Assembly (NCBI GenBank): GCA_012729505.1
Contig: JAAYDA010000029.1
Span: forward strand, 1-64,000
Direction of reading: 5' to 3'
Source: Syntrophomonadaceae bacterium
GTDB lineage: Bacteria; Bacillota; Syntrophomonadia; Syntrophomonadales; DTU052
DNA length: 64,000 nt
Shown here: positions 1 to 64,000 of the stretch, piece after piece
Position numbering within the stretch: the first letter of the stretch is position 1
Layout: every line of letters begins with the position of its first letter
Position numbers and translations under genes: made by a program
Notes under the pieces: model-generated
Database searches by the model: none
Told to the model about the DNA's origin: nothing
Seen by the model: only the letters and a program-made list of their open reading frames with translations

Positions 1-121
1 CTCCGAGACTCCTTACACTTCCCGACTCTTGTGCCGTTTTACCGAAGTATCGTTCACGCCGCCCTTAGCGTGTAAGACTATACGCGGCTTTCGCCGCTAT
101 ATGATGCGACTGCCTGTCGCA

Positions 122-151
122 CAAAAAACGCCGAGCATGGAATGCTCGGCG
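122..151 (-). terminator. Rho-independent terminator downstream of acyl-CoA ligase gene
   Basis: Minus strand GCCGAGCATTCCATGCTCGGC followed by GTTTTTTG, just after the stop at 182. Confidence 0.8.
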
Positions 152-181
152 TAAATACAGTATTAATGCCCCTCGTTCGAA

Positions 182-1861
182 TTAGTCCAGGAGACGGCGC
201 AACACCTTACCTGCACCGGACATAGGGAAGGAGTCCACAAACTCAATAATAGACGGCACTTTATAGCTGGACATGTTTGTTTTTGCCCAGGCCCGTATTT
301 CCTCAGCAGTAGCGGTCTGACCGGGTTTCAAAATGAGGAACGCCTTAATGACCTCACCTTTATGGGCATCTTCTTTGGGAATAACTGCTGCCTGAGCAAT
401 TGCAGGATGCTTACACAGGAATAGCTCAACTTCTTCAGGGAATACTGAGAATCCTGAGACCTTAATCATCTCTTTTCGACGGCCCAAAAAGGCCAGATAA
501 CCTTCTTCATCAAATTTACCCACATCTCCAGTGTATACCCAGCCATTGATGAGGGTATCTTTCGTTGCCTCCGGTTTATTCCAATATCCTAAGAAGTGTG
601 AAGGGGTTTTAACTGCGATTTCACCCTCTTCTCCTATAGGAAGTTCCTTGGTGTGATCATCAAAGTCGAAGATTCTAATGTCGGTATCGGCATTTGGAAT
701 TCCACATACTCCATACTTGATGTTGTTTATTGGTACAAAGCAATCATAGGTGTGGGTTTCAGTCAAACCATAAGAGCTTTCAAAACAATAGCCTCCCTTA
801 GTGAGAACAGACCATCTTTTAGCAATCTGTTCGGTCAGGGTAATTCCGAATGACATGGCCATGTTGAGCTTAAGGCTTGAAAGGTCATAGTCATTAACTT
901 TGGGGTGATCCATAATAGCTACGTTCATAGGGACACTGCTGACAAAATAGTTGGCCTTGTAAAGCTCGGTGGCCTTCATGGTAGTCTCGGGATCAAACAT
1001 GACCATAAGAATTGTTGTGCAGCCAGCCATAATTGGCGCATCAACGGCACACAGCATACCTGCAATATGAAAAATCGGAGAAATAGCCAGTGAAATCGTT
1101 TCCGGCTGGAAAGGTTTATTACCGTTAGTTACAGCCGTGGCACTGGTAAATACAGCTGCGAAATGGGTAAGCATGGCGCCCTTTGGCAGACCTGTAGTTC
1201 CACCGGTATATTGCAGTAATGCCAGATCATCTAATTCAACTTTGATCTGGGGCGGGGTTGCATCTTCATTAGCAAGGATATCCATCAAATCAACTGTACC
1301 AGGAATAATTATTTTTTTGGTATCCATTTGAGGAACCGGAAGCAGTGTCGGTTCTTCCGGCATATAGTCGTTGAGATTCGTTACTACCACCGTCTTAACA
1401 GTAGTATTATCCTTAATCTTTTCAAAAACCGGATACAAAATGTCAAGGCAGACCAAGGTTTCCACTCCGGAATCATTCAGCTGATATTCCAATTCCATCT
1501 CTTTGAACAGTGGTGAACAAGGACTTAATACTGCTCCAATCTTCCATGCGGCATAATGAGCAACTATATATTGGGGACAGTTTAGGAGAAACAGTGCTAT
1601 CCGGTCTCCTTTTTGAACCCCTTGTTTAAGGAAGAAATTAGCCAACCGATCACTGGATTCATCCAATTCATGGTAGCTTATTACTCGTCCGTAAAAAATG
1701 TAAGCTGGTTTATCCGGGTGCTCCTTAGCCCGCATCCGCAGGTATTCGTGCAGAGGCACCTTGCCCAATGGATACTGCACTTCGGTTGGCACTCCCGACG
1801 GCCAACTTCTTAATGAGATTTCTTTAATATTTGGCATGATTAAACCTCCTCGTTTTACCAA
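182..1861 (-). CDS. AMP-dependent acyl-CoA synthetase / acyl-CoA ligase
   Basis: ANL-superfamily motifs YTGGTTGLPKGA, YGLTET, GWVYTGDVGKFDEEGYLAFLGRRKEMIKVSGFSVFPEEVE; start may be the internal Met (MPNIKEIS). Confidence 0.9.
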   Translation of the reverse strand: MVKRGGLIMPNIKEISLRSWPSGVPTEVQYPLGKVPLHEYLRMRAKEHPDKPAYIFYGRVISYHELDESSDRLANFFLKQGVQKGDRIALFLLNCPQYIVAHYAAWKIGAVLSPCSPLFKEMELEYQLNDSGVETLVCLDILYPVFEKIKDNTTVKTVVVTNLNDYMPEEPTLLPVPQMDTKKIIIPGTVDLMDILANEDATPPQIKVELDDLALLQYTGGTTGLPKGAMLTHFAAVFTSATAVTNGNKPFQPETISLAISPIFHIAGMLCAVDAPIMAGCTTILMVMFDPETTMKATELYKANYFVSSVPMNVAIMDHPKVNDYDLSSLKLNMAMSFGITLTEQIAKRWSVLTKGGYCFESSYGLTETHTYDCFVPINNIKYGVCGIPNADTDIRIFDFDDHTKELPIGEEGEIAVKTPSHFLGYWNKPEATKDTLINGWVYTGDVGKFDEEGYLAFLGRRKEMIKVSGFSVFPEEVELFLCKHPAIAQAAVIPKEDAHKGEVIKAFLILKPGQTATAEEIRAWAKTNMSSYKVPSIIEFVDSFPMSGAGKVLRRLLD

Positions 1862-1877
1862 CTAACAAAACAGCGAT

Positions 1878-3152
1878 TTAAATTAATCCAGCCTTTTCTT
1901 GTCGCATAAATCCAAGACCGGCAATGAGGGCAATAGCCAGAGCTATTATCATCAATAGAAAACCACCGGCGAACCCGATATAACCTGCTGCAAAGCCGAG
2001 TGCAACGGGCGCAGCGGAGGAAAGAACATAACATACACCATTATAGAATCCGGCCCCGGTAGCCATAGCATTGGGGTTAACCGATCTTTGGAGCAAGACA
2101 TACCATATAGGAACAGCAATATAAGCAACTCCGGTTGCAACCGATATCATAAAGGCAGCTGCCCATGGGTTCTTAAAGCCTACTCCAAGCCATATTGCCA
2201 CACCAGCAAGGATACATGAATAAATGGTCAAAGGCGCCTTATTCTTCATTTTATCGGCCAACAAACCAGCTATCCATGCACCCGCAACCGCAGCAATGTT
2301 GGGCAGGGTTGCCAGGATCCCCATCTCCGCCCAAGAAAAGCCCAGCGTTTCAACCAGGTATTTGGGCATCCAACTGGTTATGCCAAACAGACATACTGTG
2401 ACCATGGCATTTCCAATAGTAGCCAGCCAGAAATTGCGGCTTTTGAGGAAGCCCCAATCGATACTACCTTTACCTTCATCAGCGACTTCGTCGGTATGTG
2501 CTTCAATATAATCAACTTCTTCTTGAGTCATTCTGGGATGTTCTCGTGGAGTGTTGTACAAATAATAGGCAAATAAGATAAGCGGAATAAGACCAATTGC
2601 TGCCAATGCAAAGAAGCTTCCTCTCCAGCCGAATGCATGGATCAGCCAAGCAATAAATGGCACCGCGATAATCGGCGCACCCACTGTCGCCGATAGCCAT
2701 ATACTATTGGCTTTCCCCCTCTCATTCACAGGGAAGAAGTTTTTGACGGTCTTATTGGTAGCCGGAGTATTAACAGATTCACCAACTCCCAGCAATATCC
2801 TGGTCATTAACAGAAACCCAAAGCTGGCGGCAAATCCCGCTACAAAAGTGACCAAAGCCCAGACAATTACCGCTCCGATCCATATTTTGCGCTGGCCGAA
2901 GCGGTCAACCACCGGTCCCACAAAAAAGTTAAAAATACCATAACAAAACAGAAACGCTGATATCAGCATCCCCTGTTTGCCCAGATCTCCAGTTATTCCT
3001 ATCGCGTCCGTAAAGCCCTTGTCCGCAACAAGCAAGTTAATGTTAGTCCGGTCAAAATAGGCTATACAGAATGCTACGAATATTCCGACCATTACCATCC
3101 ATCGAATACCACCAGAGGCTTTCGGCTTTGCGCCTTCAACTGACGAGTTCAT
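1878..3152 (-). CDS. MFS transporter, probably anion:cation symporter (ACS) family
   Basis: 12-TM-like hydrophobic pattern, DRTNINLL and DRFGQRKIW motifs typical of ACS-family MFS; adjacent to acyl-CoA ligase on the same strand. Confidence 0.85.
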   Translation of the reverse strand: MNSSVEGAKPKASGGIRWMVMVGIFVAFCIAYFDRTNINLLVADKGFTDAIGITGDLGKQGMLISAFLFCYGIFNFFVGPVVDRFGQRKIWIGAVIVWALVTFVAGFAASFGFLLMTRILLGVGESVNTPATNKTVKNFFPVNERGKANSIWLSATVGAPIIAVPFIAWLIHAFGWRGSFFALAAIGLIPLILFAYYLYNTPREHPRMTQEEVDYIEAHTDEVADEGKGSIDWGFLKSRNFWLATIGNAMVTVCLFGITSWMPKYLVETLGFSWAEMGILATLPNIAAVAGAWIAGLLADKMKNKAPLTIYSCILAGVAIWLGVGFKNPWAAAFMISVATGVAYIAVPIWYVLLQRSVNPNAMATGAGFYNGVCYVLSSAAPVALGFAAGYIGFAGGFLLMIIALAIALIAGLGFMRQEKAGLI

Positions 3153-3770
3153 GCAAATCCTCCATTCAATTTGTTATTTTTGCTAAGTGAAATGTTATTT
3201 GTATCCGGATACATTCTCTAACAATTCGCCGGCATCACCTCTTCCTACCCTCTCCCGGACAGTCAAAGCCCTTCGGTTAATTGCGAGTCTTTAATGTTTT
3301 GGTTTTCAGCAGCGATTAAGCACTCAAAACCTTAACCCATCCTGAAGATAAGGAATTTCTCAATTGCTCCATCGGAATAAGCTGCTCCAAGATACTCTTC
3401 CTTTGAAAACATTTCGCAAAATTCCTAAAACAATATTTCTTCAGCAATACTATTTGCAAGTACCGTGCCAAAAAGTCAGACAAGAGACGCTTTGCCCGGG
3501 ATTGTTATAGTTAACCACTCCAGACCCAATCGTCTTTTGCATCCGTTTGAGAGAATTGGGTCAATTTCGCCTCTCTCCACGGGACACTCTAGTCACAATG
3601 CCCGGTCGAATGCCCTTTTTAATTAAATTGCGTAAGAATTAATAATTTAATCCATCCCACATGAAAATATAAATGCCGAAAGCGTGGAAAGAACCGGAAT
3701 GACTGCCCTGGCTTAAGATTAATTAGGCGGGTTTCCATAATATCGGGGTAAATCCGCAGAGTGGTGCTCA

Positions 3771-3800
3771 TTGACATTTAACCGTAAATGAAGGTACAAT
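3771..3800 (+). promoter_or_regulatory. Sigma-A-type promoter for tRNA-Pro
   Basis: TTGACA (3771-3776), 18-bp spacer, TACAAT (3795-3800), upstream of the tRNA at 3812. Confidence 0.75.
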
Positions 3801-3811
3801 AAATCTTGCGT

Positions 3812-3889
3812 CGGGGTGTAGCGCAGTTTGGCTAGCGCGCCTGCCTTGGGAGCAGGAGGTCGAAGGTTCAAATCCTTTCACCCCGACCA
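3812..3889 (+). tRNA. tRNA-Pro (anticodon TGG), encoded CCA
   Basis: CGGGGTG...CACCCCG acceptor, GGTTCAAATCC T-arm, anticodon stem-loop CTGCCTTGGGAGCAG, 3' ACCA. Confidence 0.95.
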
Positions 3890-3910
3890 TTTTTTGGTTG
3901 AAAAAGGCCT

Positions 3911-3936
3911 AAAGCCCGGCAAATGCCGGGCTTTTT
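3911..3936 (+). terminator. Rho-independent terminator after tRNA-Pro
   Basis: AAAGCCCGGCAAATGCCGGGCTTTTT. Confidence 0.9.
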
Positions 3937-3953
3937 AATTAATACAGCAAAGC

Positions 3954-4694
3954 TCAAGACATGCTCTGCAAGTATTCTTCGAAACAGATATTTTCCTCAT
4001 AGATCCTTGCCGCAGCTTCCCTGCCAACGTAACGATAGTGCCATGGCTCATAGGAAATACCTGTAATATCGCTTTTATTCGCGGGATAGCGGAGTATGAA
4101 GCCATATTTCCAACTGTTTTTCATTAACCATTGCTGAACCTCGGTTTTCTCTTGTGCGGAATTTAAAGCTTGCTTATTGATATCAACAATATCAACTGCC
4201 AGCCCTAACTGGTGCTCACTGGTGCCTGGTATTGCCAAATATTTTCCGGCTTCTTTTTTTGCTTCTTCTTCAGGGTAACCCTGGGCCAGAAAATCTTTAA
4301 CCCTATTTGCATATAATTTTTCCTGCTTGGCTTGAGACCGATAGGATGAGCAAATTAAAGGAGACAGCCCGGCAGCGCGGCAATCATCCATCATCTTCTG
4401 CAAATCGGGATAACACCGTTCATCCACCGCTTGGCCGTTTCGCAAATTAGTTAAAGTGACTTTATAACCATCCGGTATAGGATTCCATTTGTTCACTAAA
4501 ATCAGGTACCACTCATCGACTATCGTTACTGCCTTCAGCTGATTTGCAGAAGGCGTATCAATGCGCATAGTCTGTTGATACTTAATATATGCACTGGCAG
4601 CAGTAATCCCAAGACCACATGACAACACGGACATAAAAATCACAAAAGCTAAGACTGATCTGCGCAATCTTTTTTGGTAGCTTGTCATTTGCAT
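3954..4694 (-). CDS. D-alanyl-D-alanine carboxypeptidase, VanY/M15B family
   Basis: SSYRSQAKQEKLY, GTSEHQLGLAVDIVD and EPWHYRYVG zinc-peptidase motifs; N-terminal TM anchor. Confidence 0.9.
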   Translation of the reverse strand: MQMTSYQKRLRRSVLAFVIFMSVLSCGLGITAASAYIKYQQTMRIDTPSANQLKAVTIVDEWYLILVNKWNPIPDGYKVTLTNLRNGQAVDERCYPDLQKMMDDCRAAGLSPLICSSYRSQAKQEKLYANRVKDFLAQGYPEEEAKKEAGKYLAIPGTSEHQLGLAVDIVDINKQALNSAQEKTEVQQWLMKNSWKYGFILRYPANKSDITGISYEPWHYRYVGREAAARIYEENICFEEYLQSMS

Positions 4695-4887
4695 CTCACT
4701 TCATTTGTTATGCAGCAGCTTTGCACATGGCGGCTTTTGCTTGATTCTATTCTTCATCGTAAATCCGGGACGCATCATAGTTGCATACTAGTTGATGCCA
4801 ATTGCCATATTATAAAGCCCTTAATGACAAAAACACCGACCCTGCCAAAGCATAAGCCGGTGTCTGCCATAATTAAAAGAATAAATA

Positions 4888-5730
4888 CTAATGTTCTTCC
4901 ACTCGATAATAACCTATTGGAATATGTCCCTCCGTGCTGCCAAAGCTGTAGCCATTGTCTAATAACGAGAGTTGGTATGAAACCGCCTCGTCGCCGGCCG
5001 CCAACTCGTAAGTGTATTGCGCGTGAATGCCGGCTGTAACAGTAGATTCCTTTACTTGCGTATCGTGGGAAACCAAATGCACCTTTTCCCCCAATTCTTC
5101 AATATTATTGTAATCTTCAACATTTCCTTGATTGTCGGGGGTGGAAGACATATGGAAATATTCAATATTCCTGCTTTCAAGGCCTAAATACTTACCCCAC
5201 TGTATTATTGCATTTCTGCCGATTTTAATATCATAATTGGGGATACGGACTACAAACCTGAGTATTTTCCCGGTTTCATCATCCATTAAAAACGTTCCGG
5301 TATAGTTTTCGTTTCCAACTGTTATCTCCCAACAAGTCGTTCCTAGGGAGGGATCATTCTTATCCATAAATAAGCCCACCGTTATGGCCAGGCCAATCTT
5401 TTCCGTATAATCCATATCCGGTAAGATTCCGAATTCTTTCAGTATTTCAAGCTCCGTCAAAAACCTCTCATTGGCACTTATTACATCATAATCGCCGCTT
5501 GACAGTCTAACCTGCATAACGTCGAAGGAGTCTTTGTTTAATAATGCCAACTTCTGCAGCAAAGTTGCGCTGTTTTGTTTTGCAGCTATATAAGGCTCAA
5601 TTGTTTCAGTCCGGATTTGTTCCAATTCAGACTTCTGAGTATATCTGGAGAAATACTCAGGGAGCCAAACACCGGCCAAAACCACGCTTAAAAGCATCAA
5701 TATAGATAGCGCGTATTTCGCAGTTTTCAT
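4888..5730 (-). CDS. Hypothetical membrane-anchored protein
   Basis: Intact 280-aa ORF with N-terminal TM segment, located between histidine kinase and VanY genes; MDDETGKILRF segment vaguely PepSY-like. Confidence 0.7.
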   Translation of the reverse strand: MKTAKYALSILMLLSVVLAGVWLPEYFSRYTQKSELEQIRTETIEPYIAAKQNSATLLQKLALLNKDSFDVMQVRLSSGDYDVISANERFLTELEILKEFGILPDMDYTEKIGLAITVGLFMDKNDPSLGTTCWEITVGNENYTGTFLMDDETGKILRFVVRIPNYDIKIGRNAIIQWGKYLGLESRNIEYFHMSSTPDNQGNVEDYNNIEELGEKVHLVSHDTQVKESTVTAGIHAQYTYELAAGDEAVSYQLSLLDNGYSFGSTEGHIPIGYYRVEEH

Positions 5731-5734
5731 ATTT

Positions 5735-7126
5735 TTATCCCCTTAACCGCAGATTAACTGTAGTTCCTTGCCCAAGCACCGACTCAAAACACATTTTACC
5801 ATCATGCAATTCTACAATTCGTTGACATAAGGTCAAACCAAGACCTGATCCGCCATAAGCCCTTGATCTGGATTTATCAACTATATAAAACGCTTCTGTA
5901 ATCCGTGTCAATTCTTGTTCCTGGATTCCCTTGCCGTTATCCTCCACCATAATCGTATACTCCGCAGCCGAAATCCGCCTGGCGCTCACAATCACTTTTC
6001 CTTGGCTGGTAATCGCTTTGCGGGAGTTGTCGAGGAGATTAATAAGCAGCGACTTTATTAAATCAGGTTCGGCATAGATTATGGCGTTCTCCGCGTTTAC
6101 TTCCAATATGATCCCCTCACCATCAAAACTGGGGGCCATGATGCCATAGATATCATCGAAAAGTGTTTTGAGACTGACTGCTTTCATTTCAAAACTCCGC
6201 TTCTGTGCCACCAGCAAATCAAGAAGCTTTAGAGACAATGACTCTAACCTTTTTCCTTCGCTAAAAATATAATCTGCCGCCAAAATTCTGTTTTCGGCGG
6301 ACATGGCCTTGGAACGAAGCATATCCGAATATCCGATGATCGACGTAAGCGGAGTCTTTAGTTCATGGGCAAAGCTTCCCATAAAATCCTGCTGTCTGAC
6401 TGCAGCGGCTTCAAGGTCATTGATTTTGGTTTCCAGCGTATCCGCCATTTGATTAAAATCAGCGGCGAGGGCGCCAACTTCATCTTGTGTATATATCTCG
6501 GCTCTGCTGCTATATTTTCCTCCCGCAATTTCCCTGGTCGTCTTGGATAACTTTTGAATAGGACGTATTGTCAGCCATGTGATCAGCGACACCATTACTC
6601 CGTTGAGCAGAAGCATAATAAGCATTGTTTTTCTGTAACTCTGAAAAAGCTGCGCTCTGTACTCAAAGAGTGCGCTAATTTCATGGTAGCTTTCCAGATA
6701 CACATTTTCGTTCGGTGTTTGAATCGCCGCAACCGCCTGCACATAATACCGATTCCGGTATTGGATGGTGGTGTGAACAAGCGTTGACCCATCCACATTG
6801 CTGAGAAGATCTTTCCCCTGCGGGGTATCATCGCTTTCAATAATTACTTCCCGGTCATTGTTATAAATCCGCAAAGTAGTATCTTTATTAGTAAAGCCCT
6901 CTATCAAAGAATTTGAGGTAACCATCGGAGTATTCCGGGAGTTATCGATGGTAGAATAAACAGTGCTAAAATATCCGCATAATAATTTGTTTTCACTGAT
7001 AGCCGCTTCTTTTTCTCGTTCAAGGGTTGTCTGAAAAATTGAGGATATAAACAGATATCCGCCTATACTGAAAGTCAAGGCTGTAATAATGAGGGTGCTA
7101 ACGAAAAGTTTCCACAACAGCTTCAT
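5735..7126 (-). CDS. HAMP-domain sensor histidine kinase
   Basis: Two TM helices, HAMP, FAHELKTPLTSIIGYSDMLRS (H-box), NLLDNSRKA, DNGKGIQ, GGSGLGLTLC; start placed at MKLLWKLF (CAT at 7124-7126) rather than the upstream Met of the ORF. Confidence 0.92.
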   Translation of the reverse strand: MKLLWKLFVSTLIITALTFSIGGYLFISSIFQTTLEREKEAAISENKLLCGYFSTVYSTIDNSRNTPMVTSNSLIEGFTNKDTTLRIYNNDREVIIESDDTPQGKDLLSNVDGSTLVHTTIQYRNRYYVQAVAAIQTPNENVYLESYHEISALFEYRAQLFQSYRKTMLIMLLLNGVMVSLITWLTIRPIQKLSKTTREIAGGKYSSRAEIYTQDEVGALAADFNQMADTLETKINDLEAAAVRQQDFMGSFAHELKTPLTSIIGYSDMLRSKAMSAENRILAADYIFSEGKRLESLSLKLLDLLVAQKRSFEMKAVSLKTLFDDIYGIMAPSFDGEGIILEVNAENAIIYAEPDLIKSLLINLLDNSRKAITSQGKVIVSARRISAAEYTIMVEDNGKGIQEQELTRITEAFYIVDKSRSRAYGGSGLGLTLCQRIVELHDGKMCFESVLGQGTTVNLRLRG

Positions 7127-7787
7127 TGTCGATCTCCAATCGATAACCAAACTTATACACAGCAGTAACCAGGTTTTCCCACCCCAGTTTTTTGCGCAAT
7201 CTCTGCACATGAAGATCTACAGTTCTGCTGTCTCCCATGTAATCACTTTCCCATATCTTTTCATATATTGTATCTCGGGAAAGGGCAATATTATTGTTTT
7301 GAATGAAGAATATGAGCAATTCATATTCTTTTTTGGTCAGCTGCACTTCCGAGTTTTCCTTTTTGACCATTCTGGACCCTGTATCAACTACCACATCGCC
7401 AATTTCTACGACGGTTTGGCCGACATGATATCTTCTTAAAACTGCTTCCACCCGGGCCAGAAGCTCAACAATCTCAAATGGCTTGATAAGATAATCGTCT
7501 GCGCCAAGCTTTAACCCTTTTACACGATCATGAACAGTGGCCTTTGCCGTCAGAAAAATGACGGGGATTCTTTGGGGACGTATATACTCCATAAGTTCAT
7601 ATCCATCGGCTTCGGGAAGCATGATGTCTAACAAAATCAAATCATACTTGTTCTCGTCAATCATGGCAGCGGCAGATAATCCATCAAAGGCGCAATCACA
7701 ATAATAACCGGCCTCAGACAAATTAATACGGATTAAATCAGAAATAGGCTTTTCATCTTCGACAATTAAAATCTTAATCATTCTCAT
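7098..7787 (-). CDS. OmpR/PhoB-family response regulator
   Basis: REC domain (LIVEDEKPI, LILLDIMLP, KPF) plus winged-helix C-terminus (TVDLHVQRLRKKLG). Confidence 0.93.
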   Translation of the reverse strand: MRMIKILIVEDEKPISDLIRINLSEAGYYCDCAFDGLSAAAMIDENKYDLILLDIMLPEADGYELMEYIRPQRIPVIFLTAKATVHDRVKGLKLGADDYLIKPFEIVELLARVEAVLRRYHVGQTVVEIGDVVVDTGSRMVKKENSEVQLTKKEYELLIFFIQNNNIALSRDTIYEKIWESDYMGDSRTVDLHVQRLRKKLGWENLVTAVYKFGYRLEIDNEAVVETFR

Positions 7788-8026
7788 TACCTCTATTACT
7801 AATATTTACATCATAATCGCATCTTAGTTGCATCATCATTAGACATTTAATAAGAATAATGGCCGCAAGCGGCCATTATACGGTTTTTTTATGCGCGGGG
7901 GCAATTATTGAGTATCTCGGGGGCTGAAACTTTTTAGTTGTCACTGTCCCCAGTGATACGGGATTGCTCCTCACCTATTTCTCGAGTCTTTTGCCCTGGA
8001 GATTACCTTTTAAGACGGTGCACCCC

Positions 8027-8524
8027 TCAAGTTATTTCTACGATCCTCAGGTCGGCCTGGCCCGGGTTTAGCTGGATAAGGCCGTATGTTCCGGTCCCAC
8101 CGGCCCGGGGAAAAGATGGGCTCCCCGGATTCATGAACCATATGTTGTCTTCCCGTTCCAAACAGGCCATGTGGGTATGGCCGAAAATAACTATATCAAT
8201 TAGGTTTTGCCGGGCTTTAAAATATAGATTGTTCATGGAACGTTTAACATTATACAGATGTCCGTGAGTGAGGAAAATGCGATGTCCGGCAATTTCCAGG
8301 ATCCGTTCGTCAGGTTCTTGTTTCTTCCAATCACAGTTGCCCGCCACCGCATTGCACTGAATCTTCATCTGGCCGGCCAGGGCATGACCATCCTGAAAGT
8401 GATCACCGGTATGCAGCAGGAGATCTATGGGCGGCAGTTTTTTGATCTCCTTTCTCATCAGGTCTTTTTTTCCATGGGTATCCCCCACCACCAAAATAAG
8501 CAACCTTTTTCCTCCCAAATACAA
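8027..8524 (-). CDS. Metallophosphoesterase, YfcE/MJ0936 family
   Basis: VGDTHGKKD, HTGDHF, GNCDW, LTHGHLY, FGHTHMA motifs. Confidence 0.92.
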   Translation of the reverse strand: MYLGGKRLLILVVGDTHGKKDLMRKEIKKLPPIDLLLHTGDHFQDGHALAGQMKIQCNAVAGNCDWKKQEPDERILEIAGHRIFLTHGHLYNVKRSMNNLYFKARQNLIDIVIFGHTHMACLEREDNIWFMNPGSPSFPRAGGTGTYGLIQLNPGQADLRIVEIT

Positions 8525-8533
8525 AAAAGTTCG

Positions 8534-9124
8534 CTAGAAACTCCGGAGGATTCGGCCGGCCCTATGCAGAGCCTGCCCCCTATGGCTGATGGCGTTTTTT
8601 GTTTCTGATGGCAGCTCACCGAAGGTCTGCTGGTAATTATCGGGGATAAAGAGAGGGTCATAACCAAACCCTTTTTGGCCGCGAGGCTCTAATCCGATAT
8701 GCCCTTCGCAAACACCATCAGCAGTCTCAATCCGGCCATCAGGGAATGCTATGGCAATAACACAGCGGAATCGCGCCGTTCTTTTTTCGGCAGGCACTTC
8801 CTTAAGCATCTCCAGCAGCATTTTATTATTCCGTTCATCATCAGAAGGCTCACCGGCAAAACGGGCCGAGAAAACACCAGGCATTCCTCCCAGAGCATCT
8901 ACCTCCAAGCCGGAATCATCCGCAAAAGTAACACATCCGGTATAGTCGGCAATTGCCGTTGCTTTTTTGATAGCATTTTCTTTAAAAGTCAGGGCATCCT
9001 CCACAACCTCAGGGGCATGGGGAAAATCACGCAAGGTGACGATTTCAAACCCTGTCCCCTCAACTATCTCTAATATTTCACGTTTCTTTTTTTCGTTTCG
9101 AGTTGCCAGAACCAGTTTCCCCAT
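8534..9124 (-). CDS. rdgB: XTP/dITP diphosphatase (RdgB/HAM1)
   Basis: LATRNEKKKREI, FADDSGLEVDALGGMPGVFSARFAG, GFGYDPLFIP. Confidence 0.95.
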   Translation of the reverse strand: MGKLVLATRNEKKKREILEIVEGTGFEIVTLRDFPHAPEVVEDALTFKENAIKKATAIADYTGCVTFADDSGLEVDALGGMPGVFSARFAGEPSDDERNNKMLLEMLKEVPAEKRTARFRCVIAIAFPDGRIETADGVCEGHIGLEPRGQKGFGYDPLFIPDNYQQTFGELPSETKNAISHRGQALHRAGRILRSF

Positions 9125-9126
9125 GA

Positions 9127-9849
9127 CTATATTATTTCTCCAATTATTTTCTTCTGAATAAGTATCAGTTCCCGAATGCCCAAAGCAGCCACATTCAATA
9201 GTTCATCCATTTGTTCTCTGCTGAAAGGCGCGCCTTCAGCTGTCCCTTGAATCTCTACAAAATCGCCTTTGCCGGTCATGACTACATTCATATCCACTTC
9301 CGCCCGGGAATCCTCCACATACTCCAGGTCCAGCAAAATCTCGCCGTCCACTATACCAACACTTATAGCGGCCACGTAATCATTGATGGGAATTGCAGAT
9401 ATCAAGCCCTGATCCTGCAGCTTTTTCATAGCCAGACACATAGCCACAAAGGCACCGGTAATTGATGCGGTACGAGTACCTCCATCAGCCTGAATTACAT
9501 CGCAATCGATCCATATGGTTCGTTCCCCCAGAGCATGGAAATCAACTACGGACCGCAGTGCTCTCCCCACCAAGCGCTGAATCTCTGAAGTGCGTCCGGT
9601 TAGCTTTCCACGGGCAGCTTCCCGGACATTCCGAGTTTCAGTAGATCGAGGTAAAAGTCCATATTCGGCAGTTACCCAACCTTGCCCGCTATTTTTCAGA
9701 AATGGCGGCACTTTTTCTTCGACTGAAGCTGCACATATCACCCGGGTATCCCCCGCTTCAATCAGCACCGAGCCTTCAGCATATTTTAAGTAATGGGGCA
9801 TGATGCTAACCGATCTCAACTGGCTGTTTTCCCGCCCGCTCATTCGCAT
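9127..9849 (-). CDS. rph: Ribonuclease PH
   Basis: [52 protein letters not shown]. Confidence 0.96.
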
Positions 9850-9907
9850 TTATACATCCTCCAATCAATACTATATCCAATGAATTTGCTACATGTTCTG
9901 CTGCATC

Positions 9908-10438
9908 CTATCGATGGTATAAGTTTCCGCCAAAGGAGTCCACCGCTACAATACATGGAAACTCCAAAACCTCTAATTTTGCAATAGCCTCTGTTCCCAA
10001 TTCAGGATAAGCTATTACCTCAGATCTGACCACCCTTTTGGCTAAATAGGTTCCGGCCCCTCCTACCGTAGCCAGATAGACCGCCTTATACTCGGAGATG
10101 GCCTGACAGACACGGTCTGAGCGTTCCCCTTTGCCTATCATTCCCCTCAAGCCAAGCTTTAGTAAATCGAGGGTGTAATCATCCATACGACTGCTGGTTG
10201 TTGGCCCACACGATCCGATAGGATGCTGTTCAAAAGCCGGGCAGGGCCCGGTATAATAGATAATCTGCCCCGCCGGATCAAAGGGGAGCTGTTTCCCTGC
10301 GGCAATAGCTTGAACCATACGCTGATGGGCAGCATCACGGGCCGTATAAACTGTCCCGGTTACTATTACACAATCACCGGCATGTAGTTTTTGGACAACT
10401 TCCTGAGTCAATGGTGGCTTTATTACTAAACCCGTCAT
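9908..10438 (-). CDS. Class I fumarate hydratase, beta subunit (TtdB/FumA C-terminal type)
   Basis: YTGPCPA, GSCGPTTSSRMD, YLATVGGAGTYLAKRV; adjacent to alpha subunit. Confidence 0.92.
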   Translation of the reverse strand: MTGLVIKPPLTQEVVQKLHAGDCVIVTGTVYTARDAAHQRMVQAIAAGKQLPFDPAGQIIYYTGPCPAFEQHPIGSCGPTTSSRMDDYTLDLLKLGLRGMIGKGERSDRVCQAISEYKAVYLATVGGAGTYLAKRVVRSEVIAYPELGTEAIAKLEVLEFPCIVAVDSFGGNLYHR

Positions 10439-10451
10439 AATATTTTCATCC

Positions 10452-11282
10452 TCACAATTCGACTGTATACCTGCGAGTAGAATGACAGCCCAGATTCACT
10501 GCCACGGGTAAGCTGGCAATATGGGTTGCATATACTTCAAGATTCACTCCCAAGGCGGTAGTATCTCCTCCCAGCCCTTGCGGGCCTATCCCCGTTTCGT
10601 TAATTCGCTGCAGGATAGCGTTCTCAAACTCCTGATTGGGGCCGCTATTGTCCAATGGCCTCATCAATGCTTTTTTGGCTAATATAGGCGCAGTCTCCAG
10701 ATTGCCTCCTACCCCGACCCCGACTACCAGGGGCGGGCATGGTTTCCCCCCGGCTTTTTTCACTGCCTCGACGACAAAATCAATGACTCCTTGCTGCCCG
10801 GCCCCGGGTTTAAGCATCCCTACCAGCCCCATATTTTCACTCCCTGCTCCTTTGGGAAAAACAGTTAATGTAAAAGAAGAACCCTGGACCAGTTCAAGAT
10901 GAATAATAGCAGGAGTATTGTCCCCGGTATTCTCCCGCCTGATTGGGTCACCAACCACAGATGCCCGAAAGTGGCCTTCCCGGTAACCTTCTCTTATCCC
11001 CTGATTCACCGCTTGTTCCAAGGAACCCTTGATATGCAGGTCTTGTCCCATACCAACATGAACAACAACCATACCGGTATCCTGACAAAGAGCCATCTCT
11101 TCGGATTGAGCCAGTTCGGCGTTTTCCAGCATGATTCCCAATACCCTCCGGGCCAAAGCCACGCTTTCCCGTTCATAGGCACCCTTAATAGCTTCTATAA
11201 TATCAGGCGGCAGCACAGTATTAGCTTTTATCACCGCCATCTTCACCGCCCGGGTAATATCCCGGGCCATAATGGTACGCAT
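10452..11282 (-). CDS. Class I fumarate hydratase, alpha subunit (TtdA type)
   Basis: PLCQDTG-like LCQDTGMVVVHV, GGVGG.. PKGAGSENMG, GVGVGGNLETAPILAKKAL; start likely MRTIMARDI within the longer ORF (to 11372). Confidence 0.92.
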   Translation of the reverse strand: MRTIMARDITRAVKMAVIKANTVLPPDIIEAIKGAYERESVALARRVLGIMLENAELAQSEEMALCQDTGMVVVHVGMGQDLHIKGSLEQAVNQGIREGYREGHFRASVVGDPIRRENTGDNTPAIIHLELVQGSSFTLTVFPKGAGSENMGLVGMLKPGAGQQGVIDFVVEAVKKAGGKPCPPLVVGVGVGGNLETAPILAKKALMRPLDNSGPNQEFENAILQRINETGIGPQGLGGDTTALGVNLEVYATHIASLPVAVNLGCHSTRRYTVEL

Positions 11283-11610
11283 TATATACCCCTTATTTCC
11301 AGCCTGCGCATCAGAACTATAATGCAGACAGGTTAATTTTCTAGGATTAAACACCTTCTCCAAGTATTCCACAAAAATAATCCTGTAACCTCTTAATAAT
11401 ATGCTCGACTATTAATGACAGCGGGGCGCATCTAAGACCCTATTGGGACTTTATTTCCTATCTTTCATAATAATATACCAATTTTCGCGATGAGATGATA
11501 ATATAGAACTGTATTTCTTGTGAAATCCATAACTTGCGAGAGGAGGTGCCACGCCTAGTATCTCAGTATTTGCTGCATTCGGCAACAATAATTAATTTGG
11601 GGAGGTAGAA

Positions 11611-12249
11611 ATGTCCGTTCAAGGTGGAATCACAAAAGTCCAGGAAGTGGTGGCTAATCCTTCAGCACTCGGTCTTTTTGGCCTGGCTATGGTTACTCTG
11701 GTAGCTTCATCACAAAAGCTCGGCATCACCGGTGGGGACGCTCAAAGTGTGGCCCTGGTCCTGCCGTGGGCCATATTTTTAGGCGCACTTGCGCAACTTT
11801 TTGCCGGTATCTATGATTTTAAACACAATAACACTTTCGGAGCTACGGCCTTTTGTGGCTACGGCTTTTTCTGGCTTGGGGTGTCAATGACCTGGATGAT
11901 AAGGTTGGGGATGTTTGGGTCACAGGCAGCAGCTACAGCAGATATAAGCCAGCTCGGTTTTGCTTTCCTCGGATACTTTATTTTTACCGTTTATATGACA
12001 GTGGGAGCAATGAGCACTCATAAAGTGCTATTCTCTATTTTCTTTTTGATTGATTTACTGTTCCTGGGTCTGTTTATGAGTACCCTGGGATTGGGAGGAC
12101 ACTTCTGGCACTCATTAGCTGCCTGGTCTGAACTAGGAATCGCCCTCTTATCATTCTATGGATCAGCAGCTGCGGTATTGAACACCCACACCGGAGCTAC
12201 AGTTTTGCCGGTGGGCAAACCCTTTGGACCCTGGGCGCCTAAAGCTTAA
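11611..12249 (+). CDS. Acetate/succinate permease, GPR1/FUN34/YaaH (SatP) family
   Basis: NPSALGLFGLAMVTLVAS signature, six TM segments, preceded by GGGGAGG RBS. Confidence 0.93.
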   Translation: MSVQGGITKVQEVVANPSALGLFGLAMVTLVASSQKLGITGGDAQSVALVLPWAIFLGALAQLFAGIYDFKHNNTFGATAFCGYGFFWLGVSMTWMIRLGMFGSQAAATADISQLGFAFLGYFIFTVYMTVGAMSTHKVLFSIFFLIDLLFLGLFMSTLGLGGHFWHSLAAWSELGIALLSFYGSAAAVLNTHTGATVLPVGKPFGPWAPKA

Positions 12250-12303
12250 TTGCTTGGTTCAATACCTGTTTGTTTGCACACTCTTAACGAACAAGCTCCC
12301 AAT

Positions 12304-12340
12304 AATAACGACCCCCGAACAGAGTTCAGGGGTCGTTATT
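12304..12340. terminator. Bidirectional terminator between convergent genes
   Basis: AATAACGACCCC...GGGGTCGTTATT perfect 12-bp inverted repeat between convergent CDSs. Confidence 0.8.
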
Positions 12341-12350
12341 CTGGGCCATT

Positions 12351-12977
12351 TTATTCGGCCAAATCGTAATCAGCCGCTACCGGTTCCGCTGTGCTGATAT
12401 TGCCGCCAATGGAATCAACAAGCTCTCCATCCACCATGAACGAGACTCCCTTAACCGTTGAAAATTGACTCAGAGTATTTACTATTGAATAGACTGCCAG
12501 CTTTTCTTCTTCAACCCCCGAAATACCCTGAGCCTGAGAGGTTAGATTAACAATGCACTGTCCATCTTCCTTTATATTGATATCCAGCAAATGAGTTTTG
12601 TCAGGCAAGGCTGACTTCAGATGCTCCTCCCGAGGCCCTTTTAGCAGTTCTTCCATAGTGGCCCTGGCAATACCCGTAACCCTGACAATTTTTCTTTCCT
12701 CAACCTCCAACCCACTTCCATCTTTACGAGCAAAATAAAGCTTTACGTTGACTTGCTCCATACTCAACTCAGAAGAAGGTTCTTTGATTAAGTCGTTTAC
12801 GGCCAGCTCCTCCGAAGCCTGGTCCATATCGGTTTTGATCAAATCATTCCACGCTTGAATCTCTTCTTTGACCCCAGACGTACCACAACCTATAGCACTC
12901 AATAATAGCATCAGAGCCAAGGCCATAAATAAGCGGCGCAAAACTATCACCTCCATTATTTCTATAAAAATGATCAC
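12351..12977 (-). CDS. GerM (GerMN) domain lipoprotein
   Basis: Lipobox LLSAIGC; VKLYFARKDGSGLEVEERKI..., LDINIKEDGQCIVNLTSQ, VYSIVNTLSQFSTVKGVSFMVDGE typical GerMN. Confidence 0.85.
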   Translation of the reverse strand: MIIFIEIMEVIVLRRLFMALALMLLLSAIGCGTSGVKEEIQAWNDLIKTDMDQASEELAVNDLIKEPSSELSMEQVNVKLYFARKDGSGLEVEERKIVRVTGIARATMEELLKGPREEHLKSALPDKTHLLDINIKEDGQCIVNLTSQAQGISGVEEEKLAVYSIVNTLSQFSTVKGVSFMVDGELVDSIGGNISTAEPVAADYDLAE

Positions 12978-13832
12978 AGCACAACATATGTTGTCCTACT
13001 CAAGCGTATGTCCGGAAAACAGTTTTCATTCCATATTGTCCCAAAATGGTTCAAGCCCATTGCATCAAAAAAAGGAGCACATCTAATAATATGTGCTCCA
13101 AAATGAAGGAGGAGTTATTAAAGCAAACCTTGGCCTGCCTTAAGTCAATTATATGAAGTTAGTCTTCTTCCTTCCTTCTTAACTATCTGTCTGAAATATC
13201 TCGATTTAGATTATCAACAAAGCGAACGCGCCTTCAAATAACAAATGATAAAGTCCCGGCCAGGTGTTATAATTTAATTCTTCACCTTAATTATAATTTA
13301 TGCTTAAATCTTTGCTTGTTCCCTGAATATTCCGCTCTTGTATGTTATCTGTCAGATCTGAGTTTTCCGTCTTATGCTGTAACTTTTGCTCCAACTTCAC
13401 ACTTGTGGACTCAATAATTCTTCCTGCTCAAAGCATTGGTATTAATTGTCTTGCGAATTTTGCCTGATTAAAGTTCTGCTGCTGCAAAAGCTGTTTCCTC
13501 AAATACTGCTGCGATTGGTAGAATTATATTGCAGTTGTTCGGCGTGACCTGATTAAAACTATGAATAATAAATTTCTGAATCGGATGCTGCCAATAGTTG
13601 TATATCCTTTGAAGCAGATGCTTCGCCAAACCCTGTCCTTCCCAGCAGCCGAATCTGCTGCGTATTTTAGTCTATCACTTTCAACTAATCCTGATCTGAA
13701 TTCGGCTTCTCTTAAATGTTCTTCTATCCAGAATATTCTTTCAGCTACTTCTCTTAGTTCGAAAAGTTCCGTTAGGATAAAAAACCTTGATATAACCACC
13801 TGGCCGGGATATATGAATTCCAGAAAACACTG

Positions 13833-15035
13833 CTAGGCATCTTTAGGGTTCAATGCCTTTTCCGTTGCTATTATCTCCTGCCGTCCTATATCCTTCAGTC
13901 GGCGTGCCCCGCCGTCAAATATTGCTTCCTCCCGTTCTTTAACAGGCTTGGCCGACCGTCGGTCTTTTATGTTTAAGATGCTGTCCCGGGAAGTCCTGCT
14001 TTCTAATCCATGCATTATCTTAAGCAGGGTATCTCCCTCAACCCGATGTTTCAAAGCCAGGGGCAGCATTTCAATTACATCATTGATCATAATCTGCTTG
14101 TGCTTTTTCAAAGTACTGTACAAAACTGCACCCTGTTGGATTGCTTCAATGGCCCTGATGCTCTCCAGGTTATGCTTTATATAAATGCGAGCTATGAAGT
14201 TTCGTAGAAAATCTGGTAATTCCGTATTTCTATAAGAATGTGCCATCTCCACAATCTGCTTGCGGAATTCCTCGTTTTTCGCTTCGTATGCCTTAGGATC
14301 AAGGTAAACCCGCTTTGCCCGATCACTGCCTTCAAGCATCTTGACAATCATATCTTCAGAAGTGGGGCGCCCCATAAATACAACCATATCAAAACGGTCC
14401 GATAACTGACGCCGAACCTCTTCAAGAGGTCCCGGATCTTCATCCGGATTGGATGCCGCCCAAACTGAAACTTGAACTGTAATTTCCACAGTAGGCAAAC
14501 CTGCTTCTTCAATCTGCAGACGGCCCGGTTTATTACCCATTACATCCAGCAAAATATCAGTTATCTCTGGAGAAGTATCTGCTAACCGGTTGATTTCATC
14601 AACGAAGATGATGCCTCGATGGGCTTGGGGAATAATCCCCGGCAACAAAGCCGCTTGAGGATTATCCGCATTCGTAATCTTTGCTAAATCAATGCTCCCT
14701 GCCACAGTACCGACTTTAGCGGAGTGTGATATTTCTAAAAAAGGCATGTCAATTTCTTCAGTACCCAATGCCGCAATCTCTTCCGGGGACATATTCCGAT
14801 GTATCGGACATATTGGCGCTTTGGGATCGCAATTGTATATACAGCCGGCAATCCGCTTTATCTTGGGCAGCAATTCCCTTGAAGCCCTCATAATAGTGGT
14901 CTTTCCCGTTCCCCTCAACCCCTCCGCATGCAAGTGAAAGGGTTCTCCTGCAAGAGTTGAGATAATGGACATTTCCACCAAATTAAACAGAGGCTCATTT
15001 CCGTCATACCTGGCCAAACCAAAATATGGCTTCAT
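13833..15035 (-). CDS. AAA+ ATPase, magnesium chelatase subunit I (ChlI/BchI)-like
   Basis: Walker A GLRGTGKTTIMRA, Walker B GIIFVDEINRL, NPDEDPGPLEEVRRQLSDRFDMVV. Confidence 0.88.
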   Translation of the reverse strand: MKPYFGLARYDGNEPLFNLVEMSIISTLAGEPFHLHAEGLRGTGKTTIMRASRELLPKIKRIAGCIYNCDPKAPICPIHRNMSPEEIAALGTEEIDMPFLEISHSAKVGTVAGSIDLAKITNADNPQAALLPGIIPQAHRGIIFVDEINRLADTSPEITDILLDVMGNKPGRLQIEEAGLPTVEITVQVSVWAASNPDEDPGPLEEVRRQLSDRFDMVVFMGRPTSEDMIVKMLEGSDRAKRVYLDPKAYEAKNEEFRKQIVEMAHSYRNTELPDFLRNFIARIYIKHNLESIRAIEAIQQGAVLYSTLKKHKQIMINDVIEMLPLALKHRVEGDTLLKIMHGLESRTSRDSILNIKDRRSAKPVKEREEAIFDGGARRLKDIGRQEIIATEKALNPKDA

Positions 15036-15071
15036 TCCGCCCTCCCGTCTGCGGCCATAGCAAGGTTTCCG

Positions 15072-15299
15072 CTAGATAGTCGCTATCATAATTATTATAG
15101 TGCTCAGGAGAAAGGCAAGCACCAAAAGAGGGACTCCAACTTTAAAAATGTCCACCGAGTATCCGAGCACGGTATCTAAATCATAAATAGAAAGGTTAAG
15201 ATCGTCATCCAATTCATCCACTTGGAAATCGTCGTTCAGATACTGATCCTCATAGTATTCGACTGCCGTTCTCCGTAATGTATTGTTTCTTCCTGTCAC
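15072..15299 (-). CDS. Small single-TM hypothetical protein
   Basis: 75-aa ORF with C-terminal TM (VGVPLLVLAFLLSTIIIMIATI), directly upstream of the AAA+ gene. Confidence 0.55.
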   Translation of the reverse strand: MTGRNNTLRRTAVEYYEDQYLNDDFQVDELDDDLNLSIYDLDTVLGYSVDIFKVGVPLLVLAFLLSTIIIMIATI

Positions 15300-15593
15300 C
15301 GCTCATCTCCTCCCTTCCTTAAAAATTTCCGTACAATTTATCTATCATAATGATAGCAAAGATTGTTATTTTTTTCACTATCACTTATGACATTTAGCCG
15401 GAAACCAGGGATAGTTAGTGATTTCACAATATGGCTGGAGCCTTCAACAACCGATTTGCGATACAGCCCCTTAATCTCGGGTTTTGGTGGCTTTCTCCAC
15501 TTTCCCGGAAGAGCCGTAAATCAATTGTCACGTCAGGTTATTTTGCTGTTTTCGAGGTGTGTATGGTTGTATTTTAAGTATATTCGGCACATT

Positions 15594-16379
15594 CTAAATT
15601 CCAAGCTTGTCTTTTAAAACCTTGGCTCGCGCCCGGCTGAGCATAATCTGTTTGTCGTGATTGTCAAGATTAATCACATATGATCCCTCGCCAAAGGGTA
15701 AAAGCTCCTGGGCCCGATAAATATTAACTATGAATGCCTGGTGAGCTCGGAAAAACCTGGTATTATCCAAACGGGTTTCCAGTTCATTAAGTGTATAGCT
15801 GGTGGAAAATTCATTATCGTCAGTAGCGACAAATACTTTTTTTCCCCTGCTCTCGGCAAAAAGTATGTCTTCCTGATTAAGCAGAATAATCTTACCCCGT
15901 TCCTTGATGGGCAGCTTGGCATAAGTAATGCTTTCCTGATCAGCGTTTCTCAGCAAAAGGTTTATTCTTTTACGCAGTTTGCCTTCAACCTGCAAATCAA
16001 CATACTTCTCATGGGCCAATCGTTTATTGGCTCTGTCAATAGTCTCTCTGATGCGATTGGGCTCAATAGGTTTTACAATATAGTCTAATGCCCCCACTTC
16101 AAAAGCTTCAACAGCTTTTTCGCTGTGAAGGGTTACAAATACAAAAAGAGGCGGATTGGACAATCCCCGCAGGCGCCGCGCTGTTTCCATTCCATCAATT
16201 TCCGGCATACTGATATCCAGCAAAACCAAGTCTGGTTTTTTCTCTTTCGCCTGCATAACCCCTTCAATGCCGTTACTGGCTTCTCCAATGATCTTAACAT
16301 CTTCGATTTGTTCAATGATATACCGCAGGACAATTCTTTCTCGCTCGTCATCGTCAATTATTAAGACTTTTATTGCCAA
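15594..16379 (-). CDS. LytTR-family response regulator
   Basis: REC (LIIDDDERERI, LVLLDISMPEIDG) plus LytTR output domain (DILFAESRGKKVFVATDD..., FFRAHQAFIVNI). Confidence 0.93.
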   Translation of the reverse strand: MAIKVLIIDDDERERIVLRYIIEQIEDVKIIGEASNGIEGVMQAKEKKPDLVLLDISMPEIDGMETARRLRGLSNPPLFVFVTLHSEKAVEAFEVGALDYIVKPIEPNRIRETIDRANKRLAHEKYVDLQVEGKLRKRINLLLRNADQESITYAKLPIKERGKIILLNQEDILFAESRGKKVFVATDDNEFSTSYTLNELETRLDNTRFFRAHQAFIVNIYRAQELLPFGEGSYVINLDNHDKQIMLSRARAKVLKDKLGI

Positions 16380-16394
16380 AGCCTTACCCCCTAA

Positions 16395-16940
16395 TCAGCC
16401 ATTCTTTATCAGCGGCGACATCACTTTGAATTCGGGTGTTCCTGCCTGGTAAAGCACTTCAAAAACTAATGTTTCAGTATTGGTAATAACTGCACCCTTT
16501 TCTTTCATCAGATCCAATCCATTTTCATAGTTTAGTATCCGTCGCGAACATACCGCATCTTTGGGTACCTGAACCGCGAAATCATTCGCAAGCAAATCCC
16601 GCACGGTTTGAAAAACACATACATGAGTTTCGCTGCCAGCCACGATAATCTGATTCCTGCCAAGCTTTCGCAGGTTTTCGATTAAATCCTGACCCGCCGA
16701 AAAAGTAATCTTCTCCAGCAAAAGGTGATCCTTTAACTTATCTTTTATTTCGGCAAGAGTCGGTCCCAGCCCTTTTGGATACTGCTCTGTGACAATAACG
16801 GGAATATCGAATTGTCGCGCCAGCTCCATAAGAATCAACGTGTTATTCACTACCGTCTCACGATCCGGCATTACTCTCATCAGTTTTTCCTGCAGGTCGA
16901 TTATCACCAGAACTGCCGAGTCACCATTTTTTATGTTCAT
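16395..16940 (-). CDS. Isochorismatase-family hydrolase
   Basis: VLVIIDLQEKLM, VTEQYPKGLG, IIVAGSETHVCVFQTVRDL. Confidence 0.9.
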   Translation of the reverse strand: MNIKNGDSAVLVIIDLQEKLMRVMPDRETVVNNTLILMELARQFDIPVIVTEQYPKGLGPTLAEIKDKLKDHLLLEKITFSAGQDLIENLRKLGRNQIIVAGSETHVCVFQTVRDLLANDFAVQVPKDAVCSRRILNYENGLDLMKEKGAVITNTETLVFEVLYQAGTPEFKVMSPLIKNG

Positions 16941-17078
16941 GGTTCAATGCCCCCTCTATTCCAAAAATTCTTTACTTTTGTTATCATGATTATTGGCATC
17001 TGAAGATGGGTCTTGGTTTCATTTAATCTTATTACATCCAAATTGCAGGTGCTAAATATACTTATTTCAGGAGGAAAA

Positions 17079-17954
17079 ATGCGTTACGAAGGAACTGTCT
17101 ATCGACCTCCCAGTGAGGCCAACAGTCTATTAATACAGTCCACCATCGGTTGTCATCATAATAAATGCACTTTTTGTGATATGTATAAGGACACCCGCTT
17201 TAGGCTGCGTCCCCTTGACGATATTCTCGAGGACATAAAAATGGCCCGCGACCATTATGGTCCCTGGATCAACTCCATGTTTTTACCTGATGGTAATACA
17301 ATTATAATGAAAACTGACGCTTTGGTACAGATTTTCGAGTACGCCCGGGCCATGTTCCCCCAGATGGAGCGAATAACAGTCTACGGATCTGCTCGTTTTG
17401 TCAACAAAAAATCTGTGGAGGATCTGAAAAGGTTAAAAGCTGCCGGCCTTAACCGCATCCATATGGGAATGGAAAGCGGTGATGATGTGACCCTGACCAG
17501 GGTCAAAAAAGGAACTCACGCTGAAGAAATCATCCAGGCCGGGCAAAAAGTTCGGGCAGCAGGCATTCAACTCAGCGAATATTATCTGGTGGGTATAGGC
17601 GGGCTTGAACGTACCACGGAACACGCTCGGGAAAGTGCCCGTGTGCTATCTGCAATAGCACCTGAATTCATTCGGATAAGGACTTTTGTCCCACTCCCCA
17701 ATACTCCCATTTATGAAAATTACCTTGACGGCAGCTTTCAGGTTCTCAGCCCCCATCAAGCCTTGGCCGAAATCAGAATTCTCATTGAAAATCTGGATGC
17801 CCCAGGCAGCTGGGTAGTAAGTGATCATGTATCCAACTACTGGAATGTTCACGGCCAGCTTCCCCAAGACAAAGAAGCCATGCTGGCTCAAATTGACCAT
17901 GCCCTGACTATACCGGAAAACCATTTCCGTCCCACCGATATCAGTAATCTGTAA
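17079..17954 (+). CDS. Radical SAM protein
   Basis: CHHNKCTFCDMY (CxxxxCxxC-type cluster), HMGMESGDD; RBS AGGAGG before ATG 17079, inside longer ORF from 17013. Confidence 0.88.
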   Translation: MRYEGTVYRPPSEANSLLIQSTIGCHHNKCTFCDMYKDTRFRLRPLDDILEDIKMARDHYGPWINSMFLPDGNTIIMKTDALVQIFEYARAMFPQMERITVYGSARFVNKKSVEDLKRLKAAGLNRIHMGMESGDDVTLTRVKKGTHAEEIIQAGQKVRAAGIQLSEYYLVGIGGLERTTEHARESARVLSAIAPEFIRIRTFVPLPNTPIYENYLDGSFQVLSPHQALAEIRILIENLDAPGSWVVSDHVSNYWNVHGQLPQDKEAMLAQIDHALTIPENHFRPTDISNL

Positions 17955-18093
17955 GGCGTAAGGCGGGAGGAGTTAGGCGAAACGGGGAAGACGAAAACGC
18001 AGATAAAAGAACAAAAAGATCATAGAAAATCAACGTCAAAAACCTCAACACCACTACCTGGCACGAGGGGAAAAGCCCTGCACATCGTAAGGT

Positions 18094-18303
18094 GGCGGGG
18101 TGAATTCCAGCGGGAGCCGAATCTCTTAAGAGATTCGTGCTCCCCGCTTGGTTCGACGTGGAGCGTCGAACTTCCTCGTTGGGATGAGAACTGAGCAATC
18201 CTCCTGCGAAGGTGAGGACGGAAGGCAGCCGTGCGTCAGGACGTCGCGAGTCCGCCATTGAGCCAGGACAGCGAATTGGCGGTGTGCTGCCCGGCACCCC
18301 GCC
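18094..18303. ncRNA. Candidate structured RNA or orphan mobile RNA element (unassigned; strand undetermined)
   Basis: GC-rich island without a credible ORF; perfect long-range pairing GGCGGGGTG (18094-18102)/CACCCCGCC (18295-18303) enclosing hairpins at 18111-18146, 18151-18171, ~18199-18218 and 18252-18282. Confidence 0.55.
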
Positions 18304-18306
18304 TGC

Positions 18307-18732
18307 CTACTTCCCGTTTGCCGTTTCCAGTCCGGGAGGAACCAAAAATACCTGTTCCCCATCTTCTTTGAGATAATTGCTTACCATCCAAAAGGCCGAG
18401 CGGCTCAGCCGGGTATCGTTTTCCCAGCGAAAAGTCACATAAGGTGTGTCCCCTGTAAAGCTCAGGAGGGTCTTCTCATCCAGCCTGAGCTCCTGTTCAT
18501 CATGGAAAGTAAACACAAAAACTCCGTCTACAATGGTGGCATCCACCGCTGTAAAAGGAACATCATCCACCAGGACCGGATAAGTTTCTTTTTCCAACTG
18601 AATATAGAACCCGCCGATCGGGTCCTTTTCCAAATGAGTTGCGAACAAATTAACAATAGGCTTGCGAAACATTTCCCGATCATCCGCATACCACTTGCCA
18701 TCATTTTTTATTCTGATCTCTTGAACTGACAC
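18307..18732 (-). CDS. DUF1285-like protein
   Basis: IRIKNDGKWYADDREMFRKPIVNLFATHL... VDDVPFTAVDATI pattern recalled as DUF1285. Confidence 0.6.
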   Translation of the reverse strand: MSVQEIRIKNDGKWYADDREMFRKPIVNLFATHLEKDPIGGFYIQLEKETYPVLVDDVPFTAVDATIVDGVFVFTFHDEQELRLDEKTLLSFTGDTPYVTFRWENDTRLSRSAFWMVSNYLKEDGEQVFLVPPGLETANGK

Positions 18733-18786
18733 CGGAATACCCCCCAGAAGCTTGTTGCTAAGTCTATATTACCAGAATCTGTCCCT

Positions 18787-20055
18787 TTATATCACCCCGT
18801 ATTCGCGTCCTACGATATCGAGAACATCTAATACCTGATCAAGCTGATCCCTGGTGTGCTGAGCCATCAGACTAATTCTGACCCGGGACAGCTTTTTGGA
18901 TACTGCCGGATATACTACCGGATTAACGTAGATGTTCGCCTCATGGCAGCGGCGGCAAATCTCTTTGACCTTCAAATCATCCCCAATGATGATGGGGAAT
19001 ATTGCAGTTTCTGCATTTCCTGTGTTAAAGCCCATGGTGAGCAGTGCTTTTCTAAAATAGTTGATATTATTCCATAGCTTTTCACGCAATTCCGGTTCCT
19101 CTTCGATTACCTTCAGGGCCTCCCGTAAAGAACCTGCAACCTGAGGAGCCATGGCCGTGGAAAAAATATAGTGACGAGAATAATAACGAATATATTCCAC
19201 CAAAGCTTTACTGGATGCAATGAAACCTCCTACTCCGCCTAATCCCTTGGAAAGAGTTCCCGCAACAATATCTACTTTCCCCTCCAAGTTAAAATGCTCA
19301 GGAGTTCCCCGCCCATTTTCCCCTAATACTCCGGTAGCATGTGCCTCATCAATCATGACATAGGCCCCGTAATGATGGCTAAGCTCCACAATTCTATCAA
19401 GACGGGCAATATCCCCGTCCATGGAATAGACGCCATCCACCACCACCAGACGAGTACGGTATTTATCTTGAGATCTTTTTAATGCTCTTTCCAGGGAAGC
19501 CATGTCATTGTGACTAAAATAGCGAATGTTAGTGCTTTGGCAACCGTCTACTATGGAGGCATGAACCAACATATCCAAGATGGCACAATCCTCCTTCTGA
19601 AGCAGAGAGATCAGTGTTCCGGCATTGGAACCAAATCCCGAGGTGTATATGATGGCGGATTCGCAACCTTTAAACCGGGCAATATCCTCCTCCAGGCCCA
19701 CGTGCAAGTCAGTAGTTCCTCCCAGCAAAGGTACGCTGCCTGCCCCCGCACCATACTTGTCAAGAGCATCCCGGCCCGCTTTTATCACCCGGGGGTGATG
19801 AGTCAGGTTCAGATAATCGTTTGATGCCAGATAAATCATATCTCTGATCTGACCGGTATAGGGATCAACTACTTTCATCACCGGAGTTGAACCGGTAAGT
19901 GATACCCGACGATACTGGAGATGATGCCTCTCCCGCAAGTCTGACATAAATTCCGCAAAGATCTGGGCTCGTTCCATTATGTCTTTGCCCTCAATAGAGG
20001 CAAAATCTGCCTGACTATATAGTCTCGAATCCATTAATGAGTCCTCCTTGTGCAC
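18787..20055 (-). CDS. Alpha-oxoamine synthase (glycine C-acetyltransferase / 8-amino-7-oxononanoate synthase family)
   Basis: YLASNDYLNLTHHP, GAGSVPLLGGTTDLHVGLE, MIDEAHATGVLGENGRG, GTLSKGLGGVGGFIA (PLP Lys). Confidence 0.9.
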   Translation of the reverse strand: MHKEDSLMDSRLYSQADFASIEGKDIMERAQIFAEFMSDLRERHHLQYRRVSLTGSTPVMKVVDPYTGQIRDMIYLASNDYLNLTHHPRVIKAGRDALDKYGAGAGSVPLLGGTTDLHVGLEEDIARFKGCESAIIYTSGFGSNAGTLISLLQKEDCAILDMLVHASIVDGCQSTNIRYFSHNDMASLERALKRSQDKYRTRLVVVDGVYSMDGDIARLDRIVELSHHYGAYVMIDEAHATGVLGENGRGTPEHFNLEGKVDIVAGTLSKGLGGVGGFIASSKALVEYIRYYSRHYIFSTAMAPQVAGSLREALKVIEEEPELREKLWNNINYFRKALLTMGFNTGNAETAIFPIIIGDDLKVKEICRRCHEANIYVNPVVYPAVSKKLSRVRISLMAQHTRDQLDQVLDVLDIVGREYGVI

Positions 20056-20127
20056 AATTTTGTGTTCTTGATCGTCTCTATTGTATACAATCTAACGGCT
20101 TTGTAAACCCTGTATATCCCCCTGCTG

Positions 20128-20173
20128 AAAAACGAAAACAGGGCATACCCTTTAATTGAGATACGCCCTGTTT
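20128..20173 (-). terminator. Terminator of the Hdr-Flx operon
   Basis: AAACAGGGC...GCCCTGTTT hairpin followed on minus strand by TTCGTTTTTC. Confidence 0.7.
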
Positions 20174-20228
20174 ATTGTTTCCCATTGTTTAACAGACCTG
20201 TGATTAAGCCATCTTGTTGAGGATTATT

Positions 20229-21089
20229 CTACCACTCCGGAGGAAGCTTTTTGAGTTGGGCCAGGTTAAAAACCGGTCCGTCAAGACAGATGTATTCGCT
20301 ACCAATATTGCAGCGGCCACACTTGCCTATCCCGCATTTCATCCTCATCTCCAGGGTAGTGATGACCTGTTCATCTGTATAGCCCATCTTCTCCAGAGCC
20401 TGAAGCACAAATTTAATCATAATGGGAGGACCACAGGTAACCGCAATCCTTCCCTGAGGGGACGGATTGATCTCTTCCAGGTAGGCCGGACAAAAGCCCA
20501 CATTACCCGCCCACTGATCTTCAGCATTGTCAATAGTCGTATATACTTCACAATTGGGTACCTGGGGCCACTCTTCAAACAATTCTCTCTTAAAACAAAG
20601 ATCATCATAACTCCGGGCACCGTAAATGATTTGAATCTTGCCGTAATCCTCACGATGTTTGAAGCAGTATTTAATAAAAGAACGCAGCGGCGCAAGACCA
20701 ATACCTCCGCCAATAAACAGCATATCCTTACCTTTGCATTCCTCTACCGGGAAGCCGTTGCCGTATGGGCCTCTAACCCCCAGGGTCTGCCCAACCTCGA
20801 TTTCGTGGAGAGCATCAGTTAACAGCCCCACCCTTTTAATGGCGAACTGCAAATGATCATCATCCTGCCAGGAAACCGAAAACATACCTTCTCCAATGGC
20901 CACATGTGAAACCATGGCCAGCTGGCCCGGCATGACCTTGAAGGGAATGCCATTTTCGCCGACCACATAGAAAGTCTTTACATCAGAGGTTTCATCCACA
21001 ATTTTTTGAACTTTAACCATGGTTGGAACCAGAGGATTAGTCTGACCATGATCTTTACAACTACATTCGTGGTTATGATCATGCATCAA
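20229..21089 (-). CDS. FAD/NAD(P)-binding oxidoreductase subunit (FlxA / anaerobic sulfite reductase B-like)
   Basis: GVRGPYGNGFP, LFIGGGIGLAPLRSFIKYC, AVTCGPPIMIKFVLQAL, C-terminal [2Fe-2S] motif CGIGKCGRCNIGSEYICLDGPVF. Confidence 0.88.
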   Translation of the reverse strand: MMHDHNHECSCKDHGQTNPLVPTMVKVQKIVDETSDVKTFYVVGENGIPFKVMPGQLAMVSHVAIGEGMFSVSWQDDDHLQFAIKRVGLLTDALHEIEVGQTLGVRGPYGNGFPVEECKGKDMLFIGGGIGLAPLRSFIKYCFKHREDYGKIQIIYGARSYDDLCFKRELFEEWPQVPNCEVYTTIDNAEDQWAGNVGFCPAYLEEINPSPQGRIAVTCGPPIMIKFVLQALEKMGYTDEQVITTLEMRMKCGIGKCGRCNIGSEYICLDGPVFNLAQLKKLPPEW

Positions 21090-22095
21090 GCTTCACCTCC
21101 TTAACTTTCTCAATAACTTCAATAATGTTGACCCCATTGGGGCATAGGATTACACATCGCCCACATCCTGTACACAGGTTGGCGCCATAACGTTCATTAA
21201 AAAATTGCAGCTTATGCAAAAAACGGTTGCGGTATCTCTCTTTTTTATAGTCACGGGGATTATGACCGCCGGCCATCATAGTATATTCCCGATACATGCA
21301 GGAATCCCAACAGCGAAAACGATTGCCCGCTTCTCCCCGATTGCTGACCTGGATGTCGAAACAGTAGCAGCTGGGACATACATAGGTACAGATTCCGCAG
21401 TTCATACAGCGAGAGGACAGATCATCCCATACCGGATGTTCAAACATTTCCGCCAGTTTCTCACTCACCCCGGTCATATCCACCTTTCGGCTCTGGGGTT
21501 CTGCCTGGGGCAGAGTTACATCACGCTCTTCCATCAAAGCCGCTATTTTAGCCGTAAGCTCTTCTCCGCGTGAGGTCTTGGCTTCCCAGGCATAATCCTG
21601 GTTTTCCAGCTCATGGATCAAGACGTCGGCCGCCGGATTGATCCGGTCCGCTCCCATTCCTTCACAGAAACAAGCCGGACCCGGCTTATAACAAGCCTGA
21701 GCAATAATGGTAAGGTCCTGGCGGCGTGCCTTATAATACTCATCTTCAAAGCCCATGGTCAAAAAGGCCATATCCAAATTTTCCAGCGCCTTCAGGTCAC
21801 AGGCTTTAATCCCGAATATTATCCGGGCCCCCTCCCGGACCTGAACTTCAGTGATTTCCACATCCTGCTTGCTGGTTTTGAACTTGTACATAGGTTCCGT
21901 CTGGGGAATTACTACGTTTTTAGGAGACAAGTAGGTGTTGAGCAGATCCAGGGCCAGCTCATCTGCGGGGTTATCGGCCCATTGGAAATATCCGCTGATG
22001 TCATCACGAAGCATGGGCACATAAACTTCAGCATCGTTAGCCATAATGTTCAGCGCCTCTCTCAATTTATCCAACGGTAATACTTTCATAGCCAC
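21079..22095 (-). CDS. 4Fe-4S dicluster protein (FlxB / anaerobic sulfite reductase A-like)
   Basis: CMNCGICTYVCPSCYC and CTGCGRCVILCPNGV ferredoxin motifs; IIFGIKACDLKAL. Confidence 0.85.
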   Translation of the reverse strand: MAMKVLPLDKLREALNIMANDAEVYVPMLRDDISGYFQWADNPADELALDLLNTYLSPKNVVIPQTEPMYKFKTSKQDVEITEVQVREGARIIFGIKACDLKALENLDMAFLTMGFEDEYYKARRQDLTIIAQACYKPGPACFCEGMGADRINPAADVLIHELENQDYAWEAKTSRGEELTAKIAALMEERDVTLPQAEPQSRKVDMTGVSEKLAEMFEHPVWDDLSSRCMNCGICTYVCPSCYCFDIQVSNRGEAGNRFRCWDSCMYREYTMMAGGHNPRDYKKERYRNRFLHKLQFFNERYGANLCTGCGRCVILCPNGVNIIEVIEKVKEVKLDA

Positions 22096-22101
22096 ACCCC
22101 C

Positions 22102-23004
22102 CTACATAAACTCGTCCGGGTCATCAACACGATAACGGCTGAGGGGAGGAATGGCATCATCCTCAAGGCTCAACCCGGCTTGATAAGGCCCGAAGAGTTC
22201 ATCTACGTCTTTAACCAGCTTGCGATTCAGAAGCATAAGAGGAATGCCCACCGGACACACTCTTTCACACTCGCCACACTCAACACAGCGACCGGCCACA
22301 TGAGTGGCTCGAATAATGTGGTATAACATATTGTTCACAGTATCGGTGGAACGCCCCACCCATTGGGGCTTAGATTCATCAAAAATACAGGTGCGGCAGT
22401 TGCAGGCCACACAAGCATTGCGGCAGGCATAACACCTGATACATTTGCTAAGCTCCTGGGCGAAGAAATTGTACCGTTCATCCGGAGTCATTTTCTCGAT
22501 TTCTTCCACAGAGGCAAATCGCTCATTACTTGGTTCAACCTTTTGCAAATCACCTATTATTTCATCATAAATAAACGGATTAGGATTTTGGCACACCTGG
22601 CACTTGGCCGCTATTTCGGCTGCCGGAGCCTTGCCAAAACCTGATGCGGCCCGGGCATATTCGTTTGGATCCTTCATTCCCGGACAATTAATACCGATAA
22701 TGTGCAGCCGTTCCCGGGGTATTACCCGATCTTGAATCATTCTGATAATGCCGCGGACATCACACCCTTTGGCAAATATAGCAACCTTGTCGGTTCCATC
22801 ACGATAGTCGGTCAAAAGAGCCGCTATTTCATGAATGCAGTATTCGTCTATTATTAGCCGATCAACCTCGGCCAGTTCTGTGATGGCGGTAGGAGCGCTG
22901 GCGTAAGGCTCATCACCTTTCTCCCACCCCAAGACTACGGACACCGTCCCGTCCGCAAGGAGACGTTTAGCTATTTCTCTGGCTTTATTAGTGAAATCAT
23001 TCAT
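22102..23004 (-). CDS. 4Fe-4S protein (FlxC-like)
   Basis: CIRCYACRNACVACNC and CVECGECERVCPVGIPL; FAKGCDVRGIIRMIQDR (FrhB-like N-terminal region). Confidence 0.82.
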   Translation of the reverse strand: MNDFTNKAREIAKRLLADGTVSVVLGWEKGDEPYASAPTAITELAEVDRLIIDEYCIHEIAALLTDYRDGTDKVAIFAKGCDVRGIIRMIQDRVIPRERLHIIGINCPGMKDPNEYARAASGFGKAPAAEIAAKCQVCQNPNPFIYDEIIGDLQKVEPSNERFASVEEIEKMTPDERYNFFAQELSKCIRCYACRNACVACNCRTCIFDESKPQWVGRSTDTVNNMLYHIIRATHVAGRCVECGECERVCPVGIPLMLLNRKLVKDVDELFGPYQAGLSLEDDAIPPLSRYRVDDPDEFM

Positions 23005-23434
23005 GCTCTTCCCTCAGCTTTCGGTTGGGACCAACCTTTTTTACTTCGTCTACCACGTGGGTCATCACGTCAGCAAATTTCTGACCCTCGGAGCCGGATA
23101 TCCAGGCCATCTGGTAGCGTTCCGGTTCAATTCCCAAATACTGCAGGAAACTTTTCATCATAGTATGCCTCCGCCGGGAATAATAATTGCCACTACCATA
23201 GTGGCATTCTCCCGGGTGTCAACCGGAGACAAGGACACCGTCTGCACCCGACTTAAAGGCCCGCAATACAAAAAGCGGATCTATTCGTCCGGAACAGGGC
23301 ACTCTAATAATCCTTACGTTGGGAGGGTATTGCAGCCGGTTGCTTCCAGCCAAATCTGCCCCCGCATAAGAACACCAGTTGCAAGCAAAGGCTACTATCT
23401 TAGGGGTCCAAGCTTTAGTTGCCTCTACAGACAT
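22997..23434 (-). CDS. MvhD/FlxD-type hydrogenase delta subunit, selenoprotein (TGA 23219-23221 = Sec)
   Basis: Reading through the TGA gives ...GADGVLVSG[U][73 protein letters not shown], a complete 145-aa MvhD; ORF track calls only the first 71 aa. Confidence 0.92.
23174..23215 (-). promoter_or_regulatory. Candidate bacterial SECIS element in mvhD/flxD
   Basis: Minus strand 3 nt after TGA: CCGGGA ... TGCCACTA-TGG-TAGTGGCA ... TCCCGG (8-bp apical stem plus 6-bp outer stem). Confidence 0.8.
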
Positions 23435-25404
23435 AGTGCATCCACCTCCGCTACTATTTGATCGCCGGTGTAGCCATCCAGGTCAAGTGCACAGGGTCGG
23501 CATGCGGCCACACAGGCGCCACAGCCCTGACACAGACCTTTATTGATGTGAGCCACCTGTCGTTCAACTACCTGACCGTGAGCTCTCTCTTTTTTAGGTA
23601 TCATACTTATGGCCTGATAAGGGCACACCGGTACACAGAATTCACATCCGGTACATTTGCTCTGGTCCACGTTTGCCACCATTGGCTCAGTGGCCAGTTC
23701 GGATTTATTCAGCAAGGCCGCTACTTTCACTGCAGCACCGCTGGCCTGGGCCACCGTGTCCGGAATATCCCGGGGGCCCTGGCACGCACCGGCCAGAAAT
23801 ACTCCGGCGGTAAATGTTTCCATGGGCTGAAGTTTGGGATGGGCTTCCTGATAAAAGCCGTCCTTATCAACTGAAAACCCTACGATCTTGGCTATTTCCG
23901 CCGAACCTGCCGACGGAACCATGGCCGTAGCCAGGACAACCAGATCAACTTCAACCTCGATTGGTTTGCCCAGAAGAGTATCCTCACTCTTGATTACTAA
24001 ACGGTCACCACGAGGATAGATCTTGCTGACCCGTCCTCTTATATACTGGGCGCCCTGGTCCACTGACCGCAGATAAAACTCCTCATATCCTTTGCCGGCA
24101 GTACGAACATCCATATAGAATACATATGCCTGGCCATCGGGAATCTTCTCCATAACCTGACTGGCATGCTTGGCTGTGTACATACAACAGGTACGGGAGC
24201 AATAGCTCTTGCCTTTGGTATCATCCCGAGATCCTACACATTTAATAAATGCTACATCCTGCGGAATTTTACCGTCAGACGGCCGTTTGATCTTCCCTCC
24301 GGTAGGACCGGAAGCATTGACCATACGCTCAAAATGCAGACCGGAAATAACGTCAGGATACCTTCCGTATCCGTATTCTCCATAAGCCTCTTCCCACGGG
24401 AACAGATCATATCCGGTAGCCATAACTATGGCGCCCACTTCCTCCTGAAACACTCGGTCCTGATCATCATATCGGATCGCTTTAACCGGACAGATTTTTT
24501 CACAAACCCCGCATTTGCCGTTTATCAGCTTCCGGCAATTAGCAGCATCAATAACAGGCTTGTTGGGAACCGCCTGGGCAAAAGGCTTGTATATAGCCGG
24601 ACGAATTCCTAAACCCAAATCAAATTCGCTTTTTACTTTTTCAGGACACTTGGTTTCACAAAGCCCGCAACCGGTACAATCATCATGATCCACATATTTG
24701 GCTTTTTCACGAATAGTGACCGTAAAGTTACCAATATATCCGGTTACTCTTTCTACCTCGGAATAGCTGTATAGTGTAATATTAGGATGCTGTGCCACAG
24801 CAACCATCTTGGGGGTGCTTATTCAAGCCGAGCAATCCATGGTGGGAAAGGTCTTATCCAACTGAGCCATCTTCCCTCCGATGGTTGTGCTCCTTTCTAC
24901 CAAGATTACCTGATGGCCGGTTTCGGCAATATCAATGGCGGCTTGCATTCCTGCAATTCCCCCGCCTATCACCAAAGCCTTCTTAGTAACCGGTATGGTT
25001 GTAACCTGAAGTGGTTTGTTGCGCTCCACTTTAGCAACCGCCATACGAATCAAATCGATGGCTTTTTGAGTCGCCTCATCCTTGTTCGAGTGAACCCATG
25101 ATACCTGTTCGCGAATATTAACCATTTCGAACATGTACGGGTTTAATCCCGCGCCGGACATGGCTTTGCGGAAAGTGTTCTCATGCATACGCGGCGAACA
25201 CGAGGCCACAATAACCCGGTTCAGATTATGCTCTTCGGCAGCTTTCTTGATCTGCTCCTGTCCGGGATCAGAACACATATATTTATAAGAAGTTGAGAAA
25301 ACAACCGAAGGCATCACACTTGCTACCTCGGCTACCCGGTCAACATCAACCGTGGAAGCAATGTTGGTTCCACAACCACAGACAAATACCCCTATCCTTT
25401 TCAC
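23425..25404 (-). CDS. HdrA-like heterodisulfide reductase subunit A, selenoprotein (TGA 24823-24825 = Sec)
   Basis: Two ORF-track pieces (24823-25404 and 23425-24807) are in one frame: ...[15 protein letters not shown][U][24 protein letters not shown]...; FAD-binding [10 protein letters not shown] and several 4Fe-4S motifs. Confidence 0.93.
24785..24805 (-). promoter_or_regulatory. Candidate bacterial SECIS element in hdrA
   Basis: Minus strand downstream of TGA: GGT-TGCTGT-GGC-ACAGCA-TCC (6-bp apical stem, GGC loop, flanking GG/CC pairs). Confidence 0.7.
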
Positions 25405-25406
25405 CT

Positions 25407-26576
25407 TTAATTCCCCTCCTCTCCTCCGGAAGTCTCTTTAGCCTTTTTGGCCAACAAAGCACCCGCCACCTTTTGAGCTTTGTCTTTGTCCTGTTCGAAG
25501 ATTTCCTGGAGTTTCGCGGCCCTGGCCGGCTCCGCTGTCAGAAGAGCCTCCAGCCGGGCTGCCTGATCAGCGTCATTGTAAATCTGTTGTGCCAAAGACG
25601 GCCCATCATCTTCAACCTTTTCCGGCTTGGCCACAGGTTTAGCCGCAGCAGCTTTTTTACCCTTTTTCCCTGCCTGCGCAGCTTCCGCAGCTTCTTCCAT
25701 GGCCCTGGCTTTAGCAGGAAGCTGATCAAATATAGAATTAGCCTCCACAAAGTGGTGGTTGGTTCCTACTGAAGAGGGCTCCGCTCCACAGGCTATAGAT
25801 ACCAGTTCGGTCACATAATATACCGGCAGTTTAAACTCAACCCGGTATTTCTTTTCAATGGCTTTTTGTCGCATATCCAGGTTCAGATGACAAATGGGAC
25901 AGGCCGTTACTATACTGTCCGCACCCATCTCTTTGGCATTCATTAAAATCCGATAAGTCATTTCCAGACATATATCAGGCTGAGTTACTCCTAATCCTGC
26001 CCCACAACACTCCGTTTTGAAATCCCACTTCACCGGTGAAGCACCGACAGCCTCCATAATCCGATCCATGCTTTGAGGGTCCTCCGGATCGTCAAAGCCG
26101 GTTATTCCCACCGGTCTAACTAAGAGACAGCCATAATAACAGGCCGGAGTCATACCCTTGAGGGGTTTGGTCACTTTAGCGGCCAGATTGTCCAACCCAT
26201 ACCGCTCCGCCAATAGCTCCAGGGTTGACACCGTCTGATGAGTAGCGGCATAAGTCATGCCAATAGCCTCTTCAACCTGACTCCTAGCCTTAGCATCAGA
26301 CCTCACTTCATTTTCAGCCGCCCGAAACCGATTATAACAGGCCGCACAGGGAGCAAAAACATCCATTCCTTCCTTTTCTGCGATGGCCAAGCTACGGGCG
26401 GGCAAAGCGACGGACAGCAGATGATTGGTTTGATGAGCCGAGCTGGCGCCACAGCAACTCCAATCTGGAATTTCCCAGAACTCAATACCAAGAAGATCAG
26501 CCATTCTATGAGTTGACATCCCATACTCTTTGGCGGTGCCATCCAACGAACATCCAGGGTAATAGGCTATTTTCAT
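25407..26576 (-). CDS. HdrB-like heterodisulfide reductase subunit B with C-terminal extension
   Basis: CCG motifs WSCCGASSAHQ and TECCGAGLG, YPGCSLDGTAKEYG; ~97-aa Ala/Lys/Glu-rich C-terminal tail. Confidence 0.9.
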   Translation of the reverse strand: MKIAYYPGCSLDGTAKEYGMSTHRMADLLGIEFWEIPDWSCCGASSAHQTNHLLSVALPARSLAIAEKEGMDVFAPCAACYNRFRAAENEVRSDAKARSQVEEAIGMTYAATHQTVSTLELLAERYGLDNLAAKVTKPLKGMTPACYYGCLLVRPVGITGFDDPEDPQSMDRIMEAVGASPVKWDFKTECCGAGLGVTQPDICLEMTYRILMNAKEMGADSIVTACPICHLNLDMRQKAIEKKYRVEFKLPVYYVTELVSIACGAEPSSVGTNHHFVEANSIFDQLPAKARAMEEAAEAAQAGKKGKKAAAAKPVAKPEKVEDDGPSLAQQIYNDADQAARLEALLTAEPARAAKLQEIFEQDKDKAQKVAGALLAKKAKETSGGEEGN

Positions 26577-27139
26577 TGGTGATCCCCCTCCATTTCCTTG
26601 ACTTTATCAAATATACGGCTGACTTCCTTTCTGCCTTTAATAGGTTCAGGTAAAATATTGAGCTTTCCTTTAGAAAGCATTAAAGGTCCCTGCTCCGCAT
26701 TCTTCAGCAGTTTCATATTCCGGGTATTATATTCCACCACCATCGAGGCTTCGTGAACTCGTCCGAAACGTTTAACCCCATTCAGGAAAGATTGGTTGAA
26801 TGCCGATACATCTCTAAATACTCTTCCTCTGCCCAGAGCTTCCCTTCGCAGGGCATCCATAATAGAAGCAATATCCACCCCTCTTGGACACCGAGCCGTG
26901 CAGGTGTCACAGGAAGCACAAACCCATATACTCTTAGCCTGCAAGGCCTCCTCAACTAAGCCCAGCTGCAGCAATCGGATTATTTGACGCGGGGGATAAT
27001 CCATAGCGAAATTTACCGGACAGCCGGCCGTACATTTACCACACTGGTAACATAGGCTGGTCCTGGTTCCGCTGGCAGCTTCAATGGCCTTTACAAGGTC
27101 TTGAGCTTCTCGGCTGGCAGACAAGACAACTTTACCCAT
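26573..27139 (-). CDS. HdrC-like heterodisulfide reductase subunit C
   Basis: CYQCGKCTAGCPV and CASCDTCTARCPRGVDI; start placed at MGKVVLSASREA (CAT 27137-27139). Confidence 0.9.
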   Translation of the reverse strand: MGKVVLSASREAQDLVKAIEAASGTRTSLCYQCGKCTAGCPVNFAMDYPPRQIIRLLQLGLVEEALQAKSIWVCASCDTCTARCPRGVDIASIMDALRREALGRGRVFRDVSAFNQSFLNGVKRFGRVHEASMVVEYNTRNMKLLKNAEQGPLMLSKGKLNILPEPIKGRKEVSRIFDKVKEMEGDHQ

Positions 27140-27421
27140 TAATTCCTCTCCTTTCCCAAACTCATATGCCAGTCCCAGGTTGATAAAAATTAATACTATC
27201 CACCCTCGGGACATTGCAATCCGGGTCATTTAATTGCCGACACATTAATTTCGGTTATTTCTCACTTAATTATATCATTTTCACGAATTTTGTCGCATCA
27301 TTGCGCTAATTATATGATAATTGTCCAGAATGTTTTTAAGTATGAGTTAACCTTGCATTTCTTATAGCTAATAGAGTAACATAAATTTAAATATGTATCA
27401 TTAATAAATAATTTCATATTG

Positions 27422-27505
27422 CCACGGGGAGCCTAAATTCCGGCTGAGAAAGAACTATTGTTCTGACCCGCTAACCTGATCTGGGTAATGCCAGCGTAGG
27501 GATGT
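27422..27505 (+). promoter_or_regulatory. TPP riboswitch (THI element)
   Basis: CCACGGGGAGCC...CGGCTGAGAAAG...CTGACCCGCTAACCTGATCTGGGTAATGCCAGCGTAGGGA matches the THI-box consensus. Confidence 0.97.
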
Positions 27506-27530
27506 GCTTAATTCGCGCAAATTGCGAAGT

Positions 27531-27566
27531 ACGGTCTTACCTTTCAGGTTAAAGACCGTTTTTTTT
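27531..27566 (+). terminator. Riboswitch-associated intrinsic terminator
   Basis: ACGGTCTTaccttTCAGGTTAAAGACCGTTTTTTTT directly after the THI box and before the first CDS. Confidence 0.88.
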
Positions 27567-27580
27567 AGGAGGGATCACCA

Positions 27581-27865
27581 GTGAATTGTAATGTTAGCCT
27601 TCAGATTGTACCCCTGGTTGCAGAAGAAAAAATCTATCCCCTGGTTGATCAGGTCATCACCTTAATCAAAGATTCAGGCGTGAAATATTTAGTTGGCCCT
27701 ATGGAAACCACTATGGAAGGAGAACTTGATCAACTTTTGAAACTGGTGGGCGAAGCTCACCAATTATGCATTTCTCAGGGCGCCGGTCGAATCATATCAG
27801 TAGTCAAGATTGATCAAAAAATCGGTGGTGTTACTATTGAAGAAAAAATTAAGAAACACCGCTAA
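27581..27865 (+). CDS. Thiamine-binding / MTH1187-YkoF-like family protein
   Basis: VSLQIVPLVAEEKIYPLVDQVITLIKDSGVKYLVGPMETTMEGELDQLLKLV; first gene after the THI box. Confidence 0.85.
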   Translation: MNCNVSLQIVPLVAEEKIYPLVDQVITLIKDSGVKYLVGPMETTMEGELDQLLKLVGEAHQLCISQGAGRIISVVKIDQKIGGVTIEEKIKKHR

Positions 27866-28607
27866 CCATCTGTTTCCCCTGCTGGCAGTCGCCCTCATAT
27901 TACTAGTTTGGGAAGAGCTGGTGAAGTTTTGCAATGTCCCGGAGTGGATTTTACCCGGGCCATTACAAATATGGCACACTCTGGTCGAGACCTGGTCTTT
28001 AATGCTGGTACATGCTCGGGCCACCGTAATTGAAAGTCTGCTGGGATTTAGTCTGGCCATTATTATGGCACTGATTATTACTTTTGTAATGAATGAGATC
28101 TCCCTTGTCAGGAAGGCCCTTTATCCCATTATTATTACGTCCCAGACAATCCCCATAGTGTCGGTAGCCCCACTTTTCGTTATCTGGTTTGGCTATGATC
28201 TGTTGCCCAAAATCATCGTTGTGGCCCTGGTCTGCTTCTTTCCCATCGCCATAAGTCTCCTTAACGGCATGGCTGCCGTAGATCGCGACTACCTGCAGTT
28301 GTTCAAATCCATGCAGTCCAGCCGTTGGAATACGTTTCGCCTGGTTACTTTCCCCCTGGCGATGCCTTCATTTTTTGCCGGGCTTAAAATTTCGGCAGCC
28401 TACAGCGTAATGGGAGCAGTAATCGGAGAATGGCTGGGAGCAAAAGAAGGACTGGGATACTATATGACTCTGGCCCAGCATTCCTTTAATGTTGACCGGG
28501 TGTTTGCCGCTATCGTCTTAATCACTATTTTTAGTATGCTTCTTTTCGTTCTAGTGAGTATCACTGAGAAACTGGTAATTCCGTGGAATGATAAATTTAT
28601 TAATTAA
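27810..28607 (+). CDS. ABC transporter permease, thiamine/HMP-precursor type (ThiX-like)
   Basis: SsuC/TauC-type permease EAA region (SRWNTFRLVTFPLAMPSFFAGLKISAAYSVMGAVIGEW); true start uncertain because it overlaps the upstream gene. Confidence 0.88.
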   Translation: MIKKSVVLLLKKKLRNTANHLFPLLAVALILLVWEELVKFCNVPEWILPGPLQIWHTLVETWSLMLVHARATVIESLLGFSLAIIMALIITFVMNEISLVRKALYPIIITSQTIPIVSVAPLFVIWFGYDLLPKIIVVALVCFFPIAISLLNGMAAVDRDYLQLFKSMQSSRWNTFRLVTFPLAMPSFFAGLKISAAYSVMGAVIGEWLGAKEGLGYYMTLAQHSFNVDRVFAAIVLITIFSMLLFVLVSITEKLVIPWNDKFIN

Positions 28608-28632
28608 AATTAACCGAAGAGGAGAAAGTCAG

Positions 28633-29625
28633 ATGAAGAAATCATTAATTGTTTTTTTGGCCCTAGCCTTTATTTTCAGCACAGTCGGCTGTGGAGGAAA
28701 CGGTCAGGTTGAGCAAGATCCGCTTGACAAGGTTACAGTTTTGCTGGATTGGACCCCTAATACAAATCATACCGGAGTCTATGCAGCCCAGGCGTTGGGC
28801 TATTATGCAGAAGAAGGGCTTGAGATCGAGATAATTCAGTCCGGTGCAGGAAGCCCCGCCCAACTGGTAGCCTCCGGACAGGGAGATATTGCCTTTAGCT
28901 ATCAGGAAGAAGTCACCGTGGCCCGTACAACAGGTTTACCCATCAAAGGGATTGCGGCAGTTATTCAACATAACACTTCAGGATTTGCCGCCCCCGTCAG
29001 TAAAAATATTAAAAGTCCCCGTGATTTTGAAGGCAAGAAATACGGAGGCTGGGGATCGCCGGCTGAAGAGGCTATGATCAAGGCTCTTATGAACCAGACG
29101 AAAGCTGACTTCAGTAAAGTTGAGATGGTCAATATTGGTTCAGCCGATTTCTTCACCAGCGTTCAGCGGGATGTGGACTTTGCCATGATTTTCTGGGGAT
29201 GGGCCGGAATCGAATCCGAACTTAGAAATATTCCCCTAGATTATCTCAGCATAAGAGACTACAGTGATGCTCTGGATTTCTACTCTCCGGTTCTGGTAGC
29301 CAGCGAGACTACTATTTCAGAGAGATCGGAAATGCTAACCCATTTTATGCGGGCCACCTCCAGAGGTTATGATTATTGCATAAACAATCCCCAGGAAGCC
29401 GGTGAAATCCTGCTGAGTGCCGTGCCTGAATTAAACCGGGATCTTGTCCTGCACAGCCAAGCCTACCTGGCGGAAGAATACCAATCCGATGCTGAACGAT
29501 GGGGACTAATGTCAGGAGAGAGATGGCAAAGATACGCAGACTGGATGTATTCCCAGGGACTAATCGAAAAACAGCTGGAATTTGGACAGGCCTTTACCAA
29601 CGAATTTCTGCCGGAGGCCATTTAA
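28633..29625 (+). CDS. ABC transporter substrate-binding lipoprotein, NMT1/THI5-like (ThiY-like)
   Basis: Lipobox FIFSTVGCGG; VTVLLDWTPNTNHTGVYAAQALGYYAEEGLEIEI; AGGAG RBS upstream of ATG 28633. Confidence 0.92.
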   Translation: MKKSLIVFLALAFIFSTVGCGGNGQVEQDPLDKVTVLLDWTPNTNHTGVYAAQALGYYAEEGLEIEIIQSGAGSPAQLVASGQGDIAFSYQEEVTVARTTGLPIKGIAAVIQHNTSGFAAPVSKNIKSPRDFEGKKYGGWGSPAEEAMIKALMNQTKADFSKVEMVNIGSADFFTSVQRDVDFAMIFWGWAGIESELRNIPLDYLSIRDYSDALDFYSPVLVASETTISERSEMLTHFMRATSRGYDYCINNPQEAGEILLSAVPELNRDLVLHSQAYLAEEYQSDAERWGLMSGERWQRYADWMYSQGLIEKQLEFGQAFTNEFLPEAI

Positions 29626-30366
29626 ATGTCCCACATTGCAGTTCAAGGCGTATGCAAAACCCTGGGCAATTTATTAACTCTAAAAGAAATAAACCTTGAG
29701 GTAGCCAGGAAAAGCATGGTGGGTATTCTGGGTCCCAGTGGATGTGGTAAAAGCACCTTATTAAATATCATTTCCGGATTACTCCTTCCTGATCAAGGCG
29801 TAATCCGGATAGATGGTAAAGATGTAACCGGGCAAACCGGAAGGGTCAGTTATATGCAGCAAAAAGATTTATTGCTGCCTTCGCTTACTCTTCTGGACAA
29901 TGTTGCTATCCCCTTAGTTCTAAAAGGCAAATCACGTTTTCAGGCTCGCAGCGAAGCAGCCGGATCCATTGAGAAATTTGGTTTGGCCGGTTTTGAAACC
30001 TACTATCCCCGCCAACTGTCGGGGGGAATGAGACAGAGAGCCGCTATGCTGCGCACTTATCTTTTTTCCAGCGACATTCTATTGTTAGATGAGCCTTTCG
30101 CTTCTCTGGATGCCCTGACCAGAAGACGAATGCAATCCTGGTTGATCGAGGTTTTCGATGACCTGGGGGCAACGGCAATATTTGTAACCCACGATGTTGA
30201 TGAAGCTCTTCGCCTGTGTGATCAAATATATGTGCTGACAGAGTGTCCTGCGAAGATCAGGCTTCAGGTTAATGTTCCATTTTGCCGGCCTAAGCATCAG
30301 CGTACTTTTATCGATCCTGATTATGCAGCACTGCGAGATAGCCTTCTGGAGGCTTTAGAGGTATGA
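29626..30366 (+). CDS. ABC transporter ATP-binding protein (ThiZ-like)
   Basis: Walker A GPSGCGKSTL, LSGGMRQRAAMLRTYL signature, LLLDEPFASLDALTR. Confidence 0.93.
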   Translation: MSHIAVQGVCKTLGNLLTLKEINLEVARKSMVGILGPSGCGKSTLLNIISGLLLPDQGVIRIDGKDVTGQTGRVSYMQQKDLLLPSLTLLDNVAIPLVLKGKSRFQARSEAAGSIEKFGLAGFETYYPRQLSGGMRQRAAMLRTYLFSSDILLLDEPFASLDALTRRRMQSWLIEVFDDLGATAIFVTHDVDEALRLCDQIYVLTECPAKIRLQVNVPFCRPKHQRTFIDPDYAALRDSLLEALEV

Positions 30367-30399
30367 AGATAAATCTGCGGGGAAAATACAAATAATTAT

Positions 30400-30564
30400 C
30401 TAGTACTCTGTAACACTTAAAACTTGCATTACTCGGCGAGGAAAATTTTCGTATGACAAGGCGAAGGATTGAGTAATACTGGTTGTATTACGAATGATGA
30501 CAACGCAGTCAGACGGAAATTTAACCGGCGATAATGTAAGGAATTAGGTGTTACAGAGTACTAG
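30400..30564. mobile_element. MITE-like element with 17-bp perfect terminal inverted repeats
   Basis: CTAGTACTCTGTAACAC (30400-30416) / GTGTTACAGAGTACTAG (30548-30564); interior is an imperfect palindrome (CTTGCATTACTCGGCG... vs reverse complement CTTACATTATCGCCGG...). Confidence 0.8.
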
Positions 30565-31031
30565 GTTCTCAGAGTGGCGATCAGACGATTTTTACATAGA
30601 ATTAAGTCCAGCGCATCCCGAATGTCATTAACTGCAATCATGGCCGCATTCAAAGCTTGGACTGAGCAGCCTTCATTTCCCATTACAACTATGGAGAGGC
30701 CGGCTTCCCGCAGCATCTCCACATCATTAAAGCCATTGCCGATGGCAATAGACTCACTACTGCCCTTTTGCTTCAAAAAATCAAACTTGTCCCGGCCACC
30801 GTCAATAGGACTAATGACCGCTAGTTCAATTCCCAGATCGGCGGAAGCATCAAGGGCCGATCCAAAGGTGTCGGCCGTAATAAGGTATATATCTAAAATC
30901 TCTTTTAGCTTTTTTATCCTCCATTTTACTCCGGGGATCAAAGCACCGTCCGTACTTACAGTTCCATTCATATCCAGAATCAAGCAGCTAAAAACAAATT
31001 CCCCTCTCCCTGGAATCATCACCTTAAACAC
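30561..31031 (-). CDS. HAD-superfamily hydrolase (soluble P-type-ATPase-like phosphatase)
   Basis: LDMNGTVSTDG, ITADTFGSA, IAIGNGFNDVEMLREAGLSI. Confidence 0.85.
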   Translation of the reverse strand: MFKVMIPGRGEFVFSCLILDMNGTVSTDGALIPGVKWRIKKLKEILDIYLITADTFGSALDASADLGIELAVISPIDGGRDKFDFLKQKGSSESIAIGNGFNDVEMLREAGLSIVVMGNEGCSVQALNAAMIAVNDIRDALDLILCKNRLIATLRT

Positions 31032-31113
31032 TCATTTACCTGCCTTCCGATCACATTAATTTTATTTTATATATGACGAATAATATTTCGAGTCTGCGGT
31101 CATAATATACTCA

Positions 31114-31213
31114 GAAGCCAGCAACAAAAACAGTCTTCGGACTAAAAAGGTTCAGGTTTTCCTACGGGAAATAATTCCTGACCACTCCTATAAAGGAGTT
31201 CGTTGCTGGCTTC
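31114..31213. repeat. Cloverleaf-like inverted-repeat element A
   Basis: GAAGCCAGCAAC/GTTGCTGGCTTC 12-bp closing stem enclosing three hairpins (AGTC-TTCG-GACT; TCAGG..TTTCC-TACG-GGAAA..CCTGA; ACTCCT-ATAA-AGGAGT). Confidence 0.75.
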
Positions 31214-31216
31214 CAT

Positions 31217-31293
31217 CAGACCCACAAGCTTTAGCCCTTTAAAGGGCTTCGACTTCGGTTTTGCCGAGCTTGAGATAGATGCTTGTGGGTCTG
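31217..31293. repeat. Cloverleaf-like inverted-repeat element B
   Basis: CAGACCCACAAGC/GCTTGTGGGTCTG 13-bp closing stem enclosing AGCCCTTTAAAGGGCT and ACTTCGG-TTTTG-CCGAGCT hairpins. Confidence 0.75.
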
Positions 31294-31298
31294 CTATT

Positions 31299-31688
31299 TT
31301 ATTGCCGCTCCAGCAGCCTTATTAGCATTCCCATCAAGTCGGAGTCGGTTATTATCCCTAATAAATCCCCGTCTTCAACCACCGGCAGTGCGCTGATTTT
31401 TCGAGCCTTCATCAATCGCGCCGCATCAGTTATTTTATCCTCCGGAGAAACCACGAACAGATCTGTTTTCGTCATGACCCACTCCACGGGAGTTTGAGAA
31501 ATCCTGCCCGGACTTCTTAATGCCTTTTCAATGTCGTGCTGGACAATAATCCCCACCAACTTGGCGCCTTCAACCACCGGCAATCTTCGCACATTATTCT
31601 CCCGCATAATGTCCAAACATTCCTGCAGTGAATTCCTGGCCGATACCGTGACTACAGGACTTGCCATAACTTCACTAACCTTCATCAA
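31299..31688 (-). CDS. Paired CBS-domain protein
   Basis: MMKVSEVMASPVVTVSARNSLQECLDIMRENNVRRLPVVEG... second repeat DLFVVSPEDKITDAARLMKARKISALPVVEDGDLLGIITDSDL. Confidence 0.93.
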   Translation of the reverse strand: MMKVSEVMASPVVTVSARNSLQECLDIMRENNVRRLPVVEGAKLVGIIVQHDIEKALRSPGRISQTPVEWVMTKTDLFVVSPEDKITDAARLMKARKISALPVVEDGDLLGIITDSDLMGMLIRLLERQ

Positions 31689-31789
31689 TTTCCCCCCTCC
31701 TTCGGCTTCCTCATTATTTAATAATTGTATGTCATTGGAGGAAAATTGGGAAGTGGAAGAATTAGAGATAGGACTCCTCCGCCCTATCT

Positions 31790-32275
31790 TCGTTAATCAT
31801 AATAATCTGCGTTCTCCTGCATCTCGCTCCCCTCGGGTTTTTTAGACACAGATTTACGCAGATTAACGCTGATTTGTTATAATTTCTTTTAATGTTTCAG
31901 TTTATTTGACACTGACCTACGCCGATTCCCCTCCTCCCGCCTCTCTCCTTACGCCTTTCGCCTATCTCAATAAATGAAAGAAAATCTTCCGTTTACTTAC
32001 GAATTCACAGTATTTTAAATCTTGTTATTAGCCGGTGCTATCCAATAACTAACCCTATCATGTCTCACGTTCCCCATCTGCGTAAATCTGCGTCCATCTG
32101 CGTCTTACGTCCTCCCCGTTCCCCTCCTCCCGCCTCTCTCCTTACGCCTCACCGTTCCTATCTGCGTCAATCATATTAATCTGCTTTAATCTGCGTCCTC
32201 CGTTCTCTCGTCTCCTCGTTTCCCATTCCTCGTTCCCCGCATCACGCCTCTCTCCTTACGCCTTTCGCCTCACTT
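31790..32275. repeat. Low-complexity intergenic repeat tract (CTGCGTAAATCTGCGT / CCCGCCTCTCTCCTTACGCCTTTCGCCT families)
   Basis: TCCCCTCCTCCCGCCTCTCTCCTTACGCCTTTCGCCT at ~31927, a near copy at ~32119, partial copy at ~32237; repeated AATCTGCGT/ATCTGCGTC units. Confidence 0.75.
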
Positions 32276-32277
32276 TA

Positions 32278-33732
32278 CTAAACCGCCCTCATCAACGTGC
32301 TTTTGCGTTTGTTAATAGCTTTTTCATACAACTCCAAATATTTGACGGCAGAGCGGTTCCATGAAAAGTCCATATTCATAGCAACATGAATCAGCTTGCT
32401 CCAAGCATCGGGATTGTTGCGATATAATTGAACTGCCCGCCTCAGAGCACCCAACAGCTCCTCAGGTGAATAATCCAAAAAGTCGAAGCCATTGCCATAA
32501 CCGGTTTCAAAGTCATAATTGTTTATGGTATCCGCCAGACCACCGGTTCTTCTCACCACTGGGATTGTGCCATATCGCAAAGAAATAAGCTGCCCTAATC
32601 CACATGGCTCAAAACGCGAAGGCATCAGGAATATGTCCGAACCGGCATATATTTTTTGCGCCAACACCGCATCAAACCCAAGATTTACCGAGGTCTGCTG
32701 AGGATAACGCATCTTGACATCAGCGAACAGTTTTTCATAATAATCCTCTCCCGTTCCCAGCAGAACCAACTGAATTCCTAACCCCATAATCTCATCGATG
32801 ATTGCGGCCATCAGGTCAAGTCCCTTTTGAGAAACCAGGCGAGTGATTATTCCTACCAAGGGGACATCACCCATGCTCAACCCCAGTTCCTTCTGAAGCT
32901 GGTATTTGTTTTCCCGTTTGTTGGCCAGAGAATTTACATCATATTTTTCATAAATCTTATCATCCTGAGCCGGGTTAAACTCTTGGTAATCCAAGCCATT
33001 TAAAATCCCATGCAAATCCAGAGCCCGTTTTCTCAGCAATCCATCCAGTCCCTCTCCCAATTCGGCTGTCTGAATTTCGGCCGCATATTTACGACTAACT
33101 GTGTTAATAAGATCCCCGTATAACAGCCCGGCTTTCATGAAGTTTACTTCTCCGTAATACTCTAATTCCTCCGGAGTAAAAAAAGAATCGTCCAGGCCCA
33201 GAGAGCTTAATACTCTTTTAGGGAATCGCCCCTGGTACTGCAGATTGTGAACAGTAAAAACCGAAGCAATACTTTTATAAAACGGCTCCTCCCCAAATTT
33301 GTTTTTTAAGAACAGGGGTATTAAAGCAGTGTGCCAATCATTACAATGAATTACATCCGGTTGAAATCCCAAATAAGGCAGCATAGCCAAGCAGGTTTTG
33401 GTAAAAAAGTTAAACCGGTCAAACTCATCACTAAATCCATACATGCGATCACGATGAAAGTATTTATGATTATCCGCCAAGTAAACCGGAATTTGTTCAT
33501 ATTTCCCTTTAATACTAGTATGACGGATAATGGCAGTTTCCAAATGACCATCCATTGGCACCGGTAAATCAGTAAGATATTTTCCTGCAGTGATCTGCTT
33601 ATAATTGGGTATTACCACTCGGACATCATGCCCCAGGTCTTTCAACGCCTTGGGCAGAGAACCGGTAACATCAGCCAGGCCACCCGTTTTCGCAAAGGGA
33701 GTCATTTCCGATGCTGCAATTAAAATTTTCAT
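32278..33732 (-). CDS. glgA: Glycogen (starch) synthase, GT5
   Basis: MKILIAASEMTPFAKTGGLADVTGSLPKAL (KxGGL), SRFEPCGLGQLISLRYGTIPVVRRTGGLADT. Confidence 0.97.
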   Translation of the reverse strand: MKILIAASEMTPFAKTGGLADVTGSLPKALKDLGHDVRVVIPNYKQITAGKYLTDLPVPMDGHLETAIIRHTSIKGKYEQIPVYLADNHKYFHRDRMYGFSDEFDRFNFFTKTCLAMLPYLGFQPDVIHCNDWHTALIPLFLKNKFGEEPFYKSIASVFTVHNLQYQGRFPKRVLSSLGLDDSFFTPEELEYYGEVNFMKAGLLYGDLINTVSRKYAAEIQTAELGEGLDGLLRKRALDLHGILNGLDYQEFNPAQDDKIYEKYDVNSLANKRENKYQLQKELGLSMGDVPLVGIITRLVSQKGLDLMAAIIDEIMGLGIQLVLLGTGEDYYEKLFADVKMRYPQQTSVNLGFDAVLAQKIYAGSDIFLMPSRFEPCGLGQLISLRYGTIPVVRRTGGLADTINNYDFETGYGNGFDFLDYSPEELLGALRRAVQLYRNNPDAWSKLIHVAMNMDFSWNRSAVKYLELYEKAINKRKSTLMRAV

Positions 33733-33762
33733 TCATGTATCACTCCTTAAGCATTTGTCTTG

Positions 33763-34794
33763 TTAGTGAAAGCTTTGCAGTGAATCAGCCGCGATTTCCG
33801 GCGGAGTAGGATTTATATAATAGTCTGTTCCAAATTCAAACCCAGCTGCTTTGGTTAATCGGGGAAGAATCTCAATGTGCCAGTGATACGATACTCCGAT
33901 GTCAGTATTGACCGGGGTGGAATGAAGCAGCAAATTGTAAGGAGGGCTTCCCAGGGTGCCGGCCAGCCTGGCCAATACCTCTTGCAAAGTAATCCCCAGA
34001 TCCTGAATCTCATTTTCTCTTATAAAGCCAAAATCCGGTTCATGGCGCTTAGGCAGAATCCATATCTCAAAAGGAAAACGTGACGCATAAGGGCAGAATG
34101 CAATCATACTCTCTGATTCAAAAACCATCCGGGAATAATCTTGCTTCTCCTGTTCGATCATGTCACAGAATATGCATCTGTTGGCAGCTTCCAGATGGCG
34201 CTTAATACCGTCAATTTCCTCTTCAATGGCCTTGGGCAGAATGGGAAGAGCGATCAGCTGACTGTGGCTATGCTCCAGGGAAGCACCTGCATCCGAGCCC
34301 TCATTTTTAAAAACCATCACATATTTAAGACGCTTATCCTGGCGCAGATCGAGATGCCTGTCCCTCCACATCCTTATTATTTCCTGCATTTGTTCAACGG
34401 AATGCTGATGAGTTTCTATCTGATGCCTGGGGGTTTCAATGATTACTTCATGGGCGCCTACCCCATTCATACTCTTATGCAAGCCATTCATATGCTCGTT
34501 CAATGAGCCTTCTATTCCCAGAGCCGGAAATTTATTTGGAACAGTGCGCACCCACCATCCATCCTGATCTCTCTCGGTGCCCGGAGAGCGATAAGCCCAG
34601 ATTTCCGGAGGAGTCTTGTTTTCATTACCGGCACAGAATACACATTCCCCGACGTGGGGCTCTACCGGTCTAAGCTTGAAATCATTGGGCCGCTTGGCTC
34701 GCTCCGAAGATATAATAATCCAACGCTGACTCAATGGGTCCTGCCTCAATTCAGGCATCATTTTTCCTCCAATCATATTATTCATCTTTAGCAT
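33763..34794 (-). CDS. galT: Galactose-1-phosphate uridylyltransferase (HIT superfamily)
   Basis: ELRQDPLSQRWIIISSERAKRP, CVFCAGNE, ASLEHSHSQLIALP, YHWHIEILPR. Confidence 0.92.
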   Translation of the reverse strand: MLKMNNMIGGKMMPELRQDPLSQRWIIISSERAKRPNDFKLRPVEPHVGECVFCAGNENKTPPEIWAYRSPGTERDQDGWWVRTVPNKFPALGIEGSLNEHMNGLHKSMNGVGAHEVIIETPRHQIETHQHSVEQMQEIIRMWRDRHLDLRQDKRLKYVMVFKNEGSDAGASLEHSHSQLIALPILPKAIEEEIDGIKRHLEAANRCIFCDMIEQEKQDYSRMVFESESMIAFCPYASRFPFEIWILPKRHEPDFGFIRENEIQDLGITLQEVLARLAGTLGSPPYNLLLHSTPVNTDIGVSYHWHIEILPRLTKAAGFEFGTDYYINPTPPEIAADSLQSFH

Positions 34795-34825
34795 GGGTAA
34801 AAAACATGATTATATGCTCACTGAA

Positions 34826-37306
34826 TTATTCCTCTTCCTGGCATATATTCCTGATAGTCTCCATACAAAACTCTGTAAGAGACTCAGCCGTCTCCTGAGA
34901 AAAGCTCTCTGAATAAATCCGGCAAACCGGCCGGTCTTCGTCGGGAAGAATTAAGCTGCTGCCTGAATCGCCCCATAAACGAATTCCTTCCACCTCCTGG
35001 TCACTTCTGTTATTGGCATCCTCGGCCAAACGCCGGATGATCCGTCCTTTCTGTTCCCAGGAAATCGGCAGCTCGCTTTTGTCATAGAAAAATGGTGGCA
35101 GGTTGTCCAGCAGGCTATCCAGGTTATGGTTCAAATGCGCCATCATCTCCAGAAGCCGAACCACAAAATACAATCCTTCCGTATAAAGCCTAAGCTGATT
35201 CCATTCTTTCCCGTCAACCAACTCCTGCATAAAATCTCCTAATGCCACCCGGGTTCTAACCACCTTTTTCCCCATCTGACAAATGAATTTCTCAATGGTC
35301 AAAGGAACATCGGCCGGCAAATAGACATCGCCAAATCTTTCATTAAACAATGATGAAGTCAAGGCCAGCAGTGACTCATCCCTAACCACTTGGCCTCGCG
35401 GAGAAACCAGAACTATTGTTTCTCCCAATTCCTCCAGATAAACACCTAAATCCGCATCCCACTCAGCGGTTTCATTCACCAGGAACTCTAATTCATCTTT
35501 AAAGCCGGGTCGGCTATCATTCTCCCCGCAATCAACCCTAATCACGTCACATTGAATCCTGTCCAGTAAATCGGCCGTCCATTCACCCACTTCAGGCTCA
35601 TTTGAAGCAACCACCACACGAAATCTTTGCCGGGCCACGGCGTCTTTATCTATATCCTGCAAAATGTTAGCCATATAGGCTGCAGAGATATCTGGTATGA
35701 ATGCCGACATACCCATCTGTTCTGCTTTTATAGGCCTATATTCTTCCCGGCTCCAAACATTTTCGATCTTCCGTTCCTCAGATTTGATCAGGTTTATCCC
35801 ATCCTGGTCCACAATGACCAAAGTCAAGGTAGAATTATACTGATCCATGGCCAGATAAAAGCCCCTGTCGGCCTCTAGCTCCCGGGCCGCATAACGCAAT
35901 GCACCGGCCAGAGTGCGTCCCGCATCCAGAATAGTAATTCCCGCTGCCATAAGACCCGACTCCAAGGCTTGCTTAGCCACCCATGCTCCCTGTGACCAGT
36001 CACACCCTACTACTACCTTGGTCTTTACTGCCAATATGGTTCCCAGGGCACGCCCCAGGCGCACCAGCTTTTCCGGAGTTAAGTCACCGTTAATATTGCC
36101 CGTTACACCCCGGCGGGAAAAAATACTGCGCGGAATCTTTTCTGACCACACCACACTTTGGGCCAATATACGGCCGGCTTCCACTACCTTTTGGGGCCAA
36201 ATCTTGACCTCCGGCTTAATGACCACTTCCTCCTCCAGCACTGAATCATCACCAATAACCCCTTCGAAAATCTGCACCCGGTTTTTAGTCCTGACCCCTT
36301 TTCCCAGAATAGCCCCCCGAATTTCGGTGCCGCTGCCTATTACACACCCCTGTCCCGTAATAGTTCTTTTCAAAGAAGCCCCCGCTTTAACCAGACAGCC
36401 CTGACCCAGGGCTGAATACGGTAATATACGTGCTCCCGATGCAATATCACAATCAGCTCCTATATAAAGAGGTCCTTCCAGGCGAACTCCGGAAGCAACA
36501 TGAGCTCCTGAGCCAATTATCATACTGCCCCGACGCTCCCCCTCCACCTCAACGTTCACCAGACCGTTGAGAATATCATTATGAACCTGACGGTACTGTT
36601 GATGGTTGCCAATATCACACCAGTATCCCGGCAGTACACAGCCATAAAGAGGTTTCCTCTGGGCCAGAAACTGAGGGAACAGATCCCGGGAAAAATCGAA
36701 TCGAGTCCCAGGCTTTACCCATTCCATGGCCTCCGGCTCCAGGATGTAAATACCGGTATTGACAGTATCGCTGAAGACCTCGCCCCAGGAAGGCTTCTCT
36801 AAAAAACGAGTTATTCTTCCCTCACCATCTGTAAGGACCAGCCCATACTCCAGCGGCAGCTCCACCCGGGCCAGGATCAATGTAGCCAGAGCTCCCCGGG
36901 AACGATGGAATTCCATAGCCTTACCAAGGGGAAAGTCCGTCAAGGCATCCCCACTGATAACAATAAAAGTCTTATCCAGAAATTTATGAGCATTCTTGAC
37001 ACTTCCTGCTGTGCCCAGAGGTGAATCCTCCACATAGTATCTGATGTTTAAATCATTGCCTCTGCCATCTCCGAAGAAACCCTGAACCGAACCGGGTAAG
37101 TATTGGAGAGTAACTGCCACATCTTTAATTCCATGTTTTTTCAAGAGTTCAAGCCCGTACGACATCACCGGCTTATCAAAAATCGGCATCATAGGTTTGG
37201 GAACGTTGCAGGTCAATGGCCGTAATCTGGTTCCTTCTCCTCCGGCCATTACCACCGCTTTGGAAATCAAGCCCGCACCTTGACTTTGTTTATCTGCCCG
37301 TTTCAA
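34826..37306 (-). CDS. Fused sugar nucleotidyltransferase / left-handed beta-helix / phosphohexomutase-like protein
   Basis: [20 protein letters not shown]-transferase; hexapeptide repeats; C-terminal PMM/PGM-like region ([22 protein letters not shown]...). Confidence 0.88.
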
Positions 37307-38550
37307 CTAATCACTCCCTTATTTTGATGAACAACGCTTTCACGGAGCGGACTGAATCCAATCCGTTCCCGGTTAAGCCGGTTGCCATCAGCTACTTCCC
37401 GATACACGTCCAAGGTCCTATCCGCTATTATCTGCCAATCATAGTGCTCCCTTACTTTGTCAAGGGCATTTCCCCTCAGCTTCTCTGCCAGTCCACGGTT
37501 TTGTATAACCTTTATTATCTGGTCGGCCAATGAATTAGACGACCCGGTAATAGCACATAATCCATCCACCTCATGGACCACCGTTTCAGCCAGACCGCCG
37601 CTGTCTGACACAACTACCGGAGTACCGGCGGCCATTGCTTCCAGGGCTACTATGCCAAAGGGTTCGTAAAGACTGGGAAAGACGGCCACATCCGCAACCA
37701 GATAAAGCATATCCCGGTCCTCATCAGTCACATAGCCGGTAAACAGCATTTTGTCACCCAAACCAAGCTCCCGGGCCTTATTATGCAAATATTTTTCATA
37801 GGGACCCGTCCCCGCCACTATAAATTTAGCTTCAGGAATGTTAACCAACACTTTTCGAGCCGCATCGATTAAGACTTGGACCCCCTTTTCCCTGACCAGG
37901 CGACCGACGAAATATACAAGCTTCTCGTGGGGAAGTGCAAACCTCGCCTTGAAATCCTCCGGAACCCGGCGCTCTTTAAACCTGGCCGGATGAACTCCAT
38001 TAGGAATATAAGTTACCTTGTCACCGGGAAGATTAAAAACCCTATATAATTCGTTTTCCATATATTTCGAACAACAGATGACTTTCCAGGCTTCGTAAGT
38101 AAGCCACCACTCAATATTACTGATGTCCCTCTGAACTTCGTTATGCAGGCCATTATTGCGTCCGTATTCTGTGGCATGTATGGTGGCAACCAGCGGCAGT
38201 TGATATGAATGCTTCAGAGCTCGTCCGGCATGGGCTACCAACCAGTCATGGGCATGAATAATATCAAAATCACCTTCGGCATTGACAGCCTGGATCGCCT
38301 TTTCCAACATGGCCACATTCAATTGTACTGCCCAGTTTACAATATCCCGAGAGGGAAGATCATACGGATGCGCCCGGATAACTCGAACCCCCTCCATATC
38401 CTGACAGGATTCAATTTCCTGCCCATTGACCGTGATTACAGTAACTTCTTGACCTGCCCTGGCCAAGGCAGTGGACAAGTCAAAAACATGCATTGCTAAA
38501 CCACCTACTATGCGAGGGGGAAACTCCCATGTAAGCATGGCAATTCTCAT
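37303..38550 (-). CDS. GT4-family glycosyltransferase
   Basis: [70 protein letters not shown]. Confidence 0.92.
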
Positions 38551-38566
38551 ATGATTCCTCCTGTAA

Positions 38567-38602
38567 CACAAAAAGCTCATTAAATAGAATGAGCTTTTTG
38601 TG
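38567..38602. terminator. Terminator-like hairpin upstream of the GT4 gene
   Basis: CACAAAAAGCTCATT...AATGAGCTTTTTGTG perfect 15-bp inverted repeat. Confidence 0.7.
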
Positions 38603-38675
38603 ACCAAATTATGATTTTATGCTGCTGTCTGTCTAAAACAATTCCCTGCCGGATCTGACCAAGTTAAACATCCCC

Positions 38676-38996
38676 TCATATTACCCCGCTAAAGACCTCA
38701 TAACTCCAGTTGTGCCCGTTGTTGTTGTCCCAGTTGTCGGCACAGTCATGAAAACAGAAATTGAACCGATCATCACCCGCAATATCTACTATCGCTTCCC
38801 ACCCCCACTTGCTGGAACTCATTTCGAAATCATCAATCATCTTCCAGGAAGAATCCGGCCCATAACCTATATGCATATAAACCTTATTGGCACCGCTTTT
38901 TGCCAGAGGCCCACTATAGATAATATGCACTGATTCTCCGGCGATAATAGGGACCGGAGTAGTAATTACACCTGCTTCGATTGCAGCTCTAGCCAA
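38676..38996 (-). CDS. Stand-alone starch-binding CBM25-like protein (copy 2)
   Basis: HIIYSGPLAKSGANKVYMHIGYG...WGWEAIVDIAGDDRFNFCFHDCADNWDNNNGHNWSYEV; TTG start at 38996 after AAAGGGGGC RBS fits better than the ORF-track Met. Confidence 0.75.
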   Translation of the reverse strand: MARAAIEAGVITTPVPIIAGESVHIIYSGPLAKSGANKVYMHIGYGPDSSWKMIDDFEMSSSKWGWEAIVDIAGDDRFNFCFHDCADNWDNNNGHNWSYEVFSGVI

Positions 38997-39012
38997 AGAT
39001 TTGCCCCCTTTC

Positions 39013-39330
39013 TCACCGGAAACGGTTAGGATCAATCTGATAGGTCCAATTATGCCCGTTGTTGTTGTCCCAATTATCCGCACGGTCCTTAAAACAGAAA
39101 TTCAACGGTCCGGCCCGGGTAATTTTCACACGTGTTTCCCATCCCTGATCAGAGTGCTTCATTTCATAGTCATTAACATCATTCCATTGATCGCCATAAC
39201 CCAGATGCAAATACATCTTATCCGCGCCAGACTGAGCCAGAAGCCCCGCATAGCGAATGTAAACATCTTCTCCAACTCGGCCCGGAAAAGGCTCCGCCAT
39301 AATTCCTCCACGCATTTCGATTTTAGACAA
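39013..39330 (-). CDS. Stand-alone starch-binding CBM25-like protein (copy 1)
   Basis: YIRYAGLLAQSGADKMYLHLGYG...FKDRADNWDNNNGHNWTYQI, homologous to the adjacent ORF. Confidence 0.8.
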   Translation of the reverse strand: MSKIEMRGGIMAEPFPGRVGEDVYIRYAGLLAQSGADKMYLHLGYGDQWNDVNDYEMKHSDQGWETRVKITRAGPLNFCFKDRADNWDNNNGHNWTYQIDPNRFR

Positions 39331-39533
39331 ATTTCTTCCTCCTAACTAAAAATATTTGTGATTAGTTTCCGCTCAAGCCCGCCAATTTAAACACGGATAT
39401 GTCAGACGAAAGGCAGGATACTTATGGAAGAGATAATGCTATTTAATACAAAACCCGCCAATCCCAAAGAATTTCATGGGAATTTGGGGGCTTTCGTTTG
39501 CGGAATATCGGAAGGTTTCAAACAAGGCTTAAC

Positions 39534-39583
39534 GGGAACGCTGCTTGGGCAATCCTTCTCCTCATTGCCCAGGCAGCGTTCCC
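39534..39583. repeat. 20-bp near-perfect inverted repeat (terminator-like)
   Basis: GGGAACGCTGCTTGGGCAAT...ATTGCCCAGGCAGCGTTCCC, downstream of isocitrate dehydrogenase stop. Confidence 0.75.
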
Positions 39584-39599
39584 GTTGTTCCCTGACTTA

Positions 39600-40880
39600 T
39601 TACATATTTTTTATTAATTCATCAGCAAATTCTGAGGTTCTTACTTCGATGGCACCATCCATCAGACGAGCAAAATCATAAGTAACAACTTTGGAAATGA
39701 TAGTTTTCTCCAGAGAGCTGATTATCAGAGCAGCTGCTTCAGGCCAGCCCAGATAGCGAAGCATCATTTCCCCGGAAAGAATAACTGAAGAAGGGTTTAC
39801 TTTATCGAGGCCGGCATACTTGGGTGCCGTTCCATGAGTCGCCTCAAAAATCGCATGTCCCGTTTCGTAATTGATATTAGCACCCGGTGCAATACCTATT
39901 CCACCCACTTGAGCAGCTAAGGCATCCGAGATGTAATCACCATTCAAATTAAGAGTAGCCACCACCGAGAACTCCCGGGGGCGGGTTAAAATCTGCTGTA
40001 AGAAAATATCCGCTATGGCGTCCTTAATAATAATCTTGCCTTCAGCCTCAGCCTGGGATTGAGCACGATTAGCGGCATCTTCACCTTTTTGCTCCTTAAT
40101 ACGGTCATATTCATTCCAGGTAAATACCTGATCAGCAAACTCTCTCTCTGCCAGATCATATCCCCACTGCTTGAAAGCCCCTTCGGTATACTTCATAATA
40201 TTGCCTTTATGAACCAGAGTTACACTCTTGCGGCCTTCATCGACGGCATTTTGTATCGCCGCTCTGACCAGACGTTCAGAACCTTCTCTGGAAACCGGTT
40301 TAATCCCCAGGCCCGAAGTAGCCGGAAAGCGAATTTTATTAACATTCATTTCCTTCAAGAGAAAATCCAGCAATTTCCGGGCTTCCTCAGAGCCTTGCGG
40401 ATATTCAATCCCGGCATAAATATCCTCGGTGTTTTCCCTAAAAATTATCATATCCGTATCCTCGGGCCGTTTCACCGGAGAAGGAACTCCCTCAAAATAT
40501 CTCACCGGGCGAACACACGCGAACAAGTCCAATTCCTGGCGCAAAGCAACATTAAGGGATCGAATCCCGCCTCCCACCGGAGTGGTCAGTGGACCTTTAA
40601 TTGCCACCAAATGCTCCCTGATACAATTCAATGTCTCTTCGGGAAGCCATTCACCGGTTCGGTCAAAAGCCTTTTCCCCGGCTAATACTTCCAGCCAGAC
40701 TAAAGACCTCCGGCCTCCATATGCTTTGGCCACCGCTGCTTCAAGAACCCGAGAGGCAGCCCGCCAAATATCCGGTCCGGTTCCATCACCTTCAATAAAA
40801 GGAATAATAGGATGCTCCGGAACATTCAGCCTTCCCTGATGATTTTCTATTTTCTGCCCCCTGTGCATAGTATCCATCAA
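39600..40880 (-). CDS. icd: Isocitrate dehydrogenase (NADP-type)
   Basis: [86 protein letters not shown]. Confidence 0.95.
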
Positions 40881-40932
40881 ATCGACTCCTCCTTAAACTA
40901 AGTCGGGGACGCGGTCTCACTGAGACCGGCTA

Positions 40933-41433
40933 TTAATCCAGATTAAAAGTGCCATTAGTTTTGAAATGCTCAACCAGACCGCCTTCGGCCAGTATTTTAA
41001 GCATTACTCTGGGTAACGGAGTTACTGCAATATCAATGCCCTGCGTAATATTACGAATCACACCCTGTTCCAGATCCACTTCCAGCTCATCACCGGGATT
41101 TATTCGGTCGGTGTCACATTCCAACAGGGGCAAACCGGTATTTATAGCGTTGCGATAAAAAATCCTGGCAAAAGATTTGGCAATTACCGCGCTGATATCG
41201 GCATTAATAATAGCCAGAGGCGCCTGCTCCCGTGATGAACCACAACCGAAATTTTTGCCGGCCACAATGAAGTCACCCTTAGTGATCTTCGAATAAAACT
41301 CGGGGTCCAGATCCTCCATAACGTGTTTGGCCAGCTCCTTCATATCTAATGTCTTAAACTTATAACGACCGGAAATTATATAATCCGTATTTACATCATC
41401 ACCGAATTTATGACTTTTGCCCTGGAATCTCAT
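40933..41433 (-). CDS. 3-isopropylmalate dehydratase/aconitase-type small subunit
   Basis: [34 protein letters not shown]. Confidence 0.92.
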
Positions 41434-42699
41434 CTATTTCACCTGCCTCAAATATTCTCTGGGGTCGCTGATCTGGCCGGCAACTGCTGCAGCCGCTACC
41501 GAAGCCGGTGAGCCCAGATATATAAATGCTTTATTATTACCCATTCTTCCCCTGAAATTACGATTTGAAGTGGCCATAACATTCTCCCCATCCGATGGCA
41601 CGCCATTATGAGTTCCCACACACGGGCCACACCCCGGAGTAACAAGAACCGCTCCGGCTTCAACCAAAGTGCGAATTATGCCTTCTTGCATCGCATCCAG
41701 GAATACCCGGCGCGAGGCCGGTGCCACAATCAATCTGGTGCGGGGATGCACTTTTCTTCCCTCCAGAATCTGAGCAGCTATTCTCAGATCCTCTAAACGA
41801 CCATTGGTACAAGTTCCTATCACACACTGCTGAATTTCGGTTCCTGCCACCTGGCTTAGGGGAGCCACATTATCAACCTGATGAGGTTTAGCCACCTGAG
41901 GCTCCAACCGGCTTACATCATATTCCTTGATCATGGCATATTCAGCGTCAGGATCAGAAAAAACCGGTTCAAAAGTCAGAGTCGAATGCTCTCTGACCCA
42001 TTTTGTTGTCTTATCATCAGCTTCCATCAAGCCTACTTTAGCACCCATTTCAATGGCCATATTGCTTATAGTAAAACGGGCCTCCACCGACAAAGCACTG
42101 ATCGCTTCGCCAACATATTCAGCCGCCATATAAGTAGCACCATCTGCAGTAACATCTCCAATCAGATAGAGGATTAAATCCTTAGAGAAAACCCCCGGGG
42201 GAAGCTGACCATTTAACTGAAATTTTATGGTAGGCGGAACCTTAAACCATAGCTGACCGGAAATTATTGCCGCCGCCAAATCCGTTGACCCGACTCCGGT
42301 GGCAAAGGCGTTAATTGCTCCATAAGTGCAGGTATGGCTGTCAGCTCCAATAACTAATGAGCCGGGACCTACATGGCCCTGTTCGGGAATCAGCTGGTGA
42401 CATACTCCTTCCCCGATGTCGTAAAACTTTATCTGGTGCCGGTCGGCAAACATCCGCATTTTGTGATGTAAAGCCGAGACTCCTTCCAAAGGACTGGGGG
42501 AGCTATGGTCAATGACCATGGCCACCTTCTGAGAGTCAAAGGCCTTGCGGCCCCCCATTTCTTCAAAGGCATTAATGGCCAAAGGTGATGTCCCGTCCTG
42601 ACCCATAACGAAATCCAGGTTTGCCACCACAATATCATCAGCTTTAGCATCTAATCCGGATTTCTTTGATAAGATTTTTTCTGCAATTGTCTTTCCCAA
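41434..42699 (-). CDS. 3-isopropylmalate dehydratase/aconitase-type large subunit
   Basis: GADSHTCTYGAINAFATGVGSTD, CVIGTCTNGRLEDLRIA, VTPGCGPCVGTHNGV. Confidence 0.93.
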   Translation of the reverse strand: MGKTIAEKILSKKSGLDAKADDIVVANLDFVMGQDGTSPLAINAFEEMGGRKAFDSQKVAMVIDHSSPSPLEGVSALHHKMRMFADRHQIKFYDIGEGVCHQLIPEQGHVGPGSLVIGADSHTCTYGAINAFATGVGSTDLAAAIISGQLWFKVPPTIKFQLNGQLPPGVFSKDLILYLIGDVTADGATYMAAEYVGEAISALSVEARFTISNMAIEMGAKVGLMEADDKTTKWVREHSTLTFEPVFSDPDAEYAMIKEYDVSRLEPQVAKPHQVDNVAPLSQVAGTEIQQCVIGTCTNGRLEDLRIAAQILEGRKVHPRTRLIVAPASRRVFLDAMQEGIIRTLVEAGAVLVTPGCGPCVGTHNGVPSDGENVMATSNRNFRGRMGNNKAFIYLGSPASVAAAAVAGQISDPREYLRQVK

Positions 42700-42700
42700 A

Positions 42701-43873
42701 TCACTTCCCCCTCCCCGTCATTTGTTGTTCATACAAGGATACCAACTCTTTATCAAAAAGAGGGCGTTTTAATTCAATGGCCGCAGCTCTGACCAAAGCC
42801 AGCAGACCCTGAGCATCCTTATCATTGAGTTCCATCTCATACTCCACAAACTTTGACTTCAATGCTGCCGTCCCCGAATGCTTGCCGATTACTATTTGAC
42901 GCTCCAGCCCCACTTCCTGGGGAGAAAATGCTTCATAATTCAAGGGGTTCTTCAACACCCCATCACCATGGATTCCTGATTCATGGGCAAAAATATTCAA
43001 GCCGACTATGGGATGAGCCGGTGATAAGGTCCTTCCCGAGGCTGTCGATACATATTCTGCCACCTCACGAAAAATCTCCGTCCTGAAATTAAGATCCACT
43101 CCCATCAGGTGCTTCAACCCCATTACCACTTCCTGTAAAGAGGCATTGCCGGCCCGTTCTCCCAGACCGTTAATGGTAACTCCCACATACCTGGCCCCGG
43201 CATAGACTCCGGCCAGAGAGTTGGCGGTAGCCAGTCCAAAGTCATTGTGGGTGTGCATCTCAACATCTATCCCCACCGTTTCCACCAGCTTTTTTATCTT
43301 CCTATGGGTGGTCAAAGGATCAAGGATTCCTACCGTATCGCAAAATCTTAATCGATCCGCACCATATTCTTTAGCCATTGTTGCAAACTCTATCAGATAA
43401 CCCAAATCGGATCGTGAGGCATCTTCCGCATTCACCGATATATAAAGCCCTTTATCCTTAGCGAATTTCACTGCATCAGACATGCGATTCAGCACATCCT
43501 GACGGGTAGTCTGCAATTTATGTTCTATGTGAATGTCGGAAGTGGATATGGATATGGCCACCGCATCAACACCACATTCGATTGATTCTTTAATATCGTT
43601 GATTACCGCTCGATTCCAGGCCATGATACTGGCCTTCAGTCCCATACCTACAATCTCACGGATGCACTTCTTCTCATCACCGCCCATAACTGGAATTCCA
43701 GCTTCTATCTGATCTACTCCCATCTCATCCAGGTATTGGGCAATACTGATTTTTTCAGCGTTGGAAAAAACTACCCCAGCGGTCTGTTCTCCATCCCGCA
43801 AAGTAGTATCAACAATACTGACTTTGGCGCCCTTCTCCATAAACCAATCTCTGCCTGAATAGTTTGTGGGCAT
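42701..43873 (-). CDS. Homocitrate synthase (NifV)-like; probable Re-citrate synthase
   Basis: IVDTTLRDGEQTAGVVFSNAEKI, DQIEAGIPVMG, ISTSDIHIEHKL, HTHNDFGLATAN; operon with aconitase-type subunits and icd. Confidence 0.85.
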   Translation of the reverse strand: MPTNYSGRDWFMEKGAKVSIVDTTLRDGEQTAGVVFSNAEKISIAQYLDEMGVDQIEAGIPVMGGDEKKCIREIVGMGLKASIMAWNRAVINDIKESIECGVDAVAISISTSDIHIEHKLQTTRQDVLNRMSDAVKFAKDKGLYISVNAEDASRSDLGYLIEFATMAKEYGADRLRFCDTVGILDPLTTHRKIKKLVETVGIDVEMHTHNDFGLATANSLAGVYAGARYVGVTINGLGERAGNASLQEVVMGLKHLMGVDLNFRTEIFREVAEYVSTASGRTLSPAHPIVGLNIFAHESGIHGDGVLKNPLNYEAFSPQEVGLERQIVIGKHSGTAALKSKFVEYEMELNDKDAQGLLALVRAAAIELKRPLFDKELVSLYEQQMTGRGK

Positions 43874-44092
43874 CTCCTCACTCCTTCACCAAACATCTAG
43901 CCGGGAGGCAGTCGAATCGCTCCCAACATTAATTTGTTCTATTTGTTCTGCAACAAACCGAAATCTATTTAACGTAATGAATTATATCATTTATCCACGT
44001 ATCGGCACAGCTACACCCATCCAGCACAATTCCGGACGGGTCCAGGTGGATATGGCTTTGGGTCCGCTCAATCAGCTGTAATCATGGGGACT

Positions 44093-45550
44093 TTAAAGGC
44101 GTGACAACTCCTCATTAAGGAGTCGGTTTGCAATTTCTGGATTAGCTTTGCCCTTGCTGGCTTTCATAACCTGCCCGACCAAGAACCCTGCTGCTTTGCC
44201 CTTGCCATTTTTAAAGTCATCCACCACTTTGGGATTGGCGTTTATTACCTCTTTTACTATAGCCAAAATACCAGCCTCATCAGAAATCTGTACCAGACCC
44301 TGCTCTTCAATTATCTTATCCGGCAAGGCCCCGGTTTGGAACATTTCTTCAAAAACTTTTTTAGCTATTTTGCCACTTATGGTTCCCTTCTCCAAGAGTG
44401 TCAGCAGTTGACTCAGAGCATGGGGGGTTATACGGCAATCCTTAATCTCCATGTTATTCTGGTTCAGAAGCCGGGCCAATTCTCCCATAATCCAATTGGC
44501 TACTACTTTGGGCTGAGGATATTGGCGGACACAAGCATCAAAGTATTCTAATCCATCCTTGGTGGCGGTCAATAAAGCTGCGTCATACTGAGATAGATTA
44601 TACTCTTCCACCAGACGAAGACAAGCTTGATCCGGCAACTCGGGAAGGCTTGCCCTCACCCGCTCTGTCCAAGCCTGATCAATTTTCAGCGGCATCAGAT
44701 CCGGATCGGGAAAATAGCGATAGTCATGGGCCTCTTCTTTGGAACGCATACTGAGAGTGATCTGTTGCACCTCATCCCAGGTGCGGGTGTCCTGAATTAT
44801 CGTTCCGCCTTCTTCCAGAATCTTAATTTGACGGTCGATCTCATATTCCACAGCTCTTTCCAATGCTCGGAAAGAATTCATGTTTTTTATTTCGGCTTTA
44901 GTTCCTAATTTAGTCTGGCCATTAGGGCGAACGGAAATATTAGCATCACATCGAAGTGAGCCCTCCTCCATCTTGCAGTCTGAAACCTCCAGGAATAAAA
45001 GTATAGCACGCAGCTTCTCCACATACCTGCGGGCTTCTGCCCCGGAACTCATATCAGGCTCAGAAACTATCTCCAGTAAAGGAGTCCCAGCCCGGTTTAA
45101 GTCAACCAGGGAATAAGGGGTGGTCATAATGTTGCCTTGATGCACTAATTTACCGGCATCCTCCTCCATATGTACCCGGGTAATGCCGATAGTTTTTGAG
45201 GCGCCATCCCCTTCAATTTCAATATCCAGTTTGCCTCCGATGGCTATGGGCAAGTCGTATTGTGATATCTGATAATTCTTAGGTAAATCAGGATAGTAAT
45301 AGTTTTTGCGGTCAAACTTGCAGAATTCAGCAATCCGGCAATTCAAGGCCAACCCCGTCTTAATGGCATACTCCACCATTTGTCGGTTTAAAACCGGCAG
45401 AGTTCCCGGCATACCCAGACAAATGGGGCAAACATTGGTGTTGGGCTCTGCTCCAAAAGAAGTTGCACATCCACAAAAAGCTTTAGAATTCGTCTTCAGT
45501 TCAACATGTACTTCTAACCCAATCACTGCTTCGTATTTGGAACGCGACAT
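44093..45550 (-). CDS. gatB: Asp-tRNA(Asn)/Glu-tRNA(Gln) amidotransferase subunit B
   Basis: [43 protein letters not shown]. Confidence 0.97.
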
Positions 45551-45555
45551 ATTGT

Positions 45556-47007
45556 TTATACCTCCAATACGGGTGTCTTCAAGTGATAATCGGTAGCTTG
45601 CTCAAAAGAATAAGCCGCCTGAAGCAGCTTTCCTTCTGAAAGAGGCGGTCCCATAAGATGTACTCCCACCGGAAGGCCGTCAACCAGTCCCCCCGGAATG
45701 GAAATGGCCGGAATTCCAGCCAGGTTTACCGGAATGGTGAGAATGTCCGACATGTACATGGCCAAGGGGTCAGCAGATTTCTCTCCAAGCTTGAAAGCCA
45801 CCGAAGTCGTCGCCGGTGAAACTAACAGGTCGTATTTTTCAAAAGCCCGATCAAAATCTTCTTTGATAAGGCGGCGCACCTTCAGCGCTTTTAAATAATA
45901 AGCATCATAATAACCTGAACTAAGAGCATAAGTACCCAGCATGATGCGGAGCTTTGTTTCCGGTCCCAGGGCATGGGCCCTGGTGTTGCACATCATTTCC
46001 TCAACATCCTCAGCCTTATCATCACGATAACCATATCTGACTCCGTCAAACCGGGCCATATTAGCACTGCATTCAGCAGTGGCAATAATGTAATATGCCG
46101 CCAGAGCATATTCGCTATGGGGCAGACTGGTCTCCTCCACCTGGGCTCCTAGTCTTTCAAATGTAAGCAGGGCCTTCTTGATTATATCTTTAATCGAATC
46201 GTCTACCCCTTTTTGGAAATATTCCCGGGGGTAACCAATCTTCATGCCTTTGATATCCTTATGCAGAAAACTCATATAGTCGGGCTTATCCACCTGCAGA
46301 CTGGTTGAATCAAGTTGGTCGTAACCACAAAGGGAATTCATAACCAGAGCGCAATCAGTCACATCACGGGTCAAGGGACCTATTTGATCCAGAGAAGAGG
46401 CAAAAGCCACCAATCCATAGCGGGAAACCCTGCCGTATGTGGGCTTCATTCCCACCACCCCGCAAAATGAGGCCGGTTGACGGATTGAGCCTCCCGTATC
46501 GGAGCCCAAGGCATAAAACACCTCTCCTGCCGCCACTGCTGCCGCCGCCCCACCAGACGAACCTCCCGGAATTCTGGTAAGATCCCAGGGATTGTTAGTC
46601 GGGAAAAAACCCGAAAACTCCGTTGATGAACCCATGGCAAACTCATCCATATTCAACTTGCCTACCATCACGGCACCGGCTTCCTTTAATTTGCTGATCA
46701 CAGTTGCATCATAGGGAGGGATAAAATTCTCCAACATCTGTGAAGAACAAGTAGTTCTTATCCCCTTGGTACACAGATTGTCCTTCACCCCGCAGGGTAT
46801 TCCGGCCAGCCCCCCCAAATCCTGCCGGGATGCAACCGCTTGAGCCCTGGATGCGGCTTCATCCAGGGTGAGGGTAGTGAAAGCCTGAACCTTATTTTCC
46901 ACCTGGCGAATTCGCTCTGCGGTAGCTTCCAGAACCTCCTGGGATGTAACTTCCTTTTTAGCTAACATCTCGCCGATTTTTTGAGCAGTTTGCTGATATA
47001 GCTTCAC
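45556..47007 (-). CDS. gatA: Asp-tRNA(Asn)/Glu-tRNA(Gln) amidotransferase subunit A
   Basis: Amidase signature [19 protein letters not shown]...[37 protein letters not shown]. Confidence 0.97.
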
Positions 47008-47018
47008 AAGACTCCTCC

Positions 47019-47303
47019 TTACACTATCCTTGGTACTCTGAACTGCCCTTCTTCTTCCAGAGGAGCATTGGCCAATATGTCTTCTTTATCCAATGGGGTC
47101 CAGATCTCATCATCTCTCATTACATTTGCAAGAGGAAGAACATGGGCTAATGGCTCTACTCCATCGGTGGAAAGATGATTAAGCCTTCCGAAATACTCCA
47201 GGATTGCTCCGAGTTGCTGGGCGAAAAGTTCCTTTTCTCCGGGAGAAAGATTTAATCTGGCCAATAAAGCCACGTGTTCAACTTCCTTGATGGTCAAAGC
47301 CAC
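47019..47303 (-). CDS. gatC: Asp-tRNA(Asn)/Glu-tRNA(Gln) amidotransferase subunit C
   Basis: EVEHVALLARLNLSPGEKELFAQQLGAILEYFGRL; adjacent to gatA. Confidence 0.95.
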   Translation of the reverse strand: MALTIKEVEHVALLARLNLSPGEKELFAQQLGAILEYFGRLNHLSTDGVEPLAHVLPLANVMRDDEIWTPLDKEDILANAPLEEEGQFRVPRIV

Positions 47304-47463
47304 AATAGCTCCCTCTCTTTCGAAAAATCTTATGCACAGTATTATAACAGAAAGCCCGCCGCTGTGCTATAATCCAAGCAAAATGACGACTCATAACAAG
47401 GAGTGCTTTAAATGAATCGCCTAAGCCAAATCATATGGGCAGTGGTAACAGAAAGCAAAACCA

Positions 47464-49455
47464 CTAATCCTCCAGGAAGGCTAAGAATTCCGGTTCAGTA
47501 AGAACGGGAATTCCCAGTTCCAGTGCCCTGTCCAGCTTCGAACCAGGGTCCGCTCCTGCCACTACATAATCAGTTTTTCGGCTTACACTGGAAGACACCT
47601 GTCCTCCCTGTCCGGTAATCAACTCACCGGCCTGACTGCGGGTAAGGGTCTCCAAAGTACCGGTCAGGACCAGTATCTTACCGGTAAAGGGCCCCGACTC
47701 TTTCAATATTACATTTTCCCGGGTGTTAACCCCCGCTTTCTTAAGCCTGGCAATAGTCTCCAGATTCTCAGGTTCATTAAAAAAAGCCACTATGCTCTGG
47801 GCAATTTTCTCTCCGATTTCGGGAATTTCCACTAAGCTCTCCCTGCTCAATGAGCCAATAACATCCAAATCCCCATATTGCTCAGCCAGAATACGAGCCG
47901 TCTTGCCTCCCACATATCTTAAACCCAAGGCATGAAGAAGCCGGGACAGAGAACGAACTTTGCTGGCTTCTACCGCCTGACGAAGATTATTGGCCTTCTT
48001 CTTGGCCGTCTTGTCCAGAGATAAAAAATCTTCCTCAGTAAGGCTGTACAGGTCCGCCACGTTTTTAACCAATCCTTTATCAACCAGCTGTTCGACAACC
48101 GCCGGACCTAATCCCTCTATATCCATGGCATCGCGAGAAGCAAAGAATATCAAGCTTTCTTTGAGCCGGGCCGGACAATTGATATTATCGCAGCGATAGG
48201 CCACCTCACCTTCAAAACGAATCACCGTTGCTCCACAAGTTGGACAGTAACGGGGAAATTCCGGCACCGTTTCATTACCGGTTCGTTTTTCTATCAGGGG
48301 CCGAATTACTTCCGGAATAATATCTCCGGCTTTGTGCACTAATACCCGATCGCCAATGCGGATATCTCGTTCCTTTATCAGATCAAAATTATGCAGGCTG
48401 GCACGACTGACCACACTGCCGGCAATCAGTACCGGCGTCATGACTGCCGTAGGCGTAATTACTCCGGTGCGCCCTACATTCAGCTCTAAAGCAGTTATTT
48501 GAGATTCCTCTTCCTCCGCCGGGAATTTAAAAGCAGTGGCCCAGCGGGGGCTTTTGTTGGTGTTTCCCGCTACAATTCGCTCTGACAGGGAGTTTAGCTT
48601 GATCACTACCCCATCGATTTCATAGTCTAACTGATGCCGCCGTTCCTCCCATTCCCGGCAGTACCCCTGAATTTCTCGGACGTCCTTGGTTTTCAGCCAG
48701 TGGGGATTGATAGGGAAACCCAATTCCGACAAGAATTGCAGAAGCTGGGCCTGATCCGCCGGTTCAACCCCTTCACTGTATAAAAGGTCGTAAATAAAAA
48801 TTCGCAAAGGACGCCGGGCCGTTATTTGCGGGTCCAACTGGCGCAGACTTCCCGCTGCAGAGTTTCGGGGGTTGGCAAAGAGCTTTTCCCCCTTTTCTTC
48901 CCGTTCCTGATTCAAACGAAGAAAATCGGTTTTCGCTATATAAATCTCACCCCTGACCTCCAGGCGGGGGATAGGTTTATTAAGACGCAGGGGTACACTG
49001 CGAATAGTGCGAACGTTTTGCAGTACATTTTCCCCGGTTATCCCATCTCCCCGAGTAGCCGCCGAGGTCAAAATCCCGTCCTCATAAACAAGCGCAATCG
49101 ACACCCCGTCAATTTTCAACTCACATACATAGGAGGGTTCGCTGGGGGCTATCCGTTCCTTGACACGTCGATGGAACTCATCCAAATCTCCATAGGAAAA
49201 ACTATTATCCAGACTCAATAATGGAACGCGGTGGCGGACAGTCCTGAATCCCGGTAACGGCTGGCCCGCTACCCTTTGAGTAGGGCTGTCGGGAAGGATC
49301 AGATGGGGGAACTCCCCTTCAATACGCAACAATTCCTGTACTAATTGATCATATTCCCCATCTGTTATCAATGGTGTGTCCAATACATAGTACTGATAAT
49401 CATGACGGCTTATCTGTCCAATCAGGTGGGCGATCTTCTCTTTGACCTGGTCCAC
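47464..49455 (-). CDS. ligA: NAD-dependent DNA ligase
   Basis: YVCELKIDGVSIAL (KxDG), CPTCGATV zinc finger, HhH and BRCT regions; GTG start at 49455 preceded by GGAGGTG. Confidence 0.97.
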   Translation of the reverse strand: MDQVKEKIAHLIGQISRHDYQYYVLDTPLITDGEYDQLVQELLRIEGEFPHLILPDSPTQRVAGQPLPGFRTVRHRVPLLSLDNSFSYGDLDEFHRRVKERIAPSEPSYVCELKIDGVSIALVYEDGILTSAATRGDGITGENVLQNVRTIRSVPLRLNKPIPRLEVRGEIYIAKTDFLRLNQEREEKGEKLFANPRNSAAGSLRQLDPQITARRPLRIFIYDLLYSEGVEPADQAQLLQFLSELGFPINPHWLKTKDVREIQGYCREWEERRHQLDYEIDGVVIKLNSLSERIVAGNTNKSPRWATAFKFPAEEEESQITALELNVGRTGVITPTAVMTPVLIAGSVVSRASLHNFDLIKERDIRIGDRVLVHKAGDIIPEVIRPLIEKRTGNETVPEFPRYCPTCGATVIRFEGEVAYRCDNINCPARLKESLIFFASRDAMDIEGLGPAVVEQLVDKGLVKNVADLYSLTEEDFLSLDKTAKKKANNLRQAVEASKVRSLSRLLHALGLRYVGGKTARILAEQYGDLDVIGSLSRESLVEIPEIGEKIAQSIVAFFNEPENLETIARLKKAGVNTRENVILKESGPFTGKILVLTGTLETLTRSQAGELITGQGGQVSSSVSRKTDYVVAGADPGSKLDRALELGIPVLTEPEFLAFLED

Positions 49456-49456
49456 C

Positions 49457-51580
49457 TTACACCTCCGGAGCGATTTTAACCATAGGCGCCATAAGGGTGT
49501 TAAGAGTTTTAACCCCACAATCTTCAAAATCAACTACGGCAATATCTTCGGCAATAACCTGCTGAACCATACCTCGTCCAAATTTTTGATGCTGAACATG
49601 ATCACCCTCATGAATATTATGAACCCGTCCCTTTACTTTGGGCGGATTAAGATTTAGCTTGGCATCATTTTCTGAAATAGTAACAAACAATTCATCAGGT
49701 ATCTCTCGCAGGAAACGGCTGGCCATATTGGAACGATCATTGCCATACATAATGCGGTTCACCGCACGAGTCATAATGAGCTTCTCCTTGGCCCGGGTAA
49801 TTCCCACATAGCATAGCCTTCGTTCTTCCTCCATCTCCTCATGGGTCTCAGCCCGATAAGATGGAAAAATTCCCTCTTCCATTCCGGTCATAAACACCAC
49901 CGGGAATTCAAGCCCCTTGGCGCCGTGGAAGGTCATTAACAAAACCGCGTCGGAATAGTCGGTCTCATCGGATTCCTGCAGCAGGGCCACTTCAGTCAGG
50001 AAGTCTGCCAAATCTCGTTTGCCATCTGCTTCATATTCGATCATCAATGATTTGAGCTCCTGCAGATTTTCAGCCCGTTCTTCAGCTTCCAGAGGATGAT
50101 TGACTTTGATATCCTCCAGATATCCGGACAGCTTCAAAGTCTCTTCCAGCAGCTCTGCCAAGGATACCTGAGGGGCTATCTCCCTGAGATAGCTTATCAG
50201 CCCGTAGAAATTTTGCAGGGATTCTCTTATCTTTGTAGTATAGCCTTTTTCATTCTCGATATCCCGCAACGCTTCAACGATGGGCATCCTGGTTTGATTG
50301 CTCAAATCTTCAAGCTTTTTGATGGTTACTTCTCCTACCCCGCGCCGGGGAGTATTCACCGCACGTCGAAAGCTCATGGCATCAGACGTATTTATTACCA
50401 GTCTCAGATAAGCCATGATATCCTTGATCTCTTTACGCTGATAAAATTTCACTGCTCCCACAATCCGATAAGGTATTAACTGACGATTCAAGGCCTCTTC
50501 AATAATCCTCGACTGAGCATGAGTCCTATAAAATATGGCACAGTCCATATAACGATACTGTTTTCTTTTTACAATATCTTTGATAAACTGAGCCAAAAAC
50601 TCCCCTTCCTGCTGATGATTAGCCGCACCAAATCGCAACAGCTGCTCGCCGTTGGGATTTTGAGTAATCAGGTTCTTCTTTAAACGTCCTCCATTATTAA
50701 CAATAATAGCGTTGGCTGCTTCCAGAATATATTTAGTGGAACGATAATTTTCCTCCAGGGTGATCACTTTGGCTTTCGGGTAAATTTCCAAAAACCGTTC
50801 AATGTTATATGGTTCGGCACCCCGCCAGCTATAGATGGATTGATCGGGATCACCTACCACAAAGAGATTGCCGTTTGCTCCGGCCAACAAGTTGGTCCAC
50901 AAAAACTGAGCATAGTTGGTATCCTGATATTCATCTATCATTACATAATGAAACCTGGTCTGATAGCTATGTAAAACATCAGGGAATTCCTTGAATAACC
51001 TTACCGTAAGGCCAATCAAGTCTTCAAAATCAAGAACATTCAGCTCCCGCAGCCGACTGCCATAGAGCCTGAACAACTGAAGATAGAGGTCCCTTTGCTG
51101 GGGCGCCATCTTAAGCCCGGTGAAATAATCACCCGGTTCACTCATGCTGTTTTTGGCCTGCTTTATGAAAAAAGAGGCCAATTCAGGTTTGGCATCATAT
51201 TCCTGCAATTCTTTCAGACAGTCTTTGATGACCGCACGCTGCTCCCCTTCATCCATAATGGTGAAGCCCTTGCGATATCCTAATTTCTCTATTTCCATAC
51301 GCAAAATCTGGTAGGAAGCCGAATGGAAAGTCCTTATCCACTGGCCGTTGAAGTTGGGAATGAGTCCCTTTATCCGCTCTTTCATTTCCTGGGCCGCCTT
51401 GTTGGTAAAAGTAATGGCCATTATCTCATGAGGAGATACCCCTTGTTCGACCAAATGGGCAACCCTTCTGGTTAATACCCTGGTTTTTCCGCTTCCGGCA
51501 CCAGCCAGGACCAGGCAAGGTCCGTCATTATGCCGGACCGCTTCCAGTTGAGAATTATTAAGTTTCTCAAGAATTTTCAT
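49457..51580 (-). CDS. pcrA: UvrD/PcrA-type DNA helicase
   Basis: LVLAGAGSGKTRVLTRRVAHL, MIDEYQDTNYAQ, VVGDPDQSIYSWRGA, VMTFHGAKGLEFPVVF-type motifs. Confidence 0.96.
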   Translation of the reverse strand: MKILEKLNNSQLEAVRHNDGPCLVLAGAGSGKTRVLTRRVAHLVEQGVSPHEIMAITFTNKAAQEMKERIKGLIPNFNGQWIRTFHSASYQILRMEIEKLGYRKGFTIMDEGEQRAVIKDCLKELQEYDAKPELASFFIKQAKNSMSEPGDYFTGLKMAPQQRDLYLQLFRLYGSRLRELNVLDFEDLIGLTVRLFKEFPDVLHSYQTRFHYVMIDEYQDTNYAQFLWTNLLAGANGNLFVVGDPDQSIYSWRGAEPYNIERFLEIYPKAKVITLEENYRSTKYILEAANAIIVNNGGRLKKNLITQNPNGEQLLRFGAANHQQEGEFLAQFIKDIVKRKQYRYMDCAIFYRTHAQSRIIEEALNRQLIPYRIVGAVKFYQRKEIKDIMAYLRLVINTSDAMSFRRAVNTPRRGVGEVTIKKLEDLSNQTRMPIVEALRDIENEKGYTTKIRESLQNFYGLISYLREIAPQVSLAELLEETLKLSGYLEDIKVNHPLEAEERAENLQELKSLMIEYEADGKRDLADFLTEVALLQESDETDYSDAVLLMTFHGAKGLEFPVVFMTGMEEGIFPSYRAETHEEMEEERRLCYVGITRAKEKLIMTRAVNRIMYGNDRSNMASRFLREIPDELFVTISENDAKLNLNPPKVKGRVHNIHEGDHVQHQKFGRGMVQQVIAEDIAVVDFEDCGVKTLNTLMAPMVKIAPEV

Positions 51581-51738
51581 TTTTTTCTCCAGTAAAAATT
51601 ATCATGTCTTTCTATTAAGGATAACTCAAATAGCGACAATCTGCCAGGGTAACAATCCAGACATTCTGGTTCTGAGGAATAGCTGGCTTTCATATGCGCA
51701 GCTGTTTACTGTAGTTGAAGTGACATTCCCAGGCTCGC

Positions 51739-52392
51739 TTACCTGCGGCTCCGGAGTTCCTTGAACACCTGAGCCAGGCTTACATCCTTTTCGACCATCA
51801 ATACCAGCAGGTGGTAGATTAAGTCGGAAATTTCATAAACCAGTTCGCCCTTATCCGGGTTTTTGGCGGCAATAATAACCTCGGCGCTTTCTTCTCCGAC
51901 TTTTTTCAAGATCTTATCGATCCCTTTGTTAAACAGATATGTGGTGTAAGAACCTTCCGGCCGCTGAATATACCGGCCCCGAATTACTTCCTGGAGCTCG
52001 GCCATAATAGCCGGTGAGCCTTCCCCATATACCTCTTGCGGATCAAAAAGGCGGGTACTTAATTCATCACCCTCCAGATTTCTGTAAAAACAGCTCTGAT
52101 GCCCGGTGTGACAAGACGGTCCGGAGGCTTCCACCAAAAGCAACAGAGCATCATGGTCACAGTCATACCGAATCTCAACTATCGACTGGATATTTCCGGA
52201 CTCCTCTCCCTTATGCCAGAGCTGATTCCTGCTCCGGGAAAAAAACCAGGTTTCACCGGTAGTAATAGTTCGCTCCAGCGCTTCCCGGTTCATGTAAGCC
52301 ATCATCAGAACTTCCTTGCTGTTTTTGTCCTGAACAATAGCAGGTATCAGGCCATTATTATCGTATTTTAACTGATCAGACATATTAGTCAT
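51739..52392 (-). CDS. hisIE: Bifunctional phosphoribosyl-AMP cyclohydrolase / phosphoribosyl-ATP diphosphatase
   Basis: [36 protein letters not shown]-terminal [14 protein letters not shown]. Confidence 0.95.
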
Positions 52393-53147
52393 TATCTTAC
52401 CGCCACCCCCCGGTCCGCCAGATATTTTTTAGCCTCGGCTACCCGATAATCACCATAATGAAATATCGATGCCACTAAAACCGCATCGGCTTTTCCTTGC
52501 GTTACCGCTTCGTAAAGATGCTCCAGATTCCCGGCACCACCTGAAGCGATAACCGGTATTCTCACCGCCTCACCTATGGTTCTGGTCAAAGGAAGATCAT
52601 AACCATTCCTGGTTCCATCCTTATCCATACTGGTCAACAGAATCTCACCCGCCCCCAGTGATTCCACCTGACATGCCCATTCTACTGCATCAAGACCGGT
52701 GGGAGTTCTCCCTCCATTAATGACTACCTCCCATTTTTCTCCTTCTATTTGACGTGCATCGATAGCCACCACTATACATTGACAGCCAAATTTATCTGCT
52801 CCTTCGGTTATCAAGGATGGAGTCTTGACCGCTGCCGTATTGAGAGATATCTTGTCGGCACCGGCTTTAAGCATTTTGCGGATATCTTCAATATTCCGTA
52901 AACCTCCGCCAACTGTAAAGGGAATAAAGACCTGCTCCGCAGTACGCCGGGCTACATCGAAGATGATGCTGCGGTCCTCCGAGGAAGCGGTTATATCCAG
53001 AAATACCAATTCATCCGCACCTTCGCTATCATAAAAAGCTGCCAATTCCACGGGATCACCTGCATCGCGAAGGTCTACAAAGTTTACCCCCTTTACCACC
53101 CGCCCGGCATGGACATCCAAACAGGGAATTATCCTTTTCGCCAACAA
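52392..53147 (-). CDS. hisF: Imidazole glycerol phosphate synthase subunit HisF
   Basis: [30 protein letters not shown]. Confidence 0.97.
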
Positions 53148-53159
53148 CGTTTCTTCACC

Positions 53160-53882
53160 TCATCTTCCTGCAGCATTAAGGGCTTCTCCCAGGGTAATCC
53201 GTCCTTCATACAGGGCTTTGCCTATAATCGCCCCCTCAATCCCCGGGATTTGCCGCAGCTTCACAATATCTTTCACACTGGTAACTCCACCTGATCCTAT
53301 CACCGATAAGCCGCTTCCTTTAGCCAAAGCCTCAGTTGCAGAAAGATTGGGCCCTTGTAATTCTCCATCCCTGCTAATATCGGTATACACCAGACGGGTA
53401 ATCCCCAATGATTTCATTTCTAAAGCCAAATCCAAAGCCGGCACTTCTGTAACATCCACCCACCCTTTTACCGCCACCATTCCATTTCGGGCATCAATGC
53501 CAATGACGATTTTATCAGGGCCAAACTCCTTCAGCAGATTCTCTATAAAAAATCGGTCATCTAAAGCCTTTGTTCCAATAATAATACGGCTGACTCCCAG
53601 GTTCAGGAAACTGGCGGCTATCTTCATATCTCGAATTCCACCACCCAGCTGAACAGGAATATTCAACTGGGAAACCATATCCTTGATAATGCTTTGATTA
53701 CGTGGAATACCGGAGAAAGCCCCGTCCAGATCCACCACATGCACCCATTGGGCTCCCTGGCGCTCCCACTGACGGGCTATTTCCGCCGGGTCTTGGCTAT
53801 ATACGGTTTCCTGATCCTTCCTGCCCTGAATCAGGCGGACACATCGACCTTCTTTAATATCTACAGCCGGGAAAATCAGCAA
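53160..53882 (-). CDS. hisA: ProFAR isomerase
   Basis: IFPAVDIKEGRCVRLIQG, IPVQLGGGIRD. Confidence 0.96.
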   Translation of the reverse strand: MLIFPAVDIKEGRCVRLIQGRKDQETVYSQDPAEIARQWERQGAQWVHVVDLDGAFSGIPRNQSIIKDMVSQLNIPVQLGGGIRDMKIAASFLNLGVSRIIIGTKALDDRFFIENLLKEFGPDKIVIGIDARNGMVAVKGWVDVTEVPALDLALEMKSLGITRLVYTDISRDGELQGPNLSATEALAKGSGLSVIGSGGVTSVKDIVKLRQIPGIEGAIIGKALYEGRITLGEALNAAGR

Positions 53883-53948
53883 GTTTTTATCCCCCTCTTT
53901 TTCCTTCCGGTATAGATAGGTCTAAACCGCCTGTCCTCCAAAAGGAAT

Positions 53949-54554
53949 CTATTTATTAACAATACGTCCAAAATTCTTTAATATCTGCAGGCCCAGAGCA
54001 CTGGATTTTTCCGGATGGAACTGGCAGCCCATGATGCTATCCTTCTGGACCGCACAGCAAAATTCTCTGCCATAATGGCAGATTCCGATGCTCTCATCTC
54101 CTTGCGGAATACAATGGTAGGAATGCACGAAATAGAAATATGAATCATTAGGAATTCCTATAAACAAAGGGCTGCTCCTGACTTGACGAAGCTGATTCCA
54201 ACCCATGTGGGGAACCTTTTCCTCATAGGGAAAGCGCACCACCCGACCAGGAATAATATCAAGACCCCGGTGATTACCATTCTCTTCACTTTCAGAAAAT
54301 AACAGCTGCATACCCAGACATATGCCCAGCAAAGGGATTCTCTGACGAACAACCTCCTGCAGGGCCTGGGCCATACCAGTCCTGTTGAGGCTGGCTACCG
54401 CATCCTTAAATGCTCCCACTCCCGGCAAGATCACCCCCGACGCAGCTGCCACCTCCTCAGGATGACCGGTAACCTGGGCGACTAACCCTGCGCTTTCCAA
54501 GCCTTTCTGGACACTGCGAAGATTTCCCATTCCATAATCAATTATGGAGATCAT
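53949..54554 (-). CDS. hisH: Imidazole glycerol phosphate synthase subunit HisH
   Basis: IIDYGMGNLRSVQKGLE, LGICLGMQLLF, FHPEKS. Confidence 0.96.
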   Translation of the reverse strand: MISIIDYGMGNLRSVQKGLESAGLVAQVTGHPEEVAAASGVILPGVGAFKDAVASLNRTGMAQALQEVVRQRIPLLGICLGMQLLFSESEENGNHRGLDIIPGRVVRFPYEEKVPHMGWNQLRQVRSSPLFIGIPNDSYFYFVHSYHCIPQGDESIGICHYGREFCCAVQKDSIMGCQFHPEKSSALGLQILKNFGRIVNK

Positions 54555-54608
54555 TATTACAAACCAACTCCCAAAAAACCAGTATTATGTACAGTCTGCC
54601 AGGAAATG

Positions 54609-55205
54609 TTACAGTCGGCCTTTTGAAGACCATACCCCTTGGATTCGCGGCTCATAAGCAATAGCTTCACTAAGAGCACGGGCAAAGCTTTTGAAGATTG
54701 CTTCTATGATATGGTGGGTATTACTGCCTTTCAGCAGATCAATATGGATAGTCATTCCGCTATTATTGGCCATGGCCCGAAAGAATTCTTCCACCAATTC
54801 AGTTGAAAAGCTCCCGACTGCTTCCATCGGCATAGGGACATTAAAATCCAGATAAGGCCGTCCGGACAGATCCATGACTACCCGGGCCAAGGCCTCATCC
54901 ATAGGAATAAGCGCACTACCATAACGATTGATGCCCCGCTTTTCACCCAGACATTCTTTCAGCGCCTGTCCCAGACATATACCTATATCCTCAACGGTAT
55001 GGTGGTCATCGATCTGAGTGTCTCCCCGTGCCCATATCCGCAGGTCACACAGGCTGTGGGCAGCCAGCAAAACCAACATATGACTCAAAAATGGCACTTC
55101 AATATCAATTTGGCTGTTGCCCGTTCCATCCAGCTCCAGATTTAATACTATTTCGGTTTCACTAGTCTTCCGGCGAATCTCGGCAACTCTTGCATCATTG
55201 TCCAT
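54609..55205 (-). CDS. hisB: Imidazoleglycerol-phosphate dehydratase
   Basis: PFLSHMLVLLAAH, DDHHTVEDIGICLGQAL, NTHHIIEAIFKSFARAL; start probably at MDNDARVAEI. Confidence 0.96.
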   Translation of the reverse strand: MDNDARVAEIRRKTSETEIVLNLELDGTGNSQIDIEVPFLSHMLVLLAAHSLCDLRIWARGDTQIDDHHTVEDIGICLGQALKECLGEKRGINRYGSALIPMDEALARVVMDLSGRPYLDFNVPMPMEAVGSFSTELVEEFFRAMANNSGMTIHIDLLKGSNTHHIIEAIFKSFARALSEAIAYEPRIQGVWSSKGRL

Positions 55206-56490
55206 CGGCCGATCTCCTTCGCACCTTAACGGAATTAGCATGGGCAGTTAGCCCCTCAACCTCAGCCAGTCGAATAACTTCCTTGTGGTTTTTTTCAAAA
55301 CCCATCCGGCTGTAATAAACCAGACTGGATTTCTTCATAAAGGTAGCTACCGTAACCGGCGAATAAAACTTGGCTGTTCCTCCGGTAGGCAGTATGTGGT
55401 TGGGACCGGCCAGATAATCGCCGACCGGCTCCGGAGTATAATGTCCCAGGAAAATAGCCCCCGCGTTTTTAATAGCGCCCAACCAGCTAAAAGGCTCCTC
55501 CACCATTACTTCCAGATGCTCAGGTGCCACCCGATTAGCAATTTCGAAAGCCTCATCCAGATCAGATACCAGAATGAAAGCTCCATTCTGTACCAAAGAT
55601 TCCCGAATAATTGTGCGTCGGGACAGAGTTACTATCTGCTTCTCAATCTCCTCTTCCACCCGATCCATAAAATCCGAGCTGTACGAAACCAGAATCGAGC
55701 GGGCCCGCACATCATGCTCCGCCTGAGACATGAGATCAGCCGCAACATGGGCCGGATCAGCACTTTCATCAGCTACAATCAATATCTCGCTTGGTCCCGC
55801 CAGCATATCTATATCAACTTCTCCATATACCAGCTTCTTGGCCAGAGTAACGTATATGTTACCCGGTCCGGTAATCTTATCAACCGGTTTTATCGTATTG
55901 GTACCATAAGCCAGGGCAAATACCGCCTGGGCGCCGCCCACCTTGTATATCTCTGAAACCCCCAGCTCCGCTGCCGCCACCAAAGTATAAGGATTAATTT
56001 TACCATTGGCGTCCGGAGGCGTCACCATGGCAATCTCCTCCACTCCCGCCACCAAAGCCGGGATCGCATTCATCAACACCGAAGAAGGATAAGCCGCAGT
56101 CCCGCCCGGAACATATATTCCTACTCTTTCTAACGGCCGGTGAATCTGTCCCATGATATTACCATCCGCATCCGGCTCCATCCAGCTGGGGTTCATCTGC
56201 TTGAAATGAAAATCCTCTATATTGTCAATGGCAACACCCAATGCATCCAAGAAATCACCATCGACCAAATTGTAAGCCTCGTCAATCTCATCGTCACTCA
56301 CCATCAGCTTATCTTCCGTCAATTCAGCTCCATCATAGCGAAGAGTAAACTCAACCAGGGACTTATCCCCTTGGCTGCGAACCAGATTCCCAATTTCGGC
56401 CACCTGATCCGTTAAGGAATCAAGATCCTCGGAAACCTTGGCCAAAAACTCATCAAGCTCCCGTCCACTGCCGGCAAATCGTCTTATCAT
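55195..56490 (-). CDS. hisD: Histidinol dehydrogenase
   Basis: ERVGIYVPGGTAAYPSSVLMNAIPA, VDMLAGPSEILIVAD, AGPNHILPTGGTA. Confidence 0.97.
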   Translation of the reverse strand: MIRRFAGSGRELDEFLAKVSEDLDSLTDQVAEIGNLVRSQGDKSLVEFTLRYDGAELTEDKLMVSDDEIDEAYNLVDGDFLDALGVAIDNIEDFHFKQMNPSWMEPDADGNIMGQIHRPLERVGIYVPGGTAAYPSSVLMNAIPALVAGVEEIAMVTPPDANGKINPYTLVAAAELGVSEIYKVGGAQAVFALAYGTNTIKPVDKITGPGNIYVTLAKKLVYGEVDIDMLAGPSEILIVADESADPAHVAADLMSQAEHDVRARSILVSYSSDFMDRVEEEIEKQIVTLSRRTIIRESLVQNGAFILVSDLDEAFEIANRVAPEHLEVMVEEPFSWLGAIKNAGAIFLGHYTPEPVGDYLAGPNHILPTGGTAKFYSPVTVATFMKKSSLVYYSRMGFEKNHKEVIRLAEVEGLTAHANSVKVRRRSADGQ

Positions 56491-57146
56491 TCCTTCACCA
56501 CCCCTTCCGCCACCAATCGGCTCATCTTTGATATCATAGGCTCAATAATCGAATATTTGGTGCGGTAGCTAACCCGGTTAACGATCACCCGAGCTGTGCA
56601 AACCGCAATATTAGCCTTCTCCTTCAGGAAGTTTTCTTCCAGCGTCTTCCCGGTTGAGACTATATCCACAATGATTTCCGCCAGCCCCACTCGGGGTGCC
56701 AGCTCAATATTACCATGCAATTTAATGACCTCAACCTGCAGGCCTTGCTCCCGAAAAAACTCCTCAGCTACATGGGGGAACTTGGTAGCCACCCGCTGAT
56801 AATTGAAATCAGCCAGAGGCTGACCAACCCTTTCCTGGGGCACTGCCACAATAAATCGGCAATAACCGAAGCCCAAGTCCACCATCTCATAAACATCCTT
56901 GGCCTGATCAAGGATAATGTCCTTTCCTACAATCCCCAGATCCGCCGCACCGTGCTCCACATAAGTAGGCACATCCGTAGGGCGGCACATTATATAACTA
57001 ACCTTTTGATCTGGAAAATCAAAAACCAGACTTCGCTTTCCATCACTGACTCCCCGGATTGGAAGATCGAGATGATCCAGCATTTGTAAAGTCGGCCCCA
57101 GGAGCTTCCCCTTGGGCAGAGCTATTGTAAGTTGTTCCGGATTCAT
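56487..57146 (-). CDS. hisG: ATP phosphoribosyltransferase, short form
   Basis: LTIALPKGKLLGPTLQ, DVPTYVEHGAADLGIVGKD, IVDIVSTGKTLEEN; 219 aa, paired with hisZ. Confidence 0.96.
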   Translation of the reverse strand: MNPEQLTIALPKGKLLGPTLQMLDHLDLPIRGVSDGKRSLVFDFPDQKVSYIMCRPTDVPTYVEHGAADLGIVGKDIILDQAKDVYEMVDLGFGYCRFIVAVPQERVGQPLADFNYQRVATKFPHVAEEFFREQGLQVEVIKLHGNIELAPRVGLAEIIVDIVSTGKTLEENFLKEKANIAVCTARVIVNRVSYRTKYSIIEPMISKMSRLVAEGVVKE

Positions 57147-57318
57147 AAGTTGCCTCGCTTTAATGAATTAAAGTAATATACGCCCCAAAGTTTAACATCG
57201 GCTAATCAACCTGTCAATGAGCAATCACCTCCAGAGTCATCCGATGTTATCAATAATAAATAATCACTATTTATGCTTTGCTCATTCCGAAGGCTTCTGG
57301 TCTTCGGCGTACTAGATA

Positions 57319-58455
57319 TCAGCCGGTTTTTGCCCCGGCTAACTTCGCAATGACATCTTTCTCTGAATTTTCTTGGATGTCAACCTCAGCAATATGTCCT
57401 TCTGCCCGCAAATCCCTGGCCTTTTTCAGAACAGCCCGAAGATCACTCCCTGATACTATCCAACGCTGCGGAAGAACTGCTCCGCGGTTTTGCAAAGCCA
57501 ATAAAACCCTTTCGATCCCCACTGCGAAACCGGTAGCAGCCTGAGGGCAGCCAAATTTGTCCAGGAGTTTATCGTATCTGCCCCCTCCCAGCAAAGGATA
57601 ACCCAGTTGAGGAGAATATCCTTCAAAGACTATACCGGTATAGTAGTCAAACCCCCTTAATATCCCCAGATCAATAACAACATCTTGTTGGATCCCATAT
57701 ATAGCTAAAAGCTCATAAACCTTAGTCAGTTCGGCTATTGCTTGATCAACTCCGGGCACCTTGCGGATTGCCTCCAGACGATTCAAAACCTCCGGCCCCC
57801 CATGTATCACCGGAAGCTCCAGCAAAACCCTTTTAAAATCCGGATTCATAGTCAGCCCGGACAACAGTTCACCCATGCCGACCAAGTCTTTCTTAAGAAC
57901 TAATGCCTTTATGCTATCCTTGGCCTGTTCGTTCAGCCCGCTCTCTGCCAGCAGGCTGGTAAAAATCCCGATATGATTCAAGCTGATTTTAAACTCTAAT
58001 TCCTGTTGGCCCAGAATTTCAGCGGCCAGAGCTATTACTTCCGCATCCGCTCTTTTTCCCGGCGCCCCAATCAGTTCCACCCCTAATTGGTAAAACTCCT
58101 TATAACGTCCCATCTGAGGCATGGTATGTCTGAAAATATTTGCATTATAAAAAAGGCGTAAAGGTTCATCAGTATCACGAAATTTGGTAGAAACGATGCG
58201 CGCAATAGGAATCGTCATCTCCGGACGCAGCACCAAGAGACGCCCATCGCGATCCTGAAGAAGAAACAGCTCCTGTCTCAGGTTATTTCCGGCCCCTCCT
58301 TCGATTACCTCCAGATACTCGAAGGTAGGCGTAATAACCTCCCTATAACCCCATTCAAGGAAGGTCTGTACGGTTCTATTCTCAAAATCCCGTTTCAGAG
58401 CCGCCTCATCGGGGAGAAAATCCTTGGTTCCTCTTACAATTTCATAATTGTTCAT
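57319..58455 (-). CDS. hisZ: ATP phosphoribosyltransferase regulatory subunit
   Basis: Class II aaRS-like (RGTKDFLPDEA, RLFYNANIFRH, YYTGIVFEGY); 378 aa without a HisRS anticodon-binding domain; upstream of hisG. Confidence 0.93.
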   Translation of the reverse strand: MNNYEIVRGTKDFLPDEAALKRDFENRTVQTFLEWGYREVITPTFEYLEVIEGGAGNNLRQELFLLQDRDGRLLVLRPEMTIPIARIVSTKFRDTDEPLRLFYNANIFRHTMPQMGRYKEFYQLGVELIGAPGKRADAEVIALAAEILGQQELEFKISLNHIGIFTSLLAESGLNEQAKDSIKALVLKKDLVGMGELLSGLTMNPDFKRVLLELPVIHGGPEVLNRLEAIRKVPGVDQAIAELTKVYELLAIYGIQQDVVIDLGILRGFDYYTGIVFEGYSPQLGYPLLGGGRYDKLLDKFGCPQAATGFAVGIERVLLALQNRGAVLPQRWIVSGSDLRAVLKKARDLRAEGHIAEVDIQENSEKDVIAKLAGAKTG

Positions 58456-58761
58456 TTACAGATCACTCTTTTCTCTGAGTCGCTCCAAAACCATTTTATA
58501 ACCGCCCGATCCGTTTAGAAATCGTTTTACCCGGCTGATGGTGGCGGTGCTGGCACCAGTTATTTCAGCAATCCGATTATATGTTTCATTTTCCACCAAC
58601 ATGCTCGCTACCCGCAAACGTTGGGATAAGATCTCTAATTCGTTTTTGGTACATAAGTCATCCAAAAAAACACTGCATTCCTTCTCATTAACCAGCACCA
58701 GAAAGGCAGATACTAACAATTCCTTATCTTCAGCTATCCTAAGCGCTTTCATGCCGGACAC
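58456..58761 (-). CDS. TrpR-like YerC/YecD family DNA-binding protein
   Basis: LCTKNELEILSQRLRVASMLVENETYNRIAEITGASTATISRVKRFL. Confidence 0.92.
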   Translation of the reverse strand: MSGMKALRIAEDKELLVSAFLVLVNEKECSVFLDDLCTKNELEILSQRLRVASMLVENETYNRIAEITGASTATISRVKRFLNGSGGYKMVLERLREKSDL

Positions 58762-58772
58762 AGAATCCCTCC

Positions 58773-59387
58773 TTACAACAATTGCACATCGTTAATGACC
58801 AGGTCAAAACGACATCCCAAGTATTCCGCTGCCCGTTTGCACATCATCATCTTAGTTAAGAAAATCTCGAAATAATCCATTACACTGCAGACTTCGGTAT
58901 CAATAGTCAGATTCATTACAATCAACCGTTCCATCGCGTTAATAAAAAGCGATGAATCTTTGGCCGCATAATTGACCCGATCTCTATCCGTAAAGGAGGT
59001 TGCGTCATTTTTGCGTACTCGCGAATGGTTGACATCCGATTTATCCGCCAAGATAACCGCAGCAGAAACATTGCTTACTGAATAGCCACCTGCTTGTTCC
59101 TCGTGGTGGGCTATGGCTCCCATGATAGTGGTAACCTCTTCCGGGTCCATACCCATCTCACTCAGAATCTCAAAAACCATTATTGCTCCCCAGGTTCCAT
59201 GGCGATACCGGTGGATCAGATTCCCGATGTCATGAAGATAACCGGCAATGGCCGCCAGCTCAGCCTCCCGGCGGGGATAGCCAAGGTTAAATATGATGTC
59301 ATAACTAAGCTCAGCAGTCAGTTCCGCATGAGCGATACTGTGTTCCAGCGCTCCAATACTGCCTATAAACTGGTTACCCATTTCCAT
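58773..59387 (-). CDS. HD-domain phosphohydrolase
   Basis: HSIAHAELTAELSYDI, AGYLHDIGNLIHRYRHG, MGAIAHHEE. Confidence 0.88.
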   Translation of the reverse strand: MEMGNQFIGSIGALEHSIAHAELTAELSYDIIFNLGYPRREAELAAIAGYLHDIGNLIHRYRHGTWGAIMVFEILSEMGMDPEEVTTIMGAIAHHEEQAGGYSVSNVSAAVILADKSDVNHSRVRKNDATSFTDRDRVNYAAKDSSLFINAMERLIVMNLTIDTEVCSVMDYFEIFLTKMMMCKRAAEYLGCRFDLVINDVQLL

Positions 59388-59481
59388 ATAAGTTTTTACT
59401 TCCTGATTCTCTTTAACTTGTTCCAGAGTAATAATTTATATCAGTCCTTTTCAAGTTCCTATAGCGATTCATGGGCCGCAA

Positions 59482-60753
59482 CTATAATTTCAACATTCTG
59501 GCGCCAATATCCTTGCGATAATGGGCGCCTGCAAAATCAATATGGTGAATCTCCCCATAGACCTTATCGATGGCCTGGGCAATAGTCTCCCCTTTGCAAA
59601 CTACACTGAGGACTCGGCCCCCATCAGTCACCACCTGGGAACCAATCCGCCGGGTGCCTCCATGAAACACCATGGTGTCCGGGCCCACGTCATTAAGTCC
59701 GGTGATAACCCGGCCGGTTTCGTACTCCCCGGGATATCCCTCCGCTGCCATGACCACACACACACACACTCCTGATTCAAAGGCCATCGGGATATTATTG
59801 AGAGTTCCGTCCGCAACCGCTTCCGTCATGGCCAGGAAATCACTGTCCAGCATAGGAAGAACCACTTGTGTCTCCGGGTCGCCCCAACGCACATTGAACT
59901 CCAGCACCTGCGGTCCCTTGGCAGTTAACATCAACCCGAGAAAAAGCACCCCCTTATAGGGACGCCCCTCAGAAGCCATAGCTTTTACAATCGGCTGCAA
60001 TATTTCTTCCATCACCCGTTGGTGTATCTCCGGAGTATAAAACCCGGGGGAGGAATAAGCCCCCATCCCACCGGTATTAGGACCCTGATCACCATCAAAT
60101 ATCCGTTTATGGTCTTGAGCGGCCACCAATGGGACTACGTTCTTTCCGTCACACAAGGCAAAGACACTAACCTCTTCACCCTCCAAACATTCCTCTACCA
60201 CCACTTCCAAGCCTGCACTGCCAAAAGCCTTATCCACCAGCATATTCTCCAGAGCACTCAGGGCCGTCTCTTCATCCTGGGCTACTACAACACCTTTACC
60301 CGCTGCCAAGCCATCTACCTTGACCACTATAGGCGCTCTCCGCTCCCGTACAAAAGCTTTGGCCTCTTCCACATCAGTAAAAGAAGCAAAATCTGCTGAA
60401 GGAATGCCATATTTTTTCATAAGATTTTTGGAGAATACTTTGCTGCCCTCCAAAATAGCCGCATTTTTCCGGGGCCCAAATATTTTAAGACCTTGGGCTT
60501 CAAAAGCATCCACAATCCCGGCCATAAGAGGAACCTCCGGCCCGACTATAGTCAAATCAATCTCTTGTTCTTTAGCCAATTCAATCAGTCTTTCAGTATC
60601 GTTAACACTAATATCAAAGCACTCTGCTAATTCAGCCATTCCGGCATTGCCCGGGGCGGCCAAAATCCGTCCTATCCCATCACTTTGGCTTAGCTTCCAT
60701 ATTATAGCATGTTCTCTGGCACCCCGCCCAATTACCAGTACGTTTTTCCCCAC
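59482..60753 (-). CDS. purD: Phosphoribosylamine-glycine ligase
   Basis: NVLVIGRGAREHAIIWKL, APIVVKVDGLAAGKGVVVA, VLEFNVRWGDPETQVVLP. Confidence 0.97.
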   Translation of the reverse strand: MGKNVLVIGRGAREHAIIWKLSQSDGIGRILAAPGNAGMAELAECFDISVNDTERLIELAKEQEIDLTIVGPEVPLMAGIVDAFEAQGLKIFGPRKNAAILEGSKVFSKNLMKKYGIPSADFASFTDVEEAKAFVRERRAPIVVKVDGLAAGKGVVVAQDEETALSALENMLVDKAFGSAGLEVVVEECLEGEEVSVFALCDGKNVVPLVAAQDHKRIFDGDQGPNTGGMGAYSSPGFYTPEIHQRVMEEILQPIVKAMASEGRPYKGVLFLGLMLTAKGPQVLEFNVRWGDPETQVVLPMLDSDFLAMTEAVADGTLNNIPMAFESGVCVCVVMAAEGYPGEYETGRVITGLNDVGPDTMVFHGGTRRIGSQVVTDGGRVLSVVCKGETIAQAIDKVYGEIHHIDFAGAHYRKDIGARMLKL

Positions 60754-60849
60754 CGCTAAACCCTCCTTATATCACTAAAGGGTGCCGCCTGCTCCATTAA
60801 CCAGCCTGGATTTCAGCAGCAACACCAAAAACCTGACCCTGTTTACGGA

Positions 60850-62373
60850 TTAATGACGAAAATGGCGAATCTCCGTAAATACCATGGCTATCCCCAGACG
60901 ATCACATTCATCAATGCTTTCCTGATCACGTATCGATCCACCCGTCTGGACTATGGCAGAAATTCCGAATTGTCCTGCCAATTCCACTGTATCTTTAAAA
61001 GGGAAGAAAGCATCAGAGGCTAATACAGCTCCCTTACTTCTGTCCCCAGCTTGTTCCAAAGCTATTTTTGCCGAGCCCACCCGGTTCATCTGGCCGGCCC
61101 CTACACCCAGAGTGGTATTATCCCGGGTTACAACAATGGCATTAGACTTGACGTGCTTGACTACCTTCCACGCAAAGGCCAGTTCAGCCAATTCCTGAGC
61201 AGTAGGCTGCTTTTTAGTAACCACCTTTAGCTCAGCCGCATCCAGTGAAGCTCCGTCAATATCCTGGATTACTATACCGCCTTCAACACTTTTTATCTGC
61301 AATCCCGCCGAAGGCTTCATATCCAACTCCAGCACCCGCAAATTCTTTTTAGCTTGAAATGCCGCCAAGGCCTCATCGTCATATCCCGGGGCAATAATAA
61401 CCTCCATAAAAGGCTCAGCTGCCTTTGTGGCCGTTTTTACATCCACATGACGATTGAAAGCAATTATACCCCCGTAAGCTGATACCGGATCGGCGCCGAA
61501 GGCCCGTATATATGCTTCTTCCAAATCTTTGCCGATAGCAGCTCCACAAGGATTAGTGTGCTTGATGATGACACAGGCCGGTTCCTGAAATTCACGCACC
61601 AGGGCGAAGGCCGCCTCCGCATCAATTACATTGTTGTAAGACAGTTCTTTTCCATTCAGCTGTTTGGCCATTGGCAAACCACCCGTTGCCAATGCCTGGC
61701 GGTAAAAGGCAGCTTCCTGATGGGGATTCTCTCCATAACGCATATCCTGAACCTTCTCTCCGCCCCAAATCAGAACATCAGGAAACTTCTCTCCCCGTAA
61801 CCCACCCAAGTACTGATTAATCATGGAATCATACAAAGCTGTATGGGCAAAGGCCTCTTTGGCCAGTTTTAATCGGAATTCCCGGCTGACCCCACTTCCG
61901 GATTCCAGCTCAGTCAGGATCATATTATAATCCTGATGGCTTACCACCACCAGTACATCCTGATAGTTCTTGGCTGCCGAACGAATCATGGCAGGTCCGC
62001 CGATATCAATGTTTTCAATGGCCTCTTCCAGAGTTGTTCCCGGTTTCTGAATTGTTTCCCGAAAGGGATAAAGGTTGACCACCACCATATCTATAGGCTC
62101 AATTTCGTTTTCCGACAGCTGGCGCAAATGATCAGGGATTCGGCGAGCCAAAATCCCCCCATGTATTTTAGGATGCAGTGTTTTGACTCTTCCGTCTAAA
62201 ATCTCCGGGAAACCAGTGACTCCAGCAACTTGAGTCACTTTCACGCCCGATTTATTCAGCAGATCATAGGTGCCTCCGGTAGAGATCATATCCCACCCCA
62301 GAGCTTCAAGTCCCCGGGCAAACTCCACCACTCCAGCTTTGTTCGAAACACTTATCAGCGCCCTTTTTCCCAT
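60850..62373 (-). CDS. purH: Bifunctional AICAR transformylase / IMP cyclohydrolase
   Basis: [58 protein letters not shown]. Confidence 0.97.
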
Positions 62374-62374
62374 G

Positions 62375-63007
62375 TTAATTTTCCTCCTCTGCTAATATAG
62401 TAACTCGTCTTCCTTCAACAGCAACGCGTCCCTGGGCTATTAATTTAACTGCCTGGGGAAGCAAGATATGTTCCTCACGCAAAATTCTTTCCGCCAGCGA
62501 GTCTTCATCATCCTCCGGCAATACCGGCACTGTCTGCTGGAGAATAATCGGTCCCGTATCAACTCCCAGGTCAACAAAATGAACGGTGCACCCGCTAAAT
62601 CTTACTCCATACTCTATTGCCTGCCGATGGGCATGTAATCCGGAAAAAGACGGCAGCAAAGCAGGATGAATGTTGATGACTCGCAATGGGAACTTATTTA
62701 TAAAAGTATCTCCTAAAATTCCCATATAACCTGCCAATACCACCAGTTCCACTCCATACTCCACACAAACCCTAGCCAACTCCTGTTCATAGGCCTGCCG
62801 GCCGGCGAATTGCCCCGGGTTTATATAGCAGCTTTCGATGCCTCGGGCAGCGGCCTTTTCCAATACCGGTGCCTGGGGCTTGTCAGCAATAACCACCTTA
62901 ATAACCGCCGGTACTGCACCAGCCTCGATGCTCTCCTGCAATGCTTCAAAATTGGATCCCCGGCCCGAGGCCAGCACTCCCAGTTTAAGCGGCATAATCC
63001 TGGTCAT
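62375..63007 (-). CDS. purN: Phosphoribosylglycinamide formyltransferase
   Basis: [46 protein letters not shown]. Confidence 0.96.
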
Positions 63008-63031
63008 AACACTTTCTCCTTGCTGTTCAAA

Positions 63032-64000
63032 CTACTCCAACACAATCCCCCGGTCCCCCACAGCCATCTCACCGATAACCCAGGGATTCTCCCCTGCTGC
63101 CCGCAATTCCGCCAGGGCCGCCTCCGCCTCTTCCGGGCTAACTACTACTATAAAACCAATCCCCATATTGAAAGTTCGATACATCTCCCCGGTCTCAACC
63201 TGACCCAGCTCCGCCAGCAGCTTAAAAATGGCGGGAGATGTCCAACTGGAGGTCTTGATTCTTCCTTCCAATCCAGATGGAAGCACCCGACTGAGATTAC
63301 CGGGAATACCTCCTCCGGTTATGTGAGCCATTGCCTTGATTTCCACACAGTTCATAAGATGCATAATGCTATTCACATAAATCCGGGTAGGGGTAAGCAG
63401 CTCTGACCCCACACTCCTCCCCAAAGCCTCCGGCACCTGATCCGGGCCATACCCGGCTCGTTCAAACACTATTTTCCGCGCCAGAGAATACCCATTCGAA
63501 TGAAGGCCAGACGAAGCCAAACCGATGATCATATCGCCGGCTTGAGTGTTTTTACCATTAATTATCTCATCCTGATTAGCCACTCCTACGGCAAACCCGG
63601 CCAGATCGTATTCGTCATTCCCATAAAAGTCAGGCATCTCCGCCGTTTCACCACCAATGAGAGCACAGCCGGCCTGACGGCATCCCTCCGCCACACCTTT
63701 GACAATATCAGCTACCCGTTCAGGCACCAGCCGGCCTACTGCCAGGTAATCCAGGAAAAACAGCGGCTCAGCTCCATAAACCAGAATATCATTGACACAC
63801 ATAGCCACCAGATCAATGCCGATAGTATCGTGAATACCCGTTATCTGAGCCACCTTCAGCTTAGTCCCGACTCCATCCGTCCCGGATAACAGCACCGGTT
63901 GGGGATACCGCTCCAGATCCAGCTTGAACAGTCCTGCAAAACCGCCTATTTCCGATACCACCTCCGGCCTTCTGGTCCCCTTGATCAAAGAGGAAATCAG
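63032..64000 (-). CDS. purM: Phosphoribosylformylglycinamidine cyclo-ligase (5' end beyond window)
   Basis: SGTDGVGTKLKVA, IGIDLVAMCVNDILVYGAEPLFFLDYLA, GLASSGLHSNGYSLAR; frame stays open to the window edge. Confidence 0.96.
   Translation of the reverse strand: MISSLIKGTRRPEVVSEIGGFAGLFKLDLERYPQPVLLSGTDGVGTKLKVAQITGIHDTIGIDLVAMCVNDILVYGAEPLFFLDYLAVGRLVPERVADIVKGVAEGCRQAGCALIGGETAEMPDFYGNDEYDLAGFAVGVANQDEIINGKNTQAGDMIIGLASSGLHSNGYSLARKIVFERAGYGPDQVPEALGRSVGSELLTPTRIYVNSIMHLMNCVEIKAMAHITGGGIPGNLSRVLPSGLEGRIKTSSWTSPAIFKLLAELGQVETGEMYRTFNMGIGFIVVVSPEEAEAALAELRAAGENPWVIGEMAVGDRGIVLE

Follow-up and report, generated by a model that had tools for sequence, protein, structure and literature searches.

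A predicted selenocysteine codon in flxD of a Syntrophomonadaceae hdrCBA-flxDCBA operon

The flxD gene of this Syntrophomonadaceae bacterium, located in the 64,000-nucleotide stretch of DNA analyzed here (the window), very probably encodes a selenoprotein in which the UGA at codon 72 is read as selenocysteine (Sec), a reading to which we assign a probability of about 0.95. It draws on features visible directly in the DNA, namely the alignment of the UGA with Cys codons, coding constraint past the UGA, a SECIS hairpin, the Sec machinery, and the operon in which the gene lies (Table 1).

Table 1. Positions of flxD, its neighbors, and the associated Sec signals within the window
Feature	Position	Strand	Basis
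flxD/mvhD, predicted FlpD-family selenoprotein, 145 aa, Sec at residue 72	22997..23434	-	translation, profile and structure-chain matches
Predicted Sec codon TGA of flxD, at the first Cys of GCHPGxCHY	23219..23221	-	
Predicted SECIS hairpin of flxD, UGCCACUA-UGG-UAGUGGCA	23188..23206	-	folding, comparison with relatives
hdrA, predicted selenoprotein, 659 aa, Sec at residue 194 (motif DCSAU)	23425..25404	-	
Predicted Sec codon TGA of hdrA	24823..24825	-	
SECIS-like hairpin of hdrA, loop GGC	24785..24805	-	
hdrC-like [4Fe-4S] protein, start codon approximate	26573..27229	-	profile matches
hdrB-like CCG-domain protein	25407..26576	-	profile matches
flxC-like iron-sulfur protein	22102..23004	-	name from operon position
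flxB-like [4Fe-4S] protein (AsrA/HydB-like)	21079..22095	-	profile matches, gene order
flxA-like FAD/NAD(P)H-binding protein (AsrB/HydG-like)	20229..21089	-	profile matches, gene order

The flxD gene and its read-through product

In the automatic table-11 reading, flxD is a 71-aa ORF (23434–23219, minus strand) that closes at the TGA after GADGVLVSG. When the TGA at 23221–23219 is translated as U, the frame extends to 145 aa and runs to a terminal TGA at 22999–22997. The 3′ end of the gene overlaps the next gene, which begins with an ATG at 23004, by 8 nt, and 10 nt at its 5′ end are shared with hdrA. The Pfam FlpD profile (PF02662) covers the read-through product over its whole length with 188.8 bits (positions 1–123; curated cut-off of 22.3 bits), and the solved structures of Hdr complexes contain MvhD chains that match it as well, among them 5odc_D (E = 1.3e-51) and 7bkb_F. 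The counterpart of Sec72 in 5odc_D is the Cys of GGCH. A frameshift in flxD was tested and rejected. The flxD described here is an ordinary orthologue; it belongs to a Syntrophothermus-like bacterium, and its closest named relative is 88% identical.

A preliminary description of this DNA had proposed that reading through the TGA restores the complete C-terminal half of an MvhD protein, ending at 22997 and overlapping the next gene, and that the TGA occupies the first Cys of the CHPGxCHY motif. The translation and the PF02662 match agree with the first proposal, relatives carry either Cys or TGA at the position named in the second, and the suggested alignment of the 145-aa product gives a full-length FlpD/MvhD match. 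Its label of "VhuD type" is imprecise, as the score against NF045873 (VhuD proper) is 141.6 bits, below the cut-off of 215; the gene encodes the FlxD subunit within an hdrCBA-flxDCBA operon rather than the VhuD of a hydrogenase.

The window was also scanned for other in-frame TGA joins, the longest of which were translated. The join at 53160–53162 separates two genes, hisA and hisF, and that at 16395–16397 lies between an isochorismatase-like protein and a response regulator; translation of the join at 63404+ gave nothing recognizable.

Codon 72 in relatives and the Sec machinery

Across 98 distinct loci, codon 72 is only ever TGA (46) or TGC/TGT (52). In the FlxD alignment of 97 distinct relatives, residue 72 is Cys in 51 and TGA in 46, and Cys18, Cys21, Cys47, and Cys77 are invariant, which gives the FlpD pattern of five invariant cysteines, one of them being Sec here, and the sole other in-frame stop among these relatives lies near a C-terminus. 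Substitutions on the 3′ side of the TGA are concentrated on the third base of the codon (in the comparison with locus L024, for instance, 6/2/21 at positions 1/2/3), and the persistence of this bias past the TGA indicates that the downstream half is still translated. In four loci (L068, L070, L084, and L037), FlxD with a TGA is found on a short contig and the adjacent HdrA codon falls outside the scoring.

These observations bear on two alternative readings of the TGA. In the first, it is a real stop in a split gene or pseudogene, such that the 71-aa fragment alone is made, which is where the automatic reading ends; the downstream half, however, is undamaged and in phase, coding constraint acts on it in the relatives compared, a SECIS is present, and 48 of the 50 genes of the order have TGA at this otherwise-Cys codon, making a real stop very improbable. 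In the second, a sequencing or assembly error has changed TGC or TGT to TGA, as might happen in a draft genome of 80 contigs, but dozens of independently assembled genomes share this TGA, among them that of a Syntrophomonas wolfei isolate (L067) and that of Carboxydocella thermautotrophica (L072), which is complete. Since exactly one in-frame TGA is present in 48 of the 50 full-length FlpD genes of the order, the chance of such an error is negligible.

The genome also contains the apparatus needed to decode the codon as Sec. A single contig (C49) carries selA, selB, the gene for tRNA-Sec, and selD together, with scores of 564.5 bits for SelA, 339.5 bits for the main stretch of SelB (362.6 bits with the neighboring stretch), 72.3 bits for tRNA-Sec, and 378.5 bits for SelD, which has a Sec of its own in the motif AAGUAAK; the genome thus holds selA, selB, selC, and selD, the set required for a bacterial selenoprotein. 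The selD gene (L131, G000:C49:14073-14990; also L020) lies in a neighborhood ordered selA-selB...selC...selD. The preliminary description had raised two objections to its own proposal, a genome devoid of Sec machinery and an assembly error at the TGA; both were pursued, and tRNA-Sec, SelA, SelB, and SelD were found, while the same TGA recurs in many independent genomes.

A third alternative, that the TGA is read as some other amino acid through code reassignment or unspecific suppression, is exceedingly improbable. No support for reassignment of TGA was found; TGA acts as an ordinary stop nearby, both between hisA and hisF and at the end of flxD, relatives have Cys at the site, never Trp or Gly, and the Sec machinery is complete.

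SECIS hairpins and codon choice

The predicted flxD hairpin begins 12 nt past the TGA and consists of an 8-bp stem and a 3-nt UGG loop, with a UGA-to-loop distance of 20 nt and a folding energy of -10.9 kcal/mol. It agrees with all four criteria that PMC13188914 quotes for a bacterial SECIS, as does the hdrA hairpin (26 nt from UGA to loop, -9.7 kcal/mol). Relative to shuffled sequences, the energies are unexceptional (z = -1.45 for flxD and -0.43 for hdrA). The flxD stem varies among relatives by G-U variants with no compensatory double changes, as both arms are also coding.

Codon choice in TGA genes relative to Cys genes is a better test of the SECIS than either folding energy or covariation. 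Tyr79 is encoded by TAT in 46 of 46 TGA genes, whereas Cys genes use TAT in 14 cases and TAC in 32 (p = 8e-14, relatedness ignored), and residue 81 is AGT in 45 of 46 TGA genes versus 2 of 52 Cys genes. At residue 80, TGA genes encode Gly, Val, or Ala solely as GGT, GTT, or GCT, leaving the loop pattern UAUGNUA unchanged. Because the constraints at residues 79–81 are specific to TGA genes, and the loop bases are kept while the amino acids vary, the RNA itself is under selection here in addition to the protein.

Two relatives depart from this pattern. L035 (genome G014, 1692) has a Cys codon, TGT, at FlxD position 72 and no longer has the hairpin, while its neighboring HdrA retains Sec; this FlxD is a natural Sec-to-Cys exchange. 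In L038 (genome G058, 1678-1729), the FlxD TGA is kept, the SECIS stem is short of two pairs, and the adjacent HdrA has Cys. A genome without Sec machinery, suspected from the weak stem, was rejected for L038, as tRNA-Sec and SelB are present in it, as they are in the genome of L035; its flxD is possibly a Sec gene en route to loss or one with a tolerated weak SECIS.

The Flx-Hdr operon, its paired Sec sites, and known systems

The seven genes lie contiguously in the order hdrC-hdrB-hdrA-flxD-flxC-flxB-flxA, the Flx names being assigned by position and domain content, and the identical order is found in relatives including S. wolfei subsp. methylbutyratica (L067), Carboxydocella (L072), and Thermincola (L086). 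In domain content, the seven proteins agree with the FlxABCD-HdrABC complex (PMC6687939), and the operon encodes a putative NADH-linked Flx-Hdr complex. A search of the genome for a second full-length FlpD, which might have served as a Cys backup, returned none. A 486-aa frame that matches FlpD weakly and in part (37.8 bits; L021, G000:C65:14882-15097) lies near a Cys-containing HdrA-like match, an arrangement shared by several relatives, and is possibly a second, diverged Hdr-type protein.

Among loci with a scorable adjacent HdrA codon, both sites are TGA in 41, both are Cys in 11, and 2 are mixed. The association between Sec in FlxD and Sec in HdrA is thus strong, but in part phylogenetic. 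The two mixed loci, L035 (FlxD Cys, HdrA Sec) and L038 (FlxD Sec, HdrA Cys), show by their exceptions that the Sec of each subunit can be exchanged for Cys separately. In six loci from other phyla (L105, L109, L113, L118, L119, and L120), the FlpD genes have Cys, a nearby HdrA-like gene has TGA, and the copies differ in gene order.

In the proposed mechanism, SelA would make Sec-tRNA-Sec with selenophosphate supplied by SelD, and SelB, bound to the hairpin 12 nt downstream, would deliver the tRNA to the codon; that Sec is inserted in vivo is expected from knowledge of the family. By the same knowledge, FlxD would serve as the connecting [2Fe-2S] subunit in a cytosolic Flx-Hdr complex, and by analogy with solved Hdr complexes, electrons would probably pass from an NAD(P)H-linked FlxABC module through FlxD to the HdrA flavin, where bifurcation would serve ferredoxin and a disulfide at HdrB. 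In homologous complexes, the [2Fe-2S] cluster of the MvhD-type subunit feeds the HdrA flavin (PMC12350162). With five invariant Cys/Sec residues and four ligands per cluster, Sec72 may either coordinate the cluster or act as a fifth, redox-active residue. A more specific role, in which Sec72 is not a plain ligand but forms with Sec194 of HdrA a functional redox relay from the [2Fe-2S] cluster to the bifurcating flavin, is quite doubtful; in the Elp-Hdr structure, a cluster-to-flavin step over 25 Å is described, with its mechanism given as unknown (PMC12350162). It is also unlikely that the inserted Sec serves mainly as a selenium switch, whereby low selenium would halt translation at codon 72 and at hdrA codon 194 and turn Flx-Hdr off. 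Such a role would suit a genome in which no second full-length FlpD was found and has a counterpart in Methanococcus maripaludis, where the Hdr and Vhu genes that contain Sec are selenium-responsive and Cys isoforms take their place (PMC11097638), but L035 and L038 have each swapped one Sec for Cys and retained the operon, which means that these two do not require Sec as a switch.

For annotation, the standard reading would cut short two subunits of an enzyme central to energy metabolism, an error that the Sec reading corrects. Read as Sec, the two codons would make the Flx-Hdr complex of this syntroph selenium-dependent, with no spare full-length FlpD found. No new class of system is opened; what is added is order-wide evidence for conservation of the pair and for a SECIS constraint on codon choice. 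These data touch on the question of why selenium is so frequent in these two electron-transfer subunits, for which natural Cys variants offer ready comparisons (L035 for FlxD and L038 for HdrA).

The pair of Sec-FlxD and Sec-HdrA is already known, having been listed for close relatives as early as 2006. The preliminary description had called two neighboring Sec subunits striking; the adjacent flxD and hdrA do each carry a TGA, but the surprise does not stand, as the pairing is long established (PMC1794560, PMC2702500, PMC11227280, PMC13188914). Of these reports, PMC11227280 places hdrA and frhD selenoprotein genes side by side in Asgard archaea, and PMC13188914 describes the Sec-MvhD/Sec-HdrA pairing elsewhere.

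In terms of subunit composition, the same seven-protein set constitutes FlxABCD-HdrABC, for which NADH-dependent bifurcation has been proposed (Ramos et al. 2015, as cited in PMC6687939), coupling NADH oxidation with the reduction of ferredoxin and a disulfide (PMC6687939). The proposed acceptor in Desulfovibrio vulgaris is DsrC, whereas DsrC was looked for in the present genome and is absent, as it is from Syntrophomonas BUT1 (PMC6687939). Methanococcus likewise encodes two Sec-capable subunits together, VhuD and HdrA, in hdrAU-vhuDGAUB (PMC2933860, PMC11097638), but there the SECIS is archaeal and lies in the 3′ untranslated region rather than within the coding region, the partner is a [NiFe]-hydrogenase, and Cys isoforms serve at low selenium, whereas no Cys copy was found here. 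In Desulfobacterium autotrophicum HRM2, hdrA1, hdrA2, and mvhD1, 2, 3, and 5 encode selenoproteins, with hdrA genes followed by mvhD and Sec in both (PMC2702500); this organism is a sulfate reducer with MvhAG and fused HdrL as partners in place of the FlxABC module. The nearest parallel in kind is found within the same bacterial group. Zhang et al. (2006; PMC1794560) reported Sec-FrhD (equivalent to MvhD) and Sec-HdrA in S. wolfei, along with FrhD and HdrA selenoproteins in Carboxydothermus, Desulfotomaculum reducens, Moorella, Syntrophobacter, and others, and Hdr and two neighboring gene products have been detected in the S. wolfei proteome (PMC4324140). The S. wolfei subspecies examined here (L067) carries each TGA at the corresponding codon, likewise arranges its genes as hdrCBA-flxDCBA, and differs from the present system in sequence divergence only (70% identity in FlxD).
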